64,000 nt of DNA from Amyelois transitella (taxonomy: Eukaryota > Arthropoda > Insecta > Lepidoptera > Pyralidae), in assembly GCF_032362555.1 (NCBI RefSeq), contig NC_083523.1, positions 4,935,501-4,999,500 of the forward strand, written 5' to 3'. Under the pieces are notes generated by a model. That model saw only the letters and a program-made list of their open reading frames with translations, did not search any database and was not told the origin of the DNA. Position 1 is the first letter of the stretch. Each line of letters opens with the position of its first letter. Below, in pieces: positions 1-64,000 of the stretch. Position numbers and translations under genes: made by a program.

Positions 1-3000
1 GCATTATCATAACAACCAACAGTCTTACCGACAAGTCTATTGTTTAAAGCTAAGTGACAAACCGGCTCTTCAAAGTAACCCAATACAGAATTTGTGAGGA
101 TTTGGTTAAACGGCTGCGGTGTACGGTCATGGGTCAAGCTGGTTTATTTTCAACATTTAAAACTAAGCCTGTAGCATGTTTGGTACAGTGCATTTCTCAA
201 TGCATTATTTACTAAGTTTGCTTGAAATTTGTACTGTAATACTTAACAGGCAATATAAAATTATGGAAATTTCATAACCTCATCTATTCTGTACACGATG
301 TACCTAAATACAAAATCTCCCAAGTTGGTAGCCTTGGATAATACTTGGATAAATGTATCAATATTTTTGATATTTTACTGGAAACCAAAACACGATTTCT
401 TTTTTTGACAAAAATAAGCTAAGTAGTGTTAATGTTGCACCGTTTTGGCCACATTCTTGCACCTCAAAGAGGTCGGATGCCAACGAAATCTCTGGCTTTT
501 AAAAGCATTAGGCTTATCTTACTTGTACCGAGGACAGACCCAGTTTAAATATTTGTCCGTAAACAGCCTTGTCTTAGTCGGTGTTAAGGCAAACTTGCTA
601 ACAGTACCGAATATAAAATAAAAAGAATATGGAATAGGGCAATAATATGCGTTGACTTTATTAACACAAGTTAGTATAGAAAACATTGAATTTAAAAACA
701 ATTTCATTTCAATTCTTTGAAACGATTTGAAATCACATTTTATCAAATAAATATTTTTTTATTATTTTCCAGTGGCTACAAATGATGATCATGAATTTTC
801 ACTCATTGTGAATAAAACCATTACCACAATGAGCCACAATCTAATAACATAATTCCTAAAGCTTAATCTCAATTTTGTTGGCATTTATTTGAAAGTACTT
901 ATTGCAATCATTTAGGAACTTCTATTCGAGAATATTCACGTTATTTTATAACCTGATAAGTTGTACGTGGATGCAGGTGTGATGCAATAGCGCAGGCTGC
1001 AGAGTGCGGGCCTATCGACCGGGGAGCTAACTAACTGCATTAGCCTAGACATCCTGCTTCAGATCTAAAGCGCCATTTTATCTCTAGCTTCGTGCTTAGT
1101 TGATTCTGTGAATGAAAATATATCTAGAGATGTCGCTTTAAGTATAACGATTTAAACACTTTTTGTGGTTGTTTCTTGACATAGCCGATAGGTGATCATT
1201 TTCGGAAGGTAGTTTTGCGAAGATTGATCTTTTAAAACTATTATGACTTGCTTTATATTAATATTATATTTTTTGTTAAAAAATCATTTTCAGTGTCTCG
1301 TCGTTTCTTCTTAAATTATTTCTCTTTTTATAAACGCCTGTCTTTTTATCAAACAAATAGTAAATATATCACTTATAATTTCGTCAACCTGTTTACGATA
1401 GGATCTGCTTCATAAAGCGAAAAATTGATAGTATATCATTAACGTTAATCTGTATTTTGAGCTGTTTACATTGTGGTATATTGCTGACACAAAGGTATAT
1501 AAAATTTTTAATAGCAGCCATGAATCACCGCCATATTACTTATAAATTTATACAAAAAATAATTTTCTGATCTCAGTTGACTATTATAAGGTATAATTAA
1601 AATGACAGCTTTATCCTATTCATTAATTTGTAACTATTTATAGTTAACTACTTAATTTCTCGGTAATCCATACTTATCCCAAAAAAGTTTTTACCATACC
1701 AGTTTTTACTGACCAATCATGATCAGTCAACAATCTATAATTGTTTCACTACCTAAGTAAGTAGATTCTAATAAATCTTAACTTTGCAGTGAACCCAATC
1801 GTATAAGCTTTACGTATTAACTACAGTTAAACTATAACTTCTTTCTTCAGAAGTAAGTTTAAATATCACACCGAATTTTATTTTAGTACTCTTTGATGTA
1901 GCCGAGTTCTAATGTTACTTGCGTTATAACTATTATTGTATAACACAAATTCAACTTTAGAAATTTTTCATACAAATAAATGTCAGACCTTTAATCAGTG
2001 AACTTACTCTTATTAGTGTTGTGTAAATTAATTATTTAATCTTAAACATCAAACCAATTTCCTAGACTATTATTATGTTTGCTTAATTTTAACAACAAAG
2101 GAAACAAAGGCGAAAACAAAATAATAAATAAACATAATACGTTACTTTGTGTATTTTCTTAAATTTTGTTGATCGATGATAATAAAATATTTTAATTTTT
2201 TTCTTTCTCACATCATAGAACATTTGTGCCTTCCATGTATAGTTTCTTTGCAATCTTTAAAACCTCTTTTATCGATTAGTGCATCATGGTTTGAAAATAT
2301 GAATTCGGATTGCATCAAAACGTTTATTACTTACGTCACCTAGGTGCCTTTAAAATCTCACAACACCACGTCTGCTGCATTCCAACGATCCTTTCACGTT
2401 CTCTAAACTCTGCAATGAGTACTAGCGGTTAAATGTCGAAGAGCAGATTGCACGACCTTACGAGAATTTAGATATCGCGATTTTTTTAAGTCCTTTGCCA
2501 TGAAATAATGTAAAAAATTGTTTTGGTCAGGTAACCTTTGGGAATCTCTGTTTATCTTTTTAGCCAAAACCATGGTCTTTATTATCTAGATGGGTGTATT
2601 AAACATTACTACCTAATATATTTTACTAATGGTGTATGTACTGCCTGATATTTTTTCTAAACAGCGGCCCAGGCCCCGATTCGATGACCGATTTAAAGGC
2701 CAGAACAAATAGATTTCATCAATTTTGCTTCGCTTTCAGACTTTTAAACGGCTATTATGGTAACTCTTATCTACAAATTACACTACCTATTGCATACATG
2801 CCTACTTTTAGTCACTTATTTGGAGATAAAACGATCATGAATTATGATGATTTAAAATCATCACATGTCTTTTCAAAGAATTCAGAATGAGCCAAAACGC
2901 ACTTACATTATAGGTACAGTATCGTTATCATATATGACACTACCAAAATACCTGTACTCTATTTTGATTGTAGATGAAACAAGATATTTATGCTGTAGGT

Positions 3001-3330
3001 ATTTAATTAGATTTACTAGCGATGAATATAAAAGTATGAAAAAGCGTTTAAAATAAAACAGACGGAAGTAAGTTTTCATAAGAGCATTGAAAGAGCTGCG
3101 GGCCAGGCGGGATCGGGCAGTCACCCGGACCCGGAGTGTGGGAAGAGGGCGCTCAAACTCAGCTGTAAACTCTTAAACTCTGTGCAATCTTCCTTTGACA
3201 CACTCTAAGTAAATTCCTCTACCATGTCGAGACCTACAGGTATAACTTGCCGAGTCGTAATATTCCCGTAAATTATATATGTCATTAACTAGGTACTACA
3301 TGCTTATGTAAAAGTAGAAACGATTTGATC
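1..3330. other. AT-rich non-genic stretch
   Basis: No supportable gene is visible. ORFs here are short, low in complexity and lack splice or start context. Two GC-richer patches stand out, near 2660-2705 and 3095-3150. They resemble worn repeat remnants rather than exons, but I could not tie them to a family. Confidence 0.5.
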
Positions 3331-3350
3331 ATTTCTAATTCTGCGTAAAT

Positions 3351-3605
3351 ATGCCTTTAAACGTTAGCCATAAAAACAAAAGGGTCTCTAAAGTACAAGG
3401 TACCCACAACAACAAGTGCCGCACAAACAAATCTTCGCACGGTTCTTTACGGTCGCCATTCAGATCCCCTCCACGGACAAAGGTCTGGGGACAAAAAACT
3501 TGCGAAAGGTCTACGTCCAACTACCTGCTTCAAAGATCGCAAGAAAAGGCCCCATCGAGGTTGGATTTTGAAGATGTCGATGACGCATCGCAAAACCATA
3601 TTTGA
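3351..3605 (+). CDS. Small hypothetical ORF, 84 aa, basic and Ser/Arg-rich
   Basis: An uninterrupted ATG-to-TGA frame of 84 codons. The product is hydrophilic and basic, with an SPFRSPPRTK-like Ser/Pro/Arg segment in the middle and an acidic patch (LDFEDVDD) near the C-terminus. No signal peptide or membrane segment is seen. The local base composition is clearly less AT-rich than the flanks and the residue make-up looks protein-like rather than random. I do not recognise a family. There is no obvious acceptor in front of the ATG, so it would be a single-exon gene, a retrocopy or chance. A possible AATAAA lies about 300 bases downstream near 3908. Start choice is simply the only ATG that opens the frame. 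Confidence 0.3.
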   Translation: MPLNVSHKNKRVSKVQGTHNNKCRTNKSSHGSLRSPFRSPPRTKVWGQKTCERSTSNYLLQRSQEKAPSRLDFEDVDDASQNHI

Positions 3606-6600
3606 TATGATCCAAGAAATTCTGATGCTTCTTATTTTTAGCAGCTGATCTGTTTCGATTCGAATGAGTCATTTTAAAATACCTAACTATTATGCACAGG
3701 TATTGTATCTAATGCCATAAAATGACAAGTTTTTTTCTTGATGATGTCAAATTTTTGAATCATAATACCTAAATGTATTCAAATTTTAAACGTCTCGGGG
3801 TCATTAGGATCGTTTTTATGAAGAAGTAAGCAGTAGATATATTTCAGAACTTACAGTCTACACTGTAAGTTCTTTCATTCTTTCTGTGTTCAGTTTATGA
3901 GACATTGTAATAAAAAATAGTTTTTACACGTGCATTTCATTGAATTACCACTTTTCCTTATAAGTATTGTTATGAGTCATCAAAACAAATGCACTCATAT
4001 CACGTCTGTTTACCTTCCTAATAATCTCAAAAATGCTAAATGAATGTTGAAATTACATGCACCTCCACCTGTTGACATTGCACCTGGCCATATTAGTTAA
4101 GGGTAGTCCACCATCTACGCCATAGCGTGGAGTATGTTTACTTCCCAAATGTTAGAACATCGCGTGACCAAATCTATGATGCATTTATATTTAAACCTCC
4201 AGAAAGATTGTTCTGATGATTCCAAATCGTACAAAAAAACTAAGATCCTTTTTCATCCCAGTGCAACTGTAATTATAGGTGTTGAAACTAGTCCGACGAC
4301 TGCTAAGTAACTAGTACCATATCCGGTTTTTCGTACCTTATAAACTGGTGGCATCTAAGCTTCTATTCTCCAAGTTGATATTTTTCTTCATTTAAAATTA
4401 TTCCAGTCTTCAACACTTTTTAGTTATTATATCACTTTATACACTACACCAAACACCAAAACTTTTGCGGCTTTCTTTGTCATAACATTATTTTTTCTTC
4501 TTTTTACTGCTGTGTACACTTTATGTTCTTTGAATTTAATATCTTATTTATATTTTTGGCAATGTTTTCATTTATAACTTTAAGTTTTTTTATTATTTTT
4601 ATCGTCGACAATAATTTAAATTATAAGTTGGACCGGTTTATGGCATCTGAAACGTAAGCGGGTGTCCGCTGTCGACTGTTGTAGTAGCGTACGTTCGGGC
4701 GTCAAGGCAGGCACCACCAGAGTGGGAGGAGGGCCGTGCGATAAAAATACAAAAAATACATGAGCGCGAAAGAGACGTCAAAAGAGACACCGCTAGTACC
4801 TTTATAATACAACTAATGAAAATTGTCCTCCAAACTAATAATATTACTAGTGTAATCGCACATCTACATTCTCACAGAGTAATACTGGTTTTACCTGTGC
4901 CGTCCGCACACCGATAAGGTAATTTGAATTCCGTGAGGAGTGAAAAAGACAGAGGCTTGCTCTCGGAGGCTGTATACGTACTCACCTTATACTTTGAAGG
5001 GAACATGTTTGAAAAGAACGTTAATAAATTCAATTTGAATACAGGATTCGTTAGTTAACGGTCGTCGACAGCCATTCAGCCGAAAACCTTTCTTCTTCAA
5101 CGTTAATGTTACATTGTAAACTTTTGAGGTTAATATTTTCAACAGGATTAGATGTATGAAAGGTGTAAATATATTATGACAATTTCTGCATATTTGTAGA
5201 AATTCTATTCAGTCAGGATAACATATCAAACAACTAAATACAACCTGTATTTGACTGACTGATTAATTTATCATTTTTGTTTTACAAGCGTTTGGAAAAG
5301 TCGACGATGAGCTTTCTCATTACATTATTGTGTTAATTAGAAAGAACTAAAGCGTTAAATTACTACGCGAAACTGCCAATTGAGAGCCCTTCTGTTTAGT
5401 GTTTGCATCGTGAATCAGATCCGGAGAATGCGGCTACTCGTCTATTTGCCTTTCTTATTGGTTGGCAAGGAAAGGTACACTTTTACCAATTAGACTGTCA
5501 GCATGAAGACCGACAGACGCGCTTTGTTTCCCGAAACAAGTGAAAATCTATTCGATATCGACACACTTTCGATGAATAGCAACGCTGTTTTTGTTCTAAC
5601 TACAGATTTATTTTCAACAAAGATACATTTATAATTTTCAAATACACTGTTTTGAAAAGAAGGTCAATCATGTTTTTTTGGAAAAAGTTGCAAAAAGACA
5701 GATCGTCAGAAGAGATAAATAGAATCCTAATAATTACTAATAATAGGACATACCTAAATATACAAATGATTTACAGATTATCTGCTGTGGCATACCTAGT
5801 AGGTATGTTATAACTTCTGTAATATTTTTTATGGATCAAATCTTTCCAGTACCTTACTTCTGAATTATCTAATACCTATGCCAAAAGCTTTAACATTTTT
5901 TAGAGACCGTTCGTCGATTTCTAGTTTCCCCAATTTTTTATACCAAGATCCTTAAAAATTAAGGCTTTCTATGGGATTATATAAAAAGCCAAACCAACGT
6001 TGAGCACACAATAAGTAGTTTCGGACCTCCGGTTCACAAACAAGCGCACCACTTTATTTATAAGTAAATTATTCACTTGTGGCTCATATATGTGCTTTAC
6101 TTTATTCCTATTTATACCTATAAGTTTTGTAAGTACACTGTTCCTTTATGTTGCGCACGAAAGCAGTCAAAATAAAATAATAAAATATCATTGCAAAATA
6201 GTTAAGACTAACGATTATCTCTATAGCCTTTCTCGAAACTAATAATTATAACAGGATCTTGTGTCGGTAACCAGCTAAGTAAAGCAGACAAAGGCATCAG
6301 TTTTCACCGGATTCCATTTCGTGCTTTGAATATAGGAACTGCGGAGTTATTCTGTTCATGTATCACAAATAGAGTACAGTATCTAGTGCCTATTTCTAAT
6401 TACTCTAAAGTAATAGAATTACACAACGGAAATTTTATTTAAATTTTAGAAGGCGTGTTTTTCTATGCGTTTGTATAATTTCATTAAATTAAAAGAACAT
6501 TAATGATACTTAAGTTAAGAACTTTTAACTGATCGCCAAAAAAATGTGTTGTTTTTCCAGTTTAGCAACTTTATGACTCATAGTCTGAAGAAACCTAAAT

Positions 6601-7000
6601 TTCTTTATAGAACAAGCCATCTGGCAAGTCAATGAAAATCGAGTGACCCCTTTGCACGATGAATAGTAATGCCCTTACTTGAATTGTTCACGACATGACA
6701 AACACACACATCAATTATACATGGAGCTTAGTAGGTTGCGTGCGAGAGAATTCGTCATTCTATATTGAGGTCTGACAATCGATAAGCTTTCATACTAATG
6801 CCGATAATAAGCTTTGTAATAAATTGATAAAGCGTTATATTTCAGTTGAAATTATTGTTATCAAAGTAAATTTTAATAAGGTACCAACATTGTAACGTGA
6901 AATACTACTACTACCCGAAAAACACTAACTTTTATCAAGTACATGTTTGTTAGTCTGCCACTCTATCTCTCAATCTCCATTCCATCATTGAGTTTTATAT
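3606..7000. other. Non-genic stretch with one GC-rich patch
   Basis: Mostly AT-rich and without a supportable gene. A CpG-rich patch at about 4655-4740 could be a non-coding first exon or regulatory island, but no start codon with a following donor is convincing on either strand. Confidence 0.4.
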
Positions 7001-7002
7001 TA

Positions 7003-7150
7003 AACTAGCATGGGTAGCATTTATACATAAAATCCTTCATCTTGAATCACTATATATTTAAAGATTCCACCAAATCAGTTGTGTAATTTTAAAGATCTAA
7101 GCATATATGTATATGTATATACAGACTTAGGGGACAGACGCGGGAAGCGC
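7003..7150 (-). mobile_element. Helitron-like 3' fragment (family H2)
   Basis: Read on the minus strand it ends in a short GC-containing stretch, then CTAG followed by T, as Helitron 3' ends do. It is visibly related to 43579-43760 (-) and 50275-50445 (+), which share an 'aaatgctaccc'-type stretch just before CTAG. The 5' side is worn. Confidence 0.4.
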
Positions 7151-8144
7151 CTGTGCTTTACCTTAGGTCTTGTGAAAATTGGTATGGAAGAAAGACGTTA
7201 CATGTGTGTGTTGGAAGAGGTAGCATACAAAAAAGAATCAATCATGGTTTAAAGAAATCGTACCGATTACGTTATTATTCCATAACATTCCATATATTAA
7301 AGACTCATAAAGCCTCGTTTTCTTAACTTAAAACAAAAAGTGCGCCTACGTAAAGCGACCCTAAATTTTCCATGTTATTATTGTATTCCATGGCACTCAA
7401 TCGATGATGTTTACGAAAACGTGGTTTCTATTTCCGTAATTCGTTTTATGTCACTTGGTGCGCTGACGCAGGTGGTCACGAGCGCGACTTGACGAGAAAC
7501 CGACACTGCTTTCCCCACCAAAATCTTTGATCCCAGATTAGATTAACGATGCCGATTGCTAAACTAGAGATTTGTGATTGTCAGTCAAAACCGTTTGAAA
7601 TTGAGCTGCTTTATTTTAACTTAACTGAATTTAGTAGAGCGTAACTTTTGATGTTGATCAGAATGTTTGTTGTTGTATTTTTTTCGGTTTTTAATGTGGA
7701 CATAAATGTTAACTAAAATTAAAAAAAAAAATTCGTGCCATCATTTTAAAGTATTCAACATCAGAAATTCGTCTATAGCAGAGCAGAAGGAGATAATCAC
7801 ATATCGCAATAATTTCTCAAAAATTCTTGGGATGAAAAAGTTAATAAAAAGAGTTGACGAAATTAAGATTGAAGTTTTTTATAAGAGCCGAGATTTATGA
7901 GTACAAATAATTAAGTTCTCTTAAAATCGTTTCAAAATTATAAAATTATTTATCCTCTCGCTTTTAGTTGAAACTTTTCCAAGTCTAGAACAGCAGACAT
8001 TACAAGTATACAACACAAGGGAGGCGAGAGGCACAACACAAAAGGACCGTTGAAATATTAAAAGCAGGCCTAAATAAAAAGCCGTCTTTCCTAGATAACT
8101 GTCGGGGAATTAGGAAATCTCGTCTATAAAGAGTACCAGAATCG

Positions 8145-8250
8145 GATGAAGCGAAAGTAGTATGAAGGTACCGCAGCAAATGGAATTATATAGTCTCTGC
8201 CTACTCCTTCGAGAATGAGGCGTGATTTTATGTATGTTTGTATGAAAGGT
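8145..8250 (+). mobile_element. 3' end fragment of the 17.7 kb LINE family, diverged
   Basis: The block runs parallel to the last ~110 bases of the intact LINE (20958-21056). It includes 'gtctctgcctac', a GGCGTGA stop-codon context and the tatgtatg tail. It is heavily mutated, so this is an old 5'-truncated insertion. Confidence 0.6.
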
Positions 8251-8504
8251 AGGACTATTGTAAAAATCAACGCATCATGTTCCATAGCAAATGTAAAAAT
8301 AGAGAATGTTTGAATAATGCATACGCAAAGTTTAATACGTTATTAAGAGTTTAGATAAGAGGCCGCTGATTCGACTCCTGAATGACTGAATTAGATAACC
8401 AGGTCATTTTGTAGCTTATAAATTGTTAACTGAATTGTTCATTTGAACGTATCACAGTAATTAAAATTGCTCTAAACAGCTTCATCTTTTATACTGTCTC
8501 ATTT

Positions 8505-8595
8505 AATCAACCAACAGTCTTAAACAGAATGATAGGCCACAATCAGCTGGATGGCTTAGTGATTGAATTAAGATTTAGATATCGATACATTCGTT
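8505..8595 (-). mobile_element. SINE-S fragment
   Basis: Matches the middle of the abundant SINE-like family (described at 46694-46959), from 'ccaacagtctt' to 'gattgaattaagattt'. Both ends are missing. Confidence 0.5.
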
Positions 8596-8619
8596 TCCAT
8601 CAAAATGTCTATGCCTTCC

Positions 8620-8835
8620 GCCCCTGCCGGGCCCAATTAAAAGGCCGAAGAAAGCCTGGCTTGTCGTCGCTAAAGGTCTGAATGCGTGACAATGGTCTGA
8701 TAACTAAAGGCGCCGCAGACCGGACAAAGTGTGTAGATAAATATAGGAAAGCGGACCCGGGCCCCGAAGTACTATGGTGGAGGGTGCAGCTGGGAATGCG
8801 CCAAGATGAGAGAGAGACTAGCCCATTGCCTTAAA
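8620..8835. repeat. GC-rich repeat remnant, possibly LINE 3' region
   Basis: A GC-rich island in AT-rich DNA, with runs such as 'gacccgggccccgaag' and a purine-rich end. Its texture resembles worn 3' regions of non-LTR elements, but no frame or motif confirms that. Confidence 0.2.
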
Positions 8836-9934
8836 CAAGGGATTCTACAAATTAAACATTAACCTTCTAGGTATTACTCCTGTTATTGCTTTGAAAAAAC
8901 GTACTCTCCACAATGTTTAGTTCGCCAACTGCCACTATGTAAGGTAACCGTCTGTCAAAACAAGGAAACACGTTGAATATCACAAACGGGAAACTTTTCT
9001 ACCCGCCCCGAGAATAGTGTCTACATACATGCGGTACACTGTCAAGCGTTACATTGAAATCAAGTGAATGTTCTTACTAGGAAATATTTACAGTGTAGTT
9101 CTGCTTTGACATCATTTTAAAGAACTCTTTTCAATTTTAGAACTTGATTCAAGTTTATTCGTTTTCCGAAAGATTCCAAAAGAAGTTTACTTAAATCTGC
9201 AATATCTAACCTAAGTATAAGTAGGTATTTGTTTTATTCGCAAAAAGTTTGTGATATGTGCTCCCATCGTCATTTCATTTCAATCAAAAAATTTACAATC
9301 TTAAATGACTCTAGGAGCATATAGGCATATGGAAATGCACACATTGACGCTTAGTGCCAGTGCGTAGCACTATGGATAAGCAATAATGCTAGGCATAGGC
9401 ACATTTACCACACAAATATAATACTGTGACTCATTTTATACGTGGTTAACTCAGAAACATAATCCTATTATTGTCTTAGCGTGCATAGGTAATGACGTTG
9501 GTTTTCATCTACATCTAAATTGAGTTACAGCCCACACTGCACGCGACAGTGTTGATACTTACTGGATTATGTACTTACTTACGAGTCAGATTTTTATAAA
9601 AAGGGTAAAATTAGTGACCCATACTTCTCTTGTATATTTTTTTTATTTTTTGAGATTTGGCAAAATAAGAAGCACACAGATAGACTACAGTACAGTGACT
9701 AAACATTTAGAATAAACATTAGATATTTCTACCATGTTCAACAGAAGCCAAGCCCCGGACACATTTCTAATTCTGGTATTTCAATACCTATCAATATTTA
9801 TGATCTGCATAATATGAGAAAATTTTGTAAAATATAAAGATCCCTTTTTATTTGTATCTTTTGATTTAGTAGATAACGTTTCTTAAATATTCAAATTAAA
9901 ATTATTTATAAAATAGGTATATGTTATTAATTAT

Positions 9935-10190
9935 GGCGGCCTCTGTGGCGCAACGTTAGTACGCACTGTCTGTGACACCGGAGGTCCCGGGTTCAAATCC
10001 CGGCCAGGGCATGAGGAGAAAAGAACTTTTTCTGATTGGCCTGGGTCCTGGATATTTATCTAGTATATTAGTATTTATTATAAAATATAGTATCGTTGAG
10101 TTAGTATCTCGTAACACAAGTCTCGAACTTACTTCGAGGCTAACTCAATCTGTGTAATTTGTCCCGTATATATTTATTTTATTTATTTAA
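9935..10190 (+). mobile_element. tRNA-derived SINE, near full length
   Basis: The head is tRNA-like with both internal RNA polymerase III boxes: an A-box-like TGGCGCAACGTTAGT at 9946-9960 and a perfect B box GGTTCAAATCCC at 9990-10001. A tRNA-unrelated body follows (agaaaagaactttttctg) and an A/T-rich tail of TATTTATT repeats. Head, body and simple tail in this order are the definition of a tRNA SINE. Elements of this appearance are common in lepidopteran genomes. It is not a functional tRNA gene: acceptor and anticodon arms do not fold cleanly. Confidence 0.85.
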
Positions 10191-10644
10191 TTATAAAAAA
10201 AGTGGAAAGAGACAAAAAAAAAACACGTGCTTATTTAGAAATCAAATTATAATTTACGTATCTCAAAGAATTTGGCAACGTATCAAAATTCCTAAATCAC
10301 AATCGAGAAGTCTAGACTAGGCTCATATTTCCGGCGAGGTCAATGGTATTGAGTAGTCAACGGAAGATAAATACTGGAGCCAAGTTAAAGCCATCCATTT
10401 ATCTGCCATTACTTTCTTTTCTGGAACAAATCCGAGCGCTCAATAAATATTATCAGACCTAAGTGATTTTGGGTGTTAGTCAGAGTCAGTATAATGAAAT
10501 AAAAATCTTCACCGTCGTTTTTTTAACGTAAGTACTGCAATAGAGAAACTTAACTTTAAAAGCATTAGGTAATATTCAACCTTTTGGTTTGGTTAACTAT
10601 TAATTAAAATGTGTTTTGTATCGTGGTAGCTTTAAAGTAATAGA

Positions 10645-10904
10645 TATACATAAATACATAAAGTCACATCTATATCCCTTAGGGGGTAGACAGAGCCAAC
10701 CGTCTTGATAAGACTATAGGCCACGTTCAGCTGCTTAGCTTAATGATAGAATTGAGAACCAAATAGTGACAGGTTGCTAGCCCAGCGCCTTAAAAAAGAA
10801 TCGCAAGATTACAGCTTACCCCTTAGCCTTTTACGACATCCGTGAGAAAAAGATGGACTGGATCTTTTTGTCACGGATGCATTAGTGCCGGGACCAATAC
10901 GGCA
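10645..10904 (-). mobile_element. SINE-S copy, nearly complete
   Basis: On the plus strand it reads as the reverse of the family: tail, 'ctatatccctt', 'agacagagccaac', 'ggccacgttcagctg', 'atagtgacaggttgctag', and finally 'gtgccgggacc'. Mutated at many positions. See 46694-46959 for the family description. Confidence 0.75.
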
Positions 10905-10906
10905 GT

Positions 10907-11790
10907 AATAGATATCTTACGTTTATTCGATTTCAATTATTTTAAATCCACTTATTAATGTGGAAAAATATAAAAATAGCTTCATCGTAAAAGTACAATT
11001 TTATTATCCATTACTTTATCTCTATACTTCTCTCAAGAAAATAGGTTAAGTATATAGTTCTTTGAAGCTTAATTTCCGTCATTAAAGCATTCTGGTGTTC
11101 AACTAACAACTTTATTACACTCCAGTGTGGACATTTAACCTTAATTATGTGTAATTTAATGTTGCCAGTAACTTTATGTCAAAGAAAAGTAATTTACTTA
11201 TCATTATAAATAATTAAAGTCTAAAATTGCACTTTCTGCACATTCATTTTTTATCAGATTTATCGTAATAACCTCCATTAGTATATTAAAAACAGCGACT
11301 ATACCTCTACAAATAAGCAAACTAACATCTGACAGCTTTACGACTGCTATCTGCTGATGATGTTGAATTCTATATGCGTAGGTACCCAAATTTTTTTACA
11401 ATTTTCACTGTACCTATATATTTATAAATATTTTACCTTTTTAGAAGCGAATAATAAAATACTATTTTCATAACCTCTTTCTCATTTACAAAGATCTATT
11501 CCACGATACCCCGCAAGACTATGTTCTTTTATTAAAATGTTATGCTTCAGATACATATAGAGATCTTCAAAATCATACCGCACAATTTTGTAATGATTCA
11601 TTGAATACACCTACTTCCCAAATACGTACAATTTTACGATACGCATAAGCAAATTTCGAGTAAAATGGCTATTACATACGGACTATAACTGTGGATAAGG
11701 GCTCCATTTTTTTCATGTGAAACCATAATAATTACCACTGTCTCTGCCAATTTGTATTAATATTTTTTACATAAAATGACGCGAGATTAA
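10907..11790. other. AT-rich non-genic stretch
   Basis: Nothing recognised. If the exon at 11804-11886 is real, this is the start of its first intron on the minus strand. Confidence 0.4.
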
Positions 11791-11803
11791 TTAAGAAACT
11801 TAC

Positions 11804-11886
11804 CATTCCCACAGATGGACCAAGCAGTCGAACCCGCACCCCGGATCCATGCTCATGCACGACGCCGCGGGCGCAGCCGCCGTCAT
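11804..11886 (-). CDS. Probable first coding exon of an unidentified gene
   Basis: Read on the minus strand, an ATG at 11886-11884 opens a GC-rich frame of 27 codons plus 2 bases (peptide begins MTAAAPAASCMSMD and continues with a Cys-rich stretch ending ...CLVHLWE). It runs directly into a strong splice donor, TG|GTAAGTTT, at 11803. The sharp GC contrast with its AT-rich surroundings and the abrupt change at the donor are typical of a 5' coding exon. The N-terminus is alanine-rich with no signal peptide, which would suit a nuclear or cytosolic protein, but I do not recognise the family. Later exons must lie further left on the minus strand, probably across a long intron or outside the window. 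Confidence 0.45.
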
Positions 11887-12518
11887 TTTGAAAATAATGT
11901 CGTCACTCTATAATTTCACTTCCATAGTCCGGACACCTTGACGGCTAACCAATTTTGCGAAGGTAATGTCTGGAAAGAGAAAAGTGCCAATTAGAAACGT
12001 GATAGGGTTAACGTAAGCATGAACACTGGATGTGATGAAATGAGATGAAAGTGAAATTATGGTCGGTGTGATGCCATGAGACATTATGAAACTGATAATT
12101 TTGAGAACGCTGTTATGCTTTGGTTTCCTTTGTTCTTGTCTCGTAACAATACATATGGCACAAATTACTTGTTCGGCGTCACTTAATCATAGGGGCACAA
12201 GGAAAATATTAGGTCGAATTGTACGGAAGTTACCATAGACCATTAGTTTTTGGATGATGACTATTATTAGGTATATGTTCACAAATGTATTATTTGATAT
12301 TTCCTCTTAAATTTTATTTTTGAAAGTTGTTTAGATTACTAGCTAAGAAATTTTTTAAATGTTTAAGAGCCAACCGTACTATATTTAATGTAATGATCAT
12401 AATTTCGCACTCTATTTCTTCTTACACTACTGGCCGATTTATCAAAATTCCAGACTTATGGCAATATGCCATCTAGCATGACTACATTGGTACCACTAAT
12501 TGGTGACCACTAAGGTCT

Positions 12519-12712
12519 TCAATCAATCAATCTTAAAAAGACTGATAGGCCACGTTCGGCTGTTTGGCTTAATGAAAGAATTGAGATTCAAATAGTGACA
12601 GGTTGCTAACCTATCGCTTAAAAAGAATTCCAAGTTTAAAAACCTATCCCTTAGTCGCCTTTTGCGACATACATGGGAAAGAGAAGGAATGGTCCTATTC
12701 TTTTTTCATCTC
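12519..12712 (-). mobile_element. SINE-S copy, tail missing
   Basis: Clear family match from 'actgataggccacgttcgg' to 'aaagagaagg'. The LINE-like tail end is lost or replaced by 'aatcaatcaatc'. Confidence 0.65.
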
Positions 12713-12737
12713 GTCACACATCAGTATACTGTTACTG

Positions 12738-12937
12738 TCTATACTAATATTATAAAGCTGAAGAGTTTGTTTGTTTTTGTAAACGCGCTAATCTCAGGAA
12801 CTAAAAATTCGTTGAATAGACCATTTATCGAGGAAGGCTTTAGGCTATATAACATCATGCTGCAACTATTAGGAGCGAAGAAATAATTGAGGGCTTCAAT
12901 TATGCCCAAACTATTCTACGCGGACGAAGTCGCGAAT
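12738..12937 (+). mobile_element. Helitron-like element (family H1), 3'-truncated
   Basis: Begins TCTATACTAATATTATAAAG, then 'gaagagtttgtttg', 'cgctaatctcaggaact', 'accatttatcgaggaagg', and reaches 'cggacgaagtcgcg' before homology stops short of the CTAG end. It is the same family as 38058-38232 and 39024-39285. No coding capacity. Confidence 0.6.
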
Positions 12938-13461
12938 ACAAGGCGCGCATTAGATATACGCGGCTTATAAAAAAGAATACAAAATTGATAACAGTTGCTT
13001 CCACTCAAAATAATTTAAAAGATAAAAACAACAATATGTTTTAAATTAGACCAAATTACAGATAAATGTGAAATTACAGATACATTTGAAATTTGATTCA
13101 AATTAATTTAGTTTCTTGGAGTTTATGGTGGGTGACACAAGATTGTAGTATTTTGAGAAGGAGAACCCGTCTCAGTGGCAGTGAAATTCTTGAACCGTCC
13201 AGGCGGCTATTGTTTACCGTTAGCTATAATTCTGTCCAGCAGACTGACAAATTGCTGTGTTTATTTATCACAAGATTATGTAGGAGGTACTGCTTATTCA
13301 CAAGCCTTAACTTGTTTTTTGTAGGTACTTATTTCGAATCATTTTTTACGATAACTTCTACTTTGATTTTTACAACAAGAAAGTGCCACTTGGGTATATA
13401 CATATGTATTGTCTTGTTTGTTAGTATGTATGTGAACTATTTATTGCTCATACATATATTA

Positions 13462-13540
13462 AATCATGTCTTTATCCCCTGCGGGGTACACAGAGTCGAC
13501 AGTCTTGGGAAGACTGGAAGGCAGTCAGTCACACAGTTCA
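13462..13540 (-). mobile_element. SINE-S fragment (tail side)
   Basis: Matches the LINE-like tail end of the family ('atccc..gcggggta', 'cagtcttg'). The 151-codon ORF that overlaps it (13093-13548) ends inside this repeat and is therefore not believable as a gene. Confidence 0.5.
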
Positions 13541-13549
13541 GTACATAAA

Positions 13550-14680
13550 AAAGAAATATAACAAATTACAAAACAGATTTAGAAGAATATGTATAATGGC
13601 GGATCTATCTCAATTCACGTTTGCCTCTTGCACAACTAGTTGTGCCATTCCTGTTATTGTATTGTACTGTATGCACGATTTTTTATGTATTTTTGTAATA
13701 GGATAAATATTAATGTTCGTTAGTCCTGAAATGCATCCCCACTGTCAAATAGGAAAACAGAATTCGTTGAAATGGGTATTTTATAAGAGGGTAAGGAACT
13801 TTATCCTGAAAATCCGTAAGTCCAAACTCAAGGTAAAATTCCCAAAATAAAATCCCATGGTAAATGCAGTATACCAAAAGTGCACTACTTATATATAAAA
13901 TTAGACTGATTTGAAACGTTGCCTAAAATTGTTTGACTTTCTGGCTTAATTTTCAGCTTATTGTAAAAGTTTTCCATCTGTCGAAATATACGACGTCAAA
14001 TTGATATCGGTCGCGTACCAAAGCCTGAGGCTGGAATGTGAAATGAAAATTTTCCCCAAGCTTGGCTGTTAAAGCCATTATCTGTTTTGTATCAAACACC
14101 CAATTAACGTTGGAAAATATCGGATATTGGCTATTTTATCGATTACGATCGCTTTCTGTTAACCGCTCTTGATTGGGGTTCGGTAATGTGTCATGATGTT
14201 TAACGTAAAATGAAACATCTAAAACAAAATATTAATAAAAACAAAAATTAATTTAATGTTGGCAGAATTATGGTTCATTCGGTCTTCGGTATTAATTTTG
14301 ACGACCACGCCATCACTCAGTTGATGTGTTATAGGTACATATACATAATAACAGGAAATTTTTCTACTTTGTGGTAGGTAACATTCATGTTTTTGTAATT
14401 TTAGGATTTTAATTGGTAACCCAAATGCCGTAAATTCTATTTGAACCTCAGTCATTGATCCTTATTCTATTTTTGTCAATTCCAACCTGCGGACCTGAAT
14501 AACCACAGGAATAATTTAGTTATGCAGGCTTGCGGTGGCGACGCAACGGTTTTAAAGATTATTGAAACAATTTCTGGAAAATTTACGGTTCTTTACCAGT
14601 AACTGTTTCAGATAATTTACCGTAAGTATCTTACAAGCGTTTAAGAAAACGCTATTGTTAAATCAAATGTTTTTTAACAC
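13550..14680. other. AT-rich non-genic stretch
   Basis: No supportable gene, RNA or element was found. Confidence 0.4.
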
Positions 14681-14684
14681 CTGG

Positions 14685-14755
14685 ATTTGGTAAACCAGCG
14701 AAGCGACTCCCGTCTGATCTCCGCAATCTTTGGAGAGGAACCTAACAGATAGTCA
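14685..14755 (-). mobile_element. LINE 3'-region remnant
   Basis: Its minus strand shares a 'ttgcggaggtcagacrggag'-type stretch with 16845-16985 (+). This sequence is reminiscent of 3' ends of RTE-like LINEs in Lepidoptera, which is recalled rather than verified. Confidence 0.3.
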
Positions 14756-14825
14756 AAAATTCAAAATTTTTATTCATTATTATAGGATACTTCGTATCGC
14801 TTAATAATTGTCAAAACGTATGGTT

Positions 14826-14950
14826 TAACAACATTGGTTGACGTCAAATAAATTACTTAAAACTAAGTTTACTGCCGCTTCCAAGGCGTCAGTGCAGAAG
14901 AAGCGGTAACAAACTGCACTGCAGCATTTTCTTCAACAACGTCAACTTCA
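14826..14950 (+). repeat. Interspersed repeat R1 (GCTTC..AGAAGAAGCGG family)
   Basis: Contains 'ttgacgtca', 'ctgccgcttcca', 'agaagaagcgg', 'aacaaactgcactgcagca'. The same succession occurs at 38232-38330 (+) and 49062-49155 (-). The GCTTC/GAAGC pair can form a small hairpin. Class unknown. Confidence 0.6.
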
Positions 14951-15737
14951 CAATATCAATTAAACTTAGAATAGAAGCACTATGCACTATTAGTGCACTA
15001 TGGTTACACTACACACCCAATTGCTAGGATGTGAAGGTTTCCGTACGATGTTTTCCATCGCCGTAAGAACATCGGTTGGCAATCAAGCTTACATAACTCA
15101 GAGAAGAGTCAGTGGTACGTGCCCGCCAAGCACTGAAATATCAATAGTGTATAAAATAATATTTTAGCCGTGTACAAAACCAAGATGAAAGATTTATTGT
15201 AATTGCATGTTTCTAAGTACGTATGTTAAGAAAGTTTCCGTTTTGAAACGCTTGCCATGTATTTGGGTCACAACTTATTACATATGCGAAAGCTATGTGG
15301 AAACGACGTCCAGCTTACTTTGTAAGTTTTTACACGAAATAAATATACTTTTTACTCTCCGTTAACGATCGAAGTCGCACGAACATTTTATTCTTACCAC
15401 TAATATAAAATTTACATTACATTAGGACATTACACAAGTGCTAAGAATAACATACAACAGCAACCAATGATCATATCGAAGTTCGAGGTGTGGTGGTCAC
15501 GAATTGCAATCGCAAAGTATAGAAGTCCGCAAGTATATACCGTCACGATCGACAGATACCTACGTGCTTATAACCTCAGTAAATAGAATGATAGACGAAA
15601 CCTTTTTACATATGTTCTGCTTACTTCTAATGAAATCTCTTCAAGCAAACACGAGAGAGGGCACAAAATGAACCTTGATACTGACTTTTTGATTTATTAT
15701 TTTGCTAAAGCTCTTGTTTCATCATAATTATAAAAAC

Positions 15738-15975
15738 ATACATACATATAATCACATCTATATCCCTTGTGAGGTAGACAGAGCCAACAATCTTGAAAAG
15801 ACTGATAGGCCACGTTCACCTGTTTGGCTTAAAGATAGAATTGAGATTCAAATAGTGACAGGTTGCTTGCACATCGCATAAAAGAAAAATTCTTAGTTTA
15901 TAAGCCGATCCCTTAGTCGCCTTTTACGATAGCAATGGGAAAGAGATGGAGGTCCTATTCTTTTTCTTCTCGATA
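15738..15975 (-). mobile_element. SINE-S copy, nearly complete
   Basis: Tail of catacata repeats, then 'cacatctatatcccttg', 'ggtagacagagccaac', and through to 'gagatggaggtcctattct'. Only the extreme head is missing. Confidence 0.75.
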
Positions 15976-16844
15976 CATAATTATAAATTTTATAAATATA
16001 CATAAAAATTGCGTTGCGTTGTTGTAAATGAAGGTAACTCTGTACTCTTCATTTCTTTGTTGTCACGATCTCATCTCGAAGACAATTGCAGTAATTACCG
16101 GTGGTGGTGGCGTGGTGGTAGTGCCGGTTGTCACTGTCAGCCGCGCTCCAATTGAACACACGTCCAAAATAAGATATGAATTTTTGTTTGTAAGGAAAAG
16201 ATTTAAGAACTTTTAAATATAAAAATCACGTCGTGACGTCGATAGTTATGTTATGTGTATAGATATTTGAACGTTCATCATACATTCATATTATAAAACA
16301 GTAGTACCGATGTCTGTACCTGAAAGTCTGTATCTATCTATACTCGCGTCACAAGACAACTAATTAAATAGCTCCGATTTGAATTCGGTTTTCTCCGATG
16401 TTAGCCTTGGTCCAACTTAAAAATCGGTTTTTTTTAAGTGCCCCAATATTAGGCTTAGTCAGCTTTTTTTGGTATCGAGATTATCAGTAAACTTTTGCTT
16501 AAAACGAAGTCGCTGGCGAATTATTCTTTTATGGCGCGCGGAAATGCATTTTCTGAAGGCTAAGTGTACTAATGACTTTACTACTTTTTATACCAGCCAT
16601 TTGCGGTTTTACGACCCTTTCTAGAAGAAACTACGAACATTAAAATTTCAACTTTATGACAGACAAACTGTAGGTACCACGGAATTGGACCGTGCGTGAA
16701 AGAGGCAAAGACATGACGTACTCACCTAGGTAATTTTTTTTGTATACTTTTTCATTTTGATTTTTAATCAGCTCTTAATCATTGCCATATTTAGTTTTAA
16801 AACAAATAGATAATAAGCATACTCTTGTAATGTCGTGTTTGGTT

Positions 16845-16985
16845 TTCCTGCGAAGGTTGCGGAGGTCAGATAGGAGTCGTTTCGTGTAAAAACACATACC
16901 CGGGCTGCTTTCTAGAGAGATGCGGATGTAACCGGGAATAAAAAGCTAAGAGGAAGTAGAAGAACCGTGACGCTGCTATACAGCT
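16845..16985 (+). mobile_element. LINE 3'-region remnant
   Basis: Shares 'gttgcggaggtcagata' with the minus strand of 14685-14755 and ends in a purine-rich gaagtagaag stretch. Probably the untranslated 3' part of an old non-LTR element. No frame survives. Confidence 0.3.
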
Positions 16986-17497
16986 TAGGTTACGCTACAG
17001 ATAGCGATTTCTGAAAAAACAACCTTACGAGCCGGGAACATATTTAGCAAAGTTTTCCTAGCATGCCTGACCTCAATACACCTTGGTAATTATGTTTAAT
17101 TTTGTAAAATTACCGTAGTGCAGTCACGTGGCTTAAATTCAAGCTACATTAACCATCGATTATGAATCACGATGCTCGACTAGGCGGGGCTGACGGCAGT
17201 GAAAGTGTCCCGTCCCTACTCCCTACCAAACAGTTAACGGTACTTACTCTGAGGACATTATCTTCTCGATTCATATGAATCAAAATCAAAATTTTCCGGT
17301 ATTTTTCGATTGCATAAGAAGATCACAGTAAATATTTATCTTTTGAAACTAGAAGTATAGATAGAAAATCCCATTCCTATATTACGATAAATGTGACGAA
17401 ATTTACTAATAAATGTACTCATATCACTTATAATATGATACTTACTGCCTACATAGTATGTAAGACACTGATTTTGGAGTAACAAATCACATACATG

Positions 17498-17555
17498 GTG
17501 GCTGTTCCACCTGGCTTAAGTGGCTATTCCACTAAAATAAGATGGCTGTTCCATC
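17498..17555. repeat. Three small spaced palindromes
   Basis: GTGGCTGTTCCAC (17498-17510), GTGGCTATTCCAC (17520-17532) and GATGGCTGTTCCATC (17541-17555) recur at about 21-22 base spacing. Each has complementary ends around a GCTRTT core, and the third changes both arms together (G to A on one side, C to T on the other). Confidence 0.5.
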
Positions 17556-17739
17556 GGATATTCACTTGAGGAATCGTGTCCCTTGTGGCCTATGACCTCC
17601 CTTACATCCACCCTTAGCCTCACTTGACTAAAGTCTTATCTGTCTGTTCGCTACAAACCGACGCATCAGTACACACATAGACACTATACCTAATCACAAT
17701 AACACATTTAAACTGGTTATTACAAACTGATAAATTCAT

Positions 17740-20700
17740 GCCAATATGCCAATCTAAGGTCTGCCGCGCCGATGGATGATGGATAAAGCATGGCTAGGGG
17801 CGAGCCTAGTCTCGAGCGTGCCACTTCCGCCATGGGGTTGGGCGACCCCCAGGTAATGGCTAGCCTTACCCTGGCATGCGGGGCTCTGCTGGGGCGGACA
17901 AAATTGTTCCCTTGCGTCTCGTGGGAATCGCATGGATGCAAATTTTTTGAAAGAGCACCTAAATGGCGGCGATGGTGTCCGCACCCCATCACGTCTCGTT
18001 CCCGGCGGGAGCGGTATGCGGTCTGCTGAAAGCCGCTTTGCGACGATGAATGTAAGAGGAGGAATGAAGGATAAAATTGAGGAAGTATGTCAGATGATGG
18101 GTGAAAGACGGTTGGATGTGTTGTGCGTGAATGAAACGAAGCGGAAAGGATGCGACGCGACGCAGCACGGTCCTTACACGGCGTATTGGTCTGGAATTTC
18201 CAGTACCAGCCGAGGCTGTCAAGGGGTCGGTCTAATCCTTTCTGCACGAATGGCTGAGTGTGTGAATGAGTATGAGTGTGTCAGCCCTCGTCTTCTATGG
18301 ATTAGGCTGAAAGTTGGAATCACTCGGATCTTCGTTTTAGGTGTTTATGCACCGTGGGATGTGGGTTCGAGGGGTACAACATCAGCAAAAAGCGAAAACG
18401 AGGAGTTCTGGAATAGTGTAAGAGAAGTATTGAAAGTTACCAAGCCAAATGAGAAGATTATTATGTTAGGTGATTTTAATGGATGGGTGGGTGTAAAGCG
18501 TGATGGTTATGAAAAGGTGCTTGGTGCGTTTGGTGACGAAAAGGTGAATGATAATGGAAGAAGTGTATTAGAAATTTGTCTAGAGTGGGATCTTTTTGTG
18601 TCGAACTCAATGTTTCAACATAAAGAGATCCACACCTATACAAGAGTGGAAGGTATTTTAAAAAGTATGATAGACTTTGTGATTGTAGATGAAAGATTGA
18701 AGAACAAAGTGCTGGATACCCGTGCATATCGCGGTGCTGGCATTGACTCGGACCATTTACTGGTGATATCCCGGATAAGGGGTATCTTCAATCGCTGGCG
18801 GCACAGGGTAAGGGAGCAAACCAGCGCTTTGGAAAGAGTGAAAGTAGAAAATTTGCAAGATATGGATGTAGGTAAGAAGTATATTAATAGACTGAAGGAT
18901 GAAATTGAAGATTTAGATGAGAGGAGCAATATTGAAGATGGATGGAAGGAATTTAAAGAAAGAATTGTGAAAGTAGCTGTTGAAGTGTGTGGTGTAAGTA
19001 GAAGAAGGAAAGGGAAAAATCACAAAAATGCGTGGATGAGTAAAGATGTGCAAGAACTTGTGCGATTAAAGAAGAAAGCATGGCTGGATTTGTTAGCAGC
19101 AAAAGCTAACTTAAGAATGCAAGAGGTTATAGATGAGGATGTGAATGAAGCACGTAAGGAATATAAAAAAATGAAAGATTTGGTTAAGAAAGCTGTGATT
19201 AGAAAGAAAGAAGAGTATAAAGAGGATTTTGACAAAAGGCTATCAAAAGACTTTCAGTCAAATCTGAAAGTATTCTGGAAATCCGTAAGGTCAGCCCGAG
19301 GAAAAACTATAACCAGAGAGCTGACTAGGATCAGATGCCAGGATGGTAGCGTTGTGAAAGGAGAAGAATGTGTGCTAAAGATATGGAAGGACTATTTTGA
19401 GAGTTTATTTGAAAAAAAGGAAGAAAATAAGAAAGAGTTCTGCTATAGCGAAGAAAAAGAGAATGAGATGGAAGGCGAAATTGAAATGTTTGAAATTGTG
19501 GAAGCACTTAAGAGTATGAAAGCGGGTAAGGCTGCCGGGTATGATAGAGTGTCGGTCGAGATGCTTAAAGCAGGAAAAGGCGTCGTAGCTAGACAGTTGT
19601 ACTGCCTTTTCAATTTGTGCTGGAGAAGCGGCCGAGTACCAAAAGATTGGTGTAAGGCTGTTATTGTGCCACTTTACAAAGGAAAAGGGTCACAACTGGA
19701 CTGCAAAAATTATCGTGGTATAAGCCTGCTTAGCGTCGTCGGCAAATTGTATGCTAAGGTATTGATTAATAGAGTCAGGAATGAAACTGATGACAAAATA
19801 TGGGATGCTCAAGCGGGATTTCGAAAGGGAATGGGATGTACTGATCAGGTCTTTTCTTTGCGGTGCATAACCGAAAAGTTTTTGGCCAAGAGTCAAAAAG
19901 TCTATTGCACATTCGTGGATTTGGAAAAGGCCTATGACAGAGTTGAGAGGAATGAATTGTGGTCAGCACTTTCTATGCATGGGGTGAGCAGTCTCTTGAT
20001 ACGAGCACTGAAATCCTTATATGAGGATTCGAGTGCTTGTGTCAGGATAAACGGAGCGCACACTGAGTGGTTTAAGATTGAGAAAGGTGTTAGGCAGGGA
20101 TGTGTTGCGTCACCGTGGCTGTTCAACCTATTTATGGATAGTTGTTTGACAGATTTGAAAGAGTCTGAAAGTGGATTAAGGATGAATGAATTACTCGTCA
20201 AATGTCTGCTCTATGCCGACGATCAGGTTATACTGGCGTCATCAGCGGAGGAGTTACAGGAGATGGTAAACTGTATGCATGAAGCTTTAAAAGAGAAAGG
20301 AATGAAAGTGAACGTAAGTAAAACTAAAACACTGGTTTTTGAAATGGAGAAAGAAATGACAGCATGTAATATTTTGATTGGAGGAGAAAAAGTTGAGCAA
20401 GTGAAAGAGTTTGTATATCTCGGATCAAAGTTTACATCAGATGGCAAGTGTGATAGTGATATTGAAAGGAGAGTGAACGCGGGGAACATGGTGAATGGAG
20501 CTTTGCATGCCTTTATGAGCAGTCAGAAACTATCCAAAAAGGCTCGACTGGCTGTGCACAGGGGCGTGTTGGTCCCGACATTAATGTATGGGAGTGAAAG
20601 TTGGGTATGGCAAAAGAAGCACGAAAGCAGAATAAATGCAGTGGAAATGAGAGCGTTAAGGAGTATGTTGGGTGTGAAATTGAGTGACCGGATAAGGAAC

Positions 20701-21060
20701 AGCGTGATAAGGGAATGTTGTGATGTGAAAGAAGATGTAGTTACAGGAATAGAAAAGGGTATGTTGAGATGGTTCGGTCATGTGGAGAGGATGAATGAAA
20801 ACAGGTTGACTAAGCAGATATACAAGGAGAGTGTGGAGGGAAAGGTCGGGGTGGGAAGACCTAGACGAACATATCTTGATCAAATTAAGGACGTCCTGGT
20901 GAAGGGTCAGGTCAAAAGTGCCCGAAACCGCCGAGCTTGCATGAAGAGAGTTATGAATGTGGATGAAGCAAAGGAAGTATGCAGGGATCGTGGCAAGTGG
21001 AAAGAGGTAGTCTCTGCCTACCCCTCCGGGAAAGAGGCGTGAGTTTATGTATGTTATGTA
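17740..21060 (+). mobile_element. Full-length LINE (RTE-like), intact, with 12-bp target duplication
   Basis: The element is bounded by perfect direct repeats TGATAAATTCAT at 17728-17739 and 21061-21072, so both insertion edges are fixed. Inside are a 192-base GC-rich 5' leader, one uninterrupted ORF (17932-21042), and only 18 bases after the stop codon, made of TATG/TTATG repeats. One ORF with an APE endonuclease, no ORF1, almost no 3' UTR and a short tandem tail is the RTE-type plan; the clade assignment is inference. The intact frame and perfect duplication indicate a recent insertion that may be autonomous. Older 3' fragments of the family lie at 8145, 35179, 43205, 57125 and 58590. Confidence 0.93.
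17932..21042 (+). CDS. LINE endonuclease / reverse transcriptase polyprotein, 1036 aa
   Basis: This protein copies its own RNA into a nicked chromosomal site (target-primed reverse transcription). The N-terminal third is an APE-like endonuclease: FATMNVRGG (Asn40), CVNETK (catalytic Glu68), GDFNGW and the C-terminal SDHLLV with the catalytic His. A Lys/Glu-rich, probably helical linker follows. The reverse transcriptase holds NYRGISLLSV, AQAGFRKG, FVDLEKAYD (Asp663), GVRQGCVASP and the YADD active site at residues 761-764. The C-terminal domain includes FVYLGSKF and WFGHVERM and ends PSGKEA. All catalytic residues expected for both enzymes are present and no stop or frameshift interrupts them. 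The start is the first ATG of the frame; the endonuclease fold begins near residue 36, so a later start cannot be excluded. Translation ends 18 bases before the element's edge. Confidence 0.95.
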   Translation: MDANFLKEHLNGGDGVRTPSRLVPGGSGMRSAESRFATMNVRGGMKDKIEEVCQMMGERRLDVLCVNETKRKGCDATQHGPYTAYWSGISSTSRGCQGVGLILSARMAECVNEYECVSPRLLWIRLKVGITRIFVLGVYAPWDVGSRGTTSAKSENEEFWNSVREVLKVTKPNEKIIMLGDFNGWVGVKRDGYEKVLGAFGDEKVNDNGRSVLEICLEWDLFVSNSMFQHKEIHTYTRVEGILKSMIDFVIVDERLKNKVLDTRAYRGAGIDSDHLLVISRIRGIFNRWRHRVREQTSALERVKVENLQDMDVGKKYINRLKDEIEDLDERSNIEDGWKEFKERIVKVAVEVCGVSRRRKGKNHKNAWMSKDVQELVRLKKKAWLDLLAAKANLRMQEVIDEDVNEARKEYKKMKDLVKKAVIRKKEEYKEDFDKRLSKDFQSNLKVFWKSVRSARGKTITRELTRIRCQDGSVVKGEECVLKIWKDYFESLFEKKEENKKEFCYSEEKENEMEGEIEMFEIVEALKSMKAGKAAGYDRVSVEMLKAGKGVVARQLYCLFNLCWRSGRVPKDWCKAVIVPLYKGKGSQLDCKNYRGISLLSVVGKLYAKVLINRVRNETDDKIWDAQAGFRKGMGCTDQVFSLRCITEKFLAKSQKVYCTFVDLEKAYDRVERNELWSALSMHGVSSLLIRALKSLYEDSSACVRINGAHTEWFKIEKGVRQGCVASPWLFNLFMDSCLTDLKESESGLRMNELLVKCLLYADDQVILASSAEELQEMVNCMHEALKEKGMKVNVSKTKTLVFEMEKEMTACNILIGGEKVEQVKEFVYLGSKFTSDGKCDSDIERRVNAGNMVNGALHAFMSSQKLSKKARLAVHRGVLVPTLMYGSESWVWQKKHESRINAVEMRALRSMLGVKLSDRIRNSVIRECCDVKEDVVTGIEKGMLRWFGHVERMNENRLTKQIYKESVEGKVGVGRPRRTYLDQIKDVLVKGQVKSARNRRACMKRVMNVDEAKEVCRDRGKWKEVVSAYPSGKEA

Positions 21061-21117
21061 TGATAAATTCATAATAATAGGACACTCACTTCAATTATCT
21101 ACAGCTTATCTTACTAA

Positions 21118-21330
21118 CATACATACATACCTACATATAATCACGTATATATCCCTTGCAGACTCCCTTGTTGACAGAGCCTATAGACTTGAAAAGACTG
21201 ATAGGCCACGTTCAGCTGTTTGGCGTAATGATAGAATTGAGATTCAAATAGTGACAGGTTGCTACCCCATCGCTTAAAAGAAGAATCCGTTTATAAGCAT
21301 ATCCCTTAGTCGCGTTTTACGATATATTTA
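21118..21330 (-). mobile_element. SINE-S copy
   Basis: Starts about 45 bases after the LINE's right target duplication with catacatacctacatata, then the family body to 'cttagtcgcgttttacgata'. Contains a small internal insertion at 'cagactcccttgttgaca'. Confidence 0.7.
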
Positions 21331-21594
21331 TCTTACTAACTTAGTCAAAACGTGTTCGTTCCTTTCTGTGCCTCCGCACGCCATTATTCGCATACGTCCT
21401 ACCTACACATTCTTATTTCAGTGAAGCCGTAAAATCCTGTCTGAAATATTTTAACAGAAAATAAACAAAAGATGTTTGTCAGCAGGATGAATAACATACA
21501 TTTTTTGCAAGAACTATAAAGGTGTAATTTTCCTAAGAATAAATTAATTATTTATTAGTAAGCAGTTATTGAGCAAACACTGATATTTATCCTA

Positions 21595-21715
21595 CACACA
21601 CACACACATAATCACGTCTATATCCCTTGCGGGGTAGACAGAACCAACATTCTTGAAAAGACTGATAGGCCACGTTCAGCTGATTGGCTTTATGATGGAA
21701 TTGAGATTCAAATAA
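21595..21715 (-). mobile_element. SINE-S fragment with (AC)n tail
   Basis: Begins at an (AC)n microsatellite and matches the tail half of the family up to 'gaattgagattcaaata'. Confidence 0.6.
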
Positions 21716-22844
21716 ATAATAATATTTATCCTACTTTTAAATAATCCTCATAAATTGACCAATATTGCTTAAACGTTTACTTTCTCGTTAAACTTTTACC
21801 AGATTGCTGGCATACTTCTCGTTACGCAACACAGCGCACCTGTTCGAGCGTACATAAATCAAAAATACTCCGGCAATTACGCAATTAAACCTTATAATTA
21901 CATCAAAATGCGTGTAATCACAATTTTGACCTTTCACCGCAAATCCTGAGCTCTTCGAAATGCTGGTCATCGTGTGACTTTTCTCCCGCACTCACTTCAC
22001 CGCTCGAATACTATCGAATCGATGCCAACAAACAGCTTTCCACAGCGTTAAGGGCCAAGCCAGCCGCGATATAAAACCTCAGATTATATTGTATGCCCTT
22101 ATTGCAACGCTCGTAAAGAGCAGAATCAATACGTCATTCTATTCGATCGTTAAAGTTCATACGACAACTCATCATGTTTAGTATATACCTAAGAAGTTAA
22201 GCGCTTTCGTAAACTCATGGAAAGAAGTGAAAGCAAAGATCATGATTAAAATGAAATAAATTTAGGTTGGTTATAGTAAGTTACTAAGTAAAATTTTGAC
22301 TGAAGATTCAAAAAAGTATTAAAGGGCACCCTACACTTACTTGTGCTTTTTAATAAGGGATCGGGGACTATATAGAAAATAAAATAGGCACGACAAAATT
22401 TATTCACCGTTCACATCCGTTGATCTACTCTGTGACTGTGACGCAGCTATCTGACGTTCTTGCCTCTGAACCGAAAGTTATGAATTCAATCTGATGTAAA
22501 GTTTTGGGTGTTTATCTATGAAAAATTTTGTTATTAAAGAAAAACAAAACATTACATTTAAGTGAGCCCTCCTCGTCTTTAAGTACCACCTATCAAGTAG
22601 CAAGCAGGTGATCTACGCCTCCTTATTATAAATGTACGGTAAAATGTATATGGTACGGTGGTATGGTACCATCGAATCTCAATAATTGCTAATAAATCTG
22701 TACTTTGCGACCCATACCTACTGGTAAACAGAAAGTTAAATAACGACGTAGGCTTTGGCAAATGAAGGTGGATTAGGAAGGTGTTTAGAAAATTTTAGAA
22801 GGGTGTGAAGTTCGGGCTAAAGCTTGTTCATATACTAATCAAAC

Positions 22845-22950
22845 ATTCATACAAGTCACGTCTAAATCCCTTGCGGAGTAGACAGAGCCAACAGTCATGA
22901 AGGCTGAGAGGCAAGACTGGAAGGCCACGTTCAGCTGTATGGCTTAATGA
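22845..22950 (-). mobile_element. SINE-S fragment
   Basis: Tail half of the family, 'cacgtctaaatcccttgcgg' to 'cagctgtatggcttaatga', with a small internal duplication around 'gaggcaagactgg'. Confidence 0.6.
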
Positions 22951-23399
22951 AATTATACCAATTATTTTTTCGGAACCGGAAGATCTCTAGAAATACGAGT
23001 ATTTAAATACCTGTTTGATAAATAATAACCTTAGTCAGTAGTGTCATTAAAATGAAACAATTAAGTACTAATGTTAAACGGAAGCAAAAGCGTCTTTTAG
23101 TCTATTATTAAGACAACGCAATCAGGAATATACGTTATTACGACGTAGTACTGTCTAATGAAAGTATAAATGGCATGAAATGACCTTAGTAGGGTACTAC
23201 ACTAAACACATTTTCCAGATGAACTGTAGTGGCGCCGGTAACTAGGTCATCAACGAGGCAATAATTATTATAACACTTACCTCACAAAACGATTTCTCGT
23301 TGTTCTAGTGTTTCACTTAGTTTTTTCACTACACTATTCTATAAAGTAATCAGTTTAATTTAATACACATGGGTTGAATTGTTGTTTTTAGATTTTCAA

Positions 23400-23515
23400 A
23401 AGCGTGGTATCGATTGGGCGGCGCGCGGCCGCGCGTCTTGCATTGGAATGAGCACAACCCTACGTCGGTAGTGCGCGCGTTTTCCACGTTTTCCCGCTAA
23501 CCCGCCATTAGGGGT
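23400..23515. promoter_or_regulatory. CpG-rich island, possible promoter or insulator
   Basis: A short, very GC- and CpG-rich block ('ggcggcgcgcggccgcgcg') in AT-rich DNA. It contains self-complementary GCGCGC/GCGGCCGC sites. No coding exon or TATA/initiator pair is apparent on either strand, so function is inference from composition only. Confidence 0.3.
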
Positions 23516-23759
23516 GGTTCGGTAACTGTTAGGTTAGGCACCGAAATACTCTGCTGCGCATTACGCACTTAGGCATATTAAAATTGGAGTAATTCTTGAG
23601 GAAATCAGAGCGTTTTAATATTGAATATATTTCCTGGGAGACAAAAATATTTTCCTGAACTCAGATAGGCTGCCCAAATGAAAGAACCGCTATTTGTTAT
23701 AATTCAATCATGGGAAATTATGTTTTAGGGTTTTATCGGTTTTAATGAGAAATAAATAA

Positions 23760-23895
23760 ATACATACCTACATACATATATATTATCACGTCTTTATCCG
23801 TTACGGGGTAGACAGAGCCAACAGTCACAAAAAGACTGAAAAGCCACATTCAGTGACAAGATGCTAGTTCGTCGTCTAAAAGAATCCCATGGTTT
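23760..23895 (-). mobile_element. SINE-S fragment
   Basis: Tail half of the family with catacatacata at its edge. An internal part between 'aagccacattcag' and 'tgacaagatgctag' has been deleted. Confidence 0.6.
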
Positions 23896-24234
23896 TTGAG
23901 TCTACTTACCTATACTAGAGTTGCTATTTAATTAATGAACCTAATGCCCATAATTTCTTGGATAAATTTTTTATCGATTGCTTCAGGTTCTTTTTACCGG
24001 AGAGAGATGAGAAACAATGATGAGGGTAAGGTGGTGCACACCAATTCATAGACTTTGTAAGTTGCTTAAAACAATTTATTGAAATTTCTTACAGACATTA
24101 AAACTTTCTAAGTACCTACCTATTTAAGCATGTTTGGTAGGTATACGACCCGAATGAGTTAATCATAATCAAAGTCTCATCATAATTTTTACTTAGGTAT
24201 CTACAATCTACAAATAATATAAATCTCATTTCAG

Positions 24235-24365
24235 TCGGACAATTCCGAGATCGCGTCAAAGATAAGTTAGGGGGTCGAGCCCCATTACGTTGGGGTTGGT
24301 TAGGGAGCGCGACCCCCCTCCCTCGACCCCTCGCGAGAGGCAAGCGAGGGAAAATAGTGTTTTCA
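24235..24365. other. C-rich tract with inverted repeats
   Basis: On the plus strand 'gggggtcgagcccc' and further on 'cgacccccctccctcgaccc' face each other, so the tract can fold back. The minus strand carries three or more closely spaced G-runs (GGGG, GGG, GGGGGG), enough to consider a G-quadruplex. No gene is visible. Confidence 0.3.
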
Positions 24366-25572
24366 CTACAAGCCACAAGTACGATGCACTTGCCTCTTGT
24401 TTGAAGAGGCTTCAGAAAACACGAGCTTCATAATTACTACTTGAATTTGCCATGCGTTAATTTGTTTATCTAATCGCTACTATGCATGTTTGAAAGGAAA
24501 TTTTGCTTCTGTAAGTAGAGGTACATAATTAATCCTACGGTATGACCAGTTTCAGCCATTTATACCTAAGCTGTTGCCCAGTTGTTGCTACCCAGGACCT
24601 TATCCGATTAAACATAGCGACATTTAGGTTTTTCCCAATTAGTTAATTATTAAATTAGTAGGTATTTCCATTTCATAAAAAAATGGTTGGGTACAGCAGT
24701 TTTGCCGTGAATTAAACCGTAACAGATATACTTACTGACAATTCGTTTAAAATTGTATCCCAGTTGTTAACTAACAAACAAGACATAAGAAATATATTCA
24801 CTATAGATACCTGTAATATAACTTGTTTGTAACAGTTTAATAGGAAAACTCCATATCATCCCTTGAACATATTAAAGTCGTAGGACTCTCTAAAGAACAG
24901 TAAATGCATAAAGTCCGGTAGCTAAGCTTTATAACCTTGCCAATAATCATTTCAGAGCCCTAGTGGGTCATATAGAATACCTAATATACCATTTCCGTAT
25001 CGTAGTTGTATTAAAAGTGATATGTATACTTTTCTATATGGTCCGTCCACTGTTACACATGCATGCTACTTTTGTACCTTTCGCAAGCCTCGTAATTCAC
25101 ATTTGAGCCTAAAAAGTATGATGAAGGAAAGAGGTTTGATTTTCATGTATAAAAATAATTATGTGCATCCACATACATTACAGCATTATACGAAGTAGAG
25201 CGACATTCAAAAGACAGGTGGTTAACGGCTTTGACAACAAAGCTTTTATCTATCTTTTACCTTCATAAAACACAAATTTTCGCCAACAGTGAGAGAAAAG
25301 TTTGAATTTGAATTTGAAAAGACGTGACACACACGGAAATTAAAATTGCGATTACACGAAAAAAATACAAACGTCAACGTCATGGGCACGGCATTGTCAC
25401 TAGTCTGTCAATGTCAAGTTATTGTAAAACATGTGTCAACTGTCCAACATTTGATTTCGTTTTGTTTGGTTCAATTGAATGAAATCAAAATCCGTAACGG
25501 TTTTACCGGAGGTTGACTTAATTTTGTTTTTATTTGTGTTATTGATATTTTATACAATCCACATTAAATTGT

Positions 25573-28247
25573 ATGAATATGACAATGAAGAACGAAGTCT
25601 TGGAACTTGAAACTAAAATAATTAATCATGAGGCATATGGACAATCGTTAGTACACTATTACTTTATATTCATGTATCTTTATTATCTCATTAAATTTTG
25701 ATGAAAGATGAATAATTTTAGAATACTTATAAATAAATTATCCTTGGTTAAACTGGTCCATTCTATATCATAGTACTTCTAATTGTTACCTTAAAATATA
25801 TTGTCTTTCAGATACAAATGGTCTCCCAGAGATTTTGAGCTGGGTTCGGCTCTAGGACAAGGAAAATTTGGTCATGTTCATGTTGCAAGAGAAAAAAAGA
25901 CTGGGTTTCTGGTTGCGATCAAGACATTATTTAAGTCTCAGATTGTGAAATCAAGATGTGAACGACAAGTAATGAGAGAGATTGAGATACAGTCCCACTT
26001 AAAGTAAGTATTTACTTGTCTTAAGTTTCATATTGTACATATGCTAAATTATAAAAAGTATGTTAAAATAAATACAGAATTTTCATCATCCTTTCATGCC
26101 AGTCAGCAATAAATTATAGTTTCAGCCTGCTACTTGTCTTCCCTTGAACTTGGGATTCTCTTTAAGGTGGATTTTGGATTCTCAATTTAGTCATCCAGTT
26201 AAAGATGTTGTTAAGGTACTATGACTGTCGACTTTGTATAACCTATATGAGATGTGATATGTGAGCTAGTCCTATATACATACATATAGTCATGTCTATA
26301 TACCTTGTGAGGCAAACAGAGCCAACAGTCTTCAAAGACTGAAATCCTCATTCAGCTGTATGGCTTTATAATAGAAATGAATTTCAAATAGTGAATGGCT
26401 AACCCATTGCCTAAAAGAGGAAAGACTATACCTTAGTCGCCTTTTTCAACATCCATTTCTTTCCTATTTGTATTGTAATTTTGCACAAAAAATATTTCAT
26501 TTGGCTTCTACATTTTTTTTAATGTGAGGCTCAGTGATTGAGGATAGTGACATAACATCAACAAATTTTTTACCCTGTTCTTAACATGGTTTCAGGCATC
26601 CAAACATTCTACGTTTGCTGACGTGGTTCCATGATGAAAGACGCATCTACCTTGTAGTTGAGTTTGCGGCTGGCGGAGAGCTGTACAAACATCTCACCAA
26701 CTCTCCCAAAGGCAGGTTTCCAGAGGCTAAGGCAGCAAAGTATATTTATCAGGTATAAAGTTTACTAAGTATGAATGTTTTAAAGAAAGCAATGGCACTG
26801 ATTTACATGTAAAATTAAATCTGGCCAAATGCTCATGTGAATAGTGCAAGTTTCCCATTCAATTCAAATTGTGCTAACGCTTAGCTTATAACTTTAAACA
26901 CCCATAAAATTATTACATACTCAGTATTGTTTTATAACTAGTGAAAAAATTAGTTAATCACCTGCTATAGACTACTGAAATAGCTGGCTTTACTACCTGA
27001 GAGATTATAAAACGGAAATAATAATGTATTGCAGGTAGCAGATGCAGTGGAATACTGCCATCAGCACCACGTAATGCATCGTGACATCAAACCAGAGAAC
27101 ATCCTGGTTGCCTTCAGTGGAGACCTCAAACTCGCAGACTTCGGCTGGTCTGTGCATGCGCCTTCAGAAAGGTACATAGCATAGGATTAATACTTACTTG
27201 TTTCTATTTTACAATAGAAGTAACAACCTTGATGTTTTCAACTTGATTGGTCTGGTATAACCAGGATTTAAGTATGCTGATGATCACATTTATAAAATTG
27301 TACTTAATAAATGGTTCAAAAAAGTAAAATAAGAAATATTACGCCTAGTGCTTTTTGGATAGGTTTAACTTTATCATTATCCGGCCATACAGCGAGTGTG
27401 GTCATTCAGTTTTTCAGGGCTTGTCTGTTTCTACCCTTTTAGGGATATGAAACTGATTATATGTATGTGATCTTAAAAATATTGGAAGTTTCAATTATTT
27501 TTAAGTGGAGTAATCCCAATTCAAGGTAATATGAAAAATTTACAAAACTAAAACAAAATTGTAATGTTAATTTACAGGCGTAAAACAATGTGTGGCACAC
27601 TAGATTATCTCCCGCCAGAAATGATAAAACGCGAGGTGTACGACGTGTCAGTAGACCAGTGGTGCATCGGGGTCCTACTGTATGAGTTTCTGGTAGGAAA
27701 GCCCCCCTTTGAGAGTGAAGGCCAAGATAAAACTTACAACAGAATTCTAACATTGGACATGGTCTATCCTGAGTATGTTCCAGAAGGTGCTAAAGACCTC
27801 ATTTCCAAGGTAAATACAATATTTATTACTCCTGATTTTACACATTACTAGCCAAAGGTCCTGTCAAGAGAAGCCTAAACTGACGAACTTGCATGATAAG
27901 AGTTATAAATATGAAGGAGACCGGGTTGCGCCTATGACCATAATACTCTTCAACCTTAAATTTATTTGTACTGGTCCATTGTCTACTTGATATAATCAAA
28001 TAAGAATTGAATGTTTTTGGTACATTATGTTGTGCCTGTGTTATAAATTTTCCATCCCTGTCTACCTAAAATAAATGTAAAGCATGTGAAATATGGATGA
28101 TCAATTAGAATTGTTATTCATATTTTATTTTGTTTGTTGCAGCTTTTAAAACCAGCCAGCAAAGAAAGGTTGCCTTTGTCTGAAGTGAAGAAACATTATT
28201 GGGTGAAACAGTTTTATAACAATGGATTAGCAAAAGGAGACTCATAG
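25573..28247 (+). CDS. AurB: Aurora kinase, B type, 298 aa, six exons
   Basis: Serine/threonine kinase of the chromosomal passenger complex, acting at centromeres and the spindle midzone in mitosis. Exons 25573-25646, 25812-26003, 26596-26752, 27035-27171, 27578-27809 and 28143-28247 join with all frames preserved (897 bases). The glycine loop GQGKFG is at residues 40-45, VAIK Lys62, MHRDIKPEN with Asp158, DFG at 176-178, activation loop [16 protein letters not shown] with Thr190, then APE-equivalent PPE. The RRKTMCGT loop and a short 25-residue N-terminus favour Aurora B over Aurora A; the family assignment is firm, the B subtype likely. The first exon is predicted from its ATG, donor GTTAGT and matching phase. 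It lies tail to tail with the isomerase gene 583 bases away. Intron 2 holds a SINE-S copy. Confidence 0.93.
26275..26465 (-). mobile_element. SINE-S copy in Aurora kinase intron 2
   Basis: From 'catacatatagtcatgtcta' to 'cttagtcgcctttttcaaca'. Opposite in sense to the host gene. Confidence 0.65.
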
Positions 28248-28749
28248 TAAATCTAGTTAGTACAAGTATTATGTTAGTATTGCCTATTATTAATTATACC
28301 AATTAAATATAACATTTCAATTTATTTTTGTAAGAAGTTATAATACATTCGATATACGAATAATCTATTTTTTTATTATACTCCATTAGCGTTTGTCTAG
28401 GAGACCTGAGAAAAATACATTATTGACCAAGATTGAGACCAAAATAATACCAAATGTTGCCTAACTTCTATCTAAAAACGATCAAGTGCATGTCAGGCCA
28501 TACGCATTGCAAGGTTCCGTAGTTGCGACTCACTCTCACAAGTGTCTAAATATGAGCCTATATATTTAAAAATAAATTTAGTTTTATGTACTTGTTTTAC
28601 GTATTAAACTATCAACTAATTTTCGTCCAAATTTGTATGAAATTTCACTTTTCCGAATACATTTTATAAGATGGTCGCCCGGATGGGTTAGTGGGAAATA
28701 AATATAACCCCCACTTGTATGGGGAGCTACCCTTAAAAACATACAACAG

Positions 28750-28755
28750 TTTATT
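28750..28755 (-). promoter_or_regulatory. Polyadenylation signal of the isomerase gene
   Basis: AATAAA on the minus strand, about 75 bases past the stop codon of the hydroxypyruvate isomerase gene. The position fits, but transcript evidence would be needed to confirm use. Confidence 0.5.
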
Positions 28756-28829
28756 TTTCATTTCTATAAAATTAAGATAAATAAAAAAACAACATGTCCT
28801 TTAAAACTCGAAATAAGAGCCAATAAGTA

Positions 28830-30802
28830 TCACAAGCTGTAACCATAATTTTTAATCCATTTTAGACCCTCTTTCAAGTCGCCTTTAGGTATGTACTCGA
28901 GTCCCACCCAACCCTTATAGCCGAAGTCCTGCAACAGTTTCAGTACATACTGGTAATTGATTTCGCCAGGAGTATCCGGCTCGTGGCGATTTGGCACTTG
29001 TGCTATCTGAAAAAAAAATCGCGTTCTAATAGTTATCATAAAATCTCAAACTTGTGGATATAAGTGTAGCATTTGTTGTAAAATATTTCTATTTTAATGA
29101 CGTAACAGGTTCTTACTTCTGAAATTACTTGAACTTCAGCTTCAAGGTCATGGTCATAGGCAGACCACGGATTCATTCCCAGAAAGCGACAATCGGAACC
29201 ATATAAATCGGAAATAAGACAATAGAAATTACATTTGATACTTATGTTATTCGAATGTCTATTTTATCTATGTGCCAAGTTTCGTCAATATCCGTCCAGT
29301 AGTTTGTAAGTTTATTCATTGCATTACAATCAAACCCAACCTTTTTATAATGTTAATATGGATACGTGCCGCGATCAAATGCCACCAGATTATTTAATAT
29401 CTGTGGTTATAATTTACCTGCACATGTCCGACGTAGGGCATAAATAATTTTATGTTATGATAGAGGTCCCCATGAATATGCTGTAGATGGAAAATGTCCA
29501 ATAGTAACTTCAAGTTCGGACTATTGATCTTCTTTATTATTTCCACAGCTGTAAATGAAAATCATAGTGTGATGACAACCCAATTAGCACAGTGGGAAAG
29601 TCAATCAAGAAAATATCCCAGGTTCGATCCCACTCGGGGTCTAGATAGAAAATTATCTTTTTCAGATTGACCAGGCACTTTCATCTTGATCTGCTTATTA
29701 TGATGTTTATTGTTTTAGTACCTGTCTCATTACACAAGTCCCTTAAAGTAGTTAATTTATCTCTAAAGATAAGAAACTAGCCTCACAAAAATTTATTTGA
29801 ACTATTTTTTCCAACTAATTGCATAGGCTAAATATAAAGACACCTAATGAAATTATCTTACCTTTAAAGAAGTCATTCAAATAGTATTTTGGCCAGGCAT
29901 ATTGACAAACTGGTTCAATAACTCCCATTAGATTATATTTACCAAGTTCTGCCGCGGCATATCTTAAATTTTTTTCGTAAGTGTTCCAATTTTCTAAACT
30001 CTTGCTTACTACTTGTCCTGCCATAATATGCACTATTTGCGCATCTAATGCTGTTGCATACTCTATGGTTTCTCTCAAAATATCCTTAAAAACAGATTCT
30101 TTGCCAGGTATTGCTGTTACTCCTAATTCTCCTTTTGAAACGTCCCCTAAAATACAAAACACATATTACGTAGGGAACTGAATAAATTTATTCGATAGAT
30201 TAGTGGTCAGTGGTAGTTGCACCGGTCAAGATGAAAATCTTTGGGGAAAGTCTGTACACTAAAGAAAGGGCTATAAAATCATCCCAGAGATTTCTGAACT
30301 TTACATTTTCCGCCATAATAAAAATCACAAAGACAGCCTGGAGAGTCAAATACGCATTTACAAACGGTGTCTTGTTCATACATACATATATATGTATAAA
30401 CTTGTAACTGGCCGATAGGTACTTATCTGTGACTTAAAAATATGTACTTGAAAGATATTGTCGAAAAATCGATTCGTGGATCTTTATTTTACCAACAGAA
30501 ACCAAAAATTTAATTTGCTCCAATGTGTTTGCCTTGGTTGGCCTTGACCAAATGGGCAATAGAGGGGTCAACATTTTTCGACCAGACAAAGTAAGTCGTG
30601 GAAATTTGGTACCTGTCTTAAGATTTAGCATAACAAGCTGAAGCCCAGAATTCTCCTTAATCTGTTTGACCTCACTCACAGTATGACCCATCGGGAACCT
30701 CGACTCCACAGCTTTGAACCCAACCTCCTTTGCTAGGGCATAACGCTCGGCCATTGTTGACTCTTTAGGGAACATGAAGAAAAGATTCGCACAAAACTTC
30801 AT
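28830..30802 (-). CDS. HYI: Putative hydroxypyruvate isomerase, 260 aa, four exons
   Basis: Predicted to interconvert hydroxypyruvate and tartronate semialdehyde; the animal enzymes are assigned by homology (Drosophila Gip). Exons on the minus strand: 30802-30613, 30146-29862, 29548-29418 and 29006-28830, 783 bases in all, joined without frame break through GT..AG borders (the first donor is GTACCA). The protein is a single xylose-isomerase-like TIM barrel of the normal length. It starts MKFCANLFFMF, with no signal peptide. Metal-binding glutamates are placed at Glu141 (MGVIEP) and Glu239 (GLEYIP). The strongly conserved segment around AQVPNRHEPDTPGE is intact. Intron 2 carries a tRNA-derived SINE and intron 3 a Helitron-like fragment. 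It shares orientation with the shade gene upstream of it but is clearly a separate transcription unit. Confidence 0.93.
29225..29358 (-). mobile_element. Helitron-like 5' fragment in isomerase intron 3
   Basis: On the minus strand it starts TCCATATTAACATTATAAA and continues with 'aaactactggacggat' and 'gacgaaacttggca', a pattern shared with other TC-starting repeats here (40386-40587). The CTAG end is missing. Confidence 0.4.
29576..29710 (+). mobile_element. tRNA-derived SINE in isomerase intron 2
   Basis: A-box-like TAGCACAGTGG at 29585-29595 and B box GGTTCGATCCC at 29621-29631, 36 bases apart, followed by a non-tRNA body. It is opposite in sense to the host gene. Confidence 0.6.
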
Positions 30803-30973
30803 GACTGCACTTACTGATACCTTGTTGACTTCTCAATAAACTAGGCTGGTTTTATAGCCCCGTTTTTAAGTGGTCGCTATAATAAGCTCATGTATAATTT
30901 TTATGTGACAATAATTGTCACGTATTTCATATAAAAAATTTAACTATTCGTAACCTATATCTGACATAAATAA

Positions 30974-31275
30974 ATGAATTACGAATTTAGTACGAATTAC
31001 TTCAAATCACAGATGGGTGTAACGTTACTCGATCGAGTTCAAAAAAAATACGTCCGTGCTAGCTTTATAGTGAGACCAATCCCGGACATTCTGGTGGAGA
31101 ACAGCCTCAGATATGGCCACGTCATACAGCGACCAACTGATCACATGACAAAAAAAGTATAGGAGATGAGAATGTAAAAGACGCCCAATTACCACCTGAG
31201 AAGACCCAGGACGGAATATCCTGGCGAAGCCATATTAAGAGAGCTGACCCCGAGACGACGGGATAAAGGCTAGGA
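30974..31275 (+). mobile_element. 3' fragment of a second LINE family
   Basis: A conceptual frame contains YGHVIQRPTDHMTKKV (31108-31159), which resembles the WYGHV.R....K.V block near the C-terminus of non-LTR reverse transcriptases. About 50 bases on, in another frame, comes SWRSHIKRADPETTG followed by a stop and 'ggctaggaagaagaag', the usual ending of such elements. The frame change marks it as a decayed 5'-truncated copy. It is different from the family at 17740. Confidence 0.6.
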
Positions 31276-31279
31276 AGAA

Positions 31280-32943
31280 GAAGAGTACGAATTAATTCAA
31301 AATTTTAGCACCTGATGACTTGAACATTTTATAAGTCATAATAGGTATAGGTAATTAATTTATTTTTAAGACAACTTAATAGCGCAACAACACTAATAGA
31401 AAAATAAACTTAGAAGAGTTAATATAATATATGTACCTACTCATATCATAACCTACATCCGCTCGCGTAAATCTAAAACCAGCTGAAAAACGTTTACATA
31501 GTACTTTTAAGTCATACTAATTAAGTTCATAAGTATACATAACAAAAATTTGTCGATTTCCTAAATAGGGATTTTGTTAGAAAGACATCTTAATAGTAAG
31601 AAGTTTTACTACATGGGCGATAAGCTAGCTAGGCAGATTGCTCATAAGACCTTTCGCTTTGTTTGATGTTTTGCTACTTAGACTTTCTGATCGGGATTTT
31701 TATACACGTTAATGGGATATACCTACCAGGGGAGGTTATTAAAAATCTTCTTATAGGGATTTTTCTCTATAATTGAACGACTTTGAAGTAGGTAGGTATA
31801 ACATAAAAAGAAAGTTTATGCTGTAATTATTTATTGTATCCGATTAATGTTTATCCTGTATGATATTTTTTTAATATACATAAACTGGTGTATGCATTGA
31901 ATATGTTAAATCACAATAACAAATAAACAAAAAATAACAAGAAGGACACTGTCGTAAATCCTTTGTCTTTATAATTTGCAAAAATTAATGAAATTATTCT
32001 TACACAGCTTAATCTATAATTTAAAAAAAACGTAGAGGCCGAAGTCTGTACATAAAATATCTTAGCTGTCGTATCATGTTTAAAATACATCGGAATGAGC
32101 GTTTTTTTTTTAAATAGTTCTATCTCTAAAATACTTCTGCAAACAAAATAAATGTTCTCGAAACTTTATAAACCTTGATTATCTCAAACTCTTACATATC
32201 TCGATGATAAAAAAAAGTCGATTGCCACTATGGATCAGCCATGGAATTCGTGAAAATAAAGGACTTATTTATTATGACTCTAGTTAGGACATTGTTGCTG
32301 ATTCTACCCATGAAAGTTAATATACAGTGCCCGTTAAACTTGGCTGAATTCAGAGGTTCTAAATGATATTGCACTTGACTTCTGAATTTAGTCAAATTGA
32401 ACATGCACTGGTCTTTGCACTGCTGGGTCCTTTGCCTATTGATAAATTTCAGAGCGTTTATAAACTTAAACGAAAACATATTATAAATGCTGACAAAACA
32501 AATGCACGTCCTGGCAAACGCAGTCTTATAAACAAGAGGTATTTGTGGTTTATAACATTATATAAATATGATTTTTGATATTAACACAGCCATATTTATT
32601 TTTATAAAACTAGTAAGTATTATACAATGTCTTAATTAATTTGCGGACAATTCTTAAATCTAAAAGAAATGGGGTGTATTTGAGCAGAATGTGGAAATAC
32701 CCTGTACTGTACCTCGTGTTACTTAATCATACGAACAGACAATGGCATCCAAATTTAAATTTTTTTATCTAGCGCAAATACAAAAAAAAAACTTTTACAA
32801 TATAAAACTAGATTTAACTTACTAATTTAAAAGTCTCATGCCAATAAGTAAAATGTCTAAAAATCTATCCGTCTTATTTCCATTTGATCAATTCTCAAGC
32901 GACGGATCGGAATTTTAAAAAAATAAGACATTCAGAGTCCAGT
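31280..32943. other. Intergenic space between the isomerase and shade genes
   Basis: AT-rich and without a supportable gene. The 3' UTR of shade should lie at its right side; a minus-strand AATAAA near 32597 is one possible end. Confidence 0.4.
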
Positions 32944-35900
32944 CTACCATTCGACCAGTCTAAGAGACACGGGAGACTTGGGAGACAGAAGGAAATCAAA
33001 CTGAATGTCCAGTTCACCGTCGAATTCCACTCGCCATCGCTGCAAGATCTGAAAAAGATTTAAATTGATAATTAACATTCTTTGAACAATGTGGTATCGA
33101 GAATCCACTATTTTTCATCACATCTATTTTTCTTTTATTCTATTACCTATATCACATCCTGACGGAGGAAGCACTACGTTTCATCTTATTTTACTTTAGC
33201 GATGTCAACCAGAACGGCTGGACCAGACTTAGATGTTGAAAACCGGAAGAAATAGAAAGAAATGTCAAAATGCGGACAACCTACCCCGAACTTTATTGGT
33301 TACCACTATTACCACAATAGACGGTAATATCATTTATATGCCGTCAGTATTTTCAGTTTTAAATGCGACCAATTAAAAAAACATCAGAAATCTACTGTAT
33401 ACAGACATACGATTTATTACCTCTGTGTAGACAGAGCCAAACACTCTTGCAAAGACTGAGGCCATGGTCAGACATATACTCGATAGCAAAAAAATTACCT
33501 TAGCTAACAATAAATGCAGTTCTAACTCGACGAATCGCTTCCCGGGGCACATACGGCGTCCGCGACCGAAAGGAGCGACTAAAGAAGCCGCGTGCGGCTC
33601 TCGGCATTCCAGCCATCTCTCCGGGAGGTACTCCTGCGCACGCCAAAAGTTCTCCTCGCGTCGACACGCTGCACCTGTGTGGGCTAACACGAAGGTCTGG
33701 AAACAAATAGTAAATCTTTAAATAATACTTGGGGTGTGTACAATGCTTTGAAAGTTTGAAATTGTTTTTGTGAGATAAGATGGTTTCATACCGAAGCAAA
33801 GCCTCAGAAAAACACTAAATATGTACTAACAAAGGTTTTAAAGATTTGTTCAAATTACCCCGGCTGGCAATTTATGTCCAGATATAGTCATCGGCGCCTC
33901 CAAAAGTCTGGCAAGAAACGGTGCGGTGGGAAGCAGCCGGAAGGCTTCATTGGTTGCTGCCTTCACGGCTGGAGCAGCTGCCATCTCCTCAGCCTTCAAG
34001 ACTCCACAAACTGGCAATTCCGACCGGATTTTCTGCTGCCAGTCTGGTCGCCCGCTCAACAGGTAGAGAAGAAAGACTAAGCTGTTCGCCAACTGTGAAA
34101 GGATACGATCGTCGAATGCCTATTAAAAAAAACTACACTAGTCAAATGATTCGTCTAGTCGCTAATTTTGGCTACTAATGTTCGAAACCAGTTATTGAAC
34201 AAAACTACTGAAGTTCTAAGCTTCTGTCGTAGAATTAATATGAACGCAAGTAAGTGGACCAGAAAGCTAAATTATCGAAATTCAAAATCGTAAAGAAAAG
34301 TCAAAAATTTGCCACATAATTGGTGAAAAATTCGGAAAAAGTTCTTGTAGTTTTTAGCAAAAATTTATCGTTCGAGGTCATAACTTCCGCAGACAATATT
34401 TACTTAGGAGACGTAATTTTACTTCAGTATGTGTAAGTAACTTACAGTTTCAATACCAGCTGTTATGAAGTCTATAACTGCGGCTTTCTTGTCTCGCATG
34501 TCGAGAGCGGGATTCTCCAAAATTTTCAAGAAAATCTCCTGCATGCCGTCATCCTGCGATGAGCCACAAGTACGGGACTTCGCTTCTTCCATTAAATCCG
34601 ATACTATCCTGTCGACAATTATTGTTGATGTAGCATTTCGATCGGATATAGGTACATATCTGCAAAACATTATTTCGATACGACATAAGATATTCTCAAG
34701 TATTTTTTTATAAATATAGCATATTTTCACACATATAACCCACAAGCATACTATAAGTTATTTACTCTAACGAAAGTCATAGTTTGGGCCAAAGTGTGAG
34801 CTAAAATCATATTAATTTTCCTTTATTTGAGAGGGTTTTGCCATCGACTATCCTTTTATAATACCATAATCGCCAAGAAATGTATAAAGTAAAACTAATC
34901 TTATTTCAAAATCATTACTTAACCGCTGCGTACCCTACACGACTCACGTGTGTATGGTCTCCTCGCTCCAAACGAAGGTACGGTAGAGGCGAGTGGGCGC
35001 GAACTTCCACAGCGGGGCTCCATAGTAGGAGTCTCTCTGGGCTCGGAAGTGGGCCTTCACCGCCGTCGCCAGGGTGGCTGCGCGGCCAGACATGCTGCGA
35101 TCGAGGAACCCCAGCCGAGTTCCCAGCATTAGGCCGCAGACCGCTAAAAAGACATTATTAAATTAATGTTAAAACAATGTTAAATCATGTGGAGAGGATG
35201 AATGAAAACAGGTTGACTAAGCAGATATACAAGGAGAGTGTGGAGGGAAAGGTCGGAGTGGGAAGACCTAGACGAACGTATCTTGATCAAATTAAGGACG
35301 TCCTGGTAAAGGGTCAGGTCAAAAGTACCCGAAACCGCCGAGCTTGCATGAAGAGAGTTATGAATGTGGATGAAGCGAAGGAAATATGCAGAGATCGTGG
35401 CAAGTGGAAAGAGGTAGTCTCTGCCTACCCCTCCGGGAAAAAGGCGTGATTTTATGTATGTTAAAACAATTAATGGTGCGGTGAGGCTAATGGGTGCGAA
35501 CTTCTATTAGAGAGGGTAGCGTAATAAGAATCTCTTTGGGCTCTGAAGTGGGCATTGACCGGCGAGGCCAGGATGCTAGAAAATTACTTACTCGTACATT
35601 ATATACATTAGATAAATAGATATTCTCTTACTACCCCGCACCAAATTCTCTCTCAGACAATGTTTTTTGTGGTTGCCTGAAAGAGCGATTGCATAAGCTA
35701 TTAGGCCGCCTTGTGTACATTATCTTAGCTTAGCAGGATAAGTATTTATGTAATATTTTTTGTACATTAAAGGGTTCTATTCTATTCACTCACTACATTA
35801 ATCGCATCTTTACCCTTGGAGAGGCAGTAGCCACAAAACTCGAATGCCACGTTTGGCTGGATGGAATTGCGAAAGAACCAGCAGGCTATAGAAAATTCAC

Positions 35901-38900
35901 TATCTTTGCGATTAATTATGAAAAACAAGAAATGTATTTTTTTTTAATTTATGCAATCACATAAATTATTCATAACAGTTGCACTTAAGCGCTAAGTACT
36001 AAGTAGAGGTATTTTTGATGTCAGGTACCTAATCAGGTAGGTAATTAATAAACTAAAGATAAACAACGGGTAGCTAAACCCAAATATTTAATTATAATAA
36101 TGTTGATTACTCTGTATCTAATCTCCAGGGGATCACTAATGTCAATGTTCAACCACGTTAGGTACTAACCAAAATGTATGCGCAAGACGCATCTCCTGAC
36201 CCAGTGACATCGTTCTATTTTCTCACTTAACAATCCACTAGAGTCCCTACTAAATTAGGTATGTATTACCCAATGAACATTACTTAATGAAGATTCAACT
36301 GCGTCATCCTATTTAATATTGCAGCAGCTATTGAGGCATGCAGTTTATTACGATTATTTTACGTGACGTGTGTGATATGGGAATGTGGGTCAGCTATCTT
36401 AGCAATAGCTGCTACAGCGTTGTAACTCGGAATGCACTTACATATCTCATGTACATTAGAAATGCATTATGTATGTTATCTTGATGGACGGAAGTCATGA
36501 CTTCTAAAATAGGTTACAGATGGTACCAGGAAGACATCACATATTATCAGTTTTTACGACGGCGACGCAGACAAGTTCAAAATATGGTTTTGAATGATAA
36601 TGTTGTTGTTGATAGCAACGACATTATCATTCAAAACCTATAACCTAATAATACCTACAGCAGAATACGCTGGGACATTGGCAACACTAAAAAAAATTAC
36701 GTTATATAATTTTACGTCACATACAAAAAGTATAACCCTAATTTAAAAAATTGAAACCTTTTGAATACTCTCCAAATAAAACGAAACTTGCGGATATTCT
36801 TAATTTTTTTTATTGAGCATCAGCTATAGCTATATCGCATAGCAGAGCATTTATTTCAATCGTGCATGGCTAAAGTTATTTAATTTAATAATCATTTTGG
36901 TTTATAATTCTGCCGCTTGTTCTGTCACTCATATCATAATCACAAAAACACTAGAACATGAGTCTATCACGCAAAGTTTTAGCGATCTTTTGGACCGCAT
37001 AAAGATTACTCGTGCGTGACATAAGCGTTAATAATATATGATTCAAACGCAACTAATTCGTCATGATCCAAGGACAATCTAAGTTTTTAATTGTTATAGA
37101 AATTATCTTTAAAAAGCTAATCTGACCCATAACTTAGGTACCTGCGAATATTTTTAATTTAAAAAGGCTTAAGAGTAGATTGATATGGTAATGTTAAAAT
37201 AAAGATGAAAACTTGCTCCTTTTGTAGGGTTCCATACTCGAAAGTTAAAAACGGGACCCTATTACTAAGCCTCCGCTGTCTGTCTGACACCAAGCTTTAT
37301 CTCATAAACCGTGATAGCTAGAACGCTGAAATTTTCTCAAATTATGTATTTCCGTTTTTCCGAAGAAAATATTAAGGGCGTACATCGCCCTTAATATTTT
37401 CTTTATATTCATAAACGTTATTTTTTCATATTTTTTTCTCAATATTAATTACGGTAACAGAAAATCGCTTAAAATTTTGATAGAATATTTACTTGTGTAT
37501 AATCTTTCAAAATCCTTTACTATTCACCGAGCAATATTTGTATGGATTAAACAGGTGGTTCTAAATAATTAAAAACAATTAAGTAATTATTAAATGGTGC
37601 TCCCATACATCAAACATTATATTTAACAATTTTAAGAAACGGGTAGAAACGTTAATTAAAAAAATTAATAGATACTTATTTAAGTAGTTTTAGTAGATAA
37701 TAAACGAGATGATAGTACGGAACTCTTCGTGCACGATGCCGACTAACACTTGCCCGGTATTACGAATTTCAATTTTAAATCGACGAAAAATTATGCAATT
37801 CTGGGCGTGTTGTGTTTAATTTATTTTGCGTTCATCCGAACTACAGGCCCTTGGGCACATAATTGTAGCAGTTGTTTTTTAAAATATCCAATAAGGTAGA
37901 ATCTATCGATGCCTTTGGTTTTTTAGTGATTTATGTGTTTACTTAAATCGAACCGCTGCAGACTTTATATCCCTTTTAACATTAGCATGTAGATAGATAA
38001 ATCTTCAAGCAAATAAAAATGAAGCATAGTACTTACATTAGCATGAAAACCTATTTATCTATACTAATATTATAAAGCTGAAGAGTTTGTTGTTTGTTTG
38101 TTTGAACGCGCTAATCTCAGGAACTACTGGTTCGAAATGAAAAATTATTTTTGCGTTGAAAAGACCATTTATCGAGGAAGGCTTTAGCGGCTATATAACA
38201 TCACGCTGCAACTATATGGAGCAAAGAAATAATATTGACGTCACATCACTTAAATCTAATTATAACTAATCCCGCTTCTAAAGCGCATGTGTAGAAGAAG
38301 CGGCGGAACAAACTACTCTGCAGCAATAGATTGAGATAAAAGAAATTTTAAACATTGTGCTATATTAAATGGAGTTTGTGAATGACGGCGCCATTCACGA
38401 ACTTTGATCTTTATAACTCATACGAAAGAACGTAATGACTGGCTAACATTACGAAACAACATCTATGACTGAAAAAATCAAATACTTCCGTGAATAATCA
38501 ATATCTATGTATATTAGTTTGGCTGCTAACCTATGCTGTTACGGAGTGGAAAAACATTGTAAGAAAACTTGCACATCAAGCAACTGGATGTGTAACCATG
38601 ATCCAATATGGGAAAGGTTCCCCTGTGAAGGTTGAAGTTCAGACGCTCCGTGAAAAAAACCCTGGCTTACGTAATTTGTGATCTCGATCTTAGACGAACC
38701 ACTTCAGATAGGTGAGAACGCAACCGAAACTAACATGATATTGATGTTTATGACGGTCAAATAAAACTCACATTCCAATCCCATCCGGTTGGTGAGTTGG
38801 TCGAAACCGAGGACGGTGCCGTCCGGCTTGCGACTGGACTGCAGAAGGTTGAGGAAGTCGTCACAGATGTTGTTCAGCTCAGGCAAGAAGTTCTGCATCG

Positions 38901-41900
38901 TCTGAGGACTCGTCAACTCCGCAGTTAGGTGGCGACGGAGATGGTGCCATTTCTCGCCTTGCCTAAAAAACATTCAGGGAAAAAATTAAAAAAAAAAACC
39001 TTTGTTTTGTCTTATATATAATACTAGCTGTGCCCGCTACTTCGTCCGCGTGGAATAGATATTTGGGCATCATCGAAGCCCTCAAGAATGAATAATTTTC
39101 CCCGTTTTTTCTCACATTTTCCATTTTTTCTTCGCTCCTAAAAGTTGCAGCGTGATCTTATATAACCTAAAGCCTTCCTCGATAAATGGTCTATTCATCA
39201 CAATAAGAATTTTTCAATTCAAACCAGTAGTTCCTGCGATTAGCGCTTTCAAACAAACTTTTCAGCTTTATAATATTAGTATGGATAGATATAAAGCGAT
39301 TGAAATTTTAAATGTTAAAATGTAAAGTAATTTTTAGTTCAGTTAATTTGATTTAAATATTTGCTTTGAAACAGTCAATCGACTTGGAACTCTATAAAAG
39401 CTTGAAGTGTAGGTATATTTATTGAATAGATTTATCCATATACCTACGAGTAGGTACATTAAATGAATTTATGCACGCAAGTACTAGTATTATCCAAAAC
39501 ATCGTATTATTGAAATCATTTCTCAAAATCTATTCATATAAATGCTTATTTATTTTAATAACTACTCGTGAATCATTAAGAAATTCTTCCGCATTACTAT
39601 AAAATTAGAATGGCCACTTGTCAATAAAAAATTATATTGATAATTAGTTCTCAGTTGTTGCGCCCAGGAAATGCCTCGTCAAGTAGTGCATATTATACAA
39701 ACAAGGCTACTGCGCAGCTTTGCCAAAAAATACGTGACCGGCAAATATAGATCCTTGTCAAAATGTCTGCATGACGGCATGTCTTATTGCGTCTGGCTTT
39801 AGTTTAGGGTTCGCTTGATATCCTAATGTTATCGAGGCTGGAAATTATAAATACTAACTCGTTTTTGATATTCGTTTTTTTTGTTTAAATAATTTTAAAT
39901 ACCTACCAATTAAGTAAATACGCTTTACTTAACTTTTCAATAGTAGGTAGGTATGTATAAAAAGCAGATTAAGCTCCATTAGACGAGTAATTATAGAAAT
40001 TCCTAAGTATTATGTATTTTACCTTACTGAATTTAATTTATTTTTAAAATATTTTTTTTATAAATAGCCGAGCTATGTATATAGCTACTTCGTGAACCTT
40101 TCAATTTATGTCCTTTTGATATTTTTTATAGAACGAGGTCAAGCCACCTGTAGCGCTGTCTAATCATAATTAACTGTCTACATATTGAATAAAGTTAGTA
40201 AGTACCTAGTGATAATATTTTAATAAAATTAACACACCTCTAGAAAAAAACTTCATTATTATTTTTGTAAATTTTTACTTATTTTTTCATCATTGCGTTT
40301 CTCGCGTCCGCTTTCTAACAAGATCTATTCTGTAACTTCTCTATATTTTTTTTTACATTGGCGATGGCACGCATAAAAGAATTATATACCCTACTAATAT
40401 TGTAAATGCGAAAATTTGTACGGATATACTGTATGTAGGTATATTTGTTACTCTTTCATGTGAAATTGCTTGAAGGATTTTGATAAAATTTGGTATACGG
40501 GTAGAATATAACCTGGAATAATATGATAATTACTTTTATGACGAAATTCCCGCGGAAGCAAAGTCATGGGGCGCAGCTAGTAATACCTAATCCTACCTAA
40601 ACAATTTAAAGTATGCTAATGACTTGATGTGTCTAACCATGTAATTGACCACTTATGTAGATAGACGTCTCGCATAGGCGCCAGCATATTGCCACCTGAG
40701 ATTATTACCTGCATACCTACATGTGATTTGACACCAGGATAAAGACTATACATAGGTATATACAATTCTTAATACCCATACAAGCGCCTAGACTTATCGT
40801 CATTTGACGCATTTTATAAATAAAGTAAAAATTACATAAGGCGTAGTCATTAATTTCGGAAACGTAAATAAGAGCAACCCAACGGTAGAATAAGAACATT
40901 TTGATCGCCCTAATATACCTACTCCATACCCATTCTCATACTCTACTGTATTTTGGCATCTGAATTTGGTTCAAGAATCAAATAACAAATAGGCACGCAT
41001 CCAGTTCAGGCTTCTACGCTGGTCTGCTAGGAAAGATAACACATACTTAGAGTGAGCCAGCTGCTTTTTTTACCGTACAAATTGTGAAAGCCAACCAAGG
41101 AGACCGTTGGCTCTATCTACTCCGTATGTAATAAAGACGCAGGAAATATATTTATCAATAACAGTACTTACTCATTCACAAGTCCGGTCGAAGCATATCT
41201 ATCAGGCCTGCTTCGCCTGTAGACCTGTACGATTTCTGTGGGCGGTCGATAGGGCCTCTTGGCCGGGGTCCGAAGAACTGTCTCCAGCGCCTCCCGCTGA
41301 GCTATGGAGACGACCGCGGCGCCCCCTGGCGTGGTCTCCACGAACACTGGCCCGTAACGCCTGAACATGTCTGCGTGTAAGGTTACCAGGTGTCAGGAAC
41401 TTTGAGTGCCTGACGTCAGTAATTGTTATGTCAAAAGATATAGTGTCACATTTTTACTATTTGGAAGCATAGCAGTATCATCGTAACAAGCGTTTCGTGC
41501 GCCGGGTGCGAGATTCTACAACTGCGTCACTAGATTTTTTTGTAAAAATAATTATTTATAAGGAATTCCCTGGCCATTTCTTTACCACCTCAGTGCAAAA
41601 GCACAGTTAGCAGACCCCTATTTACAGCACTGGTATGGCTGTGTGTTATATTTATGATGCTTCCAAAGTCTAATACTTAGGGCGGGCAGGGTCGTTGACA
41701 TTGCAAATAGCTCGATAAGCGTAATCGCTACTACCGTGATTTCCGGGGTTATGATTACGAAGCATATTGTTAACTTATTTCTATTCATCATTTTTCTATG
41801 TACCTATGCTAATATGCTTATTTCAACATTTAGCTACAGATGTTCCAAAACATGTAATAAGCTCAATTTAACAAAAATGTTAAATTGATGAATTGTGAAA

Positions 41901-42260
41901 ATCTATAATCATAACAAGCTTCGATTTCATAGATCAGTCAATTTAGTTAAACCACCTTTTTGCAACAGAGAGATTTCGTAATTATGATTTTTAAGAAAGC
42001 ATTTTTATAAGTACTTATAGTAATTATATAAGAAAATTCTCACCTTCGTAAGCCTCGTGCAGTTTGTTCATCCTATATCGACTCCAGAACAGCCACCGAG
42101 TACCCAAGAACGGCAAGGCAGGCGGACCAGGCAGCCTCGTCGCCTGCCTGCCATCCGCTGCTCGTGCCATCAGCGCCGTGGCAGCCACCACCAGCGCAAC
42201 CACGAGAAGCACCAATGTTGGGATCCCAACGGACCAGTCCACTAAAGGAGGTGGTGTGCC
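32944..42260 (-). CDS. shd: Ecdysone 20-hydroxylase CYP314A1 (shade), 5' end incomplete
   Basis: This P450 converts ecdysone to 20-hydroxyecdysone, the moulting hormone. Exons on the minus strand: 42260-42044, 41370-41172, 38962-38772, 35143-34948, 34659-34446, 34092-33859, 33696-33499 and 33048-32944, 1554 bases, all phases consistent, 517 residues. Landmarks: hydrophobic anchor and LPGPPALPFLGTRW; RPPTEI and YRRSRPDRYAS; RAQRDSYYG; I-helix ITAGIET; K-helix EAFR; PERW; heme loop PFGRGRRMCPGKRF with the ligand cysteine. The first five are shared with insect shade as I recall it. The first listed exon begins at an acceptor (TTTTCAG|GGC) and has no in-frame ATG before an upstream stop, so a short exon with the start codon must lie further right. 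Intron 3 (3.6 kb) contains a LINE fragment and a decayed duplicate of exon 4. Confidence 0.93.
33415..33475 (-). mobile_element. SINE-S fragment in the last shade intron
   Basis: Short match ('tgtagacagagccaa', 'ctcttgcaaagactga', 'ggccatggtcag') ending about 25 bases from the donor of shade exon 7. Confidence 0.45.
35179..35457 (+). mobile_element. 5'-truncated young LINE copy with 13-bp target duplication
   Basis: Bounded by perfect direct repeats ATGTTAAAACAAT at 35166-35178 and 35458-35470. From about 35185 to 35457 it matches 20778-21056 of the intact LINE with only a handful of substitutions and keeps the C-terminal 90-codon frame open. The first six bases (gttaaa) are filler at the truncation point. 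It sits in shade intron 3, opposite in sense to the gene, 36 bases beyond the acceptor of exon 4. Confidence 0.92.
35474..35577 (-). pseudogene. Decayed duplicate of shade exon 4
   Basis: The block is colinear with real exon 4 bases 34977-35080. In one ungapped stretch (35521-35553 against 35021-35053) 27 of 33 bases agree, and the minus-strand translation still reads AHFRAQRDSYY, identical to the real exon. Upstream and downstream parts are shortened and altered, and the donor side of the exon is not preserved. Before the LINE arrived it lay directly next to exon 4 with about 35 bases between, which indicates a tandem exon duplication inside the gene. It is probably not spliced in. Confidence 0.75.
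35795..35875 (-). mobile_element. Diverged SINE-S fragment
   Basis: Weak similarity ('atcgcatctttaccctt', 'gccacgtttggctg') in the expected order. Heavily mutated. Confidence 0.3.
36586..36638. repeat. Hairpin with 23-bp arms
   Basis: Left arm 36586-36608 (GGTTTTGAATGATAATGT then TGTTG...) and right arm 36616-36638 (CAACGACATTATCATTC...) are complementary at every position except one G:T pair, with a 7-base loop. Pairing stops abruptly at both ends of the arms. It lies in shade intron 3. It could be a precursor-like RNA hairpin or a tiny inverted-repeat element. Confidence 0.75.
37226..37760 (+). repeat. Interspersed repeat beginning GTAGGGTTCC
   Basis: Starts 'gtagggttccatactcg', 'aaaacgggaccctattact', 'ctccgctgtctgtctg' and ends 'ggaactcttcgtgcacga', 'actaacacttgcccgg'. 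Repeats with these edges are, from memory, widespread in Lepidoptera. Inside is a perfect 18-bp hairpin (37363-37380 and 37386-37403, loop TACAT), probably a local inverted duplication. Confidence 0.5.
38058..38232 (+). mobile_element. Helitron-like element (family H1), 3'-truncated
   Basis: Starts after an A with TCTATACTAATATTATAAAG and follows the family to 'ggagcaaagaaat', where it passes into repeat R1. Confidence 0.6.
38232..38330 (+). repeat. Interspersed repeat R1
   Basis: 'ttgacgtcacatcacttaaa', 'cccgcttctaaagcgcatg', 'agaagaagcggcggaacaaa', 'ctctgcagca', closely related to the minus strand of 49062-49155. It abuts the Helitron-like piece directly. Confidence 0.65.
39024..39285 (-). 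mobile_element. Helitron-like element (family H1), both ends present
   Basis: On the minus strand it begins TCCATACTAATATTATAAAG directly after an A and ends GCGGGCACAGCTAG directly before a T. That is the 5'-TC, CTAG-3', A/T-insertion pattern of non-autonomous Helitrons. A short GC-rich segment precedes CTAG. No coding capacity. It lies in shade intron 2. Confidence 0.65.
40386..40587 (+). mobile_element. Helitron-like element, diverged
   Basis: 'taccctactaatattgtaaa' at the left, 'gaaggattttgataaaattt' in the middle and 'gcggaagcaaagtcatgggg' then CGCAGCTAG|T at the right. Same general plan as 39024-39285 but a different family. Confidence 0.5.
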
Positions 42261-42304
42261 CTGAAAAGTTTAAACTTTATATTGAATTTTGAGACATTCA
42301 CTGG

Positions 42305-42410
42305 CTAACTTTACCGGCAGAAAAAGATCAGATTTCCATCGTGGCCTGACCAGGGATCAAACCCGAGACCTCAGATATAAGCTACCGTTGAGCCGTTAAG
42401 ATTTAATTTC
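42305..42410 (-). mobile_element. tRNA-derived SINE, partial
   Basis: On the minus strand a B box GGTTTGATCCC (42363-42353) and an A-box-like CTCAACGGTAGC upstream, followed by 'tggtcaggccacgatgga'. It lies just outside the most 5' recognised exon of shade. Confidence 0.5.
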
Positions 42411-42974
42411 AAACAAATGTCTACCTGTACGTCTTGAGGTCTTGATTGACCATCTTGACATTGTGACTTATACGTAACTAGATCAATTTAAAATAATAAT
42501 AAAAAACACGTTCTTCATAGATAGAAACATGTGATCCTCAAAAATATCTAACGAAGTTCAACTTTACCCTTTCTATCAAAAAACATTAATGAATATTATC
42601 TGCCGTATGTATCGGTAACTGTTTGATAGCAGCTCTTACATTCCAAAAGTTCTATTAATAGCCATAACTTTTAAGTGATAAACTTCTTCGATAATATTTT
42701 TACTCGGGCGATGAAAAATGTTTTTAAGTCGTATTTTTTCATTGTAAATACAACGGTATCAGCCGTTTACATCGGCATATGTTGGGTTTGGATTCGTTTG
42801 CTATCGCGGTCGTTGACCCTCGGGCCTGGCTCAGCAATGGACGTAGTGAGTGATCTTGACATTGGTTTGCGTAACTGCCGGTAAGTCTTACGGGTCTTAC
42901 GTAACATGCGGAATGCGACTCGAGCACGGAATCGACAAATATGAATGAATACGCTTGGTGTTATAAGAATCTAG

Positions 42975-43050
42975 AAATCTCAATATGCCTTTCAGTTTCT
43001 TCAAGACCCTTGGCTCTGCTTTCCCCGATAGAGATAAAAACGTGGTAGAA
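42975..43050 (+). mobile_element. Diverged SINE-S fragment
   Basis: 'tgcctttcagtttcttcaag', 'cttggctctgctttcccc', 'gatagagataaaaacgtgg' follow the tail half of the family with several changes. Confidence 0.4.
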
Positions 43051-43204
43051 AGAAATTATACGTGGAAATCTCTCAGGTGTTTTCACGCAGAACCGATATG
43101 GCAAACCATCTCTTACCTTTATGTGGAAGACTACTAACCTATATATCAACAGAAAGTACTAGAAACACACTAATTTGCCTATCGGTATGAACGTGGTAGA
43201 AGTG

Positions 43205-43275
43205 TACCTAAGAAGTATACAGGGATTATGGCAAGTGGAAAGATACCTACCCCTCCAGTAAAGAAGCCTGGCAAA
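43205..43275 (+). mobile_element. 3' fragment of the 17.7 kb LINE family
   Basis: 'acagggattatggcaagtgg', 'aaagatacctacccctcc' and 'aaagaagcctggc' parallel 20980-21042 of the intact LINE with a small internal deletion. Confidence 0.5.
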
Positions 43276-43578
43276 TAAAACTGATAAAATAAGGGAAAGC
43301 GGAAAATGTAAAATAAACCTTAAATCGGGAAATGAAAAACGAGCATTTCGTACGGACTTTACCTAACTTTATTTTATTGATCAGTTTCAAGTTCTTAATT
43401 GACTTCAAGTAAATAAACACTTAGATTTATTCACCTATTCTCGGTATTACTTAATTAATTAATTCAATAACAATGAGGTAATGAGTTTATACTATACACC
43501 GAAAAGTGATAAATACGCTATTGTTTTTATAAACCGACCGTGATAAGAATATTTTTACAGATAAAATGGATATAATAT

Positions 43579-43760
43579 ACTAGTGAACCGCCTCTGCTTC
43601 GGGTTGCATTTACACATATAAACCTTCGTCTTGAATCACTTTTATCTATTAAAAAACTACATCAAAATCCGTTATGTAGCTTTAAAGATCTAAGCATACA
43701 TTCATACCGACATAGGACGCAGGACTTTGCTTTATACTAAGTATGTAGTGATGTTGTGAT
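43579..43760 (-). mobile_element. Helitron-like element (family H2)
   Basis: The minus strand ends 'atgcaacccgaagcagaggc', 'ggttcactag' before T. It shares 'gatctaagcatacattcat' and 'cttgaatcact' with 7003-7150. Confidence 0.45.
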
Positions 43761-44164
43761 AGTGATTTCCATACCTCTCTACTTCTTTTTGTGTATACCC
43801 ATGACTTGTACAGATAAACCACCGAAACTTGTATCAAAAATAATACATATAAGTTTAGACATTGGAAAGGCTACTTTTTGTATCTCTTACAGGTACGGGG
43901 AAAAGGAATTGTAGTTCTACGCAGACAGAGCTGCGAGCGAAATCTAGTGCGTGAACAAGAGTCGTTGCCTTGTGTTATGCAATAAGTCGGTAAGTATATA
44001 AAAACGTCCACTGGTATAAAAAATAAATATTTTTATCAGTCCACAGCCATTATTTACGGCAGGGGAACGAACTAAACAAGTATGTCTACTTTGTCTTTAT
44101 CTGGTGCCTAATGATAAAAAATGAATCCTAATTTAAATATATTTTCTAGTATAGCTAGCATCCA

Positions 44165-44250
44165 TCTGAACGTGGCCTTTTAGTCTTTTCAAGACTGTTG
44201 ACACTGTCTAGTCCGCAAGGGATTTAGACGTGTTATATGTATGTATGTTA
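44165..44250 (+). mobile_element. SINE-S fragment (tail half)
   Basis: 'ctgaacgtggcctttt', 'cttttcaagactgttg', 'ctgtctagtccgcaagggat', then a tatgtatgtatg tail. Confidence 0.65.
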
Positions 44251-44368
44251 GGAATAGTAGCATGACGAACAAGACATGCGCTGAGCAAGGATTATGGAAA
44301 TTCCTAAGTTGACGAAGGCATGAATAAAAACTAGTTCTATATCAAGCTGCCTTTACAAAGAATTTTAA

Positions 44369-44535
44369 CAACCAGCTTTTGCCCGCGACTTCATCCGATT
44401 TTTCGAAATATAAAAGTATCCTATGTTATTCCTTAGAGTCAACTCTATCTTTGTACCAAATTCTGTGGTTTAGGCGTGAAACCGTAACAGACACAGTTAC
44501 TTTCGCACTAATTATTAGTAGGGATAGTAGAGAGG
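44369..44535 (-). mobile_element. Helitron-like fragment
   Basis: The plus strand begins 'ccagcttttgcccgcgactt' and 'catccgattttt', the reverse of a GTCGCGGGC...GCTGG-type end. The inner part resembles other TC...CTAG repeats. Confidence 0.3.
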
Positions 44536-44539
44536 AAGT

Positions 44540-46190
44540 AGCGATTTTATGTTGCCCTAAATTGGAAATATCATAAAAACTTATAATGTTTTTGCAGGAT
44601 AGTTTCCAAAGCAATTAATAAATAAGTCGATAAAAGTATAATGTTCCTAGCAGAGGTTATTTTCATATTAAAAAGTGATCATAACTCTTTTTTAAAATGC
44701 AATCATTTTGACGAACACTGTATTCAAATCGGTTCTAAAATCTATATTGTTACGGCCATAGTAGCATACAAATTACTATTCTCGTAAATATATATATAAA
44801 GCTCGTTTATGATTTTATTATATGTATTTATGTAGATAATTTTTAGCACTTACCTGAAAGACCTACAATGACCTACATGAACATACATTTATGTTGTTTA
44901 TTTTATACCTTTTTGACATGAGAATGTGGGACAATGCGGGTTCACTAGTATTATATATTTGGAATATTAGGGGATCCCACTCCATTAGTGTTCATAACTA
45001 TAGCAATACTTATTCATATTCATAGGGGCTTAATCAAGAGTTTTACTCTATTTTGTGTAATATAATTTCACTACTTTATTTTGTAAACTCATATAACTAG
45101 CCAGTTTAAAAAATATATATACAAGTCACTTTGAAATCCTTTCTCCCATATGATTTCATCGCGTGTGTAACAAAACTAACAAGTCAATATGGATCCTTGA
45201 TTCAAGATATAAATAGACAGGGCTTAGCATTTATTAATATTCTACAGCAATGGAAAGGAATTTCGCGCCTGCTTAAAAATGTAAACAATCGGTTTTATAG
45301 AGAAATTCCTTCAGTACAGCATGTGAGAAAGACTCCAAAAGCAATTACGGGTGATAATTAAAATTTCATTTACTTAATTAGAATAATTGCTAAGCTTGCG
45401 CGCAGACGTGGCCGCAGGAATCGATTTAATTTCTTATAATTGACTCACGGATTTTTAATTGATCCGCTGGAGCATTCGTATCGAATACCAGGCCTACTCT
45501 ATAGGTTGAGCACTGTTTAAACAATTTTTTTGTTGCAACGCCGGTCGCTCCAGTACACTCTAGCATTAGATTTTATTATTCTGATTTATCATTTTACTAA
45601 TAAAATACGTTAGCACCTAGTTTATTTTTTACTATACAAACTTTAAGATTACTTGTGTATTTTATTATTTTTTGATTAGCAAATAAGCCAATAATTAACT
45701 ACAAACAACTGCCAAGACTTCATAACCTTAGATCACATATCAGTAGGTAGCAACTGAATGAAAGATTCAGCAAAAGATTAAATAACGTTGAAGGTCTAAC
45801 TCAAAGTTCAGATAAATATCATAATAGTACTACAGCAATTTTGATAAGATAAGCAAAGCATTCAGACCGCCTCTGTGCTCTACATTCGGTAAACGATCCT
45901 TCAAGGACGGACGGTTCATCGCTAAGAATATCTGCGCATGCGACCCTGCAGCGCATTAATTGTATGCATCAATCGCGCTGATAAAAGAGCCAGTTTATTT
46001 CAATGACCAGACTTTTTACCCTATACGATCTATTGAAAGACTGAATCGAAATAATAGTTTTGTAAATCGAAAGAATGATTTTATATTTAGGGTCGCAATT
46101 TGATATCTATAGAAACGAGATCTTAAAAATTGTACGGAGTTTAATTCGTAACAACTTTACCTACATATCAAATGTTCCTACAATAATAAA
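44540..46190. other. AT-rich non-genic stretch
   Basis: Nothing recognised. A 76-codon ORF at 45131-45361 has no ATG start and no splice context and is not supported. Confidence 0.4.
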
Positions 46191-46197
46191 GGTAGGT

Positions 46198-46230
46198 CTA
46201 TATATATATATATTTATATATCGATATATT
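46198..46230. repeat. (TA)n microsatellite
   Basis: A run of TA dinucleotides, interrupted by TTTATATATCGA. Confidence 0.7.
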
Positions 46231-46693
46231 TTGATTCCCTTGTTGACTCCGTCATATCAATGCATGGTGCATTGATTTATCAGACCTATATTTATCTATA
46301 TAACATTCATGTTTTCCAGAAATATCTGGAAATCATTCGCGATAATCACCGAGTACATAAGCATACTTTTATATTGAAAATTAAAGCGTTGAAAAATACA
46401 TATACATATACTTACTTTTTTATTTTGCAAATACAGTCACTTAACTTTTGCCGCAGGATGGGACCATTGAATTATTCACAAAAATAAGAGTATAATGAAA
46501 ATAACGGGGCAATTATTCAGATTTTCAAAGCACTACTACAACTACATTTCTTCCTATGGATACATTTTAAATACGTCCAAGTATTATCAGGTAAAGAATA
46601 ATACAAATATTTCAAACTTAGTTACATAAAAATTAATCTTTATAATACTTTAGAGTACCTATAGCTCAATTTATTCCTTGTTAATATGATCAT

Positions 46694-46959
46694 GTGTCGT
46701 GTGGTTCCCGGCACCAAAATAAAAAAAATAATAGGACCAATCCATCTCGTTTCCATGGATGTCGGAATAGGCGACTAAGGGATAGGCTTATAAACTTGGG
46801 ATTCTTCTTTCAGGCGATGGGCTAGCAACCTGTCACTATTTGAATCTCAATTCAATCATCAAGCCAAAAAGCTGAACGTGGCCTATCAGTCTTTTCAAGA
46901 CTGTTGGCTATGTCTACCCCGCAAGGGATATAGACGTGACTATATGTATGTATATATGA
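46694..46959 (+). mobile_element. SINE-S, complete reference copy with 12-bp target duplication
   Basis: Perfect direct repeats TAATATGATCAT at 46682-46693 and 46960-46971 define the edges. The ~266-base body runs from 'tgtggttcccggcacc' through 'ggactaagggataggctta'-type sequence, 'gcaacctgtcactatttga', 'gctgaacgtggcctatcag', 'cttttcaagactgttggc' to 'tctaccccgcaagggatata', 'gacgtgac' and a tatgtatg tail. It has no coding capacity. The first bases include a B-box-like GTGGTTCCCGGC but no convincing A box, so the head may be truncated or not tRNA-derived. The last ~43 bases closely match the 3' end of the LINE at 17740-21060. The plus sense is defined by that tail. At least 15 copies or fragments lie in this window. 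Confidence 0.85.
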
Positions 46960-46971
46960 TAATATGATCAT

Positions 46972-49060
46972 AACTTAACATAACTTCCAAAACCTAATAA
47001 TCAAGAAAAATCGAGAATAATTTTGTCACTAGAAGATTATTGGGGTTATCTCACTAATAATAACGGACATTTTATGATGTTATTTATTTCTTTAGAAACC
47101 AAGATACCTAGGTCAAAAAACTCGTAAAATTCGACTGTATCTCTGTGACGGTATCAGTTTTTTTTTATTTGAATACTATCACGTTTTTTGAGCTTACTTT
47201 TCCTTATTTAAGAATAAAAAAATATACTTTGTTAATTTATTTTCGTCTTATCGCTTTCTGTGACAAGCTGTCACAGCTACCTTTAATTTTATTCATATTT
47301 TGTTTAAATACCTTTTTTTATTTAAATATAAAAATTAAAAAAAAATTGTATTAAATACTTTACTTTTTGCTTAGAGGTAGTTGTATGTATATTCTATAAG
47401 GAATCTCCTGCAACATCGTTTCGATCTTCATTCATAATACCTTATTTATGGAAAATATCAAAATGGTCGTGTTCCATCTGCCATCCTTAACTTGGTATGA
47501 CTAATATCAATATTTCGTCATTATTATCTTGCTCTATTTTATTCAATGTTAGATTATGACGCACTTAGACTTTACAAAAGTATTTACACTTTCGTAAAAT
47601 CTTTGCGCAGACACACAAACTTGACATTGGATAAGAATCATTTACAGTTGATGCCCTCGCTCTTTATTTTATCACTAAAAGGCAATAAAAATAAATAATT
47701 ATATTTATAGAAGGGCAGTCAGGTAAGATATAAAATGGTTACATTTTCTAACATTAACGCAATTCCTTAGATACATGATGATTTTTAATACATTTCTGCA
47801 ATAAGGCTTTTGTATCGATAAAATAAATATTAACCGTGGTTTTAATCTCTCACCAACTAAGATAATTTTAAGTTTGTTTACTGGCGTAAATGATACATGA
47901 TTTAAACACAAACAATATAAACTCATCCCCAGTGAGAAGGACCCGGGGTCCACCTAATACCTCGTGGTCTACGTTTCGTCGCAGAGTACGTTTATAGTGG
48001 TATGTTGTTTCCCTCGCCGTTACGATATTCGATATGATATGCGATTGATTTGATTTCAATCGGCCTTGATTGGTCCGAATCTAACATTATACCTTTTACT
48101 CAGGTCTGACGACCAACTTTCATCAAATATGGTGCTTTGTTTCAACTAAGATTACTAAGGCTAATGCACTTTTTATAAACAAATACTTTTTTCTAGACAT
48201 TACATTGATATCAAACATTTTATCTCCATATTTTAACAAGACAAATATTTTCCTACTTCAATTGTATCTTAATCGATAAGAGCGTGATAACGTTATGAAT
48301 TTAGAATGGGAAGTCTTGGAAATAAAAAATAATTGCCTTTTCTAAAACCCAGTGTAAACCAACGTCACTATACTAATACTCAACCTACTTAGGGGGAAGC
48401 ATTTTTGCACAAAGGAAGTACCTACTCCCGCTCGCGGCTCTGCTCGCGTAAAACGAAAAATCCCGTTAATTGCCGTTCTCGCTCGATATTCGGGAACCCT
48501 AGACCACATAAGAAACATACTCGTACATGCTTAATTTAGAATTTCTAGACCTAGCGGTTTGGGATGTGCGTTGTCTGTAGGTACATCAGACACTCAGTTA
48601 CAAAAGAGTTTTCATGTATACCTATAGATAGATCATATCTCCTTCTCTTAGTTAAAATATATACGAGAACATTTTTTAGTGAAACTTTATACGTAATTAA
48701 AATACTAAAAAAAACATACGGAATTAAATAAATCACCAGACCGACAAAAGTATCAAACGTCGATAACAATGAAAAGAATTAAACGCGTTCGGAGTTAACG
48801 TTCGCGTATAATTGGGAGTTGAACGAAACCTTGCTAGCATGGACAAGGTTAATATCAGCTCAGATTGGACAAATTAGCTAACGATTAAACTGGCATGCTA
48901 AAACTGTCTGTCTCGAGATCTGTCAGTCAGTTATACCTAATAATGAGGGTATGCCGATCAAAGAAATTTTACATTCATTCATGGTTTTTAATGTAGACAA
49001 TGTGCATTAGTCCATGATTTTGATTTAAAAGATCTTGTAAATTGACGTCCGGTGAAAATG
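46972..49060. other. AT-rich non-genic stretch
   Basis: No gene or element recognised. A moderately GC-rich patch near 47930-48010 has no supported frame. Confidence 0.4.
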
Positions 49061-49061
49061 C

Positions 49062-49155
49062 TGCAGTGTAGTTGGTTCCGCTGTTTCTTCTACATATGCG
49101 CTTTTGAAGCGGTAGTAGTTATAATTAGATTTAAGTGATGTGATGTCAATAAGTG
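49062..49155 (-). repeat. Interspersed repeat R1
   Basis: The minus strand reads 'gacatcacatcacttaaatc', 'accgcttcaaaagcgcata', 'tgtagaagaagcgg', 'aaccaactacactgcagca', very close to 38232-38330. Confidence 0.65.
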
Positions 49156-49357
49156 ATACCTTGTATCGAATTTTGAAAATAATTGTATTCTTTTCTAAAA
49201 TAGACATCATAAAAATAATACCTATATATATATCTTGCGTTAGAAGCTCTTAATCTTGCCACAACAATACAACTACTTGATGGCGGACTCTGTTAGTATC
49301 TGTGTAGCAGAATTTTATTAAAGACTTAATAAAAAATTTAATCCTTATATTAAGCCA

Positions 49358-49448
49358 AACGTTTGAGGGTGGCCTTTCAGTCTTTCCAAGACTGTTGGTA
49401 CTATCTACCCCGCAAGGGATATAGACGTTATTATATGTATGTATGTAA
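49358..49448 (+). mobile_element. SINE-S fragment (tail half)
   Basis: 'gagggtggcctttcagtctt', 'ccaagactgttggtac', 'ctaccccgcaagggatatag', then a tatgtatgtatg tail. Confidence 0.65.
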
Positions 49449-49449
49449 C

Positions 49450-50157
49450 ACAGTTGCACGTTGAATGTTAATGCACTTTCCGAAAGCGAGCTAGATTTTA
49501 AGAGTGTATCTCTAGTCTCACGATCTTCTCCAAGAAGGTCGATATGTTTAGCAACAATAAAAAGACAATGTCAACTTCTCAACACACGTTCAAATGGAGA
49601 AAGTGAGTTCGGGGTTCCTGTTCCTGTTCACAGACGTTTTTTAATACTGGCGATTTCGGTTTTTTCTGGAAGTCGATAAGCTTAGCAAGAAATAACAAGA
49701 ACAGTGTAAACTCTTCAGTAGACGATGTAGACATAAGATGCAGACATTGTTTCGGTTTTTGACGACTCCAGACCACGGGCTCCTCTCCAGAGACATGACG
49801 ATGCAACTGAGACTGACGCGAGGAGGATAATGGACTGTAACATTCAGCAGACGGAGCCACTATCGCTCTTGAACAAGCAATTAGTTTTGCAACAAGAGAA
49901 TTGGAACAATGTGAACTCTGCAACTGACGTGCAGATGCAGACACTGTCTCGTGTTCGCAGACGGCCGCGGTCGCCGCCGGCAGGGCGATTCGTTTTGCTC
50001 TCCGAAGGCCGCCCGGTCCTCCCCCCGTGTCGTATCCGATATGTGTCACTATAACACTACACATAGCTTGAGATTCACCGCCATATAAGGCGTAACATTC
50101 GCGGAAGTGGCGATTCTGTCTTGTAACAATGAAATGAGTACTGTTTTCTCTAGTCAA
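49450..50157. other. GC-elevated block with overlapping open frames
   Basis: The block is clearly less AT-rich than its flanks, with a very GC-rich core at 49955-50025. It holds the longest open frame outside the LINE, 192 codons on the minus strand (50157-49579, ATG start). A 74-codon frame on the plus strand (49830-50054) begins MDCNIQQTEPLSLLNKQ. Neither product is recognisable, and long frames arise easily where AT-rich stop codons are rare. It may instead be a long first exon or UTR. No splice borders stand out. Confidence 0.25.
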
Positions 50158-50274
50158 TAAAAATATTATTTTCTAAACACTTTAGTTCTTGCAGTAACTT
50201 TCTTCTTTGAAGTATATGCTTGCTTAATAAAACGGTGGTGATGAAATATGTAGAATAAAAAACTTCTTCACTAT

Positions 50275-50445
50275 CACTAGATACTGTCTTTTCTTTATTC
50301 TGTATGTATGCGCTAATCTGGGAAAGTTGTGAACGGATTTTGTTCCTGTTTAAAAGAGCAAATTGTTGGTATTGTTTAAAAGAGGGGTTTCTGAGGAAGG
50401 TTTATTTATATAAATGCTACCCGTGCCAAGCGAGGCGGGTCACTA
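50275..50445 (+). mobile_element. Helitron-like element (family H2)
   Basis: Ends 'aaatgctacccgtgccaagc', 'gaggcgggtcactag' before T. The GCCA..GGCGGGTC region can fold weakly. Related to 7003-7150 and 43579-43760. Confidence 0.5.
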
Positions 50446-51896
50446 GTTCATCATAGTCATTTATAAATAATTGGCTTTGCCTAAACAAAATCAGGAAATA
50501 TTTATTTCCATAAAGAAAACTTAAATACTATTGTATCTTTATTTCGATCATACAGCACTTGTATCAATTTACATATAACTTAATATTTTTAAACCCATTA
50601 TATTAAACACCGGTAAGATTACTTACATGCATACATCAATGAAGTTGGATATTAAATTAATTGGAATACATCAATAGAGTCGCTAACCTCGGTCTGCTAA
50701 TTCCATAAAAAGTAGGTAAGTACATTAATAAACAAGGTGCTATAATACCTAATCGCCTGTCTACTTCATAAATAGGTACTACACCTTCCATACTAATGTT
50801 ATGACAAAATATTTGTAGTTTTGTTTGTTTCCAATAAACTTTACAGCGTAAGTAGACAGGAGTTAGTAACAAAATTCATTTTCTTTAACTCGGGAGCAAA
50901 GCCACAGGTAAAAATGTTCAATGCTTACCTACTTAAATAATTTGTAGGTACAATTAGACTTATGTAAGTTCATATTTGGTAAGTACTTAATCCCATGTAA
51001 ATTTATGTCACATTATTTCCCTATCAACCCTGATTAAATAATAAATAATTTATAGCAATAAAATTATCTGCCCGTGAGTAAGTTTCAAGGCAACTCGTTG
51101 TTTGCCATGATAACCTACTAGCAAACGGATTATTCAATATTAAAATATATATAAATACCTAATAATTTTATTTTTAACAAAATAAATTCAAAAATACTTC
51201 TTAATGATATTTGGCACAGAGACAGATAAACCTTAGGTGCATTGCTTTAGAGCCCGTTGGCTCCTAGGCAGGTAGATACCTAGTTCTTAAACTATACTAG
51301 GTAGGTACCTACAAGTTCTTATAATTTTTAAACAAAACACGTGTTGCTGCCACAATTTAGTACAAACGACGACAACTAGTCATAAAATGCGTAATGTATT
51401 ATCATACTAATGGGGTAGTTTTAGTCAACTAACCAGTTAGGTGCTGAGGAAAACTCCAATGTTGAACACGACATTAAATGTGTGTGATTGACATGTGAAT
51501 ATTAAGTTATTATCGTTCGTTTCGTCGATGATAATATTGTGGAAAAAAAATTATTATACGTACGATCGTAGATATCCGTATATTTAGGAAGATTATTCTT
51601 GCAGATATTTTGTTTTATTTATAAAGTTTCAATAAAGAGGCATGTGTATAGAAAGTATAGATTAAAGATAGACCATAATACTTTAAATACGTTGCATTTT
51701 CTTTATCTACAAAGTGAAGAGACAAAGTCGCAGATATATGTATATAAATCATTATGACAATCTTTTGAAAACAGCGATTAATTATATATATGTGCAATTC
51801 ACAAAAAGGATGATAAGCTTGTTATAGAAACACATAGTGGGTTGATAATTTTAATACACTGGTTGATTAACTTGATTTATCGAAAATACTGCATGC

Positions 51897-51933
51897 TTGC
51901 GAATTGAAAATCATCGTGACTTTCAATTCGCAA
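51897..51933. repeat. Perfect inverted repeat, 13-bp arms
   Basis: TTGCGAATTGAAA (51897-51909) and TTTCAATTCGCAA (51921-51933) with an 11-base loop. It lies about 60 bases before a SINE-S insertion. Confidence 0.6.
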
Positions 51934-51990
51934 TCGTAGATTATGATTTGTTATATGAATACTTAAATCACAGATATTCCTGAAAGAAGT

Positions 51991-52255
51991 GCCGTGTGGT
52001 TCCCGGCACCAATACAAAAAGAATAGGACCACTCCATTTCTTTCTCATGGATGTCGTAAAAGACGACTAAGGGATAGGCTTACAAACTTGGGATTCTTAG
52101 TTAGGCGATGAGCTAGCAACCTGTCACTATTTGAATTTCAATTCCATCATTAAGCCAAATAGCTGAACGTGGCCATTCAGTCTTTTCAAGCCTGTTGGCT
52201 CTGTCTACCCCGCAAGGGATATAGACGTGACCATATGTATGTATGTATGTATGTA
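51991..52255 (+). mobile_element. SINE-S copy, complete
   Basis: Full family body from 'cgtgtggttcccggcacc' to 'gggatatagacgtgaccata' and (TATG)n. A shorter flanking repeat AAGTGC is seen on both sides (after 'gaaag' and after 'atgt'). Confidence 0.85.
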
Positions 52256-52614
52256 AGTGCGGATCATTTGAAAAAGTAGATATAAAGTACTCGGTCTGTT
52301 AAAGTGTAAAAGTATTTCACACGTGACTTCGCGACTAAATATATCAACTTTTGACACTTCGGAATAAATAAGTAGGTACGTTGGCACTACTGACCGTACT
52401 ACGTACCGTACCGATGTTTGGTGGTACCGACCGAGGGTCGTAACATTGCAAAATTAAATCGGCTAAACGTCGATTGCGATTATTCTTAATTATAATAACT
52501 GCGACAAAAAATCAACCTTGAATCAGAGGCGGGAGTTAGCGACCGTTTGAATATTAAACATTGCGATGAGTGAACAAATACTGAATATGTAACGTCGCGG
52601 TCAAGTAAGCTCAC

Positions 52615-52660
52615 GCACTTGGCGCGGTCGCCGGTAGCTGCTGCCTGCATGAGCTTGTCG
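52615..52660 (-). CDS. Weak candidate short coding exon
   Basis: The minus-strand frame reads DKLMQAAATGDRAKC between a possible acceptor (ATATATCAG, with a pyrimidine tract upstream) and a good donor (GTGAGC). The peptide resembles the start of an ankyrin repeat. The GC-rich island contrasts with the AT-rich surroundings. No neighbouring exon was found, so this is a hint only. Confidence 0.2.
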
Positions 52661-52679
52661 CTGATATATTTGGAAATTC

Positions 52680-55460
52680 CGAATCAGATAAAGAAAAAGG
52701 GAAAAGTACCTACTTACCTAAGAAAAAACAATTTATTGCACCAAAAAAAAGCATAGAACAAAACGGAATAATATAACCTGGACAAAAAGGGGACTTATCG
52801 CAAATGCAATATCTTCCTAGCTACCCCGTGGTCTTGGAAAAAAAACAATATAACTGAAGATGGTGCAAGATTACAACTTTTGAGACAAGAGGAAATAAGA
52901 AACTATATTTCGCACACATAAAGAAGAAATTAAAATCAAGATGAAGTCATATATTTCAGAATCAACAGGTATTGTATTTCTAGGACACCAAGGGTAAAAT
53001 TGACTGATTGATATGTAATTTAATATTTTTATTATTTATAATGCCTTATCGTATCTGATATTTGAGTATGTTCGAGAAATAGCGCACTACTTATGTCTTC
53101 TGCAAGCTTTCTAAACGTATTCAGATGATTACCTAAAGTTTTTATCAGTCTTAACTTTTATGGCCGGAGCGGATAGATTACAACAATAACTCTATATGTC
53201 AGATACATCCTAGATGATATTTAGGTAAGTAAGTATACTTATATCTACTTATTCGTAATCTGTCTCAGGCATGCTTGAGGTCTACCTAAAAGGGCTAGTT
53301 AATCAAATTCTAAGATCAAATATTACGCAACACCACAAATCAGAATAAATTACCGCACACGCACGTGCTGTTTTAATTCAATGAATTTAATTATTAGATT
53401 CAAATTTATTTATTAAACTGTAATTGTATGTTTTTTTTACAATTTACACACTCAACATAAAGGAAATGAGCGAACAGCAATTGTCAGCAAATTTTATGTT
53501 GACAAATTATGTGCGTAAATTGAACGAAAACTACAACAAGGTGTCAAATATCGCATTGAAAAATGAAAATAAGTAAATTCAGAATTCAAAATTTAGCTAT
53601 TTAGTGTTATGAAATGTAATGGAAATGTAGGCTAATCTTCAGTTTCTTTAATCGTTACATTCGCAAAGGTCAAGATCTAAAACAATTAACCACGTACGAA
53701 GGAAGTTGTGAACTTTAAAGGAACAGTTCATGCGTGACTCTAGTTACGGACGAATAACCAAGTTTACTTAATTGTTGATTGAAATTAACTCGCCTATTAA
53801 TGGCGGGATGTTGGCACATGTAGGTAATAAGGACACTGAATCCTCTTCTTTGAGAGTCAAGTTAATTATTTGGTACTTATCTTTTAATAGTACTTATTCG
53901 TTTTATAAGAACGTTATTATTAAAAGTAAATTATTTATTCGTTAACCACACGACGTGTGGTAATTAAGTGAACAGGCATATGATATCCCTTAAAAAAATT
54001 CTTCCTCTTCTCATCATCTGGCTGGGGCACCCTTACAGGCAACACAGTACAATCAGACCCCTAGACACTTTTGCTATATTATTGCATCCTATTTATAAAC
54101 GTATTCCATTATGGCTTTGGACAGCGTATAAATACCACCAATGTTGAATTATTGATTCAAAGACTTTGCAATATACCTTTACGAATATAAAAAATATAGC
54201 AGAAAGATGACCGCTAGAACATCTTTTTAAAACATTTTTTTATGTTTGACAATAACAAGACAAGAACAGACTCGTGTTCCTTACTCGAAACATGTCTGGC
54301 GTTTTAGTAGAAAGGTATACCTATTTTACTCATACTTCGTGTAAAGTAAAATTTTATGTGTTGTTTGATCAAACATGCATTTGCAGGGTCAACAAAACCA
54401 ATATAATATAGTACTCAAAACAATGTGCGGAGAACAATCGCTTCGGTTGGTTGCTCGTTTCACCAAATAACCAAAATAATCGTAACTTTTAACTATTCCA
54501 CTCCATTGAACTCTATTTGTTATAAATTAAGGGAGGCTAGTCATAAAACGAAGGTGTTATGTAGGCTCTTGAAAGAAGCGAGGAGGTTCAAGATTTCGAA
54601 GACGAAATCAGGCTTGTCTCGGAAAAACATTCCTACTCTATTTTCACAAAATTTATCAGCAAATCAACAAAATGACCGATTATACGGGCTCAGAGCACCA
54701 ATTTTCTTTCACATTCTCCGCTTTTCAAGTTTTTTATAGTAGTAGGTAATTCATTTTTAATTTTTTATCAAACCTCTTTTTTATGCCATATTACTTTGAA
54801 GCTGAAGAGATTCATTTTTAAGTGCAAAAAATTATAAAACAACGTGTATTAATTTATTTTCCCATAAATCGTCACATTTGGTTTAATTTTTTTGCAAACA
54901 ACAAAAAGCCACTAGCAACAGCTTCAAAACACGCAAGCTGCACGTAGCGCTTCATAATTCACAAGAAAATTTTCTGAATTATGTATTTTCCGCGCCTTGC
55001 AGACTCAATTTTGTAGACTTTGAGTTGCCTAGAGTTTGTATGTTGTATACAGAATTACAGATGCAACATTTTAAGCAATCGAAAAAAAAATAAACGATTG
55101 CGTGCGATTATTTTTACTATTAAATAGAACAGTTTTAAAATAAAAAAATAATATCTAATTGGTTCCTTGTTTATCTAACCTACCTATCCCGATGAGACTA
55201 AACCTGTACCTGATCACTCGACTTTTGTGTCTAATGTAGTCTTAAAAAATGTTGTTATTATATTTATTCATTTATTTTAATTTTAATAAGTTATATAACT
55301 TAGAACAAACTAGATACTTTGTTACCCAATAAGAATTCTCTTGCTATTAAAGTAAAAATTACAAGTTCATAATCGTTTATATTTCTAAAATTGTTTTTCC
55401 TTTCATAACTTAAAAGTAAATTAAAGTCTATCAAGTAATGTACCAAAAAAATAATTTAGT
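52680..55460. other. AT-rich non-genic stretch
   Basis: No gene supported. If the exon at 55471-55521 is real, the left part of this block is its first intron. The 104-codon ORF at 54425-54739 has no homology I recognise and no context. Confidence 0.4.
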
Positions 55461-55470
55461 TAACACATAC

Positions 55471-55521
55471 CCAAAAGTTTTCCATATATTGCGAAAAAAG
55501 TAAAACTCCCGGAAGAGCCAT
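55471..55521 (-). CDS. Probable first coding exon, start of an unidentified gene
   Basis: On the minus strand ATG at 55521-55519 opens 17 codons (MALPGVLLFSQYMENFW) that end exactly at a strong donor, GTATGTG, in phase 0. Upstream lies a canonical TATA box and an initiator 33 bases further, giving a 29-base leader. The hydrophobic start could be part of a signal peptide, as in many secreted insect proteins whose first intron interrupts the signal sequence early. The gene's later exons were not found to the left. The family is unknown. Confidence 0.5.
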
Positions 55522-55575
55522 GATGTACAGACTGAGTTCACTTCTGGACTGGCGAGAGGAACACGTCACGCTTTT

Positions 55576-55583
55576 TATTTATA
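55576..55583 (-). promoter_or_regulatory. TATA box of the proximal promoter
   Basis: TATAAATA on the minus strand (from 55583), with CCAGTCC placing an initiator A at 55550, 33 bases downstream. Spacing and sequence fit arthropod RNA polymerase II core promoters. Confidence 0.6.
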
Positions 55584-55723
55584 CACTTTTTGTTTAATAA
55601 CATCACACATTAATCCCTTTATCTATCTCGATAGATGTCTGAGAACGTCAAAGAAAGAGGGCCCGCGCGACGCGTGCGCCTTGTCACTGCAGACTGAGAA
55701 ATCTTCATTGCCGGACGCCCCTT

Positions 55724-55731
55724 CTTATATA
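55724..55731 (-). promoter_or_regulatory. TATA box of a distal promoter
   Basis: TATATAAG on the minus strand (from 55731), followed by TCTCAGTC with the initiator A at 55695, 34 bases from TATAAG. It uses the preferred insect initiator TCAGT. It lies about 145 bases upstream of the proximal promoter in the same direction. Confidence 0.55.
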
Positions 55732-55734
55732 GTG

Positions 55735-56190
55735 GTTACTTCTTAGCTTTGCCTGAACGCTTCACGCTCTACATCCAAGAATTTATTAACTATGGGTCTT
55801 GAATATCGAGCACCAAGTGCTTATTGCGTGTGCCTATATTACTTTGCCCGACTTTTTCCACGCGAGTTCTCGGTCGCGCTATGATTGACCCAATAACTAT
55901 GATAAGGGACTTAGTGTGAAAATGTACTAAATTAGATCAAGGTTGGATCGCAGACCCGCTGTCTTGACTGATCATTAACTGGTGAGATACGCAAGCCACA
56001 TGGTGAGGTACTAACGCGTACTTTTATAGATAAATTTATATATGTTGGTCATTGATGTGTTTGTAATGATGATGCATTCGCGAGGCAGATCCATAAATTC
56101 CAGACAAAATCTCAAAAATGGAAATATGGGTTTGATAAAATCGTAGAAGGTTATTTACACACCTATATTACATACCTATATTTTCTCATT
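55735..56190. other. Upstream region of the 55.5 kb promoters
   Basis: No gene or element recognised. This is the expected 5' regulatory side of the minus-strand promoters. Confidence 0.3.
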
Positions 56191-56194
56191 TTAA

Positions 56195-56420
56195 AATCAT
56201 AATTTATTTATTTATTTAAACTTCATTGCACAAAATCAAATATATAGATAGCACAATTGGCGGACTTAATGCTAGAAACTTAATCCATCAGTCAACCATT
56301 GGGTCTGACAGAAAACTTTGTGGGGTCAAACTAAATAAATATATTTATACATACACAAAATAAAAAAAGTAAAATAATTATAATAAACATACATAAAAAC
56401 TACAATAAATAAACAATATA
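56195..56420. repeat. Interspersed repeat, LINE-UTR-like
   Basis: 'ttatttaaacttcattgcac', 'ttggcggacttaatgcta', 'ccatcagtcaaccattgggt', then long A/T-rich runs. From memory this set of phrases recurs in lepidopteran repeats. Only one copy lies here, so the class is uncertain. Confidence 0.35.
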
Positions 56421-57124
56421 CATAATTAAATAAGTGCAGCGATTACCGAAATGAGTAAAAAGTGAAAAGGAAATATATAAACATTAGGTACCTATATAGG
56501 ACAAAAGCGAGGTAACACCTGGGTACGGTCAGGATTTACGCAAGTCAGGCGCGAAAGATGCTATTCGAGCCAAGTGACTTAAAAGTGTGCCGAAAGCCAG
56601 ACAAAGTGCAACAAAGAATCATGTCGAAAAGCGGAAACTGAATCCCAAAGCATAGCAACGATGATATGAACACGTACGAGTAGGCGTAAATAGTAACCCA
56701 TATATTGTTAGCAATTTAAAAAGTAACTCAAATTAGTGTTTGTAAAGGTGGGAGATGGAGAATATCAAAAGATGAAATGTGTGTCTTCGTGGTCTTGATC
56801 TACCCCCTGACTTGTTAAGCTCTCTATATTTATCTGGTTTAGGCAAAGGGACTGAAAAAAATATACCGGCCTTGGCGTTGTTAGACAATAATAAGAATAA
56901 GCTAATGTGACTATTACTCGCAAGCTCGTAAGTTACGATATTCTGGTCCTCAAGTACCAAACTAAACAGATTATCGTTGTTCATCAAACATTATTAAAAA
57001 TAAGATAAGTTTTAATATAACTAGCGTAATTATAATGTTTAACAATAAATTCATAAGTTATAAAGTTGCTGGCATGTGAAAATATTTAAAAGTCGTAAAG
57101 GTGTTTGAATGAATATGCTGTGCA

Positions 57125-57330
57125 TAATGACGCCTTTTTCCCGGATGGGTAGGCTTAGGTACTTGGGCTACAGCCACATTCACAACTCTATTTTTTTATA
57201 GAATACAAGAACTGCGCTTTCGTGCACGTCCTTTATTTGCTGAAGGTACGTTCGTCTAAACTTTCCCATTCCTACCCTTCCTTTCACACTCTCCTTGTAC
57301 CTATATTTGCTTAGTTGACTTTTTTAAGCT
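57125..57330 (-). mobile_element. Diverged 3' fragment of the 17.7 kb LINE family
   Basis: The minus strand shows 'gtcaactaagcaaatata', 'caaggagagtgtgaaagga', 'tttagacgaacgtaccttca', and, after a gap, 'cctacccatccgggaaaaag' and 'gcgtca', in the order of 20806-21043 of the intact LINE. The middle is deleted. Confidence 0.6.
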
Positions 57331-57339
57331 TCTTCTTAC

Positions 57340-57597
57340 TCCTGGCTTTTAGTCCCAGTTGCATCCTCACCACTCTCGAGAGGAACATGGGGTATGCCTT
57401 TGACCATGGATCCTGGATTGGGTGAGTCAGGTTTCGAAGCGACTCCTCCTCCCTGACTATTTTTAAAGTTTTGTGCATTAACAAAACTTAAAAATAGTCA
57501 TTAATATATGGGCGAGGTGGGATTCGGACCTATGCCTTTTTGTGCCACACGCATTTTAACCAGGCACCTTACTGATTCGACTACCGACGCTCTCAGT
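57340..57597 (-). mobile_element. tRNA-derived SINE with internal hairpin (SINE-T)
   Basis: The minus-strand head has an A-box-like TCGGTAGTCGA and a B box GGTCCGAATCCC (57530-57519). The body contains an inverted repeat (57455-57474 and 57481-57499, one unpaired A) and then 'accatgg', 'cccatgttcctctcgaga', 'gcaactgggactaaaagcc' and an 'agaagaagcttaaaaaag' end. A diverged relative of the body lies at 62845-62950. Confidence 0.6.
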
Positions 57598-57611
57598 TGA
57601 CTATTTTCACA

Positions 57612-57825
57612 AAATTATTACGTCTATATCCATTGTGGGGTAGATAGAGTCAGTCTTGAAACCCTGATAGGCCACTTTCAGCTGTTACGGTGAATAATAG
57701 AGATTTAAATAGATCCCGTCACTATTTGAATCCCAGCCAATCCCAAGTTTAGAAGCTTAGTCTACCCTTAGTCGCCTTTTACGACATCCACGTGAAAGAG
57801 ATGGGGGTGGAGTAATAGAATAGTC
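57612..57825 (-). mobile_element. SINE-S copy
   Basis: From 'ttattacgtctatatcc' to 'gtgaaagagatggggg'. An internal stretch is rearranged around 'gatcccgtcactatttgaat'. Nested against SINE-T. Confidence 0.65.
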
Positions 57826-58088
57826 TACTGATATTAAGCTTTCAATCAAATCTATAATAAAAATCTACCAACTAGACCCATGACCTATCTAAATAGCAAA
57901 CAGATGCGCGACCAATTAAAAAAAAGTTATCTGCCAATGTCATCAAAGTCTAAGTAATCAAATATCAATGTCACAAATTCTCACGTAAAATCTGGCTTTT
58001 TTACCATGTTATTGCAGTTCATCGAGCGAATTTAAATTTACCGAAATCGTTTATAAACCGTGGTACAATTAAGTTTAATGCTGAAATC

Positions 58089-60820
58089 ATGAGTTTCAAA
58101 CAAGTAACTCATGTATTATTCGATTTAGACGGCTTGCTTTTAGGTAAGGTTTTGGAATTGCAAGATTTATTTTATCCATTACTATTGTAGTTGCGTAATG
58201 ATTAAGTTTAATTTTGAAATTTATCACATACAGATTCAGAAGGGATGTATACAGAAACATTTTCTACTGTCTGCTCCAAATATGAAAAGGAGTTCACATG
58301 GGAATTGAAGTCAAGTATTCTTGGATTTCAAGGACAGGAATGTGCAGATAAAATAATCGCTGCTCTAGATTTACCAATAACCAGAGAGGAATTCATGGCT
58401 GAATGTCACAAAATTAACGAGGTACTGTTTCCTAAAGTGCAGCTTATGCCAGGTAAAAAGAATTTAAAAATTTAATGGTTACATTCTGGTGTTAATCTGT
58501 AGCTTCCTTCTTTTTCTGTTCTGGTATTTCCTAATTATTATTTTTGTTAGCAATGGCATAAGAATAATCGCTAGAGATCCATATAATCACAACCATTCCT
58601 GGAGGGTTACGCAGACTACATCTTTCCACTTGCTATAATAAAGAATATGTAATTGTTGCAAAATTATATTATTTTAATTGATACATATTGCACTTCAAAC
58701 AACAAGGTATCATTAGTCATTATTATTACATTTAATTTAACAACAGGATGATATATCCTATGGTAGTATAGACTGAACCAAGCCATAAAAAAATCTGATC
58801 CTACTTATTTTTTTTACATAGGGTGATTGCGCTGGTTTTCGTCCAATTAGCGGAGTTGCTAGCTTTCAGACGTAAAAATAATATGATAAAGTATCCTAAT
58901 TAAAATAGCTCATATTTGTTTAAATACCTCATATAGTCTATTTTTGATAAAAATAAAGAAACTTTTAATTATAACTACATTGTTTTTTATATAAATAATT
59001 AAATGTTAAATGGCAGATTTCACTAGTTTTCGTCCAAAAAATTTGGTTTTCGCCCTGGTGTGATCTAGTTTCCGTCCAGTATGTAAAAAAGAGTAAAAAT
59101 GCAATGTTAAATAAAAACTGTCTTTATAATCTTTTATTTAATCAACAAAAATATTTATTCTTCAGCAGTAGATTTCCTGCTTTTTTTATTTCCCCGAATC
59201 CATCTATAACAATTAATTTCATAGTTTAGTACCTACTAGAAAAACCTGTACGAATTAACAAGAAAATGTGTTACAAGTAGATTCCACACTATTATGGACG
59301 AAAACTAATACAAAAAAAATTGCTGTTTAGTTTTCGTCCATGCCATTTAAACATTTTTTTAAACAAGCAATACTGAGAAATTATTGGACGTTAACTAAAT
59401 ATCTTGTCAAATAGCCAATAAAGTTCATATCTAAAGAAAACACATATTTTTTTATAGGTCTGAAAAAGTAAAATGAACATTCCAAATATTTAGCTTGCTG
59501 TTTTAGTTTCCGTCCACGTGGACGGATACCAAATAATTGGTAAAATATGCATGTCAGTATTCGTCCGCAAACTTTTACTAAGATTACTACAAAAACTTTG
59601 TAAAATAACCTGAACATAATGTTAGTTATACTCTTAAATATCCTTACATGCCAAAATATTACCCAATCTATGTGAAATAGTCATAAAACCCACCACGGAG
59701 TGTTCCTGCACCAGCTATTTTTTTTGTATCGGCAATGACGTCTACGCAACACGAACACATGCCGGCCACTGAGTTTAATTTTTTCGAAGTTTTCACTTGA
59801 CAAATTGGATTTTGTGGTTGTTAGAACTGTTGCTTAAGTATGAAGGATCGTGACAAGTTGCAACATGCGTGCATAGGTGTGTTTATATTCTTTTTATATG
59901 CGTTTAAAAGTGAAATGGACGAAAAGTAGAACTGGACGCCAAACCAGCGCAATTACCCTATTTTATATGTGACAAATTAAACATTTTCTCAAAACCATGG
60001 CTTGCTTTTAGGTGCCCATAAACTAGTAGAACATCTATACAAGAAAGGAGTACCAATAGCAATGGCTACCAGCTCCAGTGAAGATAGTGTAAAAATGAAG
60101 ACACAGAATCACAAAGATTTTCTAAAATTCTTCCACCACATCACAATGGGAACATCGGACCCAGAAGTCACTAAAGGAAAACCTGACCCTGCAATCTTCT
60201 TGGTTTGTGCTTCTAGGTTTCCTGACAAACCTAAACCAGAAAATGTAAATGATATTTACTTGAACAATTTATTTAGACTAAGACTAAATAACAGCAGAAC
60301 TTGTACACTGTATGTAACTTGCTATATAACATCTTACCAGCCTTTTGGAACCACAGTCCATTCAAACAGTAAAAATAAAAACATTTTTATTGCCCCTTAA
60401 CTTCTAAGGTTACACCACTAGGTATATTTTTCAAGAAAATCTAGTCTGTCACCAAGCTAAATTCATCAAAAAGGTGCACTAGTTATTTACATCAAACAAA
60501 AATACAAACCTCTTTATAATATTATGTATTCCTATCACTATGAAAAGTGCATGAAATTCTTAATTTTTTTTTTCTTTTCCAAAAATCATCAGTACTACTT
60601 TTGCTTGACTCAGTTTCATACTAAAATTTTACTTTTTCAGTGCCTTGTCTTTGAAGATGCTGTAAACGGAGTAAAGGCTGCCTGTGCTGCTAACATGCAA
60701 GTAGTGGTTATTCCGGATCCCCGCATCCCTCCCGAAGACCTCAAAGAGGCGACATTAGTCCTCAAATCTTTGGAAGAATTCCAGCCAGAACTTTTTGGAT
60801 TGCCACCATATGATAAGTAA
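58089..60820 (+). CDS. PUDP: HAD phosphatase, pseudouridine-5'-phosphatase type, 228 aa
   Basis: Predicted cytosolic phosphatase that removes phosphate from pseudouridine 5'-monophosphate (vertebrate PUDP/HDHD1; Drosophila GS1-like). Exons 58089-58143, 58234-58452, 60012-60244 and 60641-60820 join in frame to 687 bases, the same length as human PUDP as I recall it. HAD motif I FDLDG gives nucleophile Asp12 and acid/base Asp14. Motif II is ATSSS, motif III the Lys in KGKPDPAIFL, motif IV VFEDAVNG with the metal-binding acidic pair. The ATG is the first in the frame and sits 11 codons before motif I, as usual. Intron 2 (1.56 kb) is filled by an inverted-repeat element and a LINE scrap. AATAAA at 61133. 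It is convergent with a paralogue at 61763-63272. Confidence 0.93.
58590..58650 (-). mobile_element. LINE 3' scrap in PUDP intron 2
   Basis: The minus strand reads 'tagcaagtggaaagatgtag', 'tctgcgtaaccctccagg', parallel to 20989-21030 of the intact LINE. Confidence 0.5.
58821..59957. mobile_element. Non-autonomous inverted-repeat transposon with iterated TTTCGTCC motifs
   Basis: Left end GGGTGATTGCGCTGGTTT and right end (reversed) GGGTAATTGCGCTGGTTT match except one base, each flanked by TA, so a TA target duplication is likely. The 1.1 kb interior has no believable ORF. It is studded with a TTTTCGTCC/GGACGAAAA motif in both directions (58836, 59027, 59047 variant, 59069, 59296, 59331, 59386 variant, 59507, 59561, 59917). 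At 59509-59526 two motifs meet in a perfect 18-bp palindrome, TCCGTCCACGTGGACGGA. Superfamily not assigned: TA duplication suggests the Tc1/mariner range, but the GGGTGA ends are not the usual CAGT. Confidence 0.8.
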
Positions 60821-61132
60821 TTTTCTTAAGGCATTCAAAAACAATGTAAAACTGAAATTGTACTTAATGGCTTGGCATAAAGTGGGGGTAAAGGTTCAAG
60901 TTATAAACCCATATTTATTGGAATAGATATAAGTAGATATTTATATACAATTTTGTAAAGGCTGTACTTAATTTTTTATTTGTATGTATACAGTTTGTGT
61001 AGTGTTATTTATTATGCTTGTTTGTCGTTGTTTATTTTCGGTTATTATTAATCTCACCTCTATCAGTTATCAGTCCCAGAACATTTCAACTGTATGTAGG
61101 TATAATCTAGTCAAGTAGGCATTGTAAAAACA

Positions 61133-61138
61133 AATAAA
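61133..61138 (+). promoter_or_regulatory. Polyadenylation signal of the PUDP gene
   Basis: AATAAA in 'acaaataaacaca', 313 bases after the stop codon. Other weaker signals lie nearer. Confidence 0.4.
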
Positions 61139-61252
61139 CACATGAACAATGTTCTACATAACTTTGATTTCATTTATTTATATACTAAATATGTTGCTGA
61201 TGTGAGAAATTCACTTTCTAATACCAAAAAAATGTTAACATTACCGAAATTT

Positions 61253-61498
61253 ATAAAGGCCTGAGCACACCAAAAGCAGATCGGAAGCAAATTAGTTTGA
61301 AAGCGCGCCCGCATCAAGTTGTAACACAAGAAAATATTCGACCCTGTCACATCCAACTAAAACGCGGGCCCGCCGCACAAGGACCGCTCTGCCGTGCCAG
61401 TGTGACGATTTTAAAGAGGTTCTTGTATTACAATTTGGTACTTGACTGCTTTGAAACTGCGCTGCTTCTGACCTGCTTTTAGTGTGCTCGGATCTTTA
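61253..61498. mobile_element. MITE between the two phosphatase genes
   Basis: Left end 'aaaggcctgagcacaccaaa', 'agcagatcggaagca' and the reversed right end 'aaagatccgagcacactaaa', 'agcaggtcagaagca' are inverted copies over about 35 bases with a few mismatches, enclosing a GC-rich centre without a frame. Target duplication not resolved. It sits in the short space where the two convergent genes end. Confidence 0.7.
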
Positions 61499-61762
61499 AT
61501 GGCATCAAAAACATACACTCGAAACACAAAAAGAAATCTATTGTAAATTAAATTAGGCTAATACATCCGATTATCACATCTCTGCTTATAAGTTAACCAA
61601 AGTCACCACAGATGCATGTGTGGTGATATGTCAACTTCTATAATTATACAATAATATCTCGTATCTTTCTATAAATTTGTTTAGTGTCTTATATTACTAA
61701 CCTATGCCCGCAGCGTTGCGACGCGATATATATTATTTAGACATTATTAATTCATACAATTC

Positions 61763-63272
61763 TCAATCGTCATACGGCGGTAACCCAAATTGTTCAGGTA
61801 CGAAATCATCCATAGAATCCAACACAAGCGTCGCTTCCTTGGCCAGCGCGCGGTCGAGCTGTGGGTCCGGTATCATGACGACTTGCATGCCGGCCGCACG
61901 CGCTGCTCTCACGCCGTTCAGAGAATCTTCGAAGACTAGACACTAAAACATTAAAAAATTTTGCTTTTCAAATTTGAAACCTTTTTTTGATGTCGGTTAC
62001 AAATGCATAAGTTGGTATTGTCGTCTCTGTACTCCTCTTGGATTTATATGAACGGGGATAATTAAGCTGTGGCTTCTGACTTTTATGTGGATGTCGCATC
62101 GGATATAGGTATGTAAATTTATAACCGTTGCCACGCTAAAGAAGAAGCAAAGAGATACATTTTATATGAAATGAGCCAACCAAAAAGACGCCAAGGTGGG
62201 TTAACTTTGATGAAATATTGATAATGTTTGTAAAATAACTATGTCACATAATTCAAGAAGAAACAGTGCCTATTTGTTTTCGTTATCTCGCAAATACTTA
62301 AGAACAAACAGTTCTGTCAACAGTTACAAAAGTAGGTACCCATATTTATTAGGTAGGTATCTCTATATGGTTTATGGGTCTATCAATAAAGTACCTTGTA
62401 TAAAAATACGGCACCACATACTAGTAAATTATATTTACAAAATAGAGCTTACCTTTTCTGAGGGAGGGTTATCCGGGAACTTAGCTGCTGCAACCAGGAA
62501 TATATCAGGGCTTGGCTTCCCGTTTTTCACGTTCGGGTCAGACGAGCCCCAGGTCTTAGTAGATAAAAGGTCGAACAGTTCTTGATGTTTGGCCGTCTTT
62601 AGCTTGTAAGACTCGATGGAACTGCTTGTTGCTAAGCCGATTGGTACACTGTGCTTGTGTAAGTGACGTATCAGTTTTTCTACACCTGTAAATTACATTT
62701 TATTTTATCTTTGATTTATAGAAACCAGTATAAAGGGCAGAATATTATGAAAGTTAGAAGGTAAGCTAGTGCGTATTTCATAATAAGGAATTATCCAATA
62801 ACATAGCTACAAAGAGTATTTGATAAAACCTTACAATTGGCCCTGTTAATCCCGGTTGCATTCTTCCCTGTTTGGGAAGAAGCCCGTGATGTGCCTTTGT
62901 GACTATGGTCCTGGATTTAATATGTAAGTCTCGTACACATTTTTCTGCTTAAATGTAAAAACATACGGTTATGACATTATCTCTGCTTAGGGAAGCAGTA
63001 TATTTTGTACCTTTTATTTGAAATAGTAAATAATACCCAATATATAAGCTTACCAGGTCTGACTTTGCAGAGTGGAAATAAATCTCTAAAAATCTTTTGC
63101 GATTCCGCTACAAACTCGTCAACAGTAAGCGGCAGACCGAGTTCGTTTATGATGGTGGCTGCGAAAGCCCTGGTCTGCATGCCCATTATTTTGTTCTTCA
63201 GCTCGAAAGTAAACTGCTTGCCATATCGAGAGGCGATCTCCTGAAACCCTAGTGTGTACAAATCTTCTGTAT
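61763..63272 (-). CDS. Second HAD phosphatase, PUDP paralogue, first exon outside window
   Basis: Exons on the minus strand 63272-63054, 62685-62453 and 61942-61763 (219, 233 and 180 bases) have exactly the lengths and phases of exons 2-4 of the neighbouring PUDP gene. The product has motif II ATSSS, motif III Lys in [10 protein letters not shown], motif [12 protein letters not shown] and the same GLPPYD ending. The exon with motif I (FDLDG) was not found up to 64000 and should lie to the right. The two proteins have drifted well apart, so the duplication is old. Substrate preference may differ. The arrangement is tail to tail, with a MITE and about 940 bases between stop codons. Confidence 0.88.
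62845..62950 (-). mobile_element. Diverged SINE-T body fragment in the paralogue's intron
   Basis: 'taatcccggttgcattctt', 'gatgtgcctttgtgacta', 'tggtcctggattt' follow the order of the body at 57352-57420. Confidence 0.45.
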
Positions 63273-64000
63273 CTAAAAGAAAATGAAAATTGTATTTAAA
63301 AAATCAGCGACTCTTTTTCAGAAAGAAATGGGATGTTTTGATGCAAAATCTTAACGATCAACTAGAGTTATAAGTAGGTAAGAGAATTTAATTCGTTGAT
63401 TAAAATCGTATTAGCGATTTTATAATGTGAAATTTGGCGTGAATAACCGCAAATATTAAGTATATTTTGCAACTAGTTTCACCCGCGTGAAAAATACCCT
63501 ATGTCCTTCGTCAGCCCTCACAATATAATAAACACAATTTCACATGTATTAGTATAGAATAAATAGTAAAGATACGATACGAGTAAATTAAAATCAGTTC
63601 AGCCATTTCTAACAGTTTTTGTCTGCTAAATCAATATGTATCAATTTCATAAAACATTCGCAAAACACAGAAAAACATCTATGATTTTAAAATTACTGTT
63701 ATTTTGAACTGAGCATGCAGAAGTTTATAAATAAAAGTTATGTTATTTTAAACCCATTTATTCAACAAAACAAAATCCCTCACTTTTTAGCTAGATTATC
63801 ATTCGCTTATTTTACTTAGGTATCATTTTTAGTTTACAATATGAACAATTTTACAAATATAAAGCATTTTAATATCGTACCTATATGAAGATAATAATTT
63901 TGTTTAAAATACCGACCGGAAGTCACAAGATGAGATAAGATCCTCCGCATCAAATTTTTCCAATAGGCTTTACAAACACGCCTGTGGCGAAAATTTTGCT
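63273..64000. other. Intron 1 of the second phosphatase; possible Helitron-like scrap
   Basis: No exon with the FDLDG motif is present. At 63472-63600 'aactagtttcacccgcgtg' resembles a reversed GC-rich...CTAG Helitron-type end, with low confidence. Confidence 0.4.

Follow-up and report, generated by a model that had tools for sequence, protein, structure and literature searches.

The SINE family SINE-S and the LINE family LINE-A, both represented by full-length copies in the 64,000-nucleotide stretch of DNA analysed here (the window), share a 3' tail that ends in a TATG-type repeat, and it is highly probable that SINE-S is copied in trans by the endonuclease and reverse transcriptase of the LINE clade that LINE-A represents in the window. 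An earlier note on this DNA had proposed the two as a likely LINE/SINE partner pair, and the proposal is supported by the shared tail with its terminal repeat, by target-site duplications (TSDs) of similar length whose overlap with the TATG repeat is also alike, by the abundance of the elements and by near-identical copies of each. In the mechanism we envisage, the LINE enzyme would nick the target DNA, the freed DNA end would anneal to the terminal (UAUG)n repeat of the RNA, reverse transcription would begin at the 3' tail common to SINE-S and the LINE, and insertion would leave a duplication of about 8–16 bp. The LINE tail would accordingly have a double duty, encoding the last residues and the stop codon while also acting as the recognition end. 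We infer from the sequences both that the enzyme recognises this tail and that SINE-S depends on the LINE enzyme for its mobility.

The full-length copy of LINE-A spans positions 17740–21060 of the forward strand (3321 bp) and is flanked by the 12-bp duplication TGATAAATTCAT. This is the intact LINE that had been reported in the window; it carries one uninterrupted open frame of 1036 amino acids (17932–21042, forward strand) for an endonuclease and a reverse transcriptase. The reverse transcriptase domain is recognised by Pfam (RVT_1, PF00078, 5.4e-41), and in the endonuclease region two Pfam families score just under their cut-offs (27.3 versus 27.4 bits and 21.8 versus 24.5 bits). The 3' tail, delimited by sequence and by the tail alignment, comprises the last codons, the TGA stop and the TATG repeat (21012–21060, forward strand). 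Two further pieces lie on the same strand: a 5'-truncated copy at 35179–35463, which is 97% identical and has the 13-bp TSD ATGTTAAAACAAT, and an older LINE-A-like 3' end at 8144–8242 (81%) with a like tail. The duplications of 12 and 13 bp previously given for the LINE copies are therefore both present, whereas the LINE tail quoted alongside them proved to be a blend of two copies, which read AAAGAGGCGTGAGTTT at 17.9 kb and AAAAAGGCGTGATTTT at 35 kb. Genomic LINE copies with a 5' end in hand are mostly 5'-truncated. A single endonuclease–reverse transcriptase frame, a very short 3' UTR and a simple-repeat end are features of the RTE clade, all of them found in LINE-A, and the best solved relatives of its protein are L1 ORF2p and R2, which leave the clade undecided. 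LINE-A is a putative RTE element, a name taken from the lepidopteran papers. As a separate observation, made by looking at LINE-A alone, a segment near the start of the frame (TCACGTCTCGTTCCCGGCGGG, 17989–18009) is complementary to the element's own tail (21022–21042) at 18 of 21 places; the score of 27 compares with 26 for the best of 1000 shuffles, but when the pairing is treated as an RNA duplex it is equalled or surpassed by 2 of 150 shuffled tails. Having come to light by inspection, this complementarity is suggestive only.

SINE-S at 46694–46959 (forward strand) is a full-length copy of 266 bp that shares its 5' start with most of the 41 aligned copies. It is bracketed by TAATATGATCAT at 46682–46693 on the left and 46960–46971 on the right, the perfect 12-bp duplication that the earlier note had described. 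A second full-length copy, also on the forward strand, lies at 51989–52249 (88.7% against the copy at 46694). The consensus, likewise 266 bp with a sharp 5' end in most copies, was built from 41 copies, namely 39 other full genome places and the two full-length window copies, with one cut copy (L078) left out of the alignment; individual copies differ from it by 1.5–7.2%. The estimate of at least 15 SINE-S pieces in the window is in agreement with the 17 segments that BLAST identified at E<=1e-5, the query copy counted. Most of these lie on the reverse strand, where pieces with a tail were found at 10646–10861, 13450–13522, 15738–15968, 22838–22950, 23769–23853 and 57620–57804, one with an intact tail at 21600–21714, and others, found by BLAST alone, at 8511–8581, 12528–12706, 21122–21325 and 26270–26456, together with a weak match at 33427–33471 (E 2e-6). 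The forward strand carries pieces with a tail at 44166–44246 and 49349–49447 and a weak match at 42987–43044 (E 2e-6). SINE-S is a short, non-coding, interspersed element that has TSDs and a constant 5' start, and its 3' end is homologous to that of a LINE of the same genome, as in a SINE with a LINE-derived tail.

The LINE-related tail of SINE-S, with its TATG-type repeat and a predicted hairpin, occupies 46908–46959 (forward strand). An alignment by eye had given 34 of 43 agreeing positions with one 1-base gap; the shared tail and the single gap stand, and the count is slightly lower, at 31 identities in 40 columns between the SINE-S consensus tail and the LINE-A 3' end. The shared stretch is short and C-rich, and terminal TATG repeats alone mean little, which would favour chance or low complexity. 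With the repeats removed, however, both tails were shuffled with dinucleotides preserved and only 2 of 20,000 trials scored as high as the core alignment, and in a second test none of 5000 shuffles did so for any of four LINE tails (LINE-A, an older LINE-A variant composed by the analyst, and copies L111 and L105 of a second family, LINE-B). The match moreover is strictly 3'-terminal in SINE-S and in the LINE, and when the SINE-S tail is compared with the LINE along its entire length, it fits best at the LINE 3' end. The consensus-level comparison of tails, suggested earlier as a check, therefore gave a likeness far above chance, and a coincidental origin can be regarded as exceedingly improbable.

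The likeness is confined to the tail. The SINE-S body gave no score against LINE-A above that of its own shuffles, and upstream of CTCTG the homology did not exceed shuffles for LINE-A (620 of 3000), the older variant (660) or L105 (2178), and was borderline for L111 (108 of 3000). A candidate origin of the SINE-S head in the LINE 5' region (CGTGTGGTTCCCGGC versus CGTCTCGTTCCCGGC) was rejected, as it too was not above shuffles. As had been pointed out, the shared stretch is still coding in the LINE and includes its TGA stop: the frame at 17932–21042 ends within it, which relates the SINE-S tail to LINE coding sequence. The tail would seem to have passed from the LINE to SINE-S. In 314 kb of fetched sequence, a sample enriched for SINE-S and LINE copies rather than random, 101 SINE-type tails were recognised with up to 5 substitutions allowed, and 89 of them follow a SINE body. 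Only two follow a LINE body, both of them fetched on purpose as chimeras, and the remaining 10 follow neither; in most of the latter a few SINE-S bases immediately precede the tail, which suggests very short pieces of SINE-S.

Both families are abundant and young. Exact patterns searched across the genome (327 Mb, 33 contigs) matched 16,743 SINE-S tails (34 bases, four variants), 18,355 SINE-S heads (21 bases) and 8,472 LINE-A 3' ends (34 bases, three ambiguous), with no match to the reversed pattern in any of the three cases. Of 2,069 candidates for the LINE-A 3' end, 40 copies were scored, and over 399 bp no differences separate them. For SINE-S, scoring covered 40 full-length places of 3,273 candidates, one of them the query; the 39 others are at least 97% identical to this near-consensus copy, four of them at 99%. 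These near-identical copies indicate that both families were recently active, and by this identity measure LINE-A appears to be the more recent of the two.

The insertion signatures of the two families are also similar. A script that looked for exact duplications near both ends detected TSDs of at least 9 bp in 18 of 40 SINE-S copies and 16 of 22 LINE copies, against 1.5% (SINE) and 1.2% (LINE) in a swapped-flank control. These copies were the best matches to one SINE copy and to the young LINE end rather than random samples, and the test left out L053 (no tail recognised), L034 (flanks the same as those of L035) and nine LINE copies whose 5' flank was not in hand. Duplication lengths, whose comparison had also been proposed as a check, proved alike, ranging from 8 to 15 bp for SINE-S (median 11 bp) and from 8 to 16 bp for the LINE (median 12 bp). 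Furthermore, an overlap of the duplication with the TATG repeat was seen in 15 of 20 SINE-S cases and 13 of 17 LINE cases, compared with 27–29% of the chance matches in swapped flanks, as would suit a priming step in which the target end pairs with the repeat.

Which LINE serves SINE-S is less certain than that a LINE of this kind does so. A pattern search for LINE-like ends revealed a second family, LINE-B, with a tail of the type ...CCCAATGGGAAACAG(A/G)CGTGATGG..., and it is possible, if unlikely, that the SINE-S tail came from, and SINE-S is mainly served by, this sister family or an older LINE-A lineage rather than the LINE in the window. The 3' ends of the two families are alike, with a tail of one kind followed by a TATG repeat, and over the core up to the stop codon LINE-B scores higher against the SINE tail (45 for L111 and 46 for L105) than LINE-A does (38 for the young form, 42 for the older variant). 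Once the repeats are counted, the older LINE-A variant leads at 50, followed by LINE-B at 49 and 48 and young LINE-A at 42. The few LINE-B copies read are, however, short, mutated sequences that align only with many gaps upstream of the tail, whereas LINE-A has thousands of intact 3' ends as well as identical copies. The earlier note had named another LINE with a clearly better matching tail as grounds against the pair; LINE-B is about equal to LINE-A overall, being ahead over the core and behind the older LINE-A variant when repeats are counted. Since the LINE-B match is close to that of LINE-A, the partner is not unique, and the scores of the two together indicate that the tail belongs to a LINE clade. 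Within that clade LINE-A is the best measurable candidate, not a proven sole partner, and we infer that it, rather than its sister family, is the working partner today. The LINE-B copies L111, L105 and L112 were also seen to end in WKSIVSAYPNGKQ(A/T)-stop or close variants, again a tail of the same kind.

We also considered whether recombination or gene conversion at the DNA level, acting on SINE and LINE copies that lie close together, might have spread the shared tail, in which case it need be no recognition signal. Junctions of the sort that this process would leave do exist. Those joining a SINE body to a LINE tail, searched with up to two mismatches, occur at 19 places, 14 of which were accepted on reading, L128 and the first place in L129 (which has an intermediate tail) only weakly, while L118 and L125 are doubtful and L124, L127 and L131 were rejected; L113, a separate candidate chimera, was likewise rejected on reading. 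The converse, a LINE body with a SINE tail, was found as three exact junctions. A convincing TSD was detected in only one of 14 testable SINE-body/LINE-tail places (L114, 11 bp), the run having comprised the 14 accepted places and L118, less L117, whose left flank was not in hand; the duplication at L129 is only a match within tandem tails. For the LINE-body/SINE-tail class, judged by a cruder test that listed exact repeats with a minimum length of 10 or 9 bases, the figure was one of three (L110, 13 bp). The TSDs of L110 and L114 are what would be expected had each arrived as one insertion.

Taken together, 2 of 17 testable chimeras have a convincing TSD, well under the rate in pure copies, and most of them are consequently better explained by joining or conversion at the DNA level within the shared tail: a missing TSD is expected when the 5' flank of one insertion is joined to the 3' flank of another, and all four loci checked for neighbours (L109, L110, L114 and L115) adjoin other SINE-S pieces within a few hundred bases. 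We therefore rejected the idea that template-switch chimeras prove the use of one enzyme, and as support for a shared enzyme the chimeras are weak at best. As an account of the shared tail in general, however, recombination seems very improbable. The roughly 20 junctions, a lower bound given that the patterns tolerate few mismatches, stand against 16,743 exact SINE tails and 8,472 LINE ends; the bulk of SINE-S copies carry their own, family-specific version of the tail; and the TSDs and TATG-overlapping targets of SINE-S resemble those of the LINE. Two further features of these loci were noted, namely an inverted SINE-S copy directly upstream at both L109 and L115, and a mosaic at L132 in which LINE-like bases are followed by SINE-S from position 146 and then by a LINE tail.

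The tails of SINE-S and the LINE can fold, in prediction, into a five-pair stem with an inner CCC/GGG stem. Compared with shuffles, one SINE copy gave a z of -3.0, two other SINE copies -1.4 and -1.7, and two LINE copies -1.3 and -0.9. Across nine tails 97.2% of cells pair, against at most 63.9% in slid versions, a figure to be read with the structure having been derived from these same sequences. Covariation in these nine tails was not above chance (91 of 500 shuffles reach it), the sole double change in the stem being C-G in LINE-A to U-A in SINE-S. The hairpin was for this reason dropped as evidence, and a conserved hairpin as proof of recognition was rejected; the predicted folds are compatible with a recognised hairpin and are not evidence for one.

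Pairs of a SINE and a LINE sharing a tail have already been described in Lepidoptera, and SINE-S/LINE-A is a pair of that kind, as judged by description rather than by sequence in the case of PxSE5, SfSE1 and PxLINE1.1. In Plutella xylostella, PxSE5 and PxLINE1.1 have a common 43-bp 3' end (84%) and both carry ATGT repeats, SfSE1 of Spodoptera frugiperda is likewise paired with PxLINE1 by a 43-bp 3' end, and related LINEs with similar 3' ends are reported from other lepidopterans (PMC8010984). PxLINE1.1 is 3228 bp long, with an endonuclease, a reverse transcriptase and 13-bp TSDs, and LINE-A resembles it in length (about 3.2 kb; 3321 bp), in its two enzymatic domains, in its ATGT-type repeat and in a tail of about 43 bp shared with a SINE; the SINEs themselves differ, PxSE5 being 5S rRNA-derived (389 bp) and SfSE1 tRNA-derived (298 bp) (PMC8010984), whereas SINE-S (266 bp) showed neither match.

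Similarly, the 3'-terminal 43 bp of HaSE1 from Helicoverpa armigera are 82% identical to the end of HaRTE1.1, an RTE-type LINE, and HaSE1 and HaSE3 resemble SINE-S in their short flanking duplications and in a partner proposed from the shared tail (PMC3272025). HaSE1 and HaRTE1.1 end in TGA repeats, however, and SINE-S and LINE-A in TATG; the heads are of tRNA type in HaSE1 and of 5S type in HaSE3 (PMC3272025), and SINE-S showed a match to neither. Among heliconiine butterflies, Metulj and ZenoSINE are abundant SINEs, as SINE-S is. An RTE partner is suspected for Metulj from its tail, but Metulj differs from SINE-S in its tRNA head, which carries A and B boxes; ZenoSINE is like SINE-S in that a 5' head of unknown origin is fused to a LINE tail, which in its case is of Zenon type (PMC4016481, PMC6685494). 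The 3' tail of an RTE-clade LINE and a stringent recognition model also characterise Bov-tA/Bov-B and other RTE-partnered SINEs, with hosts and tails different from those of the SINE-S pair (PMC3747384). A 24-base SINE-S body string, both tails and the LINE protein had no match in viral contigs, the joint SINE/LINE tail pattern none in prokaryote genome contigs, and the SINE-S/LINE-A sequence strings none in the published text searched. The value of SINE-S/LINE-A lies in its being a clear, high-copy pair in which the shared end is protein-coding in an apparently active LINE, so that in LINE-A the same bases may be used for translation and for recognition of the RNA, and the many young copies of both elements would make the pair suited to a direct mobility test in insect cells.

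The least ordinary part of SINE-S is its head, which has no tRNA or 5S match. The consensus opens with GTGCCGTGTGGTTCCCGGCACC, its 5' start forms a short inverted repeat (GTGCCG...CGGCAC) and two internal TTTT runs follow. Rfam scans, made on the 51989 copy and the window, gave no tRNA or 5S match in that copy at E up to 10 and, with gathering scores as the threshold, no tRNA match at any SINE-S place in the window. SINE-S thereby differs both from SINEs with a tRNA-like head (the PxSE1/SfSE1, HaSE1 and Metulj type) and, on its A and C boxes, from those with a 5S-like head (the HaSE3 and PxSE4/5 type), since the best 5S boxes in the consensus have 7 of 16 (A box) and 11 of 22 (C box) mismatches. 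In the consensus a candidate A-box-like site with one mismatch was found at position 65 and candidate B-box-like sites with three mismatches each at positions 10 and 125. That SINE-S, a very successful element with over 16,000 intact tails, has a head derived from neither tRNA nor 5S RNA, and that it might do without the classical Pol III promoter, being transcribed in some other way and depending on the LINE tail for its copying, is a doubtful reading, to which we gave slightly less weight because the A-box-like site at 65 is followed by the weak B-box-like site at 125; these sites are compatible with a Pol III promoter and do not establish one. If confirmed, a head without a tRNA or 5S match would bear on what SINE transcription requires. 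ARAGORN detected no tRNA genes in the window, and a different SINE there, at 9939–10200, combines an ATTT-type tail with a head that Rfam clearly recognises as tRNA (32 bits). Finally, in two copies (L054 and L055) a tandem repeat of the initial 20 bases of SINE-S lies just upstream of the element's start, and two exact SINE-S heads lie 30 bp apart at positions 375751 and 375781 of contig C1 in G000.
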